A stretch of DNA of 64,000 nucleotides, taken from positions 1 to 64,000 of the forward strand of contig DUEV01000006.1 of NCBI GenBank assembly GCA_011170375.1, written 5' to 3'. Both the position numbers and the translations under genes were made by a program. This DNA is from Dehalococcoidia bacterium (GTDB lineage: Bacteria; Chloroflexota; Dehalococcoidia; Dehalococcoidales; Fen-1064). This document shows positions 1-64,000 of the stretch, piece after piece. Position 1 is the stretch's first letter. Each line of letters opens with the position of its first letter. The notes beneath the pieces were generated by a model. The model was not told where the DNA came from and searched no databases. It worked only from the letters and a program-made list of their open reading frames with translations.

Positions 1-250
1 ATGAAGCTATTCCTTCGATCTGAAGGTTGCCAGCGGCTATAGCAACTTGCGGATTTGCCATAATCTGCTTATATTTCCTGCGGTATATACCTGTATGGCA
101 ATAAATAGTCAGACCATTAATGATTAGTCGCATTTGCCTAACGGTCACGAAATCGCCCTCTGAAGTAGCTAAAAAACCAAGGTGATATTTCTTCATCTCC
201 TCTATCATATGTTGCCTCAGATCATCGTACGGGAGTTCTATTTGACTCAT
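1..250 (-). CDS. Pyridoxamine 5'-phosphate oxidase-like (flavin/F420-binding split barrel) protein, truncated by window edge
   Basis: Minus-strand reading MSQIELPYDDLRQHMIEEMKKYHLGFLATSEGDFVTVRQMRLIINGLTIYCHTGIYRRKYKQIMANPQVAIAAGNLQIEGIAS; PPOX-like pattern; open at the left edge. Confidence 0.6.
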   Translation of the reverse strand, partial: MSQIELPYDDLRQHMIEEMKKYHLGFLATSEGDFVTVRQMRLIINGLTIYCHTGIYRRKYKQIMANPQVAIAAGNLQIEGIAS

Positions 251-288
251 ATAATTCGAACCTCCGATAGACAGATAGGGCAAAATGG

Positions 289-483
289 TTAAGGTATTGG
301 ATTATTAGAGAATTGAAGTATAAGTTGTAGCAGATCATATGTCAAAGGCAATAAATATAGCAGTTCTTCCAGTGAGTACACATCGGGATGTTTGTCCAGC
401 AATGCGTACGATTGTCTAATACCGTTTACGTTTTCGATGAAGCGGGAGAACGCGACTACCTGTGATGTAGGATAAGTTAATTA
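289..483 (-). pseudogene. Remnant C-terminal coding fragment (…YPTSQVVAFSRFIENVNGIRQSYALLDKHPDVYSLEELLYLLPLTYDLLQLILQ…)
   Basis: Open minus-strand frame with no plausible start and an upstream stop; a degenerate related stretch (…NGIT*LYAWLDKHPDV) occurs near 4570-4640 on the minus strand. Confidence 0.3.
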
Positions 484-670
484 AAGTGAGGTTGACAAAG
501 GATAGGTCAGCAATGTAGTATGCGGCTGGATTTATATCCTGAGTAGGCATCTTTACACTTAGCTTAGGGGGGCTTTGAAGCAATGCCTGTATTTGGCCAC
601 TTGGGTAGTGCCTAGCCAATAGTGAAACCGACCTTGAATGGTCGGTTTCATGCTGTTAAGGGAGGTTATT

Positions 671-3600
671 ATGAATATGAAAAGGATACTTGCCATAGTA
701 TTAGCAGTAATACTGACTGTCGTTGGGCTGACTAGTGCTATCTACGCCCAACCACAACCCGAAAATGCTGTAGGTCTTTCATTTGGGACCCACGCTATTT
801 ACTTTGCCCCCGGTAATACCTTCAGCAACCAGGAAGTCCCCGGTCAGCGTCATTGGACCACCGAATTAACTAATGGACTCAGTGACCCCGGAAGTGTTAT
901 CCCGAATGCTACGGTTGGACTTAGTTCCGGATTAGAGTTCGATTTCATCCAAGAGGAGAACTTGGAAATCGAAGGGCCGCCATTATATCAATGGTCTTAT
1001 ACTGAAATAACACCCGGAGGGCATGCTAAAGCCGAAGCAAGTTTCAAGGGTTCTGATCATGCCCCTTTATATTTTAAGCCTGGATTCGATGTATCTCGTA
1101 CCTTCGAACCGACCAGATTCGACGGGTCTGACACCCGGCCCCTTGTTATAGTGGTAACGCCGCAGGACGAAGGACTTCCAGAGTTTGGAATCGAGATTAG
1201 AATACCGCAGGACAATCCAGAGCTTGCATTTATAGAAAGTTGGGACGGACCACCGAGTGAATATCACCTCTCTCCGGACGGGCAGATGCTCAGTATTCGG
1301 GAACTCGATCCGCAATCCAGCGAAACCTTTGTCTACAACATAGCAATCACTGTAAATCCAGACCCTTATCCAGTGGAAATACTTCCTAGCGTAAGTGTCC
1401 AGACCCGAATCGGCCCTGGCAGTAACTACGACCCGGTTGAACCTAATAGCTCATATGTAAAAGACATAACTGATATGTGTGACACGTGCACATGGACATG
1501 GAATTTCTGGGATACAAATCCAGAAGATCCAGAAGACCCCGTCCCCGTGGAATACCCTATCAGCATCCATGAAGGGGTAAGTGGCGTTATACGCTTTGAG
1601 GGGTATTTTGTAGAACTGAGTAATAATGAGGTTGGTGTAGATTTCGGTACTATGTGGAGTCTCCATGTACCAGGTAATGAATTTACAGACGATACTGTAA
1701 TTGGGCGTGAGTGGTGGTCGTCGAACGTGTATAATATGCCGGATTGGACTGGAGAGCTCATTGATGAGTTATTAGTCGACGCAAACAGCCAAGTGGCATT
1801 CAACCGATTTGATCCATACCCGGACGTTATAGAACCGCCGGATTTTGGCTGGTACTTCGGGGACATACCGCAAGACGGTGGAATTTATGTAAGCGTGGAT
1901 AAACAACAGCCTAACATACCCGTTGATTATACACCAGGATTTGACGTTTCCCGTGAAGTGAGTCCGGCCGCGTTCTACGGACCGGGACCTCATACCCAGA
2001 CAGTAGAAATAACAATAATACCCAGACAGCCAGATTACGACCGGACGAATCTGTGGGTAGATATTCACGCAGAAGAGACTTATTTAGTAAATCCGGTAAT
2101 CCAGATGCCCGATCCCGAACAAGGTATAGAGATGAATCTCACAGAGGACGGGCATCACCTAAGTATCAACCCCCAGAGTCTCCCCCCAATTGATACACAA
2201 TGGGATATTGAAGTCACTATCGATGTAGAATTGCAACCCGGTGTACCTGGTGCTCAGTTCGCCCCCGGTGTCTCCGTGCTAACAGGTGAGGAAATATTGG
2301 GCCACAATGGGTTTGCCACCGGTAATCAGGTTTCCTACTCTCCGGACGGGATGGGCACATGGACACTAAGAGCTCAAGGTGATTATATCTGGAACTGGCA
2401 TGCAGGACGAGTACGAATTGTCGATCTCGCAATGATATCTGAGGAAATTGAAGCAAACGATGTCTTCATGTCTTTCCACACCATGTATTCCTATATTTCC
2501 CCAGACGACGAGTTTGTCAACAATGGAGTACTCGGTCAACGTCAATGGGGCACAGTCTTATCTAATCAACTAAATGACCCTCAAAGCGTTATTGAATGGG
2601 CAACGGTCAGCCTTGAGACCGGGATAGATTTTGGAAATATCAATACAGATAATCTGGATCCTATGTATAACGGTCCACCGCTTTACAGGTGGTCTTATAG
2701 CGGAATAGAACCGGGAATGAATGCACCGACATTCGTAAGTCATGAGCCTAATGATCCCTCACCGGTACCATTCGAGCCTGGTTTCAATGCATCGCGTACA
2801 GTCGATGTAACCAGATTCGATGAACCCGGGTGGCAGACCCTTGTGATAAAGGTTAAATCACAGGATGTACTCAATCCATGGTTTGCCATCAATGTTGGAA
2901 TACCGGAGAACATCTCGATTAGTGCGTCTATTGACTCTTGTTACGGGGCAACCGACTATCACATCAGCCCAGACGGACAAACACTAGGTATCTGGCAAGC
3001 TATGCCAAACCCGGCAGTAGAATATACATATACAGTACTTATCTGGGTGGAACCTGGGGAGGGTCATCCGGTGGAGATTCGGCCGTTTGTGGAAGTACAG
3101 CGTGAACTGAGCAATACTATCGAGTTTTTTGGTACATGCGATACATATTCAAATGGGGAGGCGATCGTTGAACCAGGTAAGTGGACGTGGGACATGTCAG
3201 GGGAATATCCTGTAGCCGTCGGTGAACAGGTATCCTGTAGCATACGCTGGGAACCACAATTCGAAGAGCTGATAAACGATGTTACTGTGCTCTTCCAGAA
3301 ATTCTTGACATATATACCATCTGGGAACGAATTCATAAACAATGGTGACGTACCTGGTGATATTTCTTATGCCACCCAAATAATCAATGCGCCTGATAAC
3401 ACAGGAGAGCCAGTATCTAATGCAATGATTGAGCTTGTTCCAAACGAGGCTTTCGACTATACTAAACCACCGGTACCAGGCCCTCCCTACCAGTGGCCCT
3501 TAGGATCTATTATAAATGGAGACATACGGCAGGTTTCCGTACTTAACTCTGAAGACTCCATGCCTTTCGATCCGGGTTTCAATGCTTCCTGTTCAGCTGA

Positions 3601-4480
3601 CCAGACTGTGTTTTCGCAGCCGGATATCCAGACTCTGACTATCACTGTCACTCCTCAAGAAGAGTATGTGGATATGCTGATAATCGACATTTTTGCCGGT
3701 GGCGACGACAACGTTATCCCGAAAATCCTGTCTGTCGATGGCGCGGATGATGTAATCATAGCTCAGGGCGGGCATCGTTCAATGATAGTGAAGTTGACCC
3801 CTGCCTTGGAGGAGTATACAGTTACGGCTACCATCAAGGTTATTCCTAATATGCCGCAGATTAAGTATAGGCCTACTGTCAGGATTTATGATCCAGGTTT
3901 AGACCCTAGTTCTTTTGGTGTAGGATACCAAGACTCGATTATTTACTATATGCCTGAGGTGGGTACATGGACTTGGAGCGCCGACGGACTCTATCAGTGG
4001 ACATGGCTGGAAGGTAACGCCAGAGCTGTACTCTTCCCTAGAGACTCCGCAGCTCTTATTACGGAGTTCAGTATTAGTCAAATGTCGGTCGATTTTGATG
4101 CTACGCAACCTGATGGTGACCGAATAGCCATAAGTGAAGCTTTCATTACCCTCGGCGAGGTAGCCGCCTACGACCTCTCGACAGATGATGTCATAATAAG
4201 TGTGGACGGGGTAGAAATCATTATTCCTGCCGGAGGTTTCACCCAGCAGGGAAACAAGGAAAAGTACACCTATTCGTCTCTCTCGGGTGACGAACCACCA
4301 GAGGTAACTATGAAAATCGACCTTGAATCAGGTGAGTGGAGTCTCAAAATAAGTGATATCGACGCCAGTGTGATTGACAATAGTGATGGTGTCGAAATTA
4401 CTCTCGCTATTGGAGAACTGTGTGCCGTAGAAGTAATCAACATGCATGTTGGTGGACTTACGTTTATCGCCGACCAGTAG
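671..4480 (+). CDS. Large secreted protein with four ~275-285-aa internal repeats
   Basis: RBS ggagg before ATG 671; signal peptide MNMKRILAIVLAVILTVVGLTSAIYA; repeat starts VGLSFGTHAIYFAPGNTF / VGVDFGTMWSLHVPGNEF / VFMSFHTMYSYISPDDEF / VTVLFQKFLTYIPSGNEF. The ORF-track start at 638 is probably too early. Confidence 0.85.
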   Translation: MNMKRILAIVLAVILTVVGLTSAIYAQPQPENAVGLSFGTHAIYFAPGNTFSNQEVPGQRHWTTELTNGLSDPGSVIPNATVGLSSGLEFDFIQEENLEIEGPPLYQWSYTEITPGGHAKAEASFKGSDHAPLYFKPGFDVSRTFEPTRFDGSDTRPLVIVVTPQDEGLPEFGIEIRIPQDNPELAFIESWDGPPSEYHLSPDGQMLSIRELDPQSSETFVYNIAITVNPDPYPVEILPSVSVQTRIGPGSNYDPVEPNSSYVKDITDMCDTCTWTWNFWDTNPEDPEDPVPVEYPISIHEGVSGVIRFEGYFVELSNNEVGVDFGTMWSLHVPGNEFTDDTVIGREWWSSNVYNMPDWTGELIDELLVDANSQVAFNRFDPYPDVIEPPDFGWYFGDIPQDGGIYVSVDKQQPNIPVDYTPGFDVSREVSPAAFYGPGPHTQTVEITIIPRQPDYDRTNLWVDIHAEETYLVNPVIQMPDPEQGIEMNLTEDGHHLSINPQSLPPIDTQWDIEVTIDVELQPGVPGAQFAPGVSVLTGEEILGHNGFATGNQVSYSPDGMGTWTLRAQGDYIWNWHAGRVRIVDLAMISEEIEANDVFMSFHTMYSYISPDDEFVNNGVLGQRQWGTVLSNQLNDPQSVIEWATVSLETGIDFGNINTDNLDPMYNGPPLYRWSYSGIEPGMNAPTFVSHEPNDPSPVPFEPGFNASRTVDVTRFDEPGWQTLVIKVKSQDVLNPWFAINVGIPENISISASIDSCYGATDYHISPDGQTLGIWQAMPNPAVEYTYTVLIWVEPGEGHPVEIRPFVEVQRELSNTIEFFGTCDTYSNGEAIVEPGKWTWDMSGEYPVAVGEQVSCSIRWEPQFEELINDVTVLFQKFLTYIPSGNEFINNGDVPGDISYATQIINAPDNTGEPVSNAMIELVPNEAFDYTKPPVPGPPYQWPLGSIINGDIRQVSVLNSEDSMPFDPGFNASCSADQTVFSQPDIQTLTITVTPQEEYVDMLIIDIFAGGDDNVIPKILSVDGADDVIIAQGGHRSMIVKLTPALEEYTVTATIKVIPNMPQIKYRPTVRIYDPGLDPSSFGVGYQDSIIYYMPEVGTWTWSADGLYQWTWLEGNARAVLFPRDSAALITEFSISQMSVDFDATQPDGDRIAISEAFITLGEVAAYDLSTDDVIISVDGVEIIIPAGGFTQQGNKEKYTYSSLSGDEPPEVTMKIDLESGEWSLKISDIDASVIDNSDGVEITLAIGELCAVEVINMHVGGLTFIADQ

Positions 4481-4513
4481 AAGATACCCCCAAAGCATTC
4501 TGTTGAAGTGTAG

Positions 4514-4541
4514 AGGAGGTGACGAAGATTCGCCACCTCCT
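4514..4541 (+). terminator. Hairpin terminator-like structure after the repeat protein
   Basis: aggaggtg acgaagattcgc cacctcct followed by ttgc. Confidence 0.5.
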
Positions 4542-4688
4542 TTGCATTCTTATTTACTGTAATCAAACAAACATCGGGATGTTTGTCCAGCCATGCGTAT
4601 AGCTATGTGATACCGTTTGCCTTCTACGTGGGATAACGCACTGGAAAAACGAACAATTTATAATCAGAAGAATCTCAGTAACTCGGGG

Positions 4689-5219
4689 CTATCTATCTGA
4701 CCAGCCTTTACCTTTCAGCAAACCACGTACATAGGCGGCTTGCCCGACATGCTGAAGGTTGTCGTTGATAACGCCCATCAAGCGTTCCCTAGGGGTTCTC
4801 CGGTGGGGAAATGCTGGATTGGCGAAAAGACGGTCTAGTTCGTCTTCTGATAGCTGCGTGCTAACGTATCGCCTTGTCTGCTCAAGCACAGCGTGGTGGT
4901 ATTCCATCACAGTCGCGATATCAGGTGATCGGAAAGCGATAACCTCTTCCGAACTGTGATGAACCCCTGTTTCTGTTGCGTCGGAGGAACGGTTGAATTT
5001 CAGGTACCATTTGTCCCTAGTCCAAGTCTGTTCCTCTCCGGTTAGGTCTTCAATCATCCTGTCTTGGCTGCGTGTCAGATGCCAAGCTAGCCAGCCGATG
5101 CTGTTGCAGTCGGGTCGAGGTTGCTGATTGAGGTCATCAACGGTCAGTCCCTCCAGAATCCTCTCCATTTCCTGTGATATTAAAATAAAGATGTCTTCGA
5201 TTAGTTGTTGCCACGCCAT
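4689..5219 (-). CDS. DinB/DUF664-like family protein
   Basis: 176 aa; SIGWLAWHLTRSQDRM… and …LMGVINDNLQHVGQAAYVRGLLKG match the DinB four-helix pattern with conserved His. Confidence 0.7.
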   Translation of the reverse strand: MAWQQLIEDIFILISQEMERILEGLTVDDLNQQPRPDCNSIGWLAWHLTRSQDRMIEDLTGEEQTWTRDKWYLKFNRSSDATETGVHHSSEEVIAFRSPDIATVMEYHHAVLEQTRRYVSTQLSEDELDRLFANPAFPHRRTPRERLMGVINDNLQHVGQAAYVRGLLKGKGWSDR

Positions 5220-5518
5220 GATGACCTCCTATTGAGTGTGGAATAGTGCCCTTACAATGTAAAAACAATAACACCATAAACATGGCTGGTCAAAGAGGGA
5301 GTGGAGTTATTGAACAAACATCGGGATGTTTACGTGGGTGTAAAACCTACGGTTTTTACAATATAGTTAGGCTCAAACTACAGCTAACAAGTTGGCGTTA
5401 ATTTGGCGTTAAAATGAAAATAACTGGTTGTTACTGAATAGTACTCTAGCCTCGAAACAGAAAATAGGGTGGTACCAGTTTGAAGCTAATACCACCCTTT
5501 GATACACCTAGCTCGGAA

Positions 5519-5557
5519 TTTGGAGACCGCTGCTCTACCAGACTGAGCTACACTCCT
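5519..5557 (-). pseudogene. 5' half of a tRNA-Trp(CCA) (tRNA fragment)
   Basis: Minus strand AGGAGTGTAGCTCAGTCTGGTAGAGCAGCGGTCTCCAA: acceptor 5' strand, D-arm, anticodon arm through CCA; no anticodon 3' stem or T-arm follows. Confidence 0.65.
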
Positions 5558-5635
5558 TCAAGCACCAATCTACCATAATTCACCGAGAAAATAAAGGGGG
5601 CCTATATCTACGAATAGCAGTAAATGCTTATTAGG

Positions 5636-5962
5636 CTAACTCACTTTTTCCAGTGATACCGAACAGGTACGCCAGATACCCTCGGCATCAGGCAGCCCCA
5701 GAACCATCCCCCAGAGGTCGCCGCTGCCGCCGCGGACGAAGTGCCACCAGTGGGTGAAAAGGCTCGGTATCCCCTTCGTCCGGAAGACTATCTCATCCAT
5801 CGGCCCGAAGGTCTGCACCGCCAGACCGGGCCAATCAGTGATGCCACCCGGCGCCTGGTCGATATGGACGTTTACCTCTTTATCATTCCATTCTATCTCA
5901 AGTTGCAGTTCCCATTCTCCGTCAGTACCGGGCAGGTGTGCTTTACCACGAAAAGTCTCCAT
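5636..5962 (-). CDS. Hypothetical protein, 108 aa
   Basis: METFRGKAHLPGTDGEWELQLEIEWNDKEVNVHIDQAPGG…; next to a Rieske gene on the same strand. Confidence 0.6.
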   Translation of the reverse strand: METFRGKAHLPGTDGEWELQLEIEWNDKEVNVHIDQAPGGITDWPGLAVQTFGPMDEIVFRTKGIPSLFTHWWHFVRGGSGDLWGMVLGLPDAEGIWRTCSVSLEKVS

Positions 5963-5992
5963 AGCAACCTCCTTACCAAGTATAGTAACTGG

Positions 5993-6340
5993 CTAGACCT
6001 CTATCAGTATCTCTCCGTGCTCAACCTTCACATTGTATGTCATCAGCGGTCGTGGTGACTTCAGAGCAGTCCCAATCCGGGACAATAAGCCGGACCCCTG
6101 AAGCCACTGGACGACGTTGCCATTCGTCACGTCGAACCGCGATCCGTGTCGGGGGCAGGTAACGATGGTTCCTTCCAGTCTACCCTGAGCTAGTTTTCCC
6201 CCCATGTGAGGACACCTGCCGTCCACTGCATATAGGCTATCCCCTACCCCTGCAATCAGGATTTCGTGCCCGTTAACCGTCACTTCCCTCACTACGCCGT
6301 CAGCCAGCTGATTGACCTCGCCTACCGAAACATAAGCCAT
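5993..6340 (-). CDS. Rieske [2Fe-2S] ferredoxin-like protein
   Basis: CPHMGG…CPRHGSRFD Rieske motifs; likely start MAYVSVGEVNQLADG. Confidence 0.85.
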   Translation of the reverse strand: MAYVSVGEVNQLADGVVREVTVNGHEILIAGVGDSLYAVDGRCPHMGGKLAQGRLEGTIVTCPRHGSRFDVTNGNVVQWLQGSGLLSRIGTALKSPRPLMTYNVKVEHGEILIEV

Positions 6341-6500
6341 ACAATACCCCCTGGCAAGCTGCTTGGTTTGTGGAACTCTGCTATGAACCAAGCACAACCT
6401 TCTTTTGTCCAGTCAGGTTATGCTTCCGACAGGTGTTCAAGATGGTAGACCAAATATATATACCTGTCAAGCCTTCCTGATAACACCCTTTGCATCAGGA

Positions 6501-7259
6501 CTAAGCCAGCACTTCACCGCGAACGCTAATAGTAACTTCCTTAAGAGGTATGTCTTTCCCACTGGCCTGAATCGCCTGCCGGGCCATGTGTACCAGACCG
6601 GAGCAGCAGGGGACTTCCATATGTACCACGGTCAGGCTCTTTATATCCGACTGGCTCAGGATATCGGTCAGCTTTTTCAAGTGCGCCGCGAAGTCGTCCA
6701 ACTTGGGACAGGCAATCAACAGGCTGTGGTCCCTCAAAAAGTCCTGGTGGAAACCGGCATAGGCAAAGGGAACACAGTGGGCCGCGAGCACCAGGTCAGT
6801 CCCCTGGAGGAAAGGGGCCTTCGGTGGTACCAGCGTTAACTGCACCGGCCAATGGCCGAGTAGCGACGGCTGGGGCGTACCATGCGTGGTTTCAGCTGTG
6901 GTGGTCGTGCCAAACTGGGTAACCCTAGCCCCAGGACAACCTCCCTCCTGTTCAAACTGCTCGATGTTTGATGAAGGGCAGCCACAGGCAAGAGTCTCCT
7001 CTGGCTCATGGGCAATCAGGTGCTCCTTCACCAGTTCCTCATCAAACTCCTCGGCGACCCGTTCCTCGATAGTAATCGCCCCCTGGGGGCACTCTCCGAG
7101 ACAGGCACCGAGACCGTCACAGAACTTCTCGCTAATAAGCCTTGCCTTGCCGTCCACTATCTGCAAAGCACCCTCAGCACAGGACGGGATGCATAAGCCG
7201 CACCCGTTGCACTTCTTTTCATCTATATGGACTATCTTCCTCACTGTTCTGGTTGTCAT
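6501..7259 (-). CDS. 4Fe-4S dicluster ferredoxin-type protein
   Basis: CNGCGLCIPSC…CDGLGACLGECP plus extra Cys-rich C-terminal region. Confidence 0.85.
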   Translation of the reverse strand: MTTRTVRKIVHIDEKKCNGCGLCIPSCAEGALQIVDGKARLISEKFCDGLGACLGECPQGAITIEERVAEEFDEELVKEHLIAHEPEETLACGCPSSNIEQFEQEGGCPGARVTQFGTTTTAETTHGTPQPSLLGHWPVQLTLVPPKAPFLQGTDLVLAAHCVPFAYAGFHQDFLRDHSLLIACPKLDDFAAHLKKLTDILSQSDIKSLTVVHMEVPCCSGLVHMARQAIQASGKDIPLKEVTISVRGEVLA

Positions 7260-7304
7260 CACACACCTCCACACCATTTACGGAGCGGGCAAGTTCCCTC
7301 TTAC

Positions 7305-7538
7305 CTAGTCCTCGCCCCGCAGCTCCTTCCAACGCTCTTCTCCGAGGCACTGGCGGGCGTAAGCACACCAGTCGATGCAGGAAGGCACCTTGTCCTTGTA
7401 GACCTTCTCGCCACACTTGTGACACTTCACCTTCAGCTCATCGGAGAAGATTTCCACCTCGGCGCCACAATTGGGGCATTTATGCAGCGATACCCTGAGG
7501 TTTCTCATATCCTGTCCGGGACACTTCATCGTCATCAC
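7305..7538 (-). CDS. Small zinc-ribbon/cysteine-rich protein
   Basis: CPNCGAEVEIFSDELKVKCHKCGEKV…CIDWCAYARQC. Confidence 0.7.
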   Translation of the reverse strand: MMTMKCPGQDMRNLRVSLHKCPNCGAEVEIFSDELKVKCHKCGEKVYKDKVPSCIDWCAYARQCLGEERWKELRGED

Positions 7539-7744
7539 ACTTAACTCCCCGCTATATCGCTCCCAATTTCTAAAGCATTATTGTAATAATACATCTATAT
7601 TACACCTCATACTGTAACTAATGTCATACCACGAAGTAATCACCAACGTGATAGAATACAGCATTGACAGTTTCTAGGAATCGATTTAATATTTCGCCAA
7701 CGAACCGAAGGTTAAGGGCGTGAGTACGGAGGTGAGGTACCATA

Positions 7745-7984
7745 ATGGCAGAAAAGAACGTGGTGATTTACAGCACCCCCACCTGACCCTATTGCCACCG
7801 GGCGAAAGAGTATCTTTCGCAGAAAGGTATTGCCTACACCGACTATGACCTCTCCAAGGACCGTGACAAGATCGAGGAGATGGTCGAGAAGTCCGGTCAG
7901 ATGGGTGTCCCCGTAATAATCATTGATAACAACGTTGTAATAGGGTTCAACCAGGGCAAAATAGACGAACTACTGGCCAGCTAA
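7745..7984 (+). CDS. Glutaredoxin/NrdH-like selenoprotein (UGA at codon 14 read as Sec, UPYC active site)
   Basis: RBS ggaggtgagg; MAEKNVVIYSTPT(U)PYCHRAKEYLSQKGIAYTDYDLSKDRDKIEEMVEKSGQMGVPVIIIDNNVVIGFNQGKIDELLAS*; TGA at 7784-7786 replaces the usual first Cys of CPYC; bSECIS-like hairpin follows. Confidence 0.9.
7802..7820 (+). promoter_or_regulatory. bSECIS-like stem-loop
   Basis: GCGAAAGA-GTA-TCTTTCGC, perfect 8-bp stem, loop starts with G; 23 nt between UGA and the loop G. Confidence 0.8.
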
Positions 7985-8017
7985 CTGTAGAGAGACAATG
8001 TGTTTCAGGAGGCAGCC

Positions 8018-8929
8018 ATGTATGACCTGATGATTATCGGCGGTGGGCCTGCCGGGCTGGCCGCCAGTGTGTATGCGGCGCGCAAGCAACTGAAGACACT
8101 GCTAATCAGCCAGGACATCGGTGGGCAGGTGAACTGGACATTGGGCATCGAAAACTACTTGGGCTATCAGTTCATCGAGGGGCCGGAACTGATTAGCAAG
8201 TTCCAGACACAGGTAGACCAGTTTCCCATTGACCAGAAGATCGGCGAGAAGGTCTCCCACCTCGAGGAAATAGATGGTGGCTTTGAGGCTATATCCGAGG
8301 CCGACGAGCGCTACCAGGCCAAGGTCGTCATCCTAGCCACCGGCAAGAAGCCACGAAAGTTAAACGTACCCGGTGAGGACGAGCTTACGGGCCGGGGTGT
8401 GACATACTGCGCCATCTGTGATGGCCCCATCTTTGCCGGACAGCGCGTTGCTGTCATTGGCGGGGGCAACTCAGCCTTAGAAGCCGTATTGGACACGGTA
8501 AAGATTGCCGAACACGTCGATTTGGTCTCCCTGACCCCCTTGACCGGCGATCCCATTCTGATAGACCAGCTACCCGGGGGTGATAAGCTCGCCATCTACA
8601 CGGAGCACCAGACAGAGAAAATCGAGGGTGAGATGCTGGTCGAGGGGATTCAGATAAAAGACATCAAAAGTGGCGAGGTGAAGCGGCTCGATGTTACCGG
8701 GATCTTCATCGAAATCGGCCTGATTCCAAACTCAGACGCAGTCAAGTCCCTCCTCGAACTCAACAAATCGGGGGAAGTGCCGGTAAACAACGCCTGTGAG
8801 ACGGCTTTACCAGGACTCTACGCCGCCGGAGACGTGACCGACATTCCGGAGAAACAGATAGTAGTGGCTGCCGGAGAAGGCGCTAAGGCAGCCCTTCAGG
8901 CACACCGTTACCTGCAGCGACTGGGGTAG
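8018..8929 (+). CDS. trxB: Thioredoxin reductase-like flavoprotein
   Basis: GGGPAGLAAS, CAICDG active site, GGGNSALE; immediately downstream of the Sec-glutaredoxin. Confidence 0.85.
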   Translation: MYDLMIIGGGPAGLAASVYAARKQLKTLLISQDIGGQVNWTLGIENYLGYQFIEGPELISKFQTQVDQFPIDQKIGEKVSHLEEIDGGFEAISEADERYQAKVVILATGKKPRKLNVPGEDELTGRGVTYCAICDGPIFAGQRVAVIGGGNSALEAVLDTVKIAEHVDLVSLTPLTGDPILIDQLPGGDKLAIYTEHQTEKIEGEMLVEGIQIKDIKSGEVKRLDVTGIFIEIGLIPNSDAVKSLLELNKSGEVPVNNACETALPGLYAAGDVTDIPEKQIVVAAGEGAKAALQAHRYLQRLG

Positions 8930-8930
8930 A

Positions 8931-11600
8931 TTACTCCGCCGCCAGATACTTCTCCGGGTCCTGGTCAAAAGCCTTCTTGCAGCCGACAGCACAGAAATAA
9001 TAGGTCTTTCCCTTGTATTCAGAGGTAGCTGCCGCTGTGCTCTCCTCCACTTCCATGTGGCATACCGGGTCAATCGCCATTGCCACACCTCCTTTGTCCG
9101 TGTCTGGTTCGAGCGTCTCGAACCGCACCGGCTTGAATCTTCGTAGTCTTAATGAGTTAGATACCACCGTCAGCGAGCTGGCCGCCATCGCTGCCGCTGC
9201 CAGGATAGGATTCAGAAAACCATAGTCACCGAGGATGAAACGGGCCCCGGAAGGTACTCCGGTCTGCCCGAAAACGAGATAGAGTACGCCGGCGGCCACC
9301 GGGATGAGAAGGGTGTTGTAGGCAAACGCCCAGAAGAGGTTCTGCTTTATCGTCCGCACGGTGCTCCGGCTCATTGATATCGCGGTCACGATGCCACTGA
9401 GGTCACCACGAATCAGGGTAATATCCCCGGTCTCCATGGCAACATCAGTGCCGGTGCCGATGGCAATTCCGACGTCCGCCTGAGCCAGTGCTGGGGCATC
9501 GTTGATTCCGTCCCCCACCATCGCCACCACCTTACCTTCTGCCTGGAGCTTCTTTACCTCCTCGGCCTTATGCTCCGGTAATACCTCGGCGAGGACCCGA
9601 CTGATTCCCACCTCTTGGGCGATGGCCTCGGCGGTACGACGATTGTCACCGGTAAGCATCATTGTCTCAATTCCCATCTGCTTCAGCCTCGCCACGGCTT
9701 CTTTAGCGTTAGGCTTGAGAGTATCGGCTACAGCAATGATACCGATTACTTGGTCATCTATACCAAGGAACATAACCGTCTTTGCCTGCTCGCGAAGTCG
9801 CGCCGCCTCTTCTCTCAGACCATCAAGTGAGATATGCCTGTCTTCAAACAGCCTGAGGTTACCGAGAAGGAGTTTCTTGCCTTCAACCGATGCCTCCACC
9901 CCATGCCCCGGTATGGCACTAAAATCGGCTACCGTTGACATCTCAAGACCCATCTCCGTGGCTGCCCGGATAATCGCCTCGCCGAGCGGGTGTTCCGAGC
10001 CATGTTCGGCAGAAGCCGCCAGACGCAGCACTTCCTCACGGGAAGAGGATGGAACGGCAATAACGTCGGTCATTCTGGGCTCGCCCTGGGTAAGGGTACC
10101 CGTCTTGTCGAGCAGGACAGTGTTTATTTTGTGGGTACGCTCCAGTGCCTCGGCGCTCCGGATAAGAATGCCGTTCTCTGCCCCTTTACCGGTACCGACC
10201 ATGATGGCGGTCGGGGTCGCCAGACCGAGAGCGCAGGGACAGGCGATGATGAGTACGGCCACAAAGTTGAGCAAGGCGAAGGTAAGCGCCGGCGCCGGCC
10301 CCACGAAGTACCAGACCACAAACGTAATCAGGGCGATACCGATAACTATCGGCACGAAGTAGCTGGCAATAACATCGGCCAGTCGTTGAATCGGTGCCTT
10401 GCTCCCCTGGGCCTCTTCCACCATGCGGATAATCTGGGCCAGGGTTGTGTCCTTACCCACCCGGGTCGCTTCGAACTGGAAGCTGCCGGTCCTGTTGATG
10501 GTGGCCCCGATAACTCCATCACCCACATTCTTCTCCACCGGCATACTCTCGCCGGTGACCATTGATTCATCGATACTGGAATACCCCTGCCGGACAACGC
10601 CATCCACGGGGACGCGCTCACCCGGTCGCACCAGGATTATGTCACCTACCTGGACATCCTCCACCGGTATCTCCGTTTCCTGACTATCACGAATAACGAG
10701 CGCCGTCTTCGGCTGCAAACCGATTAGCTTCTTTATCGCCGCCGATGTCTGCCCCTTGGCTCTGGCCTCGAGGAATTTACCCAGCGTAATCAGGGTGATA
10801 ATCATGGCGGAGGTGTCGAAGTAGACATTACGCTCCAGTACCTCGGTAGCAAAGATTCCGGGAAAGAGTACCGCGACCACGCTATAGAAATAGGCCGCCG
10901 AGGTGCCAACGGCAATCAGGGTATTCATATCAGCAGTCCGGTGCCGGAGTGCCCCCCACATTCCCTTGTAGTAGCGCCAACCTGCCCAGAACTGCACCGG
11001 CGTCGCCAGCCCCCAGAGCAGATAGAGCTTTCCGGCAAAATCGGGTACCCACATCAGGACAAAGATTGGAATTGCCAGTGCAGCCGCAACGAGCAGCCGG
11101 TTCCGCACCTGCCGGACTTCACGCTGAGCAGCGGTGGTAACGTCCTCGAGTGTCTCCGCCTCGGTACCTAACGTGTAGCCGGCCTCGGACACCGCCCGCT
11201 TGAGGTCGGCTACATTCGTCCCTTCAAGATACTCGACAGTTGCTTTCTCCGAGGCCAGGTTGACATTGGCAGAAACAACCCCCGGGACACCAGAAAGGGC
11301 CTCTTCAACACGTGCCACGCAGGCAGCACACGTCATACCTGTTACCGGGAATATTGATTTCTTTGTGGCAGCCCCGTAGCCCAGCTCTGAGATGGTGTCC
11401 TTAATCTTGCCCAGGTCTACCTGCGAAAGGTCGTACTCAATCGAAGCCTTCTCCGAGGCAAAGTTAACCCTGGCCGATTCTACCCCCGGCGTTTCCATGA
11501 GGCCCTTCTCGATGGTGGCGGCACAGTTGGTGCACGTCATCCCGGTAACAGGAATGACAGCCTTTTCCTTTTTATTTGTACCCCTTGTCCCAGCAGCCAC
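8931..11600 (-). CDS. copA: P1B-type Cu+ ATPase with two N-terminal HMA domains and a C-terminal YHS/TRASH domain
   Basis: Two GMTCxxC motifs, [22 protein letters not shown]-terminus [11 protein letters not shown]…[11 protein letters not shown]. Confidence 0.9.
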
Positions 11601-11769
11601 CTGACTCCCCCTAGGCTAAACATCTTTCTTAAAGGATATCGTTATGAAGCACGACTAACTATGATATAGGTCACACCGGATTGAGACCGGGCAACCATAA
11701 CGTATTCTCCGATGCTGAAGGAATATATTATAATGCTTATATCATAAATGTGATAGCCGGAGGCCAATC

Positions 11770-12405
11770 ATGGTAACATCGGTCTTGCTCCGGGAAATCG
11801 GCTAGAAAGAGAGCGATAAGGACGAAATCGTAAATAGAGTTATCAGGAACCCGGAGCTGATTTCTGAGATTATCGAAGGCCTGGGGGCTAAAAAGGCCCG
11901 GATTAAATACGGCTGTGCCAAGATTCTCCGCCTGCTCAGTGAGAAGAAGCCCGAACTTCTATATCCCAGGTTCGATTTCTTTGCTGACCTCCTCGATAGT
12001 GAGAATAGCTTTATCAAGTGGGACACCATTCATGTCCTCGGTAACCTGGCTGCTGTAGACTCGGAGGGCAAATTCGAAGAAATCCTCGACCGGTACCTCG
12101 CCCCCATCCCCGGCCCCGTCCTGATTACGGCCGCCAACGTCATCGGTGGGGCTGGCAAGATAGCGCTGGCCAAACCAGCGCTTACCGAGAGGATTACCAG
12201 AGAGCTTCTGAAGGTCGAGAGGGCCCGATACCAGACGGACGAGTGTCGTAATGTGGCGCTGGGACAGACTATCGACTCATTCGACCAGTTCTTTACTCAG
12301 ATTGAGGACAAAGGAGCGGTAATTGCCCTGGTGCAGAGGCAGCTTCAAAACACACGAAACGCCACCAGAAAGAAGGCCGAGCGATTCCTGAAAAAGTGGG
12401 GATAG
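11770..12405 (+). pseudogene. HEAT-repeat-like protein with in-frame TAG at codon 12
   Basis: RBS ggagg; MVTSVLLREIG*KESDKDEIVNRVIRNPELISEIIEGLGAKKARIKYGCAKILRLLSEKKPELLYPRFDFFADLLDSENSFIKWDTIHVLGNLAAVDSEGKF…; frame open from 11806 to TAG 12403-12405; no ATG/GTG/TTG near after the amber codon. Confidence 0.65.
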
Positions 12406-12424
12406 TTGGGCACGTCGGTATACA

Positions 12425-13735
12425 CTAAGAGAGCATCATTTCATCAACCGTAGTATAGCGGCGGGCTTTCGGGGGGCGGACCGTCGTCATCAGGAGTGCT
12501 GCAATCACGAACAAGCCAGCGATGACCATGAAGGCCGGCTTGTAAGAGCCCATTACATCGAAGACGATATTCATAGCCAGCGGGCCGATAGCGCCGAACC
12601 CGAAAGCCATAAAGAAGGCAATGGAGCGGACCAAGCCCAGACTGAAGCGGCCAAAGTAATCTGCCCATATTGTCCCCTGCATCACGCCAATCCCCGACAT
12701 ACCTATACCATAGACCGCCACTGCTATCCATAGAAATGCCGGTTGCTCAGCCACGAGAAAGAGAATCGCTGCCACGCCCTGGATAGCGAAAGGTATGACG
12801 CGAACAAAGAGTTTCTGTGAATGCTCGATGAGGAGTCCCATGAACGGCAGCGAAGTTGCCATGATTGCAGCACGCACCGTCATCACCGATGCTACCATTG
12901 TATCCGCATAGCCCAGGTCTTGAATGTACGGCGCCAGACTGATATTGATTCCCTGAAAAGCCATGCTGCATGCTCCAAAGGAAATAGCAAGTATCCAGAA
13001 TGTCCGCGTCGCCAGCACTTCCCGACGACTCCATATCGGCTCCCTGAGTGCCATACCGTTGCCAGCTAATTCATCCTCGTTGTTGTCCCCTGCCCTGGTG
13101 TGATTGGGGTTGATTCCATCGGGGTATAGTCCCATATCTTCCGGTCGGCGGCGCATTAGCAGGAGCGAAGGGATAAGTACCACCAGCCACGTGATGACGG
13201 CGAAGACAACGAACATCGTCCTCCAGCCACAGGCACCGATTATAAAAACGGTAAGAGGCACGAAGGCCATGTTACTGATGTTGCTCCCGAGGCGGGCAAT
13301 GGCGATAGCCCGGCCACGCTTCTTTACGAACCAGTTATTTATGGCTACGTCTGTTACCAGATTGCCCATCAAGGTGAACCCGAGCGCGACGATGATACCC
13401 CGCAAGAGGTAGAACTGCCAGATAGCATCGATCTGGGTTACAGCGAGCATAGCCAGTCCGACGATAATGGCTCCAGCAGGCATTAATACTCGGGAGCCGT
13501 ACCGGTCGATAAACGGGCCAACGATGGGAGCAACCATCGCCTCGGCCACTCTGGCAATTGTCTGTACTGCCGCCAGAGCACTGCGGTTCCAGCCAAACTC
13601 GTTCTGAAAGGGCCTGAAGAAGAACCCCAGCATGGACGAGTGATGCTCGGCATAGGCGAGATGGGCCATAAATGAGGCCGCGACTACATTCCAGCCGTAG
13701 AAGTAGCGGGGCTTTTTCCTGGTAGTATCAACCAT
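12425..13735 (-). CDS. Major facilitator superfamily transporter
   Basis: 12-TM MFS pattern, starts MVDTTRKKPRYFYGWNVVAASF. Confidence 0.85.
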   Translation of the reverse strand: MVDTTRKKPRYFYGWNVVAASFMAHLAYAEHHSSMLGFFFRPFQNEFGWNRSALAAVQTIARVAEAMVAPIVGPFIDRYGSRVLMPAGAIIVGLAMLAVTQIDAIWQFYLLRGIIVALGFTLMGNLVTDVAINNWFVKKRGRAIAIARLGSNISNMAFVPLTVFIIGACGWRTMFVVFAVITWLVVLIPSLLLMRRRPEDMGLYPDGINPNHTRAGDNNEDELAGNGMALREPIWSRREVLATRTFWILAISFGACSMAFQGINISLAPYIQDLGYADTMVASVMTVRAAIMATSLPFMGLLIEHSQKLFVRVIPFAIQGVAAILFLVAEQPAFLWIAVAVYGIGMSGIGVMQGTIWADYFGRFSLGLVRSIAFFMAFGFGAIGPLAMNIVFDVMGSYKPAFMVIAGLFVIAALLMTTVRPPKARRYTTVDEMMLS

Positions 13736-13894
13736 CTTGTCAGTCACAACCCACACTCGCACCCGGCAGGGCTAATAGTTCAGGGGATAAGGTGGGAATC
13801 CAGTTAACGAACGGGAGTAATTCTTCAACGAAGCATATCCGCAGGAAGGTTATCACACGAGGTATTATACACTATAACGGAATATAACGACTGA

Positions 13895-15013
13895 CTAAAT
13901 TCGTAATCCACTATGCAGCAATAGGTGACAGTCATGGTCTAAAAGAGCAGAAATGATACGCGGAAGCAACACATCAACATGCATCCTGATTTGTTCCTCG
14001 GTAAAAGGCAGAGCCGCAATGGTCGTAATCAGGGCACCAAATCGATGTATTAGGGAGAGTCGATAGTCATACACGGCATCATCAAAAGAGTAGTTCTGCA
14101 CTCCATAATCATCCAGGATTCTCAGATAATCATGAAGAATACTCATCTCGGTTACTTTCCTGTCTTCTGGTGCCAGGTTCTGCGATAAGAAATAGGCGAC
14201 ATCCCAGATTCCACACCCACGTTTCACGAATTGCCAATCAACGACGAAGAATTTCTCCTCTTCTGTTGCTCCAAACATCATATTCTCCAACTGATAATCT
14301 GCATGAATTAACGTTTGAGGCTTCTGTGCGAACAGGTGCTGCGTTATCCGACCCTTGTACTCACCAAGCATCTCACCAATTTTTATCACTTCATCTGGTA
14401 ATTTTGTGCCTACCTTCCGAAGAAAGGCGGACCACAACTGCTCGCGAAAATGGGCGAGTTCAGCATCACCGGGGATCTCCATACCTGACAGCCATTTGAA
14501 CTCATAAAGCCTTGGGCTCTCCCACCAATGGGCGTGGAAACGGGCGATTTGGTGAATGGCAATCCGCGCATCATTTCGTGAGCATCCTCTGGTCCGAGAG
14601 CCGCTACGTGCAGGTGCCAGGTCCTCTAGTAGGAGGATATGCCACCCTGATTCCATATCAACATCGGCATAGTAGCACGCTGGGACTGGGAGGGGGCTTT
14701 CCTGCGCTGCTTCCTGGTAAAAGCGTACTTCCCGCTCATATGAAGCCTTGGTATTCGGGCGTTGACGCATATCGGGATTGCTGGAGGAGAACTTCGCGAT
14801 TATCGTTTCTGGCACATCCAGCTCTGGAGGGTCGTAGGCGAGTTTCAATCGGAAAATCTGCCCGTATAAGCCCTCCCCTGCTTCCAGAGGTGAGCATTCA
14901 AATTCACTGACTGCGCCCGTACCAATTGCTTGCCCATACTGCAAAGCTTTGGTAAGCCAACCGGGACTCAGGTCTGCCGGCGAGTGAGGTATTTCCATAT
15001 GTGTTGTCATCAT
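13895..15013 (-). CDS. Aminoglycoside/ecdysteroid-kinase-like phosphotransferase
   Basis: LIHADYQLENMMFG…FFVVDWQFVKRGCGIWDVAYFL kinase motifs. Confidence 0.8.
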   Translation of the reverse strand: MMTTHMEIPHSPADLSPGWLTKALQYGQAIGTGAVSEFECSPLEAGEGLYGQIFRLKLAYDPPELDVPETIIAKFSSSNPDMRQRPNTKASYEREVRFYQEAAQESPLPVPACYYADVDMESGWHILLLEDLAPARSGSRTRGCSRNDARIAIHQIARFHAHWWESPRLYEFKWLSGMEIPGDAELAHFREQLWSAFLRKVGTKLPDEVIKIGEMLGEYKGRITQHLFAQKPQTLIHADYQLENMMFGATEEEKFFVVDWQFVKRGCGIWDVAYFLSQNLAPEDRKVTEMSILHDYLRILDDYGVQNYSFDDAVYDYRLSLIHRFGALITTIAALPFTEEQIRMHVDVLLPRIISALLDHDCHLLLHSGLRI

Positions 15014-15083
15014 ATCTTCGATAGAGGAGAAGACTTACCGCCTATTGTAGCATACGGCTAGGACTAGAGGTGACACAAAAAAG

Positions 15084-15127
15084 TACCCCCGGTGCGAATC
15101 GAACGCACGACACGCAGCTTTGAAACT
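15084..15127 (-). pseudogene. tRNA 3'-half fragment
   Basis: Minus strand …TTTCAAAGCTGCGTGTCGTGCGTTCGATTCGCACCGGGGGTAC: T-arm and acceptor strand similar to tRNA-Arg; no matching 5' half adjacent. Confidence 0.55.
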
Positions 15128-15305
15128 GCTTTATGGATTGTCCACTTCCACCATTAATCAAGAGTCTGTATAATGGCTAAGAGATACCTAACTACCCGAG
15201 AGATACGACTACATCCAGGGTTCATATTCCCACAGCGCCGATTTCAACCAGGCAATAATCACCATAACCGAATTAGGCGGATATAACTGAAAAGGAGTTC
15301 GGATA

Positions 15306-16100
15306 ATGGATTATCAGGATATCATCTATACCGAAGAAGGTGGCATCGCCACCATGACCCTTAATCGACCAGATGAAATGAATGCCCTCACCCCCGGTAT
15401 GCGGGAAAGCATGTACCAGGTAATCGAAAATATTTCGAAGGACAAAACGGTGAGAGTGCTGATTATCACCGGTGCCGGTCGTGCCTTCTGCTCCGGCGCC
15501 GATGTTAAATCACTGGCTGGGAATGCTAACCGTCCAATCAGCCAGAGAAGACCCGCTAGAACGGGTAGCGGTCGTGTCTCAGTTCACGTCCTTATGCAGA
15601 AATGTGAGAAACCGATAATTGCGGCAATTAATGGAGTGGCCGCAGGTGCCGGACTCGACCTTGCCATGGCCTGTGACATCAGGATTGCTTCGGACAATGC
15701 CAGGTTCACAGAAGTCTACATACGTCGAGGACTTCTCCCTGTTGAAGGAGGTATTCAGTTACTACCAAGGCTTGTCGGAATAGACAAAGCCTGTCAGCTA
15801 ATCTGGACAGGTGACATGATTGATGCCAGGGAAGCCGAGCGCATAGGGCTTGTAACTATGGTCGTTCCCCATGACGAACTGGAAATCGCTACCAGAGAAC
15901 TGGCCGAGAAGCTGGCCAAAGCAGCCCCGCTGGCGATTCAAAGGGCTAAACGTGCTATATACGCCGGGCTGGACATGAATCTGGAATCAAGCATGAAGTA
16001 CATTCAGCCACTAATGAGAGAAATCATGCAATCGGAGGACCATAAAGAGGGAACACAGGCATTTCTGGAAAAGAGAGAGCCGATATTCAGGGGAGAATAG
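15306..16100 (+). CDS. Enoyl-CoA hydratase/isomerase family protein
   Basis: ITGAGRAFCSGADVKSL…AAINGVAAGAGLDLAMACDIRIAS crotonase motifs. Confidence 0.9.
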   Translation: MDYQDIIYTEEGGIATMTLNRPDEMNALTPGMRESMYQVIENISKDKTVRVLIITGAGRAFCSGADVKSLAGNANRPISQRRPARTGSGRVSVHVLMQKCEKPIIAAINGVAAGAGLDLAMACDIRIASDNARFTEVYIRRGLLPVEGGIQLLPRLVGIDKACQLIWTGDMIDAREAERIGLVTMVVPHDELEIATRELAEKLAKAAPLAIQRAKRAIYAGLDMNLESSMKYIQPLMREIMQSEDHKEGTQAFLEKREPIFRGE

Positions 16101-16118
16101 GCAGCGATACCAGAAATT

Positions 16119-16143
16119 GCCTGTCCTACTGAGCTACAGAGGC
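16119..16143 (-). pseudogene. 5' fragment of tRNA-Arg(CCT)-like gene
   Basis: Minus strand GCCTCTGTAGCTCAGTAGGACAGG vs GCCCCTGTAGCTCAGTAGGATAGAG in the intact copy; upstream ~75 nt also conserved. Confidence 0.65.
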
Positions 16144-16293
16144 ATATCGAACGGTCTCGGGTAACCTCACCACGCTCACCGCACAGGTGGTTAAAGCACG
16201 TTCTTTCCTTGTCAGGCACCACTGTTGTTGATATACTAAAATTCACCCGAAGCGTTACAGCGTTCTTGGCATTCGTACAGGAGGTAGAGAGTA

Positions 16294-16911
16294 GTGAAGA
16301 ACGTTACCTCCTCTGAAATCATTATTTGCGGCCACACTTATGATGAATACATCGAGATGATAAAAGCCTTCCACGGGCATGTCGCACCGGGCATGGTTAT
16401 CGGTGGATTCATGGTGGATTTAGCTTATCACAACCTTCCACAAGGGGAATTTTTTGATGCCATCTGCGAGACCCGTGCCTGTCTTCCCGATGCCATTCAA
16501 CTTCTTACTCCCTGCACAGTAGGTAACGGCTGGCTAAGGATTATCGACCTGGGTCGGTTTGCCCTATCGTTATACGAAAAATACACAGGAGACGGCGTGC
16601 GGGTATATGTGGATAGTCGGAAGCTTGATAACTGGCCAGAGATTAAGACTTTCCTTTTCAAGCTTAAACCCAAGAAAGAACAGGATTCTGAGGCACTAAT
16701 TACTGAGATGAATCTCGCTTGTACATCAATTCTCGGTGTTCAAAAAGTAACGATTAACCTGAATGCAATCAAATCCAGCCGTCGAGATACCTTTTCCGTC
16801 TGTCCGTCCTGCGGCGAAGGCTACCCGAAAAATGACGGCGAAACCTGTCTGGGTTGCCAGGGTGAAGCACCCTACCTGCATTCTGAAATTCCAGGCTTGC
16901 AGGAAGATTAA
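16294..16911 (+). CDS. FmdE (formylmethanofuran dehydrogenase subunit E)-like protein with C-terminal zinc ribbon
   Basis: FHGHVAPGMVIGGFMVDLA…CLPDAIQLLTPCTVGNGWLRI…CPSCGEGYPKNDGETCLGC. Confidence 0.8.
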   Translation: MKNVTSSEIIICGHTYDEYIEMIKAFHGHVAPGMVIGGFMVDLAYHNLPQGEFFDAICETRACLPDAIQLLTPCTVGNGWLRIIDLGRFALSLYEKYTGDGVRVYVDSRKLDNWPEIKTFLFKLKPKKEQDSEALITEMNLACTSILGVQKVTINLNAIKSSRRDTFSVCPSCGEGYPKNDGETCLGCQGEAPYLHSEIPGLQED

Positions 16912-16958
16912 GACTAGTACTCCAGCTACGAAATGACTGCTGAAGGAGGTAACTGGGT

Positions 16959-19211
16959 ATGTCGTGGAAGAAAACAGCCTGTGTGTTGTGTGGCAATAGT
17001 TGCGGTCTGGAAGTCCAGGTCGAGAACAATCGGATTATAAAAGTCCGCCCGGACAAGGATGACCCCAGGAGTGAAGGATATGTTTGTCGGAAGGGGATGA
17101 ACATCGCCTATCATCAGCACAATGACGACCGTGTACTCTATCCACTGAAGAGGGTGGGGGAGAAATTCGAACGGATCTCCTGGGAGCAGGCAATCAGCGA
17201 GATTGCGGAAACACTCAAGAGTATCCTCGAGCAACATGGGCCGCGCTCTTTGGCCTCGCTGGTCAGTATCGGGGAGTTCGGCTATGGCCACTACGGTCTC
17301 CAGTATTGCGCTCGCCTTGTCCGTAGGCTTGGCTCACGATACCAGTATTCAGCCGCCAACCAGGAATTTGCCGGTCGCTATTGGGCGCATGGCCTGACGC
17401 TGGGAAGTCAGGGAATGGGTCTGGCATCTGATTTCGAAAATACCGACATGCTGCTGCTTATCGGGAAGAATCCCTTAATGGCTCATCATTTCCCCCAGGC
17501 GCGGAGAAGACTGACGAAGATGTCAAAGGACTCGGAGCGGCTTCTTGTGGTGGTCGACCCACGACTGTCGGAGACCGCCAAGATAGCGGATATTCATCTG
17601 GCAATCCGCCCCGGCACCGATGCTCTCCTCATTAAGTCTATGATTTCCATTATTCTCAGTGAAGATATGCATGACCAGGAATTCATTAGCAAATATACAA
17701 ACGGATTCAGCGATATACTGCCGTGGTTTACCGACTTTGACGTAAAAGCTGCGCTGAAAGTCTGCGAACTCGATTACGACCAGGTCTTCAAGGTCTGCCA
17801 AGAGTTCACCAGCCGCAAGTCGTGCCTAATTGATGACCTAGGAATACTGATGAACCGGCACAGTGCACTTGTATCGTACCTGCTCGTCGTGTTACTGGCT
17901 ATCTGTGGTCGTATCAGCGTACCCGGGGGGAACTACCTAATAGGAGGTGGACCCAGCTCTGACCCGAACGACCCGCGGACGTGGCGAACACTGGTAACGG
18001 ATATTCCCGCCATCAACGGTCTATTCCCTCCCAATGTGCTACCGGAAGAGATTATGAATGACCACCCCGAACGTATCAGGGCTGTACTGACCTTCGCATC
18101 CAATCCGTTGCGCTCGTATGCCGATACAACTGCATACGAAAACGCCTTCCGTCAGCTTGAGCTACTGGTTGTTACTGAAATAGCCATGAGTGAGACGGCC
18201 GCCCTGGCTCACTATGTTCTTCCTTCCAGGACAGCCTACGAATCATGGAGCGGTACTCTTAGCTCGGGTTCCCCGGAAGTCTATGGCTGGATGCGGCGGC
18301 CAGTTGTAGAGGCCGAAGGAGAGCAAAAAGAGGGCGGTGAGATATTCACGCTCCTGGCCGATGCCATGGGACTGATTCCCGAGCTACCCGAATCACTCTA
18401 TCAGGCTGCCAGAAGCGGCAATATCGGGGAATACCGGGATGCGTTCAGGGACTATCTGACGGCCAACCCGGAGAGCGGCAGACTCATGCAGTTCATCACC
18501 GCGAAAACCCTGGGCAACGCAATCGGTTCGGCTCATTTAGCCGGTCTTTTCAGCATGTTGTTTCTACCCAGGTCCCAGGCAGGTCAAGAGGAGGCTGCAA
18601 GAGCCGGTTTTGCTGTAGGACCGGATCAGGGCTTGGATATATATAACGCCATCATCGACCATATCGACGACCAGGAAGGGGTGCTGGTAGGAATACGCGC
18701 CCCGTCCGATCCACACAAGAATATCGAGGCAATAGCTACAGAAGACGGGAAAATCCGGCTATATAATTCAGACGTCAACGATTGGGTAAAGAAGATTAAT
18801 GCGGACGATGAAGAAAAATCACTAAAGCCCAATGATGAATTCCCTCTGATTCTAATGGCAGGTCGGCACATGGACATGAACGCCAATACGGAAATGAGAA
18901 ACCCTGTATGGAACGAAGGCAGACGTGCTTGCACACTGGCCATGAACCCCTCGGATGCAGAAGAATTCGGCTTTGCAGACAGACAGACGGTTAAGGCTAT
19001 AACTGAAGCTGGGGAGGAAACGATAGAGGTCGAAGTTACAACAGATGCCAGGAAAGGGCAGGTCATCATACCACACGGATTTGGCCTGGTCTATGATGGA
19101 GTGACATACGGCGTAAACATTAACCGACTAACGAAGAACACGCATCGAGACCATGTTGGGACACCAATACACCGTTATGTACCATGTCGCGTGGAACCCG
19201 TACAAAGATAA
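16959..19211 (+). CDS. Molybdopterin-dependent oxidoreductase, catalytic subunit
   Basis: CVLCGNSCGL…GYVCRKG 4Fe-4S binding; ISWEQAISEIAE; C-terminal molydopterin dinucleotide-binding region. Confidence 0.9.
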   Translation: MSWKKTACVLCGNSCGLEVQVENNRIIKVRPDKDDPRSEGYVCRKGMNIAYHQHNDDRVLYPLKRVGEKFERISWEQAISEIAETLKSILEQHGPRSLASLVSIGEFGYGHYGLQYCARLVRRLGSRYQYSAANQEFAGRYWAHGLTLGSQGMGLASDFENTDMLLLIGKNPLMAHHFPQARRRLTKMSKDSERLLVVVDPRLSETAKIADIHLAIRPGTDALLIKSMISIILSEDMHDQEFISKYTNGFSDILPWFTDFDVKAALKVCELDYDQVFKVCQEFTSRKSCLIDDLGILMNRHSALVSYLLVVLLAICGRISVPGGNYLIGGGPSSDPNDPRTWRTLVTDIPAINGLFPPNVLPEEIMNDHPERIRAVLTFASNPLRSYADTTAYENAFRQLELLVVTEIAMSETAALAHYVLPSRTAYESWSGTLSSGSPEVYGWMRRPVVEAEGEQKEGGEIFTLLADAMGLIPELPESLYQAARSGNIGEYRDAFRDYLTANPESGRLMQFITAKTLGNAIGSAHLAGLFSMLFLPRSQAGQEEAARAGFAVGPDQGLDIYNAIIDHIDDQEGVLVGIRAPSDPHKNIEAIATEDGKIRLYNSDVNDWVKKINADDEEKSLKPNDEFPLILMAGRHMDMNANTEMRNPVWNEGRRACTLAMNPSDAEEFGFADRQTVKAITEAGEETIEVEVTTDARKGQVIIPHGFGLVYDGVTYGVNINRLTKNTHRDHVGTPIHRYVPCRVEPVQR

Positions 19212-19254
19212 TGCTGGAGTAGCATTTTATTAGAAAGCAAAAAGGAGAAAGACA

Positions 19255-19959
19255 ATGACAGAAGTTACTCATAATCAAATTGGTAATATACCAAATCCGG
19301 TCCGTATTATCATCGGGATATTGGTATTTGGTTCTATCTGGGGGCTTCTGGAGGCCACACTGGGTGGCTTGCTTAATCTGGTTATTTTCCCCAACAAAGG
19401 CGCTATTATGGGTGGTATTGGCATGGTTGTCATGGGTGCAGCACTGGCCGTTTATCGGAAACCGGCTATGCTGCCGGGTATAGGTATCGTGGCTGCCTCG
19501 TTTAAGTGGCTCAATGCTTGGCTTTTATTCGTACCGCCTAGCGCTGTCCAAATTATTAACCCGGCCATATCCATCGTTTTTGAAGCATTGGCATTTAGCC
19601 TAGTGGTAGCCTTCTTGATGGACCGGATAGAAAAGAATGTCTATGTTGGTGTCTGGGCCGCGGCTCTGGCCGGTCTGATGAGTGCTATCGCCTATGTCTA
19701 TTTTGCAGTGTATATGACAAATTCTCCCATATTCGCCCGCTTGGGCATAGAAAGCATCGAAGAATACATCATTGGAAGCGGTCTGGTCCAGGCTGTTTTC
19801 TTTGGCGTACTGGCACCCCTGGGCTATGTGGTGGGGAAAAGGTTAACGGCCCTGACATCCCCGGTGTTAACACGCCGGCCTGTCTACTACGCAGTATCAA
19901 CATCTGCGGTGATTTTCTGTTTTGGGTTCAGTGCCCTGGCCATTATGGCCGGGCTTTAG
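19255..19959 (+). CDS. Multi-TM membrane protein
   Basis: Several hydrophobic helices; lies between the molybdo-oxidoreductase and an NTPase gene on the same strand. Confidence 0.7.
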   Translation: MTEVTHNQIGNIPNPVRIIIGILVFGSIWGLLEATLGGLLNLVIFPNKGAIMGGIGMVVMGAALAVYRKPAMLPGIGIVAASFKWLNAWLLFVPPSAVQIINPAISIVFEALAFSLVVAFLMDRIEKNVYVGVWAAALAGLMSAIAYVYFAVYMTNSPIFARLGIESIEEYIIGSGLVQAVFFGVLAPLGYVVGKRLTALTSPVLTRRPVYYAVSTSAVIFCFGFSALAIMAGL

Positions 19960-19967
19960 TCAGAGAA

Positions 19968-20489
19968 ATGGTCATTATTGTTACTGGTGCCATAGGTATT
20001 GGTAAGACTACCGTCTGTCAAAAGGTAATTAATATAGCCCGCAGCCAGGACCATAGCTGCGCTGGTATCATCACCTGTAAAACCCAGAACGATGACATCA
20101 CCATTGAGGATATTCAGACTGGTGAAACAAAAATTTTAGCCAGCACGATTAACGTCTACCATGGTCCCCACACAGCGAAGTACTGCTTCGACCCAGAAGG
20201 TATCGACTTCGGGATTCAGGCAGTAGACAGGGGTGCTACTGCAGATATTCTAATGATTGATGAGCTCGGTCATCTTGAGCTTCGTGGAGAGGGATTTGCC
20301 AGGGCAGTTGAGCAGATTACCGCCGGCGAAGTCAAGAACTGCATTCTGGTTATACGAAAGGAATTACTACCTGCTTTTCTGTCTCGGCTGGGTATAGCCA
20401 CAACGGTCTTTGAAACCACTCTTGACAATCGTAACCAGCTACCCGAAGAGATAAGCTTGGCATTAGCCCAAGCAGTTGCGGCGGAATAG
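19968..20489 (+). CDS. THEP1-like nucleoside-triphosphatase (P-loop)
   Basis: TGAIGIGKTT Walker A; LMIDELGHLELRGEGF Walker B. Confidence 0.8.
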   Translation: MVIIVTGAIGIGKTTVCQKVINIARSQDHSCAGIITCKTQNDDITIEDIQTGETKILASTINVYHGPHTAKYCFDPEGIDFGIQAVDRGATADILMIDELGHLELRGEGFARAVEQITAGEVKNCILVIRKELLPAFLSRLGIATTVFETTLDNRNQLPEEISLALAQAVAAE

Positions 20490-20532
20490 AGACCTGGAAA
20501 CTGGGCGATTGTTAAATCAAAGTAAAATCTAG

Positions 20533-20725
20533 TACCCCTGGTGCGACTCGAACGCACGACCGACGGTTTAGGAAGTAGTACTGCGGTTTGACCACGAAAG
20601 CCAGTCAATTCGTGCCTGAGAGACGGTGTATTTTGGCACTATTTTCTTCGGAATAGCGTGTCAACCTCCTGGCCAATTACGGGAGAATTATAGAAATAAT
20701 TCAGAAATAATTCAACCTTTAACAG
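20533..20725 (-). repeat. Island-boundary repeat copy A, starting with the 3' half of tRNA-Arg(CCT)
   Basis: tRNA 3' part 20533-20574 (CTTCCTAAACCGTCGGTCGTGCGTTCGAGTCGCACCAGGGGTA on minus) followed by ~150 bp closely matching 32554-32700. Confidence 0.8.
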
Positions 20726-20803
20726 CGAAAAAAGGCTTGTACAAAATGATACGGAAGACTTAGTTAGCCTCGCTTAGTTAGGGGGTTTATATTAAGTCTG
20801 TAT

Positions 20804-21246
20804 TTACTGTGAATGTCTCGTAGCATATGCGTCGGCATCGAATTTGCGCCTCAATCCTTCAAAACTCATAAACCGGACGTTCCCGAATATGGGCCTTGTT
20901 ACCCACGGCCTATCGTGTTTCCCGAAGCACCACGCCACACCAGCAAACCCGTTAGGGTCTCTTCCATCAAGTTCATATTTGTTATTTAGGTAAAGCGCTT
21001 TCTGGAAAGCTTTTTCAGGTTCGGTACTCCACTCAAGGATTTTCTTGCCCCAATACATTCGCATATAACCGTGCATTTTCCCGGTGTTCACCATTTCTTT
21101 TTGAGCAGCATTCCAATAGTAGTCGTGGGTAACTGCATTTTCCAGGTCTTGCAGCGAATATATATAGGCACGATTATCATTTTTATGCTCTAGAAGCGTT
21201 TTCTTAGCCCACGCTGGAATCCCTTCAAACGAATCATATTTTTGAT
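20804..21246 (-). pseudogene. C-terminal part of class II photolyase split by IS insertion
   Basis: Minus strand [72 protein letters not shown]…; continues the N-terminal part at 23506-24414. Confidence 0.85.
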
Positions 21247-21276
21247 GGTGAGTATACCTTTACTGTATAAAGGAGT

Positions 21277-22026
21277 TTATTTTATATGAACCTTGAGTTG
21301 GTCAAAGGCATAGATAACAGAACCTCTTACCAGACGACAAATACTACCGAGTTCGAGGTCTTCTCTAATGTCGGATGGGGCATTGGCAAAAAATATATGG
21401 ATGGGGGGACTAATATCCACATCCACATTAGATTCGACACGGAGGAATATTGCGCCATTTTCGACAGGGCCTGCGAGGTATTCGACACTTATTCTATCGG
21501 GGCCTGTCCATTTCATGAAGATTTTCTTACCGAGAACTCGTCTGGTGAACAAAAGGTGGCGATGCTTATCGGCGTTGCAGAGCACTTGGAGATACCAGAG
21601 GTATTTCAAGAAGTCATTCTCCCCTGTGTTGTAACAAGGCTGAAGAGAATCGACAATAGATATTACTGTGTTGGACACCCCCTTGAGCTTGCCCCTCTTT
21701 ACTCTTTCGTATTCACCAATAGTGTTAAAGATGGGAAACTCGGTTCGACTTGTGGGTTCATTTCCTTCGGAGAGGACGAGTTGCCAGATAAGATGGTCAA
21801 GGGAGCACCTGAAGTTGTAGAGCATCTCTCCAAGTCGCAATCCGACATCATTGGGGAGGGGAGGTACATCCTCGAAGCCATAGAGTGTATATCCCGTATC
21901 AATGTCTTGCTTTTTTGTGATACCATATATATTAGAGTTGGCGAAGGTGAGCAACTCTCTGCGCAGAGCATCACATTCTTCAGTGGCCCTGTTCAGTTTA
22001 GCAAGAGGGCTTTCAAGGGAGGCCAT
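21277..22026 (-). CDS. HEPN-like passenger protein of the IS
   Basis: MASLESPLAKLNRATEECDALRREL…LGEMLYNFRCSLDHLIWQLV…NADKHRHLLF; R-x4-H in an LxNxRxxLDHLxW context. Confidence 0.6.
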   Translation of the reverse strand: MASLESPLAKLNRATEECDALRRELLTFANSNIYGITKKQDIDTGYTLYGFEDVPPLPNDVGLRLGEMLYNFRCSLDHLIWQLVLSEGNEPTSRTEFPIFNTIGEYERVKRGKLKGVSNTVISIVDSLQPCYNTGENDFLKYLWYLQVLCNADKHRHLLFTRRVLGKKIFMKWTGPDRISVEYLAGPVENGAIFLRVESNVDVDISPPIHIFFANAPSDIREDLELGSICRLVRGSVIYAFDQLKVHIK

Positions 22027-22027
22027 A

Positions 22028-22153
22028 GTGACACGCTCCAAGAAAACTCAGAAGACTCCAAAGGGTTACGAGATACCCATACCGGCAAAGGAGGAGTTCG
22101 AGCGCAATCTGAAGAAGGTCGCCAAGTCATCGCCTAAGCGTCCTGAGAAGTAA
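22028..22153 (+). CDS. Small basic protein (41 aa), GTG start, divergent from the HEPN-like gene
   Basis: RBS gggagg; VTRSKKTQKTPKGYEIPIPAKEEFERNLKKVAKSSPKRPEK*. Confidence 0.5.
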   Translation: MTRSKKTQKTPKGYEIPIPAKEEFERNLKKVAKSSPKRPEK

Positions 22154-23059
22154 AGTCTCAAACATCGCTCGGCCTCCGTTCCTGTGATTATAACGCCATG
22201 CGTACTCATTAAGATACCCTTGAAGGTACTTGGCTGAGACAGCATGATAGACTCCCCCGATACCTCTTTTAACCAGTGACCAGAATCCCTCTATGGTGTT
22301 TACATGGACATCCCCACTTACATAGACTCTCTCAGAGTGTTGGATATGGTCATGATTGTAACCATGTTTACCTAGTGTATTGTAGGATTTCAGTTCATCG
22401 GTATATACAGTGGAAGCAGGTATAATGCGCTGGACAACATGGGGCAGTAAAGTAGACCTTTTAACATTCGGTACTGTCATGGCTATTACCCTACCTGCTC
22501 TCTCTGCCATGCCGAATACAGGAACCTTGTGGGATTGCGAATCTGGTCGTCCTCGCTTAGTTCCACGCCTTCTCCCGCCAATGTAGGTTTCATCTGCTTC
22601 AACTGTACCTGCTAGAGGCTCTTTATCCTGTTCCATAAGTTCATTACGGATTTCCCTTGCTATGCGCCAAGCTGTTTTATATGTTACTCCAATCTCTCGT
22701 TCTAACTGTTTGGCGGAGATACCACAACGAGTGCTGGTCATAAGATACATGGCATAAAACCACAGATGTAATGAAGTAGATGACTTGTGGAATATTGTTC
22801 CAGCAGTAGGATGAAGGTGATAACCGCAAGCGTTACAAGTCCATGATTGTCGTTGCTGTGATGTCTGATAACGCTTGAATACTCGCTCCTGTTCGCACTT
22901 AGGACAATATGCGTGTTCCCCATCAGGTGAATAGCGATTATGCCACAGCCATTCAAGGCAAGTGGCATCATCGGGAAACTCTCGCATAAACTCCATGAGG
23001 GAATACTGTGAGTCAGATGATTTTGCTCTTTTTGGTTTATTTCTATTAACTGGTGGCAT
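22127..23059 (-). CDS. IS1595 (ISXO2-like) family transposase
   Basis: N-terminal zinc ribbon CPKCEQ…CNACGYHLHPTAGTIFHKSSTSLHLWFYAMYLM; VEADETYIGGRRRG; VHVNTIEGFWSLVKRGIGGVYHAVS…YLNEYAWRYNHR. Confidence 0.93.
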   Translation of the reverse strand: MPPVNRNKPKRAKSSDSQYSLMEFMREFPDDATCLEWLWHNRYSPDGEHAYCPKCEQERVFKRYQTSQQRQSWTCNACGYHLHPTAGTIFHKSSTSLHLWFYAMYLMTSTRCGISAKQLEREIGVTYKTAWRIAREIRNELMEQDKEPLAGTVEADETYIGGRRRGTKRGRPDSQSHKVPVFGMAERAGRVIAMTVPNVKRSTLLPHVVQRIIPASTVYTDELKSYNTLGKHGYNHDHIQHSERVYVSGDVHVNTIEGFWSLVKRGIGGVYHAVSAKYLQGYLNEYAWRYNHRNGGRAMFETLLLRTLRR

Positions 23060-23087
23060 TGGAGTCTCCTTATGAATGATTTTGAAG

Positions 23088-23336
23088 TTACTTTTGCAGG
23101 TCACAGACATATTGACGAATCTTTTCTGGATAGGCTTGGGTGTCTGATAAGACTAATAGAGCAAACCAATAACGTTCCTGGCCAATTTCCTTGCCAATAC
23201 TACCCCCTGCATAAAACAGTTCACCGCCTAAATCACCAAATTGACTCAGGGGAAGTTCGTGATTCATGATTTTATGTTCAAGTATCTGCAATTGTGAGAC
23301 CAAATTCTCTCTTATCTGCTTATCAGTCATTGCCAT
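23088..23336 (-). CDS. Small IS-borne hypothetical protein (82 aa)
   Basis: RBS aggtg; MAMTDKQIRENLVSQLQILEHKIMNHELPLSQFGDLGGELFYAGGSIGKEIGQERYWFALLVLSDTQAYPEKIRQYVCDLQK. Confidence 0.6.
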   Translation of the reverse strand: MAMTDKQIRENLVSQLQILEHKIMNHELPLSQFGDLGGELFYAGGSIGKEIGQERYWFALLVLSDTQAYPEKIRQYVCDLQK

Positions 23337-23352
23337 AGATATCACCTCTGGC

Positions 23353-23450
23353 GGGGATGGTCGATTCCCGATTACGGGCCTGCCAGCCACACGGGACGGG
23401 GAGAATTAAAGGTTGGCTTTAACCTAGCAGGCTTTCCCGTGACCATCCCC
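23353..23450 (-). ncRNA. Candidate structured 5' leader RNA inside the IS
   Basis: Perfect 10-bp outer stem GGGGATGGTC…GACCATCCCC closing just before the RBS; internal CACGGGA/TCCCGTG (7 bp), GCCTGC/GCAGGC (6 bp, interleaved), AGGTT-AAAGCC-AACCT hairpin. Confidence 0.5.
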
Positions 23451-23464
23451 ATGTTCATACCGTG

Positions 23465-23493
23465 AGTATAGCACAAAATACTTATACAGTCAA
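23465..23493 (-). promoter_or_regulatory. Sigma-70-like promoter in the IS terminal region
   Basis: Minus strand TTGACT-N17-TATACT; the -35 lies in the terminal inverted repeat. Confidence 0.65.
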
Positions 23494-23505
23494 GGGATAA
23501 TTACC

Positions 23506-24414
23506 TTTTTGATTGTAGTAGACATAGTTGATCGACAATTCTCTTCTTACAATGAGCTCTTCCAAATAAGCGTCATTTGCACCGTTACCTGATTTCATCA
23601 CTTCAAGGGCGATTTCAAGTGGTGAAACCTGCCCGAAATGGAGATAAGGGCTCATATTGGAAAGGCCATCTTCATTTGGATCATTTCGCAAATCACCATA
23701 ACTGCCTAGTTTCTCACTAATGAACTCCCTAAGCCGTTTTTTCGCTTCTGAAGTACCTCCATGGAAACTGGCGACAGGTTTGACGGAGTGGTCAATATTC
23801 AGTGCTGATACGACTTTAGTTGTGTGTGAAATATCATGACTTTCAAATTCAAGCCGTGATGAATCAATTCTTGGCGTTTCCTCTGATAAAGGAACGAGAT
23901 ATTTATATAGCATACGTACGATTTTACGTCTTAACGTGGCCGCAGAATATTCCTCCTTATTTGAAGCTATCTCTATAGGAACCACAACATCACTCTCTAC
24001 CTGTAATAATGGGCAATCAATACGTTCAGCAACATATTTGCGCCATCGCTTCTGTATTTTCAGATAGCCCCGGTCGCACACGACAATCGACGCATTCTTG
24101 GCAAACTTCACAGCTCCTATCTCTGGAGAAACTTGTTCGATTACACAACCTATGCCTCTTGAATTAAAAGCTTGCTGGACTTCTTTCAAACCCTCAATCA
24201 TGAAAAAATAATGTCGTTCATTTGCTTCGGGAAACTCATCAGTAAGACCAAAATAGACTATGAGAGGCAGCTTCCTCTGGTTCGCCTGTTCTATAGCAAA
24301 TTCTAGTGCGTGATTATATTCTACACGCTGGGATGCCTGCATCCAGTAAAGGACATGCTTCCCTTCAGTCGGATACTTTCTATTGAGTGGCTTAATTCTT
24401 GTCTCATCAATCAT
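23506..24414 (-). pseudogene. phr: N-terminal part of class II deoxyribodipyrimidine photolyase, interrupted by the IS
   Basis: MIDETRIKPLNRKYPTEGKHVLYWMQASQRVEYNHALEFAIEQANQ…LEELIVRRELSINYVYYNQK then IS sequence (GNYPLTV*). Confidence 0.88.
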
Positions 24415-24547
24415 TTATAAACCAACAAGTATTATTATGTAGTTATAGTATAATAATTGTGCTAGCCTTGCTAGTTTGAGGCATTCCAGGACGAGTAGTA
24501 GAATAATTGATGAGCTGTTTCATAGTTTTGGAAGTTAATAGATAACA

Positions 24548-24982
24548 ATGACCCAGGCCGAGGAGTTATTAGAAGAAGTATTAAATACGCAATACTTCGC
24601 CGTGTTAAGTACACTGGCTGAGGGCTTGCCTTATAGTAACCTGGTTTCTTTCGCCGTAACCGAAGATCTGAGATCACTGGTCTTTGTTACCAACCGGAAT
24701 ACCCGTAAATATAGAAACATACAGGAAAATGGAAGTATTTCATTGTTGATTGACAATAGAACGAACCAACCTTCCGATGTTTCGCGTGCAATTGCGATAA
24801 CGGCAATCGGCACTTCCTGTGAAGAAATAGCGAATAAAGACCGCCTTCAAGATATTTTTCTTTCTAGACATCCACATCTGAAACAATTTGTCAATGCCGC
24901 AGACAATGCCATCATGCTGGTGACTGTACATGAATATATCATAGCCGGCTTCGATAAGACACAGCGCATTGTTATTACTTAA
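24548..24982 (+). CDS. Pyridoxamine 5'-phosphate oxidase-like protein
   Basis: MTQAEELLEEVLNTQYFAVLSTLAEGLPYSNLVSFAVTEDLRSLVFVTNRNTRKYRNIQEN. Confidence 0.75.
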   Translation: MTQAEELLEEVLNTQYFAVLSTLAEGLPYSNLVSFAVTEDLRSLVFVTNRNTRKYRNIQENGSISLLIDNRTNQPSDVSRAIAITAIGTSCEEIANKDRLQDIFLSRHPHLKQFVNAADNAIMLVTVHEYIIAGFDKTQRIVIT

Positions 24983-25220
24983 TAGTATTCACCTAATTTT
25001 CTGCCAGTATTCATAATACTGATACATATCCTACGCCTGATTTGACATATGATAGAGATACAAAGTTATACTGAACATAATTAAAGGATGTGTGCACCAT
25101 AATCTTAGAATATACGAGGCGATAAAAAATCTCGGACATAAAGGTTGTCGATCGATTTCTTGAATGGAAAAACCGTCGTAATGGCGAAAGATTAAGGTTC
25201 TAATATGGGGAGGCAAGGAA

Positions 25221-26291
25221 ATGCAATTATCTTCTCTAAATAACTCCACAAGTGTGATTACTCTTAGTGCTTTTCTCAATACCGAAATCGAAGAACTTCT
25301 TTTTACGCATCTTAGAGAGGTTTTACAAAGTGAAAAAGACAGAGTTATTCTGGATTTTCGTCCAGTAGATCACATGAACAGCGCTGGTGTCAGCGCCCTG
25401 GTTAAACTCGCTGCTATGGCAAAGCAGAATAGAGCAAAACTCTTTGCATACGGGCTCAATAAGCGCTATGGCGAGATACTGGCTTTGACCGGTCTGTATG
25501 AAGGTATTCAGGTACTTGACAGCGTTCATGAAGCGGTAGAGCCGCTGTCCCGGGCTAAGCTTGCTGAGCTCGAGAAGATGGATTTCAAAGCTGGTAGGCA
25601 ATCTGATGCTGGCTGGGCACCGGAGGTGCCCAGGATCAAGGTTGCGGAGAAACCTGAAGGCGCCTTTGCTAAAAATATGGACGGCCGCAGGATTATCGGT
25701 CAGTTTCAGGGATTTGGTCCGATGTGGGAGAAAACCTATTGGCTTAATATTAAAAAAGCAGGGATAAAGAAGGAAGATATAGTTCTGGCTATGCAGGAAC
25801 ACTTCGTAGAGTTTCAGCCATCGAAAAACTCATTCTATCCGACAAACAAGGGGATTGCTCCGGGGGAGATAATATTTATTGATTCTAGGACCCCAGGCGG
25901 CATCGTCAGTACCGGCGTCATGGTACTGTACGTGGATGATAGAAGCTTTACCTTTATCACCCCACAGGGCCACCCGGAAGCTGGCTGGGTTACCTTTAGC
26001 ATCGATGAGTCGGAAGATTCGATTTATGTTCAGATACAGGGGCTCGCTCGTGCATCCGATCCCTTTTTCGAGATCGCCTTTAAAATCGCCGGCTCGAAGT
26101 TCCAGGAGACAATTTGGAAACATGTATTATCATCACTAGCTAAATATCTAGGTGTTGAAGAAAATGTACAGATGAAGAAGTACTGTATCGCCACTGATTT
26201 GCAATGGAGTAAAGTAAACAACATATGGTATAACTCGCAGATAAGGTCATTACCTCTGAATATAGCGACTTTATTTAAACGGAGCCGTTGA
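25221..26291 (+). CDS. STAS-domain protein fused to a DUF1990-like/unknown C-terminal domain
   Basis: VILDFRPVDHMNSAGVSALVKLAAMAKQNRAKLFAYGL (STAS); C-terminal GVMVLYVDDRSFTFITPQGHPEAGWVTFS. Confidence 0.7.
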   Translation: MQLSSLNNSTSVITLSAFLNTEIEELLFTHLREVLQSEKDRVILDFRPVDHMNSAGVSALVKLAAMAKQNRAKLFAYGLNKRYGEILALTGLYEGIQVLDSVHEAVEPLSRAKLAELEKMDFKAGRQSDAGWAPEVPRIKVAEKPEGAFAKNMDGRRIIGQFQGFGPMWEKTYWLNIKKAGIKKEDIVLAMQEHFVEFQPSKNSFYPTNKGIAPGEIIFIDSRTPGGIVSTGVMVLYVDDRSFTFITPQGHPEAGWVTFSIDESEDSIYVQIQGLARASDPFFEIAFKIAGSKFQETIWKHVLSSLAKYLGVEENVQMKKYCIATDLQWSKVNNIWYNSQIRSLPLNIATLFKRSR

Positions 26292-26292
26292 A

Positions 26293-27720
26293 TTGGCCAG
26301 GGATAAAAAAGAAGCAATCGTGGTCGGCTCGGGTCCCAACGGTCTGGCAGCAGCCATCACCCTGGCGCAGGCTGGTCTAGAGGTAACCGTTTATGAGAAG
26401 CACGAGATAATCGGTGGAGGCTGCCGTTCCCTGGAGTTGATACAAAAGGGGTATATCCACGACGTGTGCTCCACGGTTCATCTACAGGCAAAACTGTCAC
26501 CATTTTTCCGAAAATTGCCACTGGAAGAGTTCGGACTGAGGTGGGTTACACCCACCTTTGCCCTAGCCAACCCCTTTGATGATGGCACGGCGGCAGTTGT
26601 ATCCCAGTCTATGTCTGAAACGATGGCAACCCTGGATGGTATCGATGAGAAGACGTATGCAAAACTAATGTCCCCGTTAGTGAATAAATCACAAGAACTT
26701 ATGGATGAAATCATGCGATTCCCTAGCATCCCCTGGCAACACCCGCTCATAATGTTGAATTTCGGCAGAAGAGCTTTGACTTCTACTACCAAGCTTGCCC
26801 GAAGCCTTTTTAGAGGAAAGCGGGCTAGAGCATTGATTGCTGGCATGGGAGCTCATTCAGGGATGGATCTTGATCAGAGAGGCAGTTTCGCGTCAGGTTT
26901 TTTAATGAGCATAACGGCCCACGCTGACGGCTGGCCCTTCCCAGAGGGCGGCTCACAGAAAACCGTCAACGCCTTGGCGGGTTATCTAACCAAATTGGGT
27001 GGCAAAATCATCACTGGCTATGAAGTCAAATGCCTGGAGCAGTTGCCGCCCCACGACGTGGTCTTATTGGATATAACCCCCCGGCAATTCCTTCAAATGG
27101 CTGAAAACAGATTGCCCTACGCTTATGCCAACAAGATAAGACAGTATAAATACGGATGCGGCGCGTTCAAGTGCGATTGGATTTTAAGCGGACCTGTTCC
27201 CTGGAAAGCCAAAGAATGTTACAAGGCGAACACCGTGCATATTGGTGGTTATCTTGAAGAAATTGCCACCGCCGAACGAGAGGTAAGCCAGCAGAAGCAC
27301 CCAGAGAATCCCTTTGTTATTCTAACCCAGCCGAGCCTCTTCGACCATACTCGGGCAAGCGGTGACGGACATATCGTTTACGGGTACTGCCATGTACCTA
27401 ATGGCTCTACTATTGATATGACAGAGCGAATCGAATCCCAGATAGAGCGTTTTGCTCCTGGCTTTAGGGATATGATAATCGGCCGGCATACCATGTCCAC
27501 TGTAGACTTAGAGAGGTACAATCCCAACTGTGTAGGGGGCGATTTTCTGGGCGGGGCACAAAGCCTAAAGAAATTGGTTCTGCCCCTATTATCCTATGAA
27601 ACACCAATTGAAAATACTTTCCTTTGTTCCAGTTCGACACCCCCAAGTCCTGGTGTCCATGGTATGTGCGGTTTTCGTGCCGCACAGACGGCAATAAGAA
27701 AACTAGTGACCTCTCACTAA
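26293..27720 (+). CDS. Phytoene-dehydrogenase-like FAD/NAD(P) oxidoreductase
   Basis: VVGSGPNGLAAAITLAQAGLEVTVYEKHEIIGGGCRS; C-terminal PPSPGVHGMCGFRAAQTA. Confidence 0.85.
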   Translation: MARDKKEAIVVGSGPNGLAAAITLAQAGLEVTVYEKHEIIGGGCRSLELIQKGYIHDVCSTVHLQAKLSPFFRKLPLEEFGLRWVTPTFALANPFDDGTAAVVSQSMSETMATLDGIDEKTYAKLMSPLVNKSQELMDEIMRFPSIPWQHPLIMLNFGRRALTSTTKLARSLFRGKRARALIAGMGAHSGMDLDQRGSFASGFLMSITAHADGWPFPEGGSQKTVNALAGYLTKLGGKIITGYEVKCLEQLPPHDVVLLDITPRQFLQMAENRLPYAYANKIRQYKYGCGAFKCDWILSGPVPWKAKECYKANTVHIGGYLEEIATAEREVSQQKHPENPFVILTQPSLFDHTRASGDGHIVYGYCHVPNGSTIDMTERIESQIERFAPGFRDMIIGRHTMSTVDLERYNPNCVGGDFLGGAQSLKKLVLPLLSYETPIENTFLCSSSTPPSPGVHGMCGFRAAQTAIRKLVTSH

Positions 27721-27808
27721 TCATTGTACCATTATTTCAAATCCTGTAGTATATCTTTTCAAGAACAATTCCAAGATTGTAATACTGAACAGGTTATAGA
27801 AATCGAAA

Positions 27809-28792
27809 ATGTTAGCTGCAGTAACCGGAGCCGCCGGACATCTGGGAGCGAATTTGGTTCGTGCTCTAATAAACAAAGATTGGCGAGTTAGAGCTGTTGT
27901 CCATCATGATACGAAAGCTCTCGAGGGACTTAATGTTGAACGTGTTTCAGGAGACGTCCTTGAGGAAGAATCTCTAAAGAGTGCATTTGACGGTGTTGAC
28001 GTGGTCTTTCATCTTGCTGGACGAATATCGATTGTGAGTTGGGATAGCCAGATAGTCGAAGCTGTCAATATTGACGGTGTACGCAACGTAGTAAATGCTT
28101 GTAAAACCATTGGAGTAAAACGGCTGGTACATACGAGTTCCTTTCATGCTCATAAACAGGAGCCACTTGATGAACCACTCGACGAATCACGCCCGCTTAT
28201 AGAGTCAGGTAATTACCCTCCTTATAATTACTCCAAAGCTGCAGGAGAAAGAATCGTACGGGCAGCAATCGAGCAGGGTCTCGATGCAGTTATCATAAAT
28301 CCGGGAGGCATGCTGGGCCCCAACGATTACAAACCTTCTCATTTTGGCACAACAATTTTATCCATAGCAAAGGGTAGATTACCGGCCTTAGTCAATGCTG
28401 GATTGTGCTGGGTAGATATTCGGGATGTTGCTGAGGGCATGATAACTGCCTGCGAACATGCTGAAGCCGGGTCAAAGTATATATTGAGCGGTAACTGGGT
28501 ATCACTGGTCAATATAGCTCAACAAGTAACCACTATGATTGGCGTTAGACCACCTCCAGTGGTATTACCCATGTGGATAGCCAAATCCAGTGCGCCTTTA
28601 GCAACATTCCTCGACCGAATAAGAGGTAAGCAATCCCTGTTTACTCCAATTGCCATGAAGGAACTCGAGAGCAATCCTAACATTAGTTACGCCAAGGCTA
28701 ATAGAGAACTGGGTTATGAGCCCCGACCATTGGAGCAAACCTTGTCTGACACCGTAGACTGGTTCCAGCGAAACGGATTTCTAACTACATGA
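27809..28792 (+). CDS. NAD-dependent epimerase / 3-beta-HSD-like short-chain dehydrogenase
   Basis: VTGAAGHLGANLVRALINKDWRVRAVVH…VDVVFHLAGRISI…YNYSKAAGE. Confidence 0.85.
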   Translation: MLAAVTGAAGHLGANLVRALINKDWRVRAVVHHDTKALEGLNVERVSGDVLEEESLKSAFDGVDVVFHLAGRISIVSWDSQIVEAVNIDGVRNVVNACKTIGVKRLVHTSSFHAHKQEPLDEPLDESRPLIESGNYPPYNYSKAAGERIVRAAIEQGLDAVIINPGGMLGPNDYKPSHFGTTILSIAKGRLPALVNAGLCWVDIRDVAEGMITACEHAEAGSKYILSGNWVSLVNIAQQVTTMIGVRPPPVVLPMWIAKSSAPLATFLDRIRGKQSLFTPIAMKELESNPNISYAKANRELGYEPRPLEQTLSDTVDWFQRNGFLTT

Positions 28793-28805
28793 TATTGATA
28801 AAACA

Positions 28806-29564
28806 ATGAATGATATTGTATTTCGTTACGTATTGATTGCCTGGATCATTATCGCGATTATCGTGTTCATTTCCCTATTCTTTACAGCCGCCCCATACGG
28901 GCGTTATTTCAAGCGTAGCTTTGGGCCATCTGTTAATGGGAGGCTCGGATGGATGATTATGGAAACACCTGCTCTACTGGTATTTACTGCCTTTTTTATT
29001 GCAGATATTATAATGGTAACTATCGTACAGATCACTTTTCTCGCTATGTGGACATCTCACTACATAGATAGATCATTCATCTATCCGATCAAGTTCAGGA
29101 TTTCTCTAAAACCATTACCATTAATCATATTAATAGCCGGTTTTGGATTTAACGTCATTAATGCCTACCTGAACAGTGAATACATTGTTATTAATGCTTC
29201 AAAATACTCCGAAACATGGCTTTATGACACACGCTTCATTGCCGGTCTTGCCCTTTTCATATTAGGTTTCATAGTGAATCGACGTTCAGATTACACGCTT
29301 TACCGTATCAGAAGCACTTTTCGACAGGAATACAGTATACCGCAAGGCGGCTTATACCGGTGGGTGTCCTGCCCGAATTATTTTGGGGAAATTATTATGT
29401 GGACCGGCTGGGCTATTAGTACTTGGTCACCCGTTGCCGGTGCGTTTTTATTATGGACAATCGCCAATTTAGTACCACGGGCAAGATCGCACCATCAATG
29501 GTATCAGAAACATTTCGTAGATTATCCATATGAAAGGCGTGTCATTATACCCTGGATTTGGTAG
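28806..29564 (+). CDS. Steroid 5-alpha-reductase-like membrane protein
   Basis: C-terminal IPQGGLYRWVSCPNYFGEIIMWTGWAISTWS…ANLVPRARSHHQWYQKHFVDYPYERRVIIPWIW. Confidence 0.8.
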   Translation: MNDIVFRYVLIAWIIIAIIVFISLFFTAAPYGRYFKRSFGPSVNGRLGWMIMETPALLVFTAFFIADIIMVTIVQITFLAMWTSHYIDRSFIYPIKFRISLKPLPLIILIAGFGFNVINAYLNSEYIVINASKYSETWLYDTRFIAGLALFILGFIVNRRSDYTLYRIRSTFRQEYSIPQGGLYRWVSCPNYFGEIIMWTGWAISTWSPVAGAFLLWTIANLVPRARSHHQWYQKHFVDYPYERRVIIPWIW

Positions 29565-29633
29565 TTAACTGTTCACATGCATCGCAGATTTAGATATTTT
29601 TGAGTACAATTTTTTCAGAGGAGGTTTGTTGAA

Positions 29634-30167
29634 ATGGAGACTCAGCAGATAATTCTGCTCATTATCAATATCATAGGAGGCATTGCTGTAATTGGTAGCT
29701 ATATCTTTGGAATCAAGGCACAATCAGGTGGGGCTAATGCTCTCTGGGGTGGAGTTCCACCGAATATTAGACCGGTATACGGTGTTTCAATGGTCCTGTC
29801 AGCTCTTGGATACTTCGCTTTTCTCTATTTTATCCTATTCGAAATCATACCTGACGAAGTATTGATTGGTGGACGATTTGATTTCAGTGTTTTTTACTTG
29901 ATATTCATCTTCATTCTCTTACCCTCATCATTGTGGATGCCACTTACCAATGTGTATATCGGTAATCAAATCACGAGTATCAAGATCGGAGTTCGTGCTG
30001 TCCTGGCACTGGTAGGACTGGCTTCAATAGCTCTTGTTTGGGCGATTCTCAGTCTGGAAACAACTACTCAAAACGTTCCCTACTGGCTTGCGGTTGCCGG
30101 TAGTAGTTACTTCGCATTCCATACCGCTATTTTGGATGGCGTGATATGGTCAGTATTGTTTAAATAG
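29634..30167 (+). CDS. Multi-TM membrane protein
   Basis: 177 aa, hydrophobic; RBS gaggagg. Confidence 0.6.
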   Translation: METQQIILLIINIIGGIAVIGSYIFGIKAQSGGANALWGGVPPNIRPVYGVSMVLSALGYFAFLYFILFEIIPDEVLIGGRFDFSVFYLIFIFILLPSSLWMPLTNVYIGNQITSIKIGVRAVLALVGLASIALVWAILSLETTTQNVPYWLAVAGSSYFAFHTAILDGVIWSVLFK

Positions 30168-30235
30168 GCTTAACCAAATAACTAGTAGTAAATCGTGAAT
30201 CGAAAATGTATAGATAGGAAAATTAGGAGATAGCT

Positions 30236-30580
30236 ATGAAAGTCGATTTTTATTGCTGGGCGAAGTGAAATACCTGTCGTAAGGCGAGGGAGTTTCTTTC
30301 GCAAAAGAATGTGGAAATAAACGAGCGTGATTTCTTCAAGAATCCCTTTAACCAATCTGAGATAGAGGAGCTGATTCAGGGAAAACCAGCTTCGGAGATG
30401 TTCAATTTCAGGAGTCCCAGCTTCAAGCAACTCGGCCTAGAACGCGACAAGCTGAACGACAAAGAGCTTATCGACCTTATGCTGAAAGAGCCAAGACTTG
30501 TCCGCAGGCCTGTAGTACGCATCAATGACAAAGTGTATTTCAGCGCTGACAGGTCAGTCCTGGAGGGTCTTGTCAATTAA
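30236..30580 (+). CDS. ArsC/Spx-family selenoprotein (UGA at codon 11 read as Sec, UNTC)
   Basis: RBS aggag; MKVDFYCWAK(U)NTCRKAREFLSQKNVEINERDFFKNPFNQSEIEELIQGKPASEMFNFRSPSFKQLGLERDKLNDKELIDLMLKEPRLVRRPVVRINDKVYFSADRSVLEGLVN*; TGA 30266-30268. Confidence 0.88.
30284..30302 (+). promoter_or_regulatory. bSECIS-like stem-loop
   Basis: GCGAGGGA-GTT-TCTTTCGC (8 bp with two G:U), loop starts with G; 23 nt between UGA and the loop G. Confidence 0.78.
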
Positions 30581-30581
30581 T

Positions 30582-31043
30582 ATGAAGCGCCTTAATCCGG
30601 ACAAACTTCATGTAACCTATCTAGCCGGCGCTACTCCGGACGAACTGATCGTACCAAGACGTTATACGCTGACTCACTCTGATATTACCGGAACCCTTTT
30701 TCTCTCCATCGGTAGTGAGTATGATACACGAAAGACTTCTAAATTCTATACAAGATTGATGAGGGATGAAGTACTGGCAGAATTAATAGACGAGGGAGAA
30801 GATCTCATCTTTAGGGTATACTGTCACGTTAGTGGAGGCTTTGTTTTCGGTAGGGCTAAGTGGCGGTACAATATTTTTAAATCTGAATTACCACTAGTCC
30901 TGGAAGCTATTAGGTTCGGTGACAAAAATCTAATTGAGAAGATCCCAACGATTGATAATTCCAAAGTATTTGTGCATTTTCAATCTACCGATAACCGGTT
31001 TAACAAGGTCGAGGAGTGGGGCTTTATCGCAGATTACAAATGA
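30582..31043 (+). CDS. STAY-GREEN (SGR) family protein, putative Mg-dechelatase homologue
   Basis: MKRLNPDKLHVTYLAGATPDELIVPRRYTLTHSDITGTLFLSIGSEYDTRKTSKFYTRLMRDEVLAEL resembles the SGR signature (PRRYTLTHSD…LF L…G.EY…LMRDEV.AE). Confidence 0.8.
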   Translation: MKRLNPDKLHVTYLAGATPDELIVPRRYTLTHSDITGTLFLSIGSEYDTRKTSKFYTRLMRDEVLAELIDEGEDLIFRVYCHVSGGFVFGRAKWRYNIFKSELPLVLEAIRFGDKNLIEKIPTIDNSKVFVHFQSTDNRFNKVEEWGFIADYK

Positions 31044-31116
31044 TTACAGATAATTCTTAATTATTGAGTGTGCATATTCTTTTGTCGATTATAGTGACAT
31101 TTTATATTGAGAATCA

Positions 31117-31584
31117 TTGAAAAGAGGTGTAAAGATTAAAACCGTACAGATCTATAATGCTAGACAGAACAAGGTGGCAGAGGTAGAGAAGATCGAGAAG
31201 TCTGATGCTGACTGGAAGAAATTACTAACAAAGAAGCAGTATGAAATCACGACCAGGAAAAGAACGGAATCTCCAGGCACATGTCCCTTCAATACAATCC
31301 ACGAACCAGGTATCTTCCAGTGTGTACGCTGTAACACTCACCTTTTCCGTAGTTCCACCAAGTTCGAATCGGGGACAGGGTGGCCCAGCTTCTATGAACC
31401 GGTCTCAGATTTGAACATAGTCGAGGAGACAGACAGGAGTTCAGGAATGATACGGATAGAGGTGCTTTGCGCCCGTTGTGGCTCACACCTTGGTCATGTT
31501 TTCGATGATGGCCCGCCACCTACTGGCAGACGGTATTGTATGAACGGTCTCGCATTGAAATTCGTATCCGAGGGTCAGCTATGA
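31117..31584 (+). CDS. msrB: Peptide methionine (R)-S-oxide reductase
   Basis: FESGTGWPSFYEP…RCGSHLGHVFDDGPPPTGRRYCMN. Confidence 0.92.
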   Translation: MKRGVKIKTVQIYNARQNKVAEVEKIEKSDADWKKLLTKKQYEITTRKRTESPGTCPFNTIHEPGIFQCVRCNTHLFRSSTKFESGTGWPSFYEPVSDLNIVEETDRSSGMIRIEVLCARCGSHLGHVFDDGPPPTGRRYCMNGLALKFVSEGQL

Positions 31585-32129
31585 ACCAAACAGCCTCATC
31601 AGAAGTCACTACACTCGCCGGCGGCTGTTTCTGGTGCATCGACGCGGTCTTCAGGGAGATTGAGGGCGTTAATCATGTTGTTTCCGGCTACACCGGTGGC
31701 ACTGCTGCTAATCCAAACTACAAGCAGGTCTGCACCGGTACAACTGGCCATGCTGAAGCGGTTCAGATGAGCTTCAATCCTTCAAAGATATCTTATCGGG
31801 AAATACTGGAGATTTTCTTCTCTATCCATGACCCAACGACATTGAACCGTCAGGGCGCGGATGTAGGCACACAATATCGTTCAGTAATTTTCTACCACAA
31901 CGAGCAGCAAAAGGCCGTCGCTGAAAAAATCATTGAAGAGCTTGATGAGGCTCATGTGTGGAAGAATCCGATTGTCACTGAAATTTTACCGCTCGGTAAG
32001 TTCTATCCTGCAGAAGACTACCATCAGGGATACTTCTCAAAGAATCCACGACAAGGATACTGCCAGATGATAATTTCACCCAAGGTGAATAAGTTCCGCC
32101 AGCAGTGGACAAAGCGCCTCAAAATATGA
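31581..32129 (+). CDS. msrA: Peptide methionine (S)-S-oxide reductase
   Basis: TLAGGCFWCIDAVFREIEGV…GHAEAV; ATGA overlap with msrB. Confidence 0.92.
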   Translation: MNQTASSEVTTLAGGCFWCIDAVFREIEGVNHVVSGYTGGTAANPNYKQVCTGTTGHAEAVQMSFNPSKISYREILEIFFSIHDPTTLNRQGADVGTQYRSVIFYHNEQQKAVAEKIIEELDEAHVWKNPIVTEILPLGKFYPAEDYHQGYFSKNPRQGYCQMIISPKVNKFRQQWTKRLKI

Positions 32130-32147
32130 TCTTTGTAGGAGGCACTA

Positions 32148-32503
32148 ATGGGAAAACTTACTCGATTAGCTAATATTAACGACCTGACCGAAGGAAGTAT
32201 GAAGAGGTTTCAGGTTGAAGGCATGGATATACTGATGGCCAGGATTGGAGGAAAATACTACGCTGCACAGAATAAATGCCCTCACCTCGGTGGAGACCTT
32301 TCAAAAGGCAAATTAGAAGGAACCGTCTTGACCTGTCCTCGACACGGCTCTCAATTTAACCTGACCGATGGTAGCGTTGTCCGCTGGCTTAAGGGAGCCG
32401 GATTAATTTCAACCATTGCGAAGACGCCTAAATCACCACAGAAGTTGACTACCTATCATATCATACAAAGGTCGATGGGCAAGATATCATGGTGGAAATC
32501 TAA
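32148..32503 (+). pseudogene. Rieske ferredoxin gene with C-terminal frameshift
   Basis: CPHLGG…CPRHGSQF; tandem atcat atcat at 32455-32464; removing 5 bp restores TYHTKVDGQDIMVEI* ending 32503. Confidence 0.75.
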
Positions 32504-32511
32504 TAAAGTAA

Positions 32512-32700
32512 TACCCCTGGTGCGACTCGAACGCACGACACACGGTTTAGGAAGCAGTATTGCAGTTTGACCACGAAAACTACGAAATTCGTGCCTGAGA
32601 GACGGTGTATTTTGGCACTTTTTTCTTCAGAATAGCGTGTCAACCTCCTGGTCAATTACGGGAGAATTATAAAAATAATTCGGAAATAATTCAACATTTT
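32512..32700 (-). repeat. Island-boundary repeat copy B, starting with the 3' half of tRNA-Arg(CCT)
   Basis: tRNA 3' part 32512-32553 (minus CTTCCTAAACCGTGTGTCGTGCGTTCGAGTCGCACCAGGGGTA) followed by sequence matching 20575-20725. Confidence 0.8.
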
Positions 32701-33126
32701 GCCGGGAAAGAATAGACCTGCATAAAATGATTAGGGGACCTTCGCAAAGATTCCCCACATGGTGGATTTTCTGCCAGACATTTATGGGCATAATGCAACA
32801 GTTAATTGCCCTTTATTTTTCTGGAAAGACACCGGTAATCTGCCACCGGGATTCTAATCGCCGAAAAGCACTTCGGCAATCATGTGCCCCACGTCAACGT
32901 CAGAATAGCGTCAAAGTCGAGAGGGGAGGTTTCATACCTTACCTTTCTCGTATACTAATTTCTATCTTTTTCCCTTACAGTCTTAATGCAGTATAATGGC
33001 TCATAATGCAATCGCCCAGACACAAAGATGTAGAGGCATCTGATATTCAAACCAAGTTCCATACACGACAGGGGAGTTCACTAACTTGCACCATGCGTAG
33101 TAACAAGAGATAATGAGGAGGCAAAC

Positions 33127-36100
33127 TTGATGAGACCGATATTCTCTTTTAAATCAATTCTCGTTCTATTCACGGTTATTTTTGTTACTTCCTCTCTTTC
33201 TGTTCCTATAGTACTTGCCCAAGACCAAGATGAGAACACTGGCGGTCGATGGTGGAATGGCGTCTGGCTCTATGAGTCAAAGAGTATACGTAGTGAGGGC
33301 TACTATCCATTTGCCGGAGGTGGTTCATGCTGTGGCTGCGGTACAAAACATTATGGCACGCTACCTGATGATTTCCCGAAGCAGGATATTGCGGAAGTGA
33401 CATTCTTCCTGCTGACCAGCCGCTCGAATAGCTTGTATACCGAGATTGAAGTTGGGGACACTCGGCTTACTTTTACACTAACCGAGCCCGCTCCTTCAAC
33501 AAAAACCTACTCGGTCACAGCGACCAGTACGGAAGCAAAAAATGAGACTCTGCCCATTGATGTCCCCTGGTATATTACCTTCGAGTTTGACACACCTGTG
33601 AAAAACGTTGGAAGTGGTTGGAGATGGGAAATTGGGGACGGCGACAGCAATCTACTGAGTGCAGTATGGCTACATATGAGTGATGCTGATACACAGGGTT
33701 TACCCGGGACGGCAGAGACATACGACTGCAGCTATCGAGAGACCAGGAACGGCTGGTATTCTGTCATGTTTAAGGGTACCAGTAGTGATGTAACACCGAC
33801 GCCACCACCAGACGAGGAGAGTAAACCTACCTGTTCTGTAGTTCGAACTGTTACCAAGGTCTCAGGGAGTAACACATATGATGTAACTCTGACCATCACC
33901 AACACAGGAGATGTAACAGCTACCCAAGTGACTTTTGCTGAACAACTCATTGACCTCCAGTACGTAGGTGAACCCGGTGAGTCAGCAGGATTTGAGGTTT
34001 ACCAATACAAAACACTTGGTGCTGTCCAGAGTGATTATGAGGTCTGGATTTATTCAGGTGTAATGGATGAGGCAGGGCAAACTATAGAGTTCGCTCCAGG
34101 AGACACGTATTCTTTTAATTACCAGGTCGTACCCATCATCGATGCAGACTGCAATTGGACAACTCAGGGTACCTACTTAGGCTACAGCAACCAAGCAACT
34201 GGGAAATCCGCATTCGGTTGTACGAAATTGGGCTTTCTCTGGGACTCGGATACCAAAATACCCAACCTCACTTCACAATGCATTAACAATACACTGGACA
34301 CAGTCGATGGTAAACCAATTGGGCAGGCAGATGCCGGGACCGATATGCTGATTGTCTCCAGCCCGGGGGCTATCATAGAGAACTATGCTACCACCGATGC
34401 TGCAGGTGATATCGATAATTCTGACGCCTATCGACTACTAGGTGAGATGGCGAAAACAGCAAGTGAGCAGAATGGTATCCTGTCTTTTATCGAATTGGGT
34501 CAGAATGACGACTGGACAAATGTTGATACTGCAATTGAGCAGTGGGTTAATCACGAACTCATGTGGAATGTGCAGGACGATTCCGAATATTACCTTATGA
34601 TCGTAGGCAATGATGAAATCATTCCCTTTGCTCAACCAAATGATCCGCTCAGTAATGATTCTTGTCCCTCAGACACGTATTATGCAGATATTAATGAGGA
34701 CTGGATACAGGATCTCTGTGTCGGTAGAATTATCGCCTGGGAAATTGATGACCTGATTCGGTTGATGAGCACAACATCGATTAATGCCGGAAATGGTGTG
34801 ACGATAGCATATGACACCGACATTCACCACAAGGGTCAGGAACAGGCGACAGCTGACCCCGAATACTTCACCGACTGGTGTAATACACTAATCGGATATC
34901 TTAGTAGTGGTACGGTCTCATATCGGACAGTTATCGGAGCATCACCTATTGGAAGTGGCCTAAGGAGCGTAGACGACCTGTTCAAAAACCGAGCTGTTTT
35001 TCTTTGTGCTGGACATGGTGAACACGACTCATTCTGTTTTTATGAGATGGATGGCAGTACCACAGCTGTACCATATTACCTGACCACCAATGACTTTCCG
35101 GACAACGCGGCTGATGTTTATATTACCTGCTTGTGCCTCACCGCTCATGCAATTAATGGTCACATTTGTGATGGTTGTCAAGATAGCCGGAGTTATGAAA
35201 GCAGCATATCTTTGGCATGTATCAACTCAGGTGCGTATGCCTATGTCGGTGCCACTCTGAAGGCAAAAACCAACTGGGAGGGCACCATCGGAGCAGCTCA
35301 ATTCACAACTGACCTAGTACAAGAATGGCTAGACGAGGAACAAACAATTGGGATGGCATTCAAAGAAGCCATGCAGAATTTAATAGATACCGCACCGAAT
35401 ATCACGAATGTCTTTAATTACGATACCGAGGTTAAGCGGACTTTTCTGGAATATGTTCTTTACGGTAATCCAAAGTTTACCCTAGACCCGCTTCCAGGTG
35501 GAGGTATAGCCGCTATTACTACATCAGCTCCCGGCAGTTTGCTTATGCACCGTGGTAATCCCAAAATAGAAGTGGATCTTGACTTTACATACACTCAAAC
35601 AGAGGAGTACGGTGAATGGTCATTCTTTACCGAATCTCCCGGCACCGAAAGCGTATTATGGAGGTCACCACTCCAGCCAATAATTCCCATGAACATGTTC
35701 ACAGTCGAGTTACCGGCGGAATCGGTACTTAAGGATATCAATTACACCAGCACAGAAAAACATTTGGGAGAATACGAACTTCGTGAACAGACGGGTTACG
35801 ATGATCTAGGTGAAATATCTACTACATCCTCGAGCCAATCAGCAGGCATGCCAAGTGATATGCTCGAATATTTTACCATAAGAAATCCCGATAATTCTCT
35901 TACACTTCACATTCGAGTGTTTCCGATTCAATACGACACAGATACAAATACGGTTACTTTACATGACAATATGACTATTACAATTGAATATGAACCAAGT
36001 AGGTCTTCCAGAATCTCATATTTTTATACTGAGAAACCAAGAGTTGTAAAAGGACGAAATGCTGATTTTCTATGGCAGGTAGAAAACATGGCAAGTGAAT

Positions 36101-37389
36101 CGCAGTATCTTACGGCAAGATTCTCCGTGAGTGATACCGCGGGCAATCTCGTAACCGAATTTGATGACACGGTGTTCATAGCCACCAATGAGACAGAGTG
36201 GTTCGAAACAAGCTGGATTGCAGACATGACACCAGCTGTCTATGTCGTCAGGTTGGCATTATTTGACAGAGACGGATTATTGGTAGATCGCGATATTATA
36301 ACTTTAAAGGTGTTAGCAGAAGCAGTAACTGACATATCTGTCATTAGACGTAGTATAGAGGAAATGTCGACAAGCTTATGGGGTAGTGGTTCGTGGCTAG
36401 CTACAGAATGGGTCTACCTTGTGTCTAGCGAAGGTAGCGTGAATTCTGCTTTTGCCATATCTCCTATAGCATCTATTGAAGATACTACGATAATAACCAC
36501 CGGTACTGAAAGCTTATCAGAATCAGTTCAAATAGTCTTACCAATTTCTGGGACAGATACGATCACTGTTGTCGAAGTAGAAGACGACTTCGAACAGGCT
36601 GTATTAGGGACTATCGAAGAATTGGGATACCAGGTCAGCATAATCAGTGGTGACAGTCCAATCGAATTCGCAGCAACCCTGGCTACGACCAACTGGAGTT
36701 CTTCAAGTGAAGTTGTAATAACATTAGACAAATACCCGCTGGCAATGTTGGCAGGTGAATATGCTAGCTATAAGCGTGTGCCCCTACTATTTATTTACGA
36801 CGAATCAGTGCCATCAATTGTCACGGAGACGCTCGATGCTTTAGGAGTAACTGATATTACGATAATCTCAGATAATTCTATTAACGGTCGCGTAATATCA
36901 ACGTTGGAGGAATACACGACCGATAAAAGAGGTAAGTTCCAGCATATTTCCAATTCGCTGGTTAACCAACTCGCTATTACTGTAGCTGATATGGTGCAAG
37001 AAAATCCGCGGATGGTTGTAGTGGCTAGTGATGCGATAGACTACGCAGGTGCATATCTTGGCTTACCGAATTATGTTAATAAGAATGATGCTATCATCCT
37101 CTTAACACGAACTCTTCCAGACAGATCATTATCAGACAGTACGATCAGTGACTATGATTTAGAGGAGCTCTCACAGACTCTTGACTTAGATTTTAACTAC
37201 TTGAGTGAAAGGGAGCCTGAGGTATTACTGATATTGAATCCTGTAGGCGAGGCAGAAGATAGCGACGGTGAGGCAGGCGGTGCAAGTATTGGAGTAATAA
37301 TTGGCATAATTTTTACTATTATTGCTGCCCTAATAGTCGGATATATTATCTGGCGTTGTTTACCAAAGAATGAGGTTGCCAGATCTTAA
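33127..37389 (+). CDS. Giant surface-anchored C25/gingipain-like (clan CD) cysteine protease
   Basis: Signal peptide; FLCAGHGEHDSF (His) and YITCLCLTAHA (Cys); C-terminal TM IGVIIGIIFTIIAALIVGYIIWRCLPKN; DUF11-like and cell-wall-binding-repeat-like segments. Confidence 0.8.
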   Translation: MMRPIFSFKSILVLFTVIFVTSSLSVPIVLAQDQDENTGGRWWNGVWLYESKSIRSEGYYPFAGGGSCCGCGTKHYGTLPDDFPKQDIAEVTFFLLTSRSNSLYTEIEVGDTRLTFTLTEPAPSTKTYSVTATSTEAKNETLPIDVPWYITFEFDTPVKNVGSGWRWEIGDGDSNLLSAVWLHMSDADTQGLPGTAETYDCSYRETRNGWYSVMFKGTSSDVTPTPPPDEESKPTCSVVRTVTKVSGSNTYDVTLTITNTGDVTATQVTFAEQLIDLQYVGEPGESAGFEVYQYKTLGAVQSDYEVWIYSGVMDEAGQTIEFAPGDTYSFNYQVVPIIDADCNWTTQGTYLGYSNQATGKSAFGCTKLGFLWDSDTKIPNLTSQCINNTLDTVDGKPIGQADAGTDMLIVSSPGAIIENYATTDAAGDIDNSDAYRLLGEMAKTASEQNGILSFIELGQNDDWTNVDTAIEQWVNHELMWNVQDDSEYYLMIVGNDEIIPFAQPNDPLSNDSCPSDTYYADINEDWIQDLCVGRIIAWEIDDLIRLMSTTSINAGNGVTIAYDTDIHHKGQEQATADPEYFTDWCNTLIGYLSSGTVSYRTVIGASPIGSGLRSVDDLFKNRAVFLCAGHGEHDSFCFYEMDGSTTAVPYYLTTNDFPDNAADVYITCLCLTAHAINGHICDGCQDSRSYESSISLACINSGAYAYVGATLKAKTNWEGTIGAAQFTTDLVQEWLDEEQTIGMAFKEAMQNLIDTAPNITNVFNYDTEVKRTFLEYVLYGNPKFTLDPLPGGGIAAITTSAPGSLLMHRGNPKIEVDLDFTYTQTEEYGEWSFFTESPGTESVLWRSPLQPIIPMNMFTVELPAESVLKDINYTSTEKHLGEYELREQTGYDDLGEISTTSSSQSAGMPSDMLEYFTIRNPDNSLTLHIRVFPIQYDTDTNTVTLHDNMTITIEYEPSRSSRISYFYTEKPRVVKGRNADFLWQVENMASESQYLTARFSVSDTAGNLVTEFDDTVFIATNETEWFETSWIADMTPAVYVVRLALFDRDGLLVDRDIITLKVLAEAVTDISVIRRSIEEMSTSLWGSGSWLATEWVYLVSSEGSVNSAFAISPIASIEDTTIITTGTESLSESVQIVLPISGTDTITVVEVEDDFEQAVLGTIEELGYQVSIISGDSPIEFAATLATTNWSSSSEVVITLDKYPLAMLAGEYASYKRVPLLFIYDESVPSIVTETLDALGVTDITIISDNSINGRVISTLEEYTTDKRGKFQHISNSLVNQLAITVADMVQENPRMVVVASDAIDYAGAYLGLPNYVNKNDAIILLTRTLPDRSLSDSTISDYDLEELSQTLDLDFNYLSEREPEVLLILNPVGEAEDSDGEAGGASIGVIIGIIFTIIAALIVGYIIWRCLPKNEVARS

Positions 37390-37708
37390 TCCTGTCAATA
37401 ATCAGGGGGCTGATAGACATTTCTTTGGAAAACAGTGAATGGTAGGTTATTGTTATACCTTTCTCAACCTTGTTTTACCTACCTTTTTACATTTACCACG
37501 GCTAATTGCGATTGTTGGTTATACCTAAGTACGCCGTGGGATTTAGATTTAGGAACAACCGAGCCTGTATGATATTCAAGATGATAGATAAAACAGAACA
37601 TTTTTTGATACATTATGTATTATTAACCAACGTTGCTTAGGCTTCCCGTGCTTACGATAGTATCCTTACCACACAACTTGGGCTAAATAAAAGAACTTCT
37701 ATTCTAAA

Positions 37709-37759
37709 CAGCCCTCGCTGGAGAGGGCACTGAGGCACAAGGAGATTCTGGGGGTTTAA
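37709..37759 (+). pseudogene. C-terminal remnant of a paralogue of the 46077-49256 STAND ATPase
   Basis: CAGCCCTCGCTGGAGAGGGCACTGAGGCACAAGGAGATTCTGGGGGTTTAA = QPSLERALRHKEILGV*, same as the C-terminus at 49207-49256. Confidence 0.8.
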
Positions 37760-37783
37760 GAAAGATAACACAGCTTCAAAAAG

Positions 37784-37860
37784 TGGTACCCCTGGTGCGA
37801 CTCGAACGCACGACACACGGTTTAGGAAACCGTTGCTCTATCCTACTGAGCTACAGGGGC
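37784..37860 (-). tRNA. tRNA-Arg(CCT), CCA encoded
   Basis: GCCCCTGTAGCTCAGTAGGATAGAGCAACGGTTTCCTAAACCGTGTGTCGTGCGTTCGAGTCGCACCAGGGGTACCA; complete cloverleaf by eye. Confidence 0.93.
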
Positions 37861-38011
37861 TTACAGGCTCACCGCACAGGTGATTATAGCACGTTCCTTC
37901 CTTGTCAGTCACCACCGTTGTTGCTATACTAAACTTCACCCCAGTGTGCTACGTGTATTCCGCAAACAATCCCAACACAAGGCATTTTCACGAGGGTAAT
38001 GGAGGAGAGAT

Positions 38012-39562
38012 ATGGTCTGGCAACCGGAGATTGACGAACTGAAATACCGCAAGGAGCTTGCCGCCCAGATGGGTGGTCCGGAAGGTATCGAGCGACAGCG
38101 TAAGCGGGGCAAGCTCACCGTCCGTGAGCGAATCGAGGCAATATCCGACCCCGGCTCTTTCCACGAAATAGGAGGCCTGGCCGGTTCTGCTAAATACGAG
38201 GGTGAAAAGCTGGTCTCATTTACCCCGGCCAACTCGGTAATGGGTATCTGCACCATCAACGGACGCAAGGTGGTCCTCAATGGAGGCGATTTTACGGTGA
38301 GGGGCGGGGCCTCCGATGCCGCTATTGCCGACAAGCGGGGACGTGCCCAGAAAATGTCCGTAGAATGGAAGATGCCCTATGTCCGCCTCCTCGATGCCAC
38401 CGGTGGCAGTGTCCGCACCTTTGAACAGATAGGCCGCACCTACATACCCATCAACCCGGGCACCTACGGTATCGAAAAGGTGCTCTGCCAGGTACCGGTC
38501 GTTTCGGCGGTACTCGGCTCGGTGGCCGGACTCCCGGCCGTCGAGGCCTGTCTCTCCCATTTCAGCGTAATGGTAAAGGGCATCAGCCAGGTTTTCCCCG
38601 GCGGCCCGCCCGTGGTCAAGGCTGCTCTGGGTTACGACATCACCAAGGAAGAGCTCGGTGACGAGCGGACGCAGGCCACCAGCGGGGTAATCGATAATGT
38701 GGCCGAGACCGAACAGGAAGCCTTCGACATGGTCCGGCGCTTTCTCAGCTACCTGCCGCAGAATGTTTGGGAGGTGCCACCCCGCACCGAGCCGACCGAT
38801 GACCCCAACCGCCGCGACGAGGAACTGCTCTCTATCATCCCCCGCAACCGAAGGCGGGGCTACGACCCACGCGCCGTACTGGAGCATGTCGTTGACCACG
38901 ACTCCTTTTTTGAGATTGGCCAGTTCTCGGGGCGCTCCCGGCTCACCGGACTGGCACGGGTAAACGGCTACCCGGTAGGTGCCATGATAAACAATCCCAT
39001 GTTCCTCGGTGGTTCGATGGACGTTTCCGCCGGGCTGAAGGTTATTCGCTTCATGCAACTCTGTGACACCTTCCACCTGCCCATGGTCTACTTCGCCGAC
39101 GAGCCGGGATTTTTAGTCGGAATCGAGTCACAGAAACAAGGCATCGTCCGCGCCGGTGCCAAAATGGTCTGCGCCACCTACCAGACCAGAATGCCCTGGA
39201 TAACGTTTGTTATCCGCCAGATATACGGTGTTGCCGGCCAGTGTCACGACCGGCCAGGCGGCATGTTCAAACGTGTCGCCTGGCCTTCGGCCAACTGGGG
39301 CTCGATGCACATCGAGGGCGGTGCCACTGCCGCCTATCGACGAGAGATTGATAGCGCCCCTGACCCCGAGGCAAAACGCCAGGAGATTGAACGCAGGCTC
39401 CAGGCCCTGGCCTCGCCATTCCGTACCGCCGAGGCATTTAACATCGAGGATATTATTGACCCGCGTGACTCGCGCCCTATACTGGTCGACTTTATCGAGA
39501 TGGCACAGGAGGAACTAAAGACACAGCTTGGACCTACCAGCGGGCCGAGCTATATGCCATAG
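38012..39562 (+). CDS. Acyl-CoA carboxylase carboxyltransferase (beta) subunit
   Basis: MGGPEGIERQRKRGKLTVRERI…VGAMINNPMFLGGSMDVSAGLKVIRFMQLCDTF. Confidence 0.9.
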   Translation: MVWQPEIDELKYRKELAAQMGGPEGIERQRKRGKLTVRERIEAISDPGSFHEIGGLAGSAKYEGEKLVSFTPANSVMGICTINGRKVVLNGGDFTVRGGASDAAIADKRGRAQKMSVEWKMPYVRLLDATGGSVRTFEQIGRTYIPINPGTYGIEKVLCQVPVVSAVLGSVAGLPAVEACLSHFSVMVKGISQVFPGGPPVVKAALGYDITKEELGDERTQATSGVIDNVAETEQEAFDMVRRFLSYLPQNVWEVPPRTEPTDDPNRRDEELLSIIPRNRRRGYDPRAVLEHVVDHDSFFEIGQFSGRSRLTGLARVNGYPVGAMINNPMFLGGSMDVSAGLKVIRFMQLCDTFHLPMVYFADEPGFLVGIESQKQGIVRAGAKMVCATYQTRMPWITFVIRQIYGVAGQCHDRPGGMFKRVAWPSANWGSMHIEGGATAAYRREIDSAPDPEAKRQEIERRLQALASPFRTAEAFNIEDIIDPRDSRPILVDFIEMAQEELKTQLGPTSGPSYMP

Positions 39563-39658
39563 TCCAAGCTACCGTGAGTAAAATGGGGGGGGGTAAGCAA
39601 TGGTAATCTACTATCCTGCCCTGTATAATGATGTGGAAAAATCACGGGAGCATGTAAC

Positions 39659-40624
39659 TTGGAAGACAAAAGTATCAGTCGGATACAGGAGATAGGGGCC
39701 AGGGTCAAGGAAAACATCGAGAGGGTAATCGTCGGTAAGAGCGAGGTTGTCGAGCTGGCGATAGTAACCCTGCTCTGCGAGGGGCACCTTCTCCTCGAAG
39801 ATGTGCCCGGCATCGGCAAGACAATGCTGGCCAAGTCGGTGGCGCGGTCACTCGGCTGCAGCTTCCGGCGTATCCAGTGCACCCCTGACCTGCTCCCCTC
39901 TGACGTTACCGGGACTTATATCTACAACCAGAAGACGGCGGACTTTGAGTACCGGCCAGGACCGATTATGGCCCAGGTCATCCTGGTCGACGAGATAAAC
40001 CGGGCCACCCCACGCACCCAGTCCGCCCTGCTCGAGGCAATGCAGGAACTCCAGGTAACCGCTGAGGGCGAGACCAAGCCACTGCCCCGGCCTTTCATGC
40101 TGCTGGCTACCCAGAACCCGATAGAACTGGAGGGTACCTTCCCCCTGCCCGAGGCCCAGCTCGACCGCTTTCTCCTCAAGGTCAGCATTGGCTACCCATC
40201 AGCCGAAGATGACCGTCTTATCCTGTCCCGCTTCCGACAGGCCGACCCACTTGAGGAACTGACACCGGTTGTCTCTTCCGAAGAGCTCCTCCAGATGCAG
40301 TCAGATTGCCGCAATGTCCACGTTGCCAACGACGTGGAAGACTATATCATCCGGCTTACCCATGCCACCAGGGAGCACGAGTCGCTCCAGCTCGGGGCCA
40401 GTCCACGGGCGATGCTTGCGCTATACCGGACAGCCCAGGCCCTGGCAGCGCTTCACGGGAGGGCGTTCGTCGTCCCGGACGACGTCAAGTACCTCACCCC
40501 CTTCGTCCTGGTGCACCGGATTATCCCGCGGGCTGAAAGCCACCTGCGCGGCCACACCGTCGAAGAGGTACTGAGAGAGGTTGTCGAATCAGTGCCGGTA
40601 CCCGTCGAAGAAGAAGTCAGCTGA
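39659..40624 (+). CDS. MoxR-family AAA+ ATPase
   Basis: LLEDVPGIGKTMLAKSVARSLGCSFRRIQCTPDLLPSDVTG; TTG start. Confidence 0.92.
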   Translation: MEDKSISRIQEIGARVKENIERVIVGKSEVVELAIVTLLCEGHLLLEDVPGIGKTMLAKSVARSLGCSFRRIQCTPDLLPSDVTGTYIYNQKTADFEYRPGPIMAQVILVDEINRATPRTQSALLEAMQELQVTAEGETKPLPRPFMLLATQNPIELEGTFPLPEAQLDRFLLKVSIGYPSAEDDRLILSRFRQADPLEELTPVVSSEELLQMQSDCRNVHVANDVEDYIIRLTHATREHESLQLGASPRAMLALYRTAQALAALHGRAFVVPDDVKYLTPFVLVHRIIPRAESHLRGHTVEEVLREVVESVPVPVEEEVS

Positions 40625-40637
40625 GGAAGGGTGAGGA

Positions 40638-41870
40638 ATGAGGGGTAGCTACTGGCCGTGGCTTGGTGGAGGCCTTTTTCTCATGGGAGTGATTCTGAAT
40701 CAGATACCCATGATGCTGGTGGCACTGTTGCTCTTGCTCGTGTGGGGTGCCACCCGACTCTGGGAACGCTACGCCCTGACACGAATTGAGTACCACCGCC
40801 ATCTCAGTGCCAAGCGTGCTTTCTTTGGAGAGGAGCTACTGCTAGAACTAGAAGTGACCAACCGGAAGCTCCTGCCACTTCCCTGGGTAGAGATTGATGA
40901 CGAAATGCCGGAGGACATAACCTTCCTCAAAGGCAAGACAACCTCGTCACACAAGACGGCCCGCGTACACCTGACCAGCCTCCTTTCCCTCGGCTGGTAC
41001 CACCGGGTGAAACGGCGCTACCCGATATGTTGCGACCATCGGGGCCATTTAACCTTCGGACCAGCACGCATTCGCTCCGGTGACCTGTTCGGCTTCTCCA
41101 GGCAGGAGATTGAGGTCAACGACGTTAACCGGCTCATTGTTTATCCCAAGATAGTACCGCTAGAACAACCGAGTATACCCTCAAAACAGCCTCTTGGCGA
41201 CATCCTCACCAAGAGGTATATCTTCCAGGACCCGATTCTCACCATGGGCGTCCGGGACTATCATTTCGGTGACAGCCTGAAGCGGATTCACTGGAAGACC
41301 ACGGCCCGCCTTGGTAAGCTGCAGACCAAGGTCTATGAACCGACTACCTCAGTTGATATGGGCATCTTCCTTGATGTCCGCACCGTGAAACCACCCACCT
41401 GGGGAATGATACAGCAGCGCCTGGAACTAGGTGTTATGGCAGCAGCATCGATTGCCAATCATGCCATGGCCGCCGGTTACCGGGTGGGCCTGTACGCCAA
41501 CCAGCGACGGCAGCCTATCGGTGAGCCGGTGAGGATACCGCCCAGCCAGCACACCGAGCAGATGGTGAATATACTTGATGCCCTGGCGCAAATTCACTCA
41601 GCGGCTGAGTCCATGCCGATATCCCGCTTCATCTCCCTGGAAAGCAGGAACCTGCCGTGGGGAAGCACCCTGGTATTAATAACCGCCATGCCGACAGAGA
41701 CCCTGCTGGCCACCCTACTCAGGATGAAGAGGTTCGGACGCCGGGTGGCACTGGTTATTATCGGCGGGCCAGAGACACCCAGCCTAGATGGTCTGCCCAC
41801 GTACCGTATTTCTGATGACGTGCCCTGGCGCGAAGTGGAGACGCTAACCTTGAAGGTGGCAATGCAATGA
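40638..41870 (+). CDS. DUF58 domain protein
   Basis: GDSLKRIHWKTTARLGKLQTKVYEPTTS; follows moxR. Confidence 0.9.
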   Translation: MRGSYWPWLGGGLFLMGVILNQIPMMLVALLLLLVWGATRLWERYALTRIEYHRHLSAKRAFFGEELLLELEVTNRKLLPLPWVEIDDEMPEDITFLKGKTTSSHKTARVHLTSLLSLGWYHRVKRRYPICCDHRGHLTFGPARIRSGDLFGFSRQEIEVNDVNRLIVYPKIVPLEQPSIPSKQPLGDILTKRYIFQDPILTMGVRDYHFGDSLKRIHWKTTARLGKLQTKVYEPTTSVDMGIFLDVRTVKPPTWGMIQQRLELGVMAAASIANHAMAAGYRVGLYANQRRQPIGEPVRIPPSQHTEQMVNILDALAQIHSAAESMPISRFISLESRNLPWGSTLVLITAMPTETLLATLLRMKRFGRRVALVIIGGPETPSLDGLPTYRISDDVPWREVETLTLKVAMQ

Positions 41871-43405
41871 ACGTCATAGCCCGACGACTGACAAGGCTGA
41901 ACTGGATAGCTACCATTGTTATCCCCACAGCGGTCGTCCTCATGGAGGTGTACTGGTTCTATCCGTGGCTACTCTGGCTGGGGAAAATGGAAATGTTTGC
42001 AGAGCCACGGGCGCCACTTAGTATCGGGGGTGTTATCTTCTTGCTTGGCGGCGGCTTTATTGTTACCCGGTACCTGCTCAGCCGGGAATGGTCTCTTAGC
42101 TTGGTCCGTTGGGGTGTCATCCTTTGTGGCCTGGTGGTAGTGTTTACCGTAATCCGCAGTGAATACCATGCTGGGTACGGGCTGTTCGACGGGGGGTGGC
42201 TTGTCCATACCAGCAGTATCCTGCTCGACTTCAGTCAAGCCCACACGTTAATGGTCGCACTACCGGCCGGTGCCTACCTATGGTGGCGAGGCATTAGGTA
42301 CGGTCGGTCTCCTCTTTATACCGCCACCGTTTACCAAAAATTCATGATTGGTATCATCTCCTTTGTCCTTCTTATTATCGTCTGGCGTGTAAGCCTAGGG
42401 GCCGGCTCCCTAGAAGAGCTTGCCTCAACCGTCGCTCCCCACGTAGCTGCCTTTTTCTTCTTCGCCCTGGTATCTCTAGCCCTCATCAATCTGGAATCAA
42501 TCCGGCAGCAAATGACATCAGAGGACATGGGACCATCATTTAACCGCCGCTGGCTGCCCATCCTGATAGCGGTAATTGGCGGCATCGTCCTTGTCGGAAT
42601 CGGTGTTGCCAGTATCTTCTCTCCCGAGTTCCTTGCCTTTCTGTCACGTCTGCTCGGCTCTATTGGCGACGTTGTCCGTACAGTAATCGGCTATATATTA
42701 ATACCCTTTGGTTTCATCGCTGCCGGCCTGTACTGGGTAGGGGAGTTCATAGTAAACCTTATCCGAGGCGAAAATATCCCTGAGTTCGAGGGGCCGGATT
42801 TCGACTTCGCAGAAGAAGCCACAGCCGAGGTCACTCAGGAGCAACTAATCCCCGAAGTCATCATCCTAGTGCTCAAGTGGGTACTCTTCGCCGTCGTCGC
42901 CATCATTGTCATCTACCTGCTCGCCAGGGCGGTATCGCGCTTCCGCGCTTCCCGGGCAAGGGTTGACGTCGAAGAGGTCAACGAATCGCTATGGAGCTGG
43001 GGAGGCCTTATGGCGGACGTTCGCCTCCTCCTGAGCGTAATCTGGCAACGTCTCTGGCGCAGGCGAAAAGAAACCACGCCAACCGACGCTACACCACACC
43101 GGTATCTTGAAGAGGATGAGACAGACACGGCGGACATTCGTACGATATACCGACGGATGCTACGGCAGGCATCACGCTTTGGTATGGGGCGTCGGAACCA
43201 CGAAACGCCTTACGAGTACCGGGGGCGACTGGGGCAGATAGCGCCCGATAGCCACGAGCCTCTGGCGGAACTCACCGACCTCTACGTCAATGTCCGCTAC
43301 GGCGAAACTGAGCCCCAACAGAGGCAGGTAAGTCGAGCCAACAGCCTGTGGCAGGCTTTAAAAAGGCTGCTGAGACCACCGGTGCCAGGTCGACCGCCGA
43401 TATAG
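41867..43405 (+). CDS. Membrane protein with C-terminal DUF4129-like domain
   Basis: Multi-TM; YRRMLRQASRFGMGRRNHETPYEYRGRL; MoxR-DUF58-DUF4129 arrangement. Confidence 0.8.
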   Translation: MNVIARRLTRLNWIATIVIPTAVVLMEVYWFYPWLLWLGKMEMFAEPRAPLSIGGVIFLLGGGFIVTRYLLSREWSLSLVRWGVILCGLVVVFTVIRSEYHAGYGLFDGGWLVHTSSILLDFSQAHTLMVALPAGAYLWWRGIRYGRSPLYTATVYQKFMIGIISFVLLIIVWRVSLGAGSLEELASTVAPHVAAFFFFALVSLALINLESIRQQMTSEDMGPSFNRRWLPILIAVIGGIVLVGIGVASIFSPEFLAFLSRLLGSIGDVVRTVIGYILIPFGFIAAGLYWVGEFIVNLIRGENIPEFEGPDFDFAEEATAEVTQEQLIPEVIILVLKWVLFAVVAIIVIYLLARAVSRFRASRARVDVEEVNESLWSWGGLMADVRLLLSVIWQRLWRRRKETTPTDATPHRYLEEDETDTADIRTIYRRMLRQASRFGMGRRNHETPYEYRGRLGQIAPDSHEPLAELTDLYVNVRYGETEPQQRQVSRANSLWQALKRLLRPPVPGRPPI

Positions 43406-43427
43406 GCAAGTCATTCCAGATGAAGCC

Positions 43428-44039
43428 ATGAAAGAAAAGTTGACACCAGAAACGGACGCATTGCTCGAGGAGACATTCCGGCAGTGGACGGAGGGAAAGG
43501 ATGCCGTCCGGTCACGAATCAGCATCTACGAGAAGGTCCAGGACATCCCCTATGCCGTTATTCCTGAGTTGGTCAGCGCTGAAGACTACATAGATATCCT
43601 TACGCTGGGTCGGGGCTCCTGCACGCCAAAGCACTTTCTGCTGTGCAACCTGTTCCAAAAGCTGGGACTGCTGGTCCTCTTCGCTGTCTACCCCTTTCGT
43701 TGGATTGATAACGCCGAGTTCGTGGACAACTATCCACAACCACTTAAAAAACTGACCGAAGAACTGCCGATGAGTCATCACCTCGCATGCAGGGTGGAGG
43801 TAGGCGGCAGGCTCATCTTAGTGGATGCCACCCTCGACTTACCTCTGGCAAAAGCGGGCTTGCCGGTAAACCATCACTGGGACGGCTTCAGCGACACGTT
43901 GCTGCCGATGACGCCTTGCGGAGAGGAGGCGCTTTACCATCCATCCGAGGCACACCTCATGGAGCCCCGCTCTGGGCAGCCATGGCTGAAGTTCTATGCC
44001 GGGCTTAACGCCTTTCTGGAAGAAGTGAGGCGATCCTGA
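43428..44039 (+). CDS. Transglutaminase-like protein
   Basis: LGRGSCTPKHFLLCNLFQKLG…HHLACRVEVGGRLILVDATLD Cys/His/Asp arrangement. Confidence 0.7.
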   Translation: MKEKLTPETDALLEETFRQWTEGKDAVRSRISIYEKVQDIPYAVIPELVSAEDYIDILTLGRGSCTPKHFLLCNLFQKLGLLVLFAVYPFRWIDNAEFVDNYPQPLKKLTEELPMSHHLACRVEVGGRLILVDATLDLPLAKAGLPVNHHWDGFSDTLLPMTPCGEEALYHPSEAHLMEPRSGQPWLKFYAGLNAFLEEVRRS

Positions 44040-44286
44040 AACCCGGCACAACCCAGAACATCTCATAGCTCTAGTCACCATTCCTCCCTGGGAACCTTTC
44101 TTATGCCACGCGAATCAGTGAAAGCATAGGCGAATACTGCATCTTGCGGGGCCGCCCGATGGGGCCACCAACACTAAACAGGAGCAGAACACTATATGAC
44201 AGCCCCTCTGTATAGTTGCTGTGTAAATTAAGAATAATTGCTCTCCAATGGCACTCAGCTTATAATTTGGGTGTGAGTGAAAAGCT

Positions 44287-44910
44287 ATGGATATAGGCTC
44301 GCTAATTCCTGAATTGTTAATGAAGCACCTGGCGGTCAGCAGTGTCACCCTTACCGGTTCACGCTTGAGAGGCGACGCTACAGAATGGTCTGATTGGGAC
44401 TTCCTGGTTGAGACTGCCGATTTCGAAGCTGTGTCAAAAGCGCTGCCGTCCCTGACTGAAAGCCTCGACCCTCTTAACCGACTATGGGACCCCTTAAGCC
44501 ATCATAAGATTTATATGATAATCATCAGAGGTCCGGTTAAAATCGACCTCATTTTCGACCATCCTCAGCAACCGGAACCACCCTGGACAGTAAGCAGCAA
44601 TACCATCAGTCTGATAAACAGCCACTTCTGGGACTGGATTCTATGGTTGGCTAGTAAAGAAGTCCGAAGACTCCACGACGTGACAAGGGAAGAATTTCAG
44701 AAAATGTGTGACAATTTGTTGGCACCACTCGGCTGTCTGCGTATCCCCAGTTCTGTCGAAGAGGCAGTGAGAGAGTATCTTACCGCTTTTGACCGTCAAA
44801 AAAGTCTATTCAAAATAGAAGTAGACCATAAACTAGAAACCGAGGTAATTAAGGGCCTGAGAGTGATGGGATTTAAACTAACTGACGCACCCGGAAATGA
44901 TGATAAGTAA
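44287..44910 (+). CDS. Nucleotidyltransferase-fold protein
   Basis: TGSRLRGDATEWSDWDFLVE; later VKIDLIFD. Confidence 0.75.
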   Translation: MDIGSLIPELLMKHLAVSSVTLTGSRLRGDATEWSDWDFLVETADFEAVSKALPSLTESLDPLNRLWDPLSHHKIYMIIIRGPVKIDLIFDHPQQPEPPWTVSSNTISLINSHFWDWILWLASKEVRRLHDVTREEFQKMCDNLLAPLGCLRIPSSVEEAVREYLTAFDRQKSLFKIEVDHKLETEVIKGLRVMGFKLTDAPGNDDK

Positions 44911-45054
44911 AGCGGTCCTCTTTGACCTGCCCGGAACCCAGTTTCATATCGCACCACCTAAGTGCAGGTGCCCGACAGCCCTACAAAACATTGGGTATCA
45001 TAAAAGGTGATAATTACCCTGCACAGCCGCAGCTAATATCACTGTAAGAATAAC

Positions 45055-45080
45055 GGGGGTTTCGCTTAAGCGAAACCCCC
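45055..45080. terminator. Perfect 26-bp palindrome, bidirectional-terminator-like
   Basis: GGGGGTTTCGCTT|AAGCGAAACCCCC. Confidence 0.55.
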
Positions 45081-45253
45081 TTAAGGTTTGCAGCAGCAGC
45101 CCGCCTTTAAACCTCAGAGCCGCTCTTAAGACCCCCCTTACACTACCCTAGCCTATACTATACGAATCCGCACGATCCGTAATAACGTAATAAGAAGAAG
45201 GCCAGCAAGCCGTTGAAGACCTACTGGCCTCGATGTATACCAAATGTTGTGAA

Positions 45254-45817
45254 CTACTTGATTATGATGTTACCTCGGGCAATATCAAAGTGAAAGAGTG
45301 GTCCATTTGGATAGAGTAGTCCGTTTGGATCGTCGCTTTCGTATATGCCTTTCGCTGTATTCTCATCTACTAGGGGCGTCGATATGTAGACAGTGTCCAC
45401 GTCACGACCGGGACTACCGCCGTCGACTATTACTCCCACTTTATAGCCTGTATAGGGAAGACCCGACGCCCATTCGCCGGCAACGACCTCGCCCCAGAAC
45501 CAGGCGGCCGGATTACCATCCAGTTCGCCTATCTTGATAGCGTTGATTCTCAGCCGGTACCAGCTCCCTGCCGGGGGACCAATCTCATAGCTACCTACCA
45601 TAAACCCCCCGTCAGGTTCTTTACCGTAGACCAGAAAACCACCACCAATTGGGACGCCATACGGGTTTATGCCTTCCCATTCGCCAGCCCCAACGACAAA
45701 ATGGGGCCGATGACCACAAAAATGATCACCACCCGCAACCGCTGGCACAGCTGTCACCAGACAGACACTCAGTAGTAGTACGACAGCCAGTAATACCCTG
45801 ATTCCTTTCTTTCTCAC
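45254..45817 (-). CDS. Secreted hypothetical protein
   Basis: Signal peptide MRKKGIRVLLAVVLLLSVCLVTAVPAVAGG. Confidence 0.7.
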   Translation of the reverse strand: MRKKGIRVLLAVVLLLSVCLVTAVPAVAGGDHFCGHRPHFVVGAGEWEGINPYGVPIGGGFLVYGKEPDGGFMVGSYEIGPPAGSWYRLRINAIKIGELDGNPAAWFWGEVVAGEWASGLPYTGYKVGVIVDGGSPGRDVDTVYISTPLVDENTAKGIYESDDPNGLLYPNGPLFHFDIARGNIIIK

Positions 45818-46076
45818 TTTCGTCCTCCTTTCTTTAACCCTTTTTACGTAAGATTTGAAGACACAACCTTGATAGGCCTCATCTCACCAATTCAGTCTAG
45901 CAGCTGTAGATTAAACCTCAACAAGCAGGGGGGTAGCATTATATTCAGCACCATGGTTAGCTGGATTAACCATTAATTTATATTGATAATCTAGCAATGC
46001 TACCTTATAATGTGGGCTATCGCCACACCGCCAACTCAAGGGAAGTGTTGTACAAAGCTTGACGGGAGTCGTGTAA

Positions 46077-49000
46077 ATGGCTAAGCAGTCCAAAGCTCGA
46101 ACCGCCTTCGGAAAAGACCTAGACTCCCTGCTTAAACGAGCCGGCAAGCTCACTATTCGGGAATACGCCGATGAGTGTGGGGTCAATTATAAGTACATCT
46201 CCCAACTGCGGACCATGCCAAACCGACGACCGGCCGGAGTCTATGCGCATCTCCTGAAACCATTCGTGCGACTGCGACTGCTTGATGTGACCGAGGGTCA
46301 CCAGCTTTCTATGAGACACCGTGGTAGGCCGCTGTCTCATTCCGAGTGCAGGGAGCTCTTCCCCAGCCTGCCCGACTATGAAATACTGGAATCCATAAAG
46401 CAGGCAGTTGAAACCCGACACAAAAAGAGCGCACTTCGGCCCCGCGGCCAGCGCCTTGCGCACGCGGAAGTCGGCTCCCCTCAGCCCGAGGAGGCCAGCC
46501 CTCTATATCGTAAAGTGTTTGTCGGCAGAGAGGCGGAGTTAAAGCAGTTCCAGTCTGCTTTCAATGCCGCCGTGTCTGGCAATGGGTCACTCGTAGCCGC
46601 GGTAGGGGAACCTGGCATCGGCAAAACTGCTATCTGTGAGCAGCTATCCACCTATGCCACTCTCCGTGGTGGTAGTATTCTGGTTGGCCACTGCTATGGA
46701 GAGGGAACACTGTCATTGCCTTACCTACCCTTCATTGAGGCAATACGCGGGTACGTCCTCACCCATGACACTGACGACGTGAAGAAGGAGATGGCAGTCG
46801 GTGCCGCTGACATTGCCAGAATTGTCGGCGAGGTCACTGAACGGCTTAAGGTAGAACCACGCACACAAGGTGATCCGCAGGAGGAACGCTATCGGCTAAT
46901 GCAGGCTGTAGCCAACTTCCTGACGAATGCAGCCATAGCTCGACCGCTGGTGCTTGTCTTGGAAGACCTTCACGATGCAGACATGGGAACCCTCGATATG
47001 CTCACATATGTCGCCCGTAACCTTGCCGGAACGCGGGTGATGCTTGTCGTCACGTACCGCGACATTGGGTTGGATGGGGTGCATCCGCTCTCAGCAACCC
47101 TGGCTGAACTCCATCGGGTTGCCTACTTCGACCGCGTCCCTCTACGCGGGCTCAGTATCGACGAGGTCAGGACGATGCTGGAGAACGTCACTGGTGGCTC
47201 AATCCCCTTGGGTCTTACCCAGGCAGTATATCGCCAGACCGAAGGGAACCCGCTATTCGTGCAGGAGGTAGTCCGCTACTTGGTGGAAGAAGGCATTATC
47301 AGCCAAGAGAAAGGACAATGGCACACTGTCGCCGTGACGCCTCTGGAAACACGCATCCCCGAGGGGCTGCGGGGCATCATCGAGAAACGTCTGTCCAGCC
47401 TATCACAGGAGTGTAACGAGATACTGTCAGTTGCCGCCGTCATCGGTAGGGAGTTTTCTCCTGAGGTATTGCGGCTGGTGACTAACATGTCTGACGAGGA
47501 TTTATTTACTGCTCTCGAAAAGGCGAAGTCAGCGGCTGTGATAGAAGAGCGCGCTGGGGTGGGAGCAGCCATAACGTATCGTTTCGGCCACGCCTTTTTC
47601 CGCCAGGCCTTGTATGAAGAGATTATTGCCCCGCGACGTATTCTTCTGCACCAGCGGGTAGCTCGGGCGTTGGAGGAAATATATGCCGCTCACCCTGAAG
47701 ACCATGCCACTGAGTTAGCTGAGCATTTCTCCCATTCGTCCGACCGAGCAGACTTGACCAAGGCAGTGTCTTATGGGCAGATGGCAGCGCAGCAGGCGAC
47801 CGATGTCTACGCATACGGTGAGGCGGTACGGCTGCTCGAGCAGACACTTAAGGTGCAGGAGATACTTGACCCGGAGGATAAGGCAAAGCGGTGTGACCTA
47901 CTCCTGACTCTAGGCAATGCCCTGATATGGGCAGGACAACCACGGCGTGTTGTCGATGAGACAGCACCCCTCGCATTAACACTAGCCGAGGATATCGGTG
48001 ACAATAATCGGGCTTCAAAGGTCTGTCTGCTCGCGGGACGTGCATTGATCTATTATGGCTCCGGGCCAGCCCTGGGTTCTCCTGAGTTTGCTTTATGGTC
48101 AGAAAAGGCTGACTATTACGCTCAGCCAGATACCATTGAACGGGCCTGGGCAGACATGTTTATGGGCACCGTTAAGCGTGTAGAGCGTGATTACAAGTCA
48201 GGTAGGGCTTTGTTGAGGAGGGCACTTGATTTAGCCCGCCGACTCAACGAACCAAGTACATTGTTCATGACTGCTCGTTTCTGGTTGTGGGGTTCGTTCG
48301 CCCCTCAACATGCCAGGGAAGCTTTTCAACTCGTGCAGGAGATCGAGCGGTGGTCAATGCAGGAAACGGATATTGCAGCCGAAATTTCTCTTCTCTTAGT
48401 AGTAAGGCACCTCTATTTGGTATTCGGATACCGTAGAAAAGCCGAAGAGGTTGCGAGCCAAATACGTGAGCTAGCCGAGCGAATACAGCAGACAAACAAT
48501 CTTCTAGTAGCAAGGTTATTTGATGCTCATTCGCTCTACATGGATGGAGGCCTGGAGGATGCGTTGGCTGTCTGCAGGGATGTGGCCAAGAGCAGCCGGG
48601 GGATGGGTCTGGAGGCATTTATGGGTACTTACCTTGGCATGGTCACAGGAAGGATTCAGATCTATTTAGGTCACGCTGAAAAAGAATCCCAAGCAAGAGT
48701 CCGGTGGTCTGAGAATACGGGGTATACCCTAGATCCTGTGGATAGTATCCTCTATCTGGCACATCTTGGGAGGAACGAAGAGGTTAATGAAATACTGGAG
48801 CGGGAAGTGGTATCACGAGCAGGTATCGAAACCGACTGGGAAGAGATGGCAGCAAGTTCGTGTGACCACTTCTTAGAAGCCGCGGTTCTTACAGGACATC
48901 GGAGTGCGGCAGCATTGCTCCAGCAGTGTTTTGCCGACAGCGGTATGCTCACCAGTGGTCAGTTCAGTCCGACAATCATCCCCCGTCATCTCGGAGCCGC

Positions 49001-49256
49001 AGCTGCGTTATTGGGTAGACCTGAAGAAGCCCGTGACCACTACCAGGAAGCAATGAGAGTCTGTACAGAGATGAGGTTCCGCCCCGAGCTGGCCCTTACC
49101 CGCCTCCAGCTTGCTGAGTTAATCCTGGAGCACTACCCTGATGAGAAGTCAGAGACGCTGGAGCACCTGGACTTTGCCATCAACGAGTTCCGCGAGATGA
49201 GGATGCAGCCCTCACTGGAGAGGGCGCTGAGGCACAAGGAGATCCTGGGAGTGTAA
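46077..49256 (+). CDS. STAND/MalT-like AAA ATPase with N-terminal HTH-like region and C-terminal TPR-like repeats
   Basis: VFVGREAELKQF…AAVGEPGIGKTAICEQL; LVLVLEDLHDAD. Confidence 0.85.
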   Translation: MAKQSKARTAFGKDLDSLLKRAGKLTIREYADECGVNYKYISQLRTMPNRRPAGVYAHLLKPFVRLRLLDVTEGHQLSMRHRGRPLSHSECRELFPSLPDYEILESIKQAVETRHKKSALRPRGQRLAHAEVGSPQPEEASPLYRKVFVGREAELKQFQSAFNAAVSGNGSLVAAVGEPGIGKTAICEQLSTYATLRGGSILVGHCYGEGTLSLPYLPFIEAIRGYVLTHDTDDVKKEMAVGAADIARIVGEVTERLKVEPRTQGDPQEERYRLMQAVANFLTNAAIARPLVLVLEDLHDADMGTLDMLTYVARNLAGTRVMLVVTYRDIGLDGVHPLSATLAELHRVAYFDRVPLRGLSIDEVRTMLENVTGGSIPLGLTQAVYRQTEGNPLFVQEVVRYLVEEGIISQEKGQWHTVAVTPLETRIPEGLRGIIEKRLSSLSQECNEILSVAAVIGREFSPEVLRLVTNMSDEDLFTALEKAKSAAVIEERAGVGAAITYRFGHAFFRQALYEEIIAPRRILLHQRVARALEEIYAAHPEDHATELAEHFSHSSDRADLTKAVSYGQMAAQQATDVYAYGEAVRLLEQTLKVQEILDPEDKAKRCDLLLTLGNALIWAGQPRRVVDETAPLALTLAEDIGDNNRASKVCLLAGRALIYYGSGPALGSPEFALWSEKADYYAQPDTIERAWADMFMGTVKRVERDYKSGRALLRRALDLARRLNEPSTLFMTARFWLWGSFAPQHAREAFQLVQEIERWSMQETDIAAEISLLLVVRHLYLVFGYRRKAEEVASQIRELAERIQQTNNLLVARLFDAHSLYMDGGLEDALAVCRDVAKSSRGMGLEAFMGTYLGMVTGRIQIYLGHAEKESQARVRWSENTGYTLDPVDSILYLAHLGRNEEVNEILEREVVSRAGIETDWEEMAASSCDHFLEAAVLTGHRSAAALLQQCFADSGMLTSGQFSPTIIPRHLGAAAALLGRPEEARDHYQEAMRVCTEMRFRPELALTRLQLAELILEHYPDEKSETLEHLDFAINEFREMRMQPSLERALRHKEILGV

Positions 49257-49275
49257 GTCCTCAAACCTGCTTGCT

Positions 49276-50583
49276 TCAACGGACCTCAGGCAAAAAGTCC
49301 ATACCGATGTGGCCTTCTTCCTCAAGCTGCCGGTATTCCTCGTCAGATACCCCAAGGAGTTCTTTATAAACGTATTCGTTGTGTTCACCGAGACGGACTG
49401 GCGGACGGCGGATACTGTTTGGCACCCGCGAAATCTTGAAACTCAGACCCGGATATATATGAGTGCCACACTCCTCATGGGTAAGCTCCTGGAAGAATCC
49501 TCGCTCCTTGAGGTGAGGGTCGGTATAGGCATCATCCTCGAAGATTATTGGTCCGGCGGGGACTCCCTCCTTCTGCAGCATATACATCAGGTCGTAGTGG
49601 TTGTGCTGCATGGTCCACTCCCCAATATGCCTGTCAAGCTCGTCCTGATTATGCTCCCGGCTAAAGCTGTCAGCAAATTTCTCATCCTTAGCCCACTCCG
49701 GGTCACCCATGGTACGGCAAAGCCCCTGCCACTCCTCATCAGAGGTGACGGTGATGTTTACCCAACGGTCTTCTCCCGAGCAACGGTAACAGCCACAGGG
49801 AGCCGCTCCCGGCATACGATTTGCCATACTCTCTTGAACACGATTATTCATGGTGTAGTCCATGATAGCCTCACCGAGGTGAGGCATTGTGGCCTCGGCC
49901 TGGGCCATGTCGATATGCTGTCCCTTACCAGTACGGTTACGGTAGTGCAGGGCCATGAGCACCGCCAAGGCAGCGGTTGCCCCGGCGGCTTCGTCGGCGT
50001 GATAAACGGTGGAGGTGGTCGATGGGTCACTATCGGGGTAACCCCTGAGAAAAGTATGACCTATGAAACCCTCCTGGTGGACACCCAGCGCCCGGTAGTA
50101 CTTGTACGGTCCGGAGTCGCCGAAGCCGGGCATGGAGAGCATTATCAGCTTCGGGTTTATTTCTTTCAAGACATCGTAGGTAAGGCCAAGGTTCTCTTTT
50201 ACATGGGGGGCATTACTCTCAAGGAAGACATCACTTGTCGCAATAAGTCGCTTGAACATCTCCTTGCCGTTTGGCTGTGTCAGGTCCATGGTGCAACTGA
50301 GCTTGTTCCGGGCATGGGCATTAAAAAGAGTCCAGCGGTTCCATGGCCGAAAGCTAACATCCCGCCCGCAGTAAGTGGCTATCCCTCCGGTCCGGATTGG
50401 GTCGGACACTATTTGCTGGTTCGGATGCGCGGTACCTCCCCTGGTGAGGACCTGAAAATGCTTGATTGATTCCACACGGATAACCTCAGCCCCCCAGTCA
50501 GCCAGGTTCATAGTAGCGAACGGCCCGGCATAGATGACCGTGATATCAACAACTCTGATTCCTTCCAAAGGCAACTTGGCCAT
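49276..50583 (-). CDS. CaiB/BaiF family CoA-transferase
   Basis: LPLEGIRVVDITVIYAGPFATMNLADWGAEVIRVE. Confidence 0.92.
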   Translation of the reverse strand: MAKLPLEGIRVVDITVIYAGPFATMNLADWGAEVIRVESIKHFQVLTRGGTAHPNQQIVSDPIRTGGIATYCGRDVSFRPWNRWTLFNAHARNKLSCTMDLTQPNGKEMFKRLIATSDVFLESNAPHVKENLGLTYDVLKEINPKLIMLSMPGFGDSGPYKYYRALGVHQEGFIGHTFLRGYPDSDPSTTSTVYHADEAAGATAALAVLMALHYRNRTGKGQHIDMAQAEATMPHLGEAIMDYTMNNRVQESMANRMPGAAPCGCYRCSGEDRWVNITVTSDEEWQGLCRTMGDPEWAKDEKFADSFSREHNQDELDRHIGEWTMQHNHYDLMYMLQKEGVPAGPIIFEDDAYTDPHLKERGFFQELTHEECGTHIYPGLSFKISRVPNSIRRPPVRLGEHNEYVYKELLGVSDEEYRQLEEEGHIGMDFLPEVR

Positions 50584-50628
50584 TACTAGCTCCTCTCTTC
50601 TACAAGCGTAATAATATCCACAACAACC

Positions 50629-51843
50629 TCAGATTACTCCCTGCTCCCTCAATCTCTCCAGGTCTTCACCAGAGTATCCCAGCTCACTGTAGACCTCGGC
50701 ATTATGCTCACCCAAACGGGGGGCCGGTCGGCTCGCTCGCCAGGGAGTCTCATCCATCTTGAAAGGTGCCCCGGGGTAGGTCAGCTTGCCGGCGACGGGG
50801 TGCTCTATTTCCTCCCAGAACCCCCTTGCCTTCCAGTGAGGGTCATTAACCAGGTCGCCGGGGTCGTTTATTGGTCCGCAAAGTACGCCGGCCGCTTGAC
50901 CGGCGGTAATAATCTCCAGCTTGGTGCGCTCGGCAATCCAGGGGTACCAGATAATGCTGAACCTCTCGAGGTTCTCCGGGTCCCGCTGCCCTTCCTGGGT
51001 GCTAAATCCAGGGTCGTCTAACAGTTCAGGCATATCCATCATCCTGCATATCCTGTCCCAGAAGACAAAGCCCCCGGTAAGCTGGAAAAAACCGTCCTTA
51101 CAGGCATAAATTCCGTAGGGGAATCCGGGTGGCTCCAGCTCCGGGTCCGGCCGGTAGCTAGTCTCATTGTTATATTTATACGTGATGAGGTGGCTCATCC
51201 GGCGGTCGATAGTGCCCATCTGGCTCTCAAACATACTCATGTCGACGTGCTGGCCGCTACCCTGGGCTTGGCTGGCAAAGAAGGCAATCATGGTAGCAAA
51301 CGCTGACATAGTCCCTACCTGGTACTGGATAACGCTGCCCGCTTTCTTCAGGGGATAGCGGTCAAACATACCGGTCTCGTTCATAGCACCGCCCATTCCG
51401 TAGATAATCAACTCCGATGCCTTGAAGTCCCGGTAGGGACCAGACTGGCCGAAATTGGATATCGATGTCATCACCAGCTTCGGGTTTATCTTCTCCAGTT
51501 CTTCATAGGTTAGCCACAACGACGGCATTACCCGGGGGCTGAAGTTTTCCACGAGGATATCCACACCCTTCACCAGCTCCCGGAAAATCTTTTTCCCGGC
51601 CTCAGTCTTCAGGTTGAGGGTAATCCCCCTCTTGCTGGTATTCAGATGGAGAAAGAGACCGCTCTTGTCGGGATGGGGTTCATCGCCGAGGAAGGGGCCC
51701 ATCTTTCTGGCCGGGTCTCCTCCGTCGGGCCACTCTATTTTGAGGACATCGGCACCATAGTCGGCAAGAAGCTTGGTGCAGTAAGGGCCAGCGATGTGAT
51801 GGGTGAGATCCAGTACCTTGATATCTGACAGTGCCTGTTCCAT
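50629..51843 (-). CDS. CaiB/BaiF family CoA-transferase (second copy)
   Basis: IKVLDLTHHIAGPYCTKLLADYGADVLKIEWPDGGDPARKMGPF. Confidence 0.92.
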   Translation of the reverse strand: MEQALSDIKVLDLTHHIAGPYCTKLLADYGADVLKIEWPDGGDPARKMGPFLGDEPHPDKSGLFLHLNTSKRGITLNLKTEAGKKIFRELVKGVDILVENFSPRVMPSLWLTYEELEKINPKLVMTSISNFGQSGPYRDFKASELIIYGMGGAMNETGMFDRYPLKKAGSVIQYQVGTMSAFATMIAFFASQAQGSGQHVDMSMFESQMGTIDRRMSHLITYKYNNETSYRPDPELEPPGFPYGIYACKDGFFQLTGGFVFWDRICRMMDMPELLDDPGFSTQEGQRDPENLERFSIIWYPWIAERTKLEIITAGQAAGVLCGPINDPGDLVNDPHWKARGFWEEIEHPVAGKLTYPGAPFKMDETPWRASRPAPRLGEHNAEVYSELGYSGEDLERLREQGVI

Positions 51844-52047
51844 GCAATTCCCACTTTCCGGCTCAAGTTATCTTTAATTCGACACGCAGTTCCACAGCTG
51901 AGCCTTTTACTGGATGCCGTGATTTTAGTCCCTAGCTGGCAGGGGTGTCAAGAAAGTTTGTTCGTTGATACGGACACGGCACCTGTTTATTAGTGGTGGC
52001 CCCATCCCCCCACAATATCTTTTCCCACCCGCCGCCCTTTAAGGAAA

Positions 52048-52068
52048 AAGAGGGGCTTCGCCCCTCTT
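52048..52068. terminator. Hairpin terminator
   Basis: AAGAGGGGC-TTC-GCCCCTCTT. Confidence 0.65.
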
Positions 52069-52192
52069 AAACTCCCCTTCATTAGTACTTGGAAACAGCC
52101 CTCTCTTATCAATATCTTCGACGCCATTACTATTTGCGTAGGACAATATTCTACCTGTAATATTTACTGAGTGAGATAGAAACGGAGGCACT

Positions 52193-53341
52193 ATGGAAGA
52201 GATACCCTTTACAAAGACCCTGATAGGCAAAGAAGAGGAAGAGGAGGTTCTGGATACGCTTCGCTCCACGCTGATAGGCACGGGAGTGAAGACTGAGCAG
52301 CTGGAGCGGGAGTTTGCCGCCTACCAGGGGACCAGACACGCCATCGGCACCAACTCCTGCACGGCGGCGCTGCACCTCAGCCTCCATGCCTTAGGCATCG
52401 GGCCAGGCGACGAGGTAATAACCACCCCGATGACGTTCGTATCGACGGCGAGCTCGATAGTCTACACCGGGGCCACACCCGTATTTGCTGACGTTGAGCC
52501 TGAGACGCTGTGTATCAACCCGGCCTGTATTGAAGCCGCTGTCACGGAGCGCACCAAAGCAATTCTACCAGTGCACATCTACGGGCAACCATGTGACATG
52601 GACAGGATTATGGATATTGCCCAACGCCATAATCTGAAAGTGGTCAGCGACTGTGCCCATGCCATCGAGGCTGAATACAGGGGGAAAAGGGTCGGCAGTC
52701 TCGGGGATACCGCCTGTTACTCCTTCTACGCCACCAAGAACATGACAGCCGGTAACGGTGGGATGCTGGTGACCGACGACGACAATCTGACACAACTTGT
52801 CCAGTCGCAGCGGGACCACGGGATGGCCTCCGGGGCCTGGACACGGTACCAGACGGGGGAGTTCCAGGAGTACCCGATGATACAGCTCGGTTTCAAGTAC
52901 ATCATGTGGGACATCCCCGCTTCCATAGGGCTACATCAGTTACGAAAGATTGAGCAGAGGCATAAGAAGCGACTCGAATTGGCTGCTAGATACGGGGCGG
53001 CGCTAGAGTCCCTGGCCGACCACGTGGAGGTATTAAAGACCCGCGAAGGTGTACGGCATGCCTATCACCTTTACGTTACCAAGCTCAGGGGCGTGGACCG
53101 AAACCGGGTTGCTGCCGGTATAGAGAAAAGGGGTATCGGGGTCGGCATCCACTACCGGCCCGTCCACCTCGAGCCGTACTACCGGGAAAAGCACGGCCAC
53201 GCTCCGGGCGAGTGTCCGGTCGCCGAAGACGCCGGAACACGAGTACTGTCGTTGCCGTTCTGGCCAGAGATGACCGAAGAGGAAGTCCTCAGGGTGGTCG
53301 AAACACTCGGAGAAGTCATCACTGAGTGCCGGGGCAGCTAA
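52193..53341 (+). CDS. DegT/DnrJ/EryC1/StrS aminotransferase
   Basis: IGTNSCTAALHLSLHALGIGPGDEVITTPMTFVSTASSI…DCAHAIEAEYRGKRVGSLGDTACYSFYATKN. Confidence 0.92.
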   Translation: MEEIPFTKTLIGKEEEEEVLDTLRSTLIGTGVKTEQLEREFAAYQGTRHAIGTNSCTAALHLSLHALGIGPGDEVITTPMTFVSTASSIVYTGATPVFADVEPETLCINPACIEAAVTERTKAILPVHIYGQPCDMDRIMDIAQRHNLKVVSDCAHAIEAEYRGKRVGSLGDTACYSFYATKNMTAGNGGMLVTDDDNLTQLVQSQRDHGMASGAWTRYQTGEFQEYPMIQLGFKYIMWDIPASIGLHQLRKIEQRHKKRLELAARYGAALESLADHVEVLKTREGVRHAYHLYVTKLRGVDRNRVAAGIEKRGIGVGIHYRPVHLEPYYREKHGHAPGECPVAEDAGTRVLSLPFWPEMTEEEVLRVVETLGEVITECRGS

Positions 53342-53351
53342 GAGGAAAGAC

Positions 53352-54356
53352 ATGATGAATTCAGGAAAAACCTTGAAGGTGGCTGTCATCGGCTTCGGGA
53401 CAATGGGCCGGAAACATACGGAAAACTGCTCGCGAATTGAGGGGGTTGAGGTAGCGGCGGTGGTCGGTGTCGATGAGGTCGAGGCAGAAACAATTAAGGC
53501 TGAGGCCAGAGTTCCCGCCTATACTGATGCGGTTAAAATGCTGGCTGAGGTCCCAGTGGATGCCGTTATTCTGGCCACGCCGCCTGGGTTACGCCGCGAG
53601 ACTGTTATGGCGGCCGCCAATATGAGTAAGTCCCTCTTTCTGGAAAAACCGATTACCCTGAACCTGCCGACCGCCAAAGAGTACTGCGACATCGCTAAAA
53701 AGCAATCACTGGTGAACGCCGTGGGCTTTCAGCTAAGGTACTCTCCGCTGACCGAGCAGGCAAAACAGCTAACTAAAGGTCGGACAGTGACCCACGTCCG
53801 TACCACTTGCACTACCTCTTACTACCTGAAACGGGACGTGCCGGACTGGTTTCTCCAACGTAAACACAGCGGCGGGCCGTTACTTGAGCAGGCTATCCAT
53901 CCCTTCGATATTGCCCGTTTGCTTGTCGGCGACATTACGCACGTCTTCGCCCGTGCCGAGCGGTTACTCTTCCCCGATGCCGGTGAGCTCGACTCCGAGG
54001 ACACGATTGTGCTGGCCTACCGCTTTGCCAGTGGTGCCCTCGGGACGCATACCGATAGCTGCGCCATGACCGAGTTCAACTGGGAGGTCGAGCTGTTCGG
54101 GCCGGACTGGCGGCTGCTGGTCGACTACGCCCGAAAACGGCTCTCCGGGCACATCGGCGAGGAAAAAATCAGGCAGGACTTCCCCGATATCGACCTGCAC
54201 CTGCTGGAGATGCAGACATTCTTAGAGGCGGTACTTAGTCACAAGCCCGAATTAGTCCGTTCCGATTTCGCCGATGCCACGAAGACGCTGGCCGTTGTCC
54301 TCGCGGGGGACCGCTCCATCAAGACCGGCGCCTGGGAAGCCGTCGAGGAGGTGTGA
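53352..54356 (+). CDS. Gfo/Idh/MocA family oxidoreductase
   Basis: VIGFGTMGRKHTENC…FLEKPITLNLPTAKEYCDIAKK. Confidence 0.9.
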   Translation: MMNSGKTLKVAVIGFGTMGRKHTENCSRIEGVEVAAVVGVDEVEAETIKAEARVPAYTDAVKMLAEVPVDAVILATPPGLRRETVMAAANMSKSLFLEKPITLNLPTAKEYCDIAKKQSLVNAVGFQLRYSPLTEQAKQLTKGRTVTHVRTTCTTSYYLKRDVPDWFLQRKHSGGPLLEQAIHPFDIARLLVGDITHVFARAERLLFPDAGELDSEDTIVLAYRFASGALGTHTDSCAMTEFNWEVELFGPDWRLLVDYARKRLSGHIGEEKIRQDFPDIDLHLLEMQTFLEAVLSHKPELVRSDFADATKTLAVVLAGDRSIKTGAWEAVEEV

Positions 54357-55375
54357 AAACTATGGCTGATTGGAAGTCTGTATTAAACGCTGACCCGACC
54401 GACTGGCTCCTAAAGAAGGACAATCCGTCGGTGCGTTATTTCACGCTGGTTGACCTGCTGGATATGCCCGAGGATGACCTTGACGTCCGTCAGGAAAGAC
54501 AGACCATCATGGAACATGGGGTGGTCCCCCAGATACTGGCGAAACAGGAAGAAGGGGGTACCTGGGAAAAGCCCCACCGTTTTTACACAGGCAAATACCG
54601 CAGCACCGTCTGGCAGCTTATCATCCTGGCGGAACTCGCTGCCGACGGAAGCGACGAGAGAGTGAAAAAAGCTTGCGACTTCATCCTGGAGAACAGCCAA
54701 GAAAGGAATACCGGGGGCTTCTCCACGCGGGGAAGTCCCCAGAACAGCGGAGACCCTTCCCGTGTTATCCCCTGCCTCACCGGGAACATGGTGTGGAGCC
54801 TGATGAGACTGGGCTGCCAGAATGCACGGGTGGAACATGGTATTGAATGGATTGCCCGCTACCAGAGGTTCGATGATGCCGAAGGCGAACCGCCGACCGG
54901 CTGGCCCTACGAAAATCATAAGCAGTGCTGGGGACGCCACACCTGCTCAATGGGCGCGATTAAGGCGCTCAAAGCTCTCGCCGAAATACCACCGGATAAC
55001 CGGAGCCCGGAGGTCGTTACCACGATTGAGAACGGCGCCGAGTATTTCCTGCGTCACCATGTATACAAGCGGAGCCACAATCTAAACAGGGCCTGCAAAC
55101 CGGAGTGGCGCAGGTTCGGCTTTCCCCGGATGTGGCATACAGATGCGTTGGAAATTATGCGGGTTCTCACTCGACTCGGCTACAACGACCCGCGCATGCA
55201 GGAGGCCATCGACCTGGTCATCTCAAAGCAGGACGACCAGGGGATATGGAATCTGGATGACACCTTCAACGGGAGCTTCCAGATAGACATTGAGGTCAAG
55301 GGCCAGCCAAGCAAGTGGGTCACCCTCAACGCCCTGAGTGTGCTCAAGCTTTTGGACAACCATGACAAACGCTAG
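54353..55375 (+). CDS. Terpene cyclase/prenyltransferase-like alpha-toroid protein
   Basis: Repeated helical motifs GIEWIARYQRFDD…, LVISKQDDQGIWNLDD; 4-bp overlap with the upstream gene. Confidence 0.6.
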   Translation: MKTMADWKSVLNADPTDWLLKKDNPSVRYFTLVDLLDMPEDDLDVRQERQTIMEHGVVPQILAKQEEGGTWEKPHRFYTGKYRSTVWQLIILAELAADGSDERVKKACDFILENSQERNTGGFSTRGSPQNSGDPSRVIPCLTGNMVWSLMRLGCQNARVEHGIEWIARYQRFDDAEGEPPTGWPYENHKQCWGRHTCSMGAIKALKALAEIPPDNRSPEVVTTIENGAEYFLRHHVYKRSHNLNRACKPEWRRFGFPRMWHTDALEIMRVLTRLGYNDPRMQEAIDLVISKQDDQGIWNLDDTFNGSFQIDIEVKGQPSKWVTLNALSVLKLLDNHDKR

Positions 55376-55491
55376 AGCATCCAGGATGAGATGCTCCGCT
55401 CGGGCTGATCCGCCGCCTTTTCGGCGTAAACAGTGTCGTTTATTCAGGTTATGTTAAATTGTACCCCTGAGGTACAGAACAAAACTAATTT

Positions 55492-55650
55492 TTATTTTTC
55501 GGTTTGCATGGCATCATAAATGACCCAACCGCCGAAGACGAGCAAGACTACAAAGAGAATCCAGTCCAATGCATCCGGGGTATTACCTGGTATCATCCAA
55601 TAAGCCTGGGTTAGAATCAAGACTCCGACAGCAATCAATAGTTTCTTCAC
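55492..55650 (-). CDS. Small membrane protein (52 aa, GTG start), tandem copy 1
   Basis: VKKLLIAVGVLILTQAYWMIPGNTPDALDWILFVVLLVFGGWVIYDAMQTEK*. Confidence 0.65.
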   Translation of the reverse strand: MKKLLIAVGVLILTQAYWMIPGNTPDALDWILFVVLLVFGGWVIYDAMQTEK

Positions 55651-55713
55651 CTGTGGCCTCCCTAATAAAATTAGCGGTATTATAGCACGAGTTTAGCTCA
55701 ACCAAACCAAGCT

Positions 55714-55872
55714 CTATTTTTCAGTCTGCATTGCGCTATAAATGGTGTAAATGCCGAAGAGTAACAGGACCGCGAAAAGAATCCAGTTCAATGCTTCTGG
55801 GGTACAACCTGGTATCATGAAATAAGACTGACATAGAATCAGGATCCCGATGGCAATTAACAGGTTTTTCAC
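55714..55872 (-). CDS. Small membrane protein (52 aa, GTG start), tandem copy 2
   Basis: VKNLLIAIGILILCQSYFMIPGCTPEALNWILFAVLLLFGIYTIYSAMQTEK*. Confidence 0.65.
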   Translation of the reverse strand: MKNLLIAIGILILCQSYFMIPGCTPEALNWILFAVLLLFGIYTIYSAMQTEK

Positions 55873-56155
55873 ATTCTAACCTCCATAACTGAATTACGGC
55901 ATTATAGCACGTGGTAGGTCTAATTAAAACAGGTTCAGGCAATATTATCTACATACAGTCACTGATTGCCGGCAAAGTTGGTTCTTTTTTCGGGGACCAT
56001 TCATCAAGACTAGTGCTGTCGGGAGCTGTCGAGTAACATTAGACAGCGACTTCACTCTCCCCGCTTCCCAATCGTCCCGCGATGCTGTATATTCTGAGTA
56101 ACTATTCAGCTAGAGTTGATACAAACATAACCGGCGGAGAGACAAGGAGGTAGCC

Positions 56156-56815
56156 ATGGCAATTACACTGATGCTGGCGGGGGTGGTCTTATGGCTGGCC
56201 ATTTTCTGGATAGGCTCCATTGCCCTGGAGGCCACCGGCATGGAGCGCACCAAGGCCCGCTTTCAGGTGCTGTCGGCCATCACGGGGACAGGCTTCACCA
56301 CCAGCGAATCCGAGTCTATCGTCAATCACCCCAGGCGGCGCCGGATAGCCACCTGGCTGATATTCATCGGCAACACGGGGGTGGTCGGTTGTATCATCGC
56401 ATTACTCGTCTTCGTACGGGTCGGCATTAAAGCCCCAACACCGACACAAGTCATCGTAATCATCGCCGTGGTCGTGGTTATAATACTGTTTATCACGCTG
56501 GGGCCTATGAACGCCCTCACCAATGTTATTGTTAGGCTGATACACAAAGGACGGGCGAAGGCCTACCTGCTGGCCGAAGAAGTGCTTCACCGGTCAGGTG
56601 AATTTGGGGTAACCCGCGTGGCGATAGGTAAAAAAGACCTGCCAGCCGGTCTAAATGTGAAGAACAGTGGCCTCGGCGAGCGGGGGGTGGTAGTCCTCGC
56701 CATCGAGAGGGGGAATACGGTGCTACCCTTCCCCGAGGACACGGAGACTCTGTCGGCGGGGGACTACCTGCTGTGCTATGGCAAGATTTCGGGGATGCCC
56801 GGTGACACGTCGTAG
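56156..56815 (+). CDS. Membrane protein with C-terminal TrkA-C (RCK_C)-like domain
   Basis: N-terminal TMs; VLAIERGNTVLPFPEDTETLSAGDYLLCYGK. Confidence 0.7.
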   Translation: MAITLMLAGVVLWLAIFWIGSIALEATGMERTKARFQVLSAITGTGFTTSESESIVNHPRRRRIATWLIFIGNTGVVGCIIALLVFVRVGIKAPTPTQVIVIIAVVVVIILFITLGPMNALTNVIVRLIHKGRAKAYLLAEEVLHRSGEFGVTRVAIGKKDLPAGLNVKNSGLGERGVVVLAIERGNTVLPFPEDTETLSAGDYLLCYGKISGMPGDTS

Positions 56816-56866
56816 AGAGGTAGCACGTTTACAGATGGCGGCACGTTAGATAGAATAGGTTCTTAA

Positions 56867-58105
56867 ATGATTTGGCGATTTTCTCTATACGGCTTCCTGA
56901 AGAACCAGCGGTACTTCGAACCGTTCATTATCCTGTTTTTTCTCCAGCAGGGACTTTCCTTCACACAGATAGGCTTCCTCATCGCCTTCCGCGAGCTTTT
57001 CATAAACCTCATGGAAATCCCCAGCGGTGCCGTGGCCGATTTATTTGGCCGCCGGCGCAGTATGATGCTGTCATTCGGCTCCTATATCATTTCCTTTGCC
57101 GTCTTCGGCTTCAGCCAGGACTACTGGCACCTGTTTGTTGCCATGTTCTTCTTCGCCATCGGCGAGGCGTTCCGCACCGGCACACACAAGGCGATGATAT
57201 TCACCTGGCTCCGCATTGAGGGAAGGCTCGATGAAAAGACCAAGGTCTACGGCTACACCCGCTCCTGGTCAAAGATAGGGTCGGCGGTCTCCACCGTCGT
57301 GGCGGTCGCCCTTGTTTTGCTGGCCAACGACTACTCGTGGGTCTTCTTTTTCGCCATTGTCCCGTACGTGGGGGGTCTGGTCAATTTCATGTATTATCCC
57401 AAGGAACTCGAGGGCCAGCCCGACACGGAAGCAGGCATGCGTGAGGTCGTGGCACATCTCTGGGAATGCATCCGCTTGGCCGTGGCAGTCCGCAGACTTC
57501 GCCGCCTGATAGTAGAATCGATGTCCTTCGAGGGTGTGTACAAGGCGGTTGAGGACTATCTCCAGCCCGTAGTGAAAAACATGGCGCTGCTGATTCCCAT
57601 TTTCGTTGGTCTGAGCGATACACGCCGCAGCGCTATCATGATAGGGATTGTTTACGTGGTCCTGTATCTCCTGTCCGCCTATGCCAGCCGAAATTCCCAC
57701 CGGCTCGCCAGTTATGCTGGAGCAGAGGAGGGGGGAAGCCGCCTGCTCTGGAAAGTGGTCTCTGTTCTCTATCTGGCACTTATTCCACTGCTGGTCTTCG
57801 AGTATCACTACGTGGCGATAGTTGGCTTCATCGCCCTTTCTCTCATCCAGAACCTCTGGAGGCCCATTTTAGTAAGTCGCTTCGACACCTTTGCCAGTGA
57901 GACACAGGGCGCTACCATACTATCGATTGAAAGCCAGGCAAAATCAATCTCCACAATGATAGTAGCGCCAATACTGGGGGCGGCAGTGGACTTTATCCGG
58001 GGTCAGGACGGAAGCTGGGGTGGAGAGTTCTGGCCGGTAGCTACGATTGCGGCTGTAATTTCCCTGATTGTCCTGTTTACGCCTCTCAAAGAAAAGGACA
58101 AATAA
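56867..58105 (+). CDS. MFS transporter
   Basis: LFINLMEIPSGAVADLFGRRRSMMLSF, 12-TM pattern. Confidence 0.85.
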   Translation: MIWRFSLYGFLKNQRYFEPFIILFFLQQGLSFTQIGFLIAFRELFINLMEIPSGAVADLFGRRRSMMLSFGSYIISFAVFGFSQDYWHLFVAMFFFAIGEAFRTGTHKAMIFTWLRIEGRLDEKTKVYGYTRSWSKIGSAVSTVVAVALVLLANDYSWVFFFAIVPYVGGLVNFMYYPKELEGQPDTEAGMREVVAHLWECIRLAVAVRRLRRLIVESMSFEGVYKAVEDYLQPVVKNMALLIPIFVGLSDTRRSAIMIGIVYVVLYLLSAYASRNSHRLASYAGAEEGGSRLLWKVVSVLYLALIPLLVFEYHYVAIVGFIALSLIQNLWRPILVSRFDTFASETQGATILSIESQAKSISTMIVAPILGAAVDFIRGQDGSWGGEFWPVATIAAVISLIVLFTPLKEKDK

Positions 58106-58164
58106 GAGATTGTGCGCGCGGCGTATTCCTGGGGCTTAATTAAGCAAGGGACAGAATAGGACTC

Positions 58165-58863
58165 CTAGCCAACGAGGACGCAGTCTGTTAGCATAATGTT
58201 GGTCACGAAGCCTTCGTACTTGCCCTCGACCGTAAGCTCCTGGCCCACGGTGAGATGGTTAAGCTCCGCCGCATCCTCCTTGCCAAACTTACAGTAGACT
58301 TCTCCCAGAGGATGCGGTTCACTGTCAGTCAAAGCAACCCGGTACGTGCCAACGACATCCTTGTTTACCACGCTGTCAACCAGACCCGTTACCCGGAAAA
58401 CGCTGTCCTTGAATTCATCGTGTCCTGCCATTCCGTAGCTCTGGTAAGAAGAGCACAGCTCAGCGACGGTTACTTCCTGTACCGGCTGGGGTTCCTTCTC
58501 CGCCTTTGGCGCAGGTTTTTCCTCCGCTACAGGCTCCTGCTCCATGACTGGTTCAGGCTCTTCGTCTGGAACAGACTCCAATACAGCCGTATCATCGGTA
58601 GTCTCTTGGGCTGGTTCGGGTTCTGGTTCTGTGCTTGCCTCGGCTTCGGTGACCTGATCCGTTTCCGGTTCAGGCTCAATAGTTGATTCGGACTCAACTA
58701 GCAGAGCGGTTAGGGTCGCTTGGCCCTCTCTCTCGTGTTTAAGCTCAGCGAAGGTCTTCGATGTTTTTCCGTAAATCCCTGAGACCAGCGGGTAACCACA
58801 CCACTGGCAAGCCCAGTCCTTGGTCCGCACGGTAGACAGACCACAGTTTGGACAATTTGCCAT
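58165..58863 (-). CDS. Zinc-ribbon protein with Glu/Pro linker and OB-fold (tRNA_anti-like) C-terminus
   Basis: CPNCGLSTVRTKDWACQWCGYPL; VFRVTGLVDSVVNKDVVGTYRVAL…LTVGQELTVEGKYEGF. Confidence 0.65.
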   Translation of the reverse strand: MANCPNCGLSTVRTKDWACQWCGYPLVSGIYGKTSKTFAELKHEREGQATLTALLVESESTIEPEPETDQVTEAEASTEPEPEPAQETTDDTAVLESVPDEEPEPVMEQEPVAEEKPAPKAEKEPQPVQEVTVAELCSSYQSYGMAGHDEFKDSVFRVTGLVDSVVNKDVVGTYRVALTDSEPHPLGEVYCKFGKEDAAELNHLTVGQELTVEGKYEGFVTNIMLTDCVLVG

Positions 58864-59203
58864 TAATCACCTCCGTACGCCCCCCCTAACTGGCTCGGGA
58901 ATAACTCCCTTTGCCGGCGATGCATTCGTACCTTTCTTTGGCACGTACCCTATTATAACATAACATTGCAATACCTGTTCGCCGGAGCCAGTAACCCCAC
59001 AACCATATCTCGCCTGCACGTGCCTTATATGCTGCATAATTGTGACTCTAATGTAAGCACCGGGGAAGTACCAAAGGTACCAATCTGCTGGACAAGAGGG
59101 CCAGTTTAGTGGAACTCGGCACTCGCCCTATCACTTTAGCGGTTGCTTCTGCTTAATTCAATGGTTATACTAGACGTGATTTTAGAAGCGAGGGTGCAGT
59201 CCT

Positions 59204-59626
59204 ATGAGAACAGCAATTATATACCGGTCATTCCTCGGTTCGACGCGGAAGTATGCTGAATGGCTGCACGAATCCATCGAGTCCTCAGACCTGTTCAAAC
59301 CGCGCCAGATACATGATAAGAAGCTGGCAGAGTACGACCTCGTGATAATCTGTTCTGGTACATATGCAGGCTGGATAAGCCTTCGGGGTTACCTGACTAA
59401 GAAATGGCCCGCTCTACAGGGGAAAAAGGTAATCTTGCTCGTAGTGGGCCTGGTGCCCCCCGAGGACGCCGAGAGCATAGCCGCCTATATGAAGATTCCC
59501 GAAAATATCAGGCAGGAAATCCAGTACTTCAAGGTGCCGGGGAGGTGGGGTTCCAGAAATCGGGATGCCGTAAAGAAAGAAAACCTGCAGCCCGTCCTCG
59601 AATATATTCAGGGACTTCAATCTTAG
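59204..59626 (+). CDS. Flavodoxin-domain protein
   Basis: IIYRSFLGSTRKYAEWL…YDLVIICSGTYAGWIS. Confidence 0.75.
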   Translation: MRTAIIYRSFLGSTRKYAEWLHESIESSDLFKPRQIHDKKLAEYDLVIICSGTYAGWISLRGYLTKKWPALQGKKVILLVVGLVPPEDAESIAAYMKIPENIRQEIQYFKVPGRWGSRNRDAVKKENLQPVLEYIQGLQS

Positions 59627-59660
59627 GCGATTGTTAATTGCTTAGACCCCGAAATTATCA

Positions 59661-61166
59661 TCACGGACGCGTGGTGATAAACGGCTTCTTATCTTTCTTA
59701 CAGATAATCTGAGTTACATTACGGCCTGACATAGCCGCCGGTGGCAGGCCGCCACCCGGCTCCACCCACTGCCCCACCATGTAGAAGTTCTCAAGTCCGG
59801 GTAGAGTCTTACTCATACGCATGCGAAAACTCTCCGCCCCCATCATCCATCCTTCGTAACTACCCCTCCAGTTGCCGGTGTAGCGTACCCATGTCACGGG
59901 CGTGGCTACATCACGCATCTCCACCTGTTCCGCCAGACCCGGAAAATGCTTGCTAAGCTGGGCAATCACCTGGTCAGCAATCCGTTCCTTTTCTGCCTTA
60001 TAACGCTCGGGGTCTTTGTATAACTCGTCCCAGTAGTCAAAGACGGTGCTTATCATGACTCTTATCACTGTTTTGCCCTCAGGTGCCAGACTGGAATCAA
60101 AGTTATAGACATGCAGGGTCAATCGTGAAAGCTCTTTCCCGGCAATAGTAATTGGCTCGTCGAGGGGCAGGTTAAATCCAGACACCGAATGCGGCAGCTC
60201 GTCAAAAGTGCGGTTTACACCAAATGCCACGAATACCAAGGGAGGGAACAGGGCAAGGTTATCATAATAGCCCTGGATTTTGTCGTTGATGTATTTCCCT
60301 TCCAGCATGTCAAAGATAGTTGTATGACCATCGGCGGCAGAGATTATGATATCGCCATGGTGTTCAGTACCGTCAGCCAGCCTGATGCCGACCGCCCTGT
60401 CGTTTTCCACCATGACTTTAGCAACCGGTGATTTGTAGCTTACTTCACCCCCCAAATCAAGGTAACGCTTCTCAATCGTCCTGGAAAACTCAAGCGACCC
60501 GCCCAGTGGATAGCCGGCCGTTTTTTGGTATACCCAGGCCATCGGCATAACCAGAGCAAGCATTGGAAGGTCAGGCACGTCTTCTGCAATGGCTAAGAGG
60601 GCCTCGCGCATGAAAGAATTTTTAAAACGCGATGCGAATTCACCGGCAGACAACTTACTCCACTTCCTCATATATCCCATGTAAGGTAGCATCTGAAACA
60701 GCATTTTCACCACGTCAAACGGATTATATAATTCAGGTGCTTTATCAGATGGCATATCAAAGCCGATACCCTTCCTTATGCCCTTAATAAAATCCTCAAT
60801 CACACCGCTGTCCTCAGGGGCAAGCTCTTTCATGTGCTTTTCAAGACGGTCAGGGTCGCTGTAGAGAGCGAAGTACTTTCCCTCCTTGCCTATAATCCGA
60901 AGATATTCATCATGGTCGATAAAAGTATGGTTCTTTATGATACCCAGTTCTTCCCATATGTGATAGAAATTACTGGCTGGGCCAGAACCTACCAGCCAGT
61001 GTATACAGCCGTCTATGGTGTAGCCCTTGCGCTTCCAGGCAGTGCATACGCCGCCGGGTTTGGTATCCATTTCAAAGATATGAGTATTGTATCCATTCAT
61101 CTGAGCGTAGCAACCCGCAGACAAACCAGCGATTCCAGCCCCGATGATTATTATCGATTTCTCCAT
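59661..61166 (-). CDS. Phytoene-desaturase-like FAD/NAD(P) oxidoreductase
   Basis: IIGAGIAGLSAGCYAQMNGYNTHIFEMDTKPGGVC; GGGLPPAAMSGRNV. Confidence 0.88.
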   Translation of the reverse strand: MEKSIIIIGAGIAGLSAGCYAQMNGYNTHIFEMDTKPGGVCTAWKRKGYTIDGCIHWLVGSGPASNFYHIWEELGIIKNHTFIDHDEYLRIIGKEGKYFALYSDPDRLEKHMKELAPEDSGVIEDFIKGIRKGIGFDMPSDKAPELYNPFDVVKMLFQMLPYMGYMRKWSKLSAGEFASRFKNSFMREALLAIAEDVPDLPMLALVMPMAWVYQKTAGYPLGGSLEFSRTIEKRYLDLGGEVSYKSPVAKVMVENDRAVGIRLADGTEHHGDIIISAADGHTTIFDMLEGKYINDKIQGYYDNLALFPPLVFVAFGVNRTFDELPHSVSGFNLPLDEPITIAGKELSRLTLHVYNFDSSLAPEGKTVIRVMISTVFDYWDELYKDPERYKAEKERIADQVIAQLSKHFPGLAEQVEMRDVATPVTWVRYTGNWRGSYEGWMMGAESFRMRMSKTLPGLENFYMVGQWVEPGGGLPPAAMSGRNVTQIICKKDKKPFITTRP

Positions 61167-61312
61167 TAGTCCCTCCTAATGACCGAGAATTACCCCGTAT
61201 CAAATATTATAAACATGTCGAAGTCAACGGAAGGTAGAAACATGTTCCCACGACACAGAATCCGAATAAGCCTTGCTACCTGGTTCTGACATCATACTTA
61301 CACCTAGAACAC

Positions 61313-62431
61313 TCAAGACATCGCCAGGGCGGTCTTGATTTCTCCGATCACGTACTCAGATGTTTCACGGGACAGGCTCGATTCCAAGGCCTTTTTGGTC
61401 CGGTTGCCACCAATCCTGCCCAGTGCCCAGGCAGCGTGTCCACGAATCAGCTCATCCGGGTCCTGCATTGCCTCATTCAGTATCGGCACGGCTTCCTGAC
61501 TGCCCTGATTACCCAGAGCCACCGCCGCATTTCTGCGAAAGTAGCGTTTGTCATTTATGTAGTTCATCGCTAATAAGTCATACATTCTACGATAGTGCTC
61601 GTCGGTAATGTTCAGTATCTTTTCGAGCTGGAAATCATCGGCAATGTGTTCAAGAAAGACATTCGGTGGCAATTCTGCTTTAAGTTTTGCCTGATTACGG
61701 GGACAGACCTGCTGACAGACATCACAGCCAAAAATCCAGGTACCCATGCCCTCCCGTAGCTCGAGAGGCAATACTTCCTGTCCTTGGCCAATGTTTGATC
61801 CTGGTGTAGAATAGGAGTTGAAGGCTACACAAAGGTGCGGGTTCATCCTCAGTGGCTCGTAAAGGGCCCCTGTTGGGCAAGAATCAATACAGAGGGTACA
61901 CTCTTCAGGACAATTTACATCATATGTCGGTGTATCGTACTCAAGCTCTTTGTCTATCACCAGTGCAACGATGCTGACAAAGGAGCCAATACCTTCGATA
62001 AAGGCGAAGCAGTTCTTACCATAATTGGTTACCCCGGTACGGGCAGCCGAGGGTCGGCTTGGCAATCCCCACCCTACACGGCAACCCTGATTCTGTAAAA
62101 ACTCAATCAGTAAGACATTGCGTGCTCGATGAATAGGATGAGGTGGGCCACCAGTGCCCCAGGATAGGTAATAACGCCCTACTTTTCCTGTCATCTCCTC
62201 GGGATATGAGTGCCGGAAGTAGTCGTAGACTAGTGCTATTACCGACCGGGCCTCAGGTAGCACATTCGTGGGGTCAGCGTTCCGCAGTAACCATGATCCT
62301 ACCCAGTCATACATGTCGGAACGGTCGTTTAATTCTCTCTGCAATACAGGAAAGCTGTCGGCGGTGGTAAAGCCTACCCGGTCGTACCCGAGACTCAGGG
62401 CGTATTCTTTAATATCCGTGCTCAGCGACAA
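61313..62431 (-). CDS. QueG-like 4Fe-4S double-cluster protein with C-terminal HEAT repeats
   Basis: CPEECTLCIDSCPTGAL…CDVCQQVCPRN; PDELIRGHAAWALGRIGG. Confidence 0.8.
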   Translation of the reverse strand: MSLSTDIKEYALSLGYDRVGFTTADSFPVLQRELNDRSDMYDWVGSWLLRNADPTNVLPEARSVIALVYDYFRHSYPEEMTGKVGRYYLSWGTGGPPHPIHRARNVLLIEFLQNQGCRVGWGLPSRPSAARTGVTNYGKNCFAFIEGIGSFVSIVALVIDKELEYDTPTYDVNCPEECTLCIDSCPTGALYEPLRMNPHLCVAFNSYSTPGSNIGQGQEVLPLELREGMGTWIFGCDVCQQVCPRNQAKLKAELPPNVFLEHIADDFQLEKILNITDEHYRRMYDLLAMNYINDKRYFRRNAAVALGNQGSQEAVPILNEAMQDPDELIRGHAAWALGRIGGNRTKKALESSLSRETSEYVIGEIKTALAMS

Positions 62432-62481
62432 AGTCTACTTACCTCCCGGATATTAGTTTCTGTGCCTGTAATTTAACCCGC

Positions 62482-63168
62482 TTAAATTTTCTCGAATTTG
62501 CTCTTGGCGGCCCCGCAGACGGGACACACCCAGTCATCCGGTATCTCTTCAAACGGAGTCCCCGGCGCAATGCCGCCGTCCGGGTCTCCCAGCTCAGGGT
62601 CGTAGACCCACCCACAAACAGTGCATTGGTATTTACCCGAGCCTGACGCCTCTGCCTTCTTCTCCTCGGCAACATAGCTGGGGGCAGTCTTGGGTGTTAC
62701 TCCCCGCTTGATTTGATGGTAGTAGTCATAGGTCATGCAGACCTCATCGGTGAGGACTTCGGCGTCAACAACCCGGCCAGCAAAGATGGTGTGGGTGCCC
62801 ATATCCATCTCGTTGGTCACCTCGACTTCGAGGTATGAGACGGCATTGTCGGTAACAATCGGCGCTTTCGTCTGGTCTATCTTGTAGTTGATACCTTCAA
62901 GTTTATCGATATCTCTACCCGACTTGAACCCGAAACGCCCGATGAAGTCGAGCGGCGTGTCCTGGCGGAGGACGGATACGGCAAAGACACGGCTCTCCTT
63001 GATATACTCCCAGGTCAGGTTGCTCTTGTTGATGCTCACGGCAACTGTCGGCGGCTCGGAGGTTATTTGAAACACCGTATTGGCTATCTGCCCGTTAAGC
63101 TTTTCTCCCTTTCTCGAAGTAACTACATAGAGACCGTAACCTATCTTGTATAAGGCTTTAGCATCCAT
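62482..63168 (-). CDS. Flavin reductase-rubredoxin fusion (high-molecular-weight rubredoxin type)
   Basis: N-terminal flavin reductase-like; C-terminal [49 protein letters not shown]. Confidence 0.88.
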
Positions 63169-63185
63169 ACTCCCACCCCCGATTA

Positions 63186-63722
63186 TTAGTCCAGCACAGG
63201 CTGTAGCAGACCGTAGTTGCCGTCCTTCCGCAGGTAAACGACGTTGAGTTCGCCACTATCCGCGTTGATAAACAGGAAAAACTGATGACCGAGTAGTTCC
63301 ATCTGGTTTGCCGCCTCCTCAGGTGACATAGACTGCACCGGAAAGCGCTTGGTCCGTACCAGCCTGGTGGGCACTTCGCCGGAGACCAGAGCTTCTTTCT
63401 TGAAACGGCTTTCCCGCCTCTTTGTCTTGTATCTTCTGCCCTTATAGCGCTCCACCTGGTCTTCCATAGCATCCACAGTAGAGTTGATGGCAGCGTACAA
63501 CTCAGCCGCTCGGTGCTCAGCCCTGAGAAGGGTATCACGCACACTGGCCGTTATCTGGGCGACGAATCTTTTATCAGCTTCCTTTGTTGGTTCAGAGGTT
63601 ATCTCTACCTTAACCGTATCAATATTCCGCAGTCGTCGGGAAAGCTTCCCGACCTTCTTCTGAATGTAGCTTGAGGTGGCATCAGAAATCTCGCAATTTC
63701 TGCCTTCAACGAATACCTCCAC
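63186..63722 (-). CDS. hpf: Ribosome hibernation promoting factor, long form
   Basis: [31 protein letters not shown]…[34 protein letters not shown]. Confidence 0.9.
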
Positions 63723-63924
63723 GCGACCATTACCTCCTTGTGCCTGACAGACTTACCCAGCCTATCTGTAACTATTATACCACTATACCACGGCGGACTG
63801 ATGGGCACAGTATTCATCGTGCAAAGTCCTTGACCCAATCGCGTGACAGGGGGGTACCATTGGCTACCCGCGCTGGGTCGAAAGTACTATTCAAATTCGG
63901 TATGACCAGACCTAGAATACAAGT

Positions 63925-64000
63925 ATGGGCATATTAAGTTCAAAAGATAAGAACAATTCATCCAACGCGCCAGAGGAAGTGAAAGAAACACGGCGAAAGC
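63925..64000 (+). CDS. Start of a truncated CDS at the window edge
   Basis: MGILSSKDKNNSSNAPEEVKETRRK…; open to the edge; no family assignable. Confidence 0.25.
   Translation, partial: MGILSSKDKNNSSNAPEEVKETRRK

Follow-up and report, generated by a model that had tools for sequence, protein, structure and literature searches.

The window, by which we mean the whole 64,000-nt stretch analysed here (contig DUEV01000006.1 of an anaerobic Dehalococcoidales bacterium), carries a small glutaredoxin gene with an in-frame TGA, a flavoprotein reductase gene immediately behind it and a P-ATPase gene that faces the pair (Table 1). The start at ATG 7745, the TGA at codon 14 and the TAA at 7982-7984, from which an initial annotation had proposed a UPYC selenoprotein, were all found in the sequence as claimed, and so was its strong ribosome-binding site, with purine-rich SD-like sequences at the position matching GGAGGTGAGG in homologous loci. 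The read-through product (MAEKNVVIYSTPTUPYCHRAKEYLSQKGIAYTDYDLSKDRDKIEEMVEKSGQMGVPVIIIDNNVVIGFNQGKIDELLAS) matched Pfam Glutaredoxin PF00462 over the whole model (4.8e-21) and NCBIfam GlrX_YruB (TIGR02196) at 5.3e-29, with 100.5 bits against a cut-off of 88.55, which agrees with the complete glutaredoxin fold announced for the frame beyond the TGA. It also scored above the cut-off of the broad Uxx_star subfamily (NF041212, 1.4e-20) and below the cut-offs of UXX-star families 1-3 (NF041114, NF041211 and NF047338; 54/72, 53/100 and 36.8/97 bits, respectively). The closest solved structure by sequence in the PDB was 7c10, a glutaredoxin. We take 7c10 and 7c12 to be Grx1 of Clostridium oremlandii from the description in PMC7642778, the text of which does not give the PDB code. 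Cys17 and P56 of the cis-Pro motif were invariant among the glutaredoxin homologues. Beyond the TGA, comparison with close relatives gave dN of ~0.08-0.18, dS of ~0.63-0.98 and dN/dS of ~0.12-0.19, i.e. this part of the frame is under purifying selection. It should be added that a 77-aa Cys-rich, zinc-ribbon-like protein with no family above cut-off is encoded divergently from the glutaredoxin (7305-7538, minus strand); it was found with 95% identity at the same place in locus L027, and also near L042 and L021.

Table 1. Features of the glutaredoxin locus and of the related selenoprotein gene in the window.
Feature	Position	Strand	Remarks
Shine-Dalgarno sequence GGAGGTGAGG of the glutaredoxin gene	7728-7737	+	Direct sequence reading
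YruB-type glutaredoxin selenoprotein gene	7745-7984	+	79 aa + TAA; active site U-P-Y-C
In-frame TGA read as selenocysteine	7784-7786	+	Codon 14; Cys homologues have their invariant first Cys here
bSECIS stem-loop GCGAAAGA-GUA-UCUUUCGC	7802-7820	+	Kept in TGA homologues; fits the bSECIS model
AhpF-like/thioredoxin-reductase-like flavoprotein gene	8018-8929	+	CAIC active site; presumed glutaredoxin reductase
Copper-type P-ATPase gene	8931-11600	-	Small Cys-containing C-terminal domain; faces the glutaredoxin-reductase pair
ArsC/Spx-like selenoprotein gene	30236-30577	+	U-N-T-C active site; TGA 30266-30268

Among the best 30 homologous loci retrieved from the order, the window's copy included, codon 14 was TGA in 16 and Cys in 14. 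As the initial annotation had placed it, the TGA takes the position of the first active-site cysteine of CPYC, aligning with Cys in the 14 homologues. A TGA lies one base from the Cys codons TGC and TGT, and the host assembly consists of 17 contigs at 94.7% completeness, both of which would suit a true stop or a sequencing or assembly error, which would make the gene either a pseudogene or a Cys-type glutaredoxin gene with a miscalled base. We regard this as extremely improbable in view of the same codon being TGA in 15 other retrieved loci, the purifying selection 3' of it, the stem-loop kept only in TGA copies (see below) and the presence of Sec machinery. A search of the host genome for selA, selB and selC, the lack of which would have spoken against the proposal, revealed all three plus selD, located within 6.5 kb of one another on contig C8; the tRNA-Sec (selC) has the anticodon TCA and was confirmed with ARAGORN. 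Contig C8 is separate from the window's contig, and contamination as the source of the Sec genes was considered and ruled out by a genome of the same genus (G053), assembled as a single contig on which selB and the TGA glutaredoxin occur together. The glutaredoxin has the same coordinates in G053 as in CP070842.1 (Dehalococcoidales bacterium isolate bin10). Because both genes reside on this one contig, the miscall and contamination explanations fail alike.

The selD gene of the host (G000, contig C8, ~12021-13070, minus strand; locus L049) has an in-frame TGA of its own near 13019, and because this lies near the gene's start, SelD is probably a selenoprotein too; the fold 3' of that TGA was unlike the glutaredoxin stem-loop.

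The stem-loop downstream of the glutaredoxin TGA consists of 8 bp, with the 5' arm at 7802-7809, the loop GUA at 7810-7812 and the 3' arm at 7813-7820. The hairpin and its loop had been described correctly, and the distance of 23 nt from the UGA applies to the loop G (7810), whereas the stem itself begins at 15 nt. Published bSECIS criteria (PMC13188914) comprise a loop of 3-9 nt, a stem of 4-16 bp, a G within the first two loop positions, a distance of 16-37 nt from the UGA and a minimum free energy of at most -7.5 kcal/mol. With its GUA loop, 8 bp, 23 nt and about -8.6 to -10.0 kcal/mol when considered alone, the element at 7802-7820 falls within all these ranges, and it was kept in 16 out of 16 TGA homologues, so that the earlier assignment to bSECIS stands. 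Energy-based folding gave an ambiguous answer when applied to the window copy by itself: the minimum-energy structure was a competing 10-bp hairpin (-14.7 kcal/mol vs about -8.6 to -10.0 for the bSECIS). Because the window copy prefers this other hairpin, single-sequence folding would have misled, and it was the comparison of homologues that singled out the 8-bp stem. An Rfam search of the region returned nothing beyond one chance match.

When the same peptide was recoded synonymously, only 0.25% of the sequences gave a perfect Watson-Crick stem of at least 8 bp with a suitable G loop. At the fixed register, 7-8 of the 8 Watson-Crick pairs were formed in 16/16 TGA homologues vs 1/14 Cys homologues (p = 1e-7, which, like the other p-value given here, overstates the evidence because related sequences are not phylogenetically independent), and the loop was GUA or GUU in all 16 TGA copies. 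Where TGA copies shared the same residue, codons under the hairpin were identical in 89% of comparisons vs 47% elsewhere; the corresponding figures for Cys copies were 39% and 47%. Synonymous freezing under the hairpin is limited to TGA copies, and the stem-loop tracks the TGA, not the protein. The computed support covers the gene, the codon, the decoding machinery, the conserved stem-loop and the gene pairing. We infer Sec insertion itself and put the probability that 7745-7984 encodes a Sec-containing glutaredoxin at about 0.93.

Across the order, selB was present in 40 of 45 genomes with a TGA copy vs 22 of 42 with Cys copies only (Fisher p = 0.0003, likewise overstated by relatedness), and the five TGA-bearing genomes with no selB match were all incomplete (61-88%). 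Two Cys copies from genus g3 of the window's own family retained traces of the element: L026 formed 7/8 pairs with a loop AUA that lacks the conserved G, and L032 formed 6/8 pairs. In their genomes (G048 and G047, respectively) selB was not found at 1e-60, and in G045, also of genus g3, both selB and a TGA copy were present. The picture at these two loci fits a recent replacement of Sec by Cys after which the bSECIS decays, as PMC1794560 reports for other families. About three Sec/Cys changes (bootstrap range 3-4) were counted on the tree of the 79-aa proteins; the number is approximate and deep directions are left unclaimed because this tree is poorly resolved. Longer frames of ~170-190 aa that contain a glutaredoxin domain, and in many cases a TGA, were also common across the order (e.g. 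in G030-G037), including near-complete small genomes of family f10, and possibly represent a fusion selenoprotein; no such longer frame was found in the window's genome.

The host genome was searched for TGA-N15-GCGARRGAGTNTCTTTCGC, allowing at most 3 mismatches. The sites retrieved were the glutaredoxin, the gene at 30236-30577, a gene on contig C12 and the palindrome of the glutaredoxin site. The gene at 30236-30577, absent from the ordinary ORF listing, matched Pfam ArsC (2.7e-16) and TIGR01617 above cut-off, and its near-identical stem-loop, GCGAGGGA-GUU-UCUUUCGC, has the same spacing from the TGA as in the glutaredoxin. Its paralogue on C12 (position 213130) is ArsC/Spx-like with UxxC as judged from the read-through sequence. 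When the glutaredoxin was compared with each of the ArsC-like genes, 16 of 19 hairpin positions were identical, against 7-10/18 and 10-11/23 in the flanks. In 156 genomes, the TGA-N15-hairpin pattern occurred at 40 sites in 34 genomes vs none for the reversed control, and at every site the encoded UxxC led into a helix (AKEYLS, AKEFLS and the like). The likeness of the hairpins is partly forced by this peptide, common to the thioredoxin-fold helix, and across the families it may reflect shared ancestry, convergence or coding constraint.

The flavoprotein gene starts with ATG at 8018, 33 nt past the glutaredoxin TAA, and is preceded by the SD sequence AGGAGG (8007-8012). The initial annotation had a thioredoxin reductase following directly; the adjacency was confirmed, and the identity was revised, as the protein most resembles the C-terminal, reductase portion of AhpF. 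Its best solved relative was the AhpF reductase domain 1fl2 (5.1e-75), and NCBIfam gave 327.6 bits for AhpF (C-terminal part) vs 289.8 bits for TrxR, the latter below the TrxR equivalog cut-off. The protein keeps CxxC, lacks HRRxxxR, the NADPH motif, when read against AhpF, and is devoid of the AhpF N-terminal Trx-fold domain, whose place a separate small redoxin could naturally take.

The proposed pairing of a Sec glutaredoxin with a reductase proved common and not universal: the two genes adjoined in 22/30 loci from many families (9/16 TGA and 13/14 Cys), some of the negatives being cut by contig ends. In five TGA-bearing genomes (G052, G053, G042, G130 and G108) the AhpF-like reductase was not found genome-wide, and these had only canonical TrxR, 34-39% identical to it. 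Because several relatives keep the TGA glutaredoxin without it, the AhpF-like neighbour is not the sole possible donor. A canonical TrxR encoded elsewhere (in the host at C3:27566-28462, 37% identity) or a low-molecular-weight thiol might serve the Sec redoxin instead, the neighbour having another role, and ref. 109 of PMC13188914, by its title, has GSH bound by C. oremlandii Grx1. We hold this to be the less probable arrangement, perhaps a one-in-four matter, for the genes lie 33 nt apart on the same strand and are adjacent in most loci, the natural substrate of AhpF-type reductases is a fused Trx-fold domain, which this protein lacks, and GshB (PF02955), which the glutathione search covered, had no match in the genome. 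That the neighbour is the main electron donor of the glutaredoxin is therefore the reading we favour, with some reserve.

With the flavoprotein as donor, the following course may be envisaged. SelB-tRNA(Sec) would insert Sec at UGA 7784-7786 as directed by the stem-loop; Sec would act as the nucleophilic active-site residue, its selenolate attacking a disulfide or an oxidised substrate, and Cys17 would resolve the mixed selenide-sulfide. The Se-S bond would most likely be reduced by the adjacent flavoprotein with NAD(P)H, the pair forming a thioredoxin-like reducing system with no need for glutathione. We infer the preference for NADH, the reductase as donor and all substrates. Since the AhpF-like reductase has neither the N-terminal domain nor the NADPH motif, the pair is probably a disulfide-reducing system of the Cp34/Cp9 kind. 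In Clostridium pasteurianum, Cp34 and Cp9 are reportedly a TrxR-like protein and a small glutaredoxin-type redoxin that reduce AhpC. AhpC as electron acceptor was dropped here, as no AhpC-type peroxiredoxin was found in the 94.7% complete genome, the sole PF00578 match of which was a 177-aa membrane-anchored TlpA/ResA-like protein.

A role of Sec in binding a metal or metalloid, as suggested for UXX-star, would make the gene part of metal handling. The neighbouring copper-type P-ATPase and its tail-to-tail position with the glutaredoxin or the glutaredoxin-reductase pair in L020, L027, L029 and L038, hinting at a copper/redox link, would accord with this, as would the Uxx_star subfamily score and the metal binding proposed for UXX-star in PMC13188914. 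The glutaredoxin shares with UXX-star the Trx-fold and Sec at the first active-site position, but it stays below the cut-offs of families 1-3, keeps the second Cys (the resolving Cys17, invariant as in dithiol redoxins) and is the closer match to YruB glutaredoxins, which renders metal binding rather unlikely next to disulfide reduction.

A broader proposal joins two parts: that a near-fixed bSECIS (UGA-N15-GCGARRGA-GUN-UCUUUCGC) is common to the glutaredoxin and ArsC/Spx-like families in Dehalococcoidales, and that the Sec redoxin and the AhpF-like reductase constitute a dedicated anaerobe reducing system with a non-peroxiredoxin acceptor. Both together we advance only tentatively.

Standard gene callers cannot represent 7745-7984 and would either drop the gene or set its start after the TGA. 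Within Dehalococcoidales, one small redoxin exists in Sec and in Cys versions that form a clear natural series, and some of the Cys copies have a decayed stem-loop and no selB match in the genome (L026 and L032). The rules of Sec gain and loss and the recognition of bSECIS by Chloroflexota SelB thereby become directly testable. The AhpF-like pairing adds a concrete hypothesis for the reduction of a Sec redoxin in an organism where GshB was not found. The AhpF-like partner, the bSECIS common to two families and this natural series add modest interest.

Sec glutaredoxins as such are established, as PMC13188914, PMC1794560, PMC1088965 and PMC7642778 indicate. Grx1 of C. (Alkaliphilus) oremlandii is a native selenoprotein and, as here, a single-domain glutaredoxin with U-P-x-C and a Sec nucleophile, according to PMC7642778; it comes from another phylum, and the AhpF-like reductase as partner distinguishes the present system. 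The same paper proposes Grx1 as the reductant of a Sec MsrA, a partner ruled out here, where the only MsrA found in the genome, 24 kb from the glutaredoxin, carries the usual Cys in its active site (GGCFWC). MsrB-like and MsrA genes lie side by side in the window (31117-32126, plus strand). For C. pasteurianum, a reference title cited in PMC3720550 names an NADH-dependent TrxR-like protein with a glutaredoxin homologue. By description, Cp34/Cp9 share with our pair a TrxR/AhpF-like flavoprotein without the N-terminal domain and a separate small redoxin; their acceptor AhpC has no counterpart detected here, and Sec on the redoxin is a feature of the present system. The bacterial selenoprotein predictor paper PMC12013277 does not mention the lineages of this analysis, and the consulted parts of the surveys PMC1794560 and PMC1088965 name no Chloroflexi glutaredoxin. 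The Sec glutaredoxins of Geobacter, Moorella, Alkaliphilus and the Sargasso Sea reported there have UxxC and a bSECIS, as here, from different lineages, the likeness of the bSECIS being one of description. The kind of protein is already described (C. oremlandii, Geobacter, Sargasso Sea), and the Dehalococcoidales example is new.
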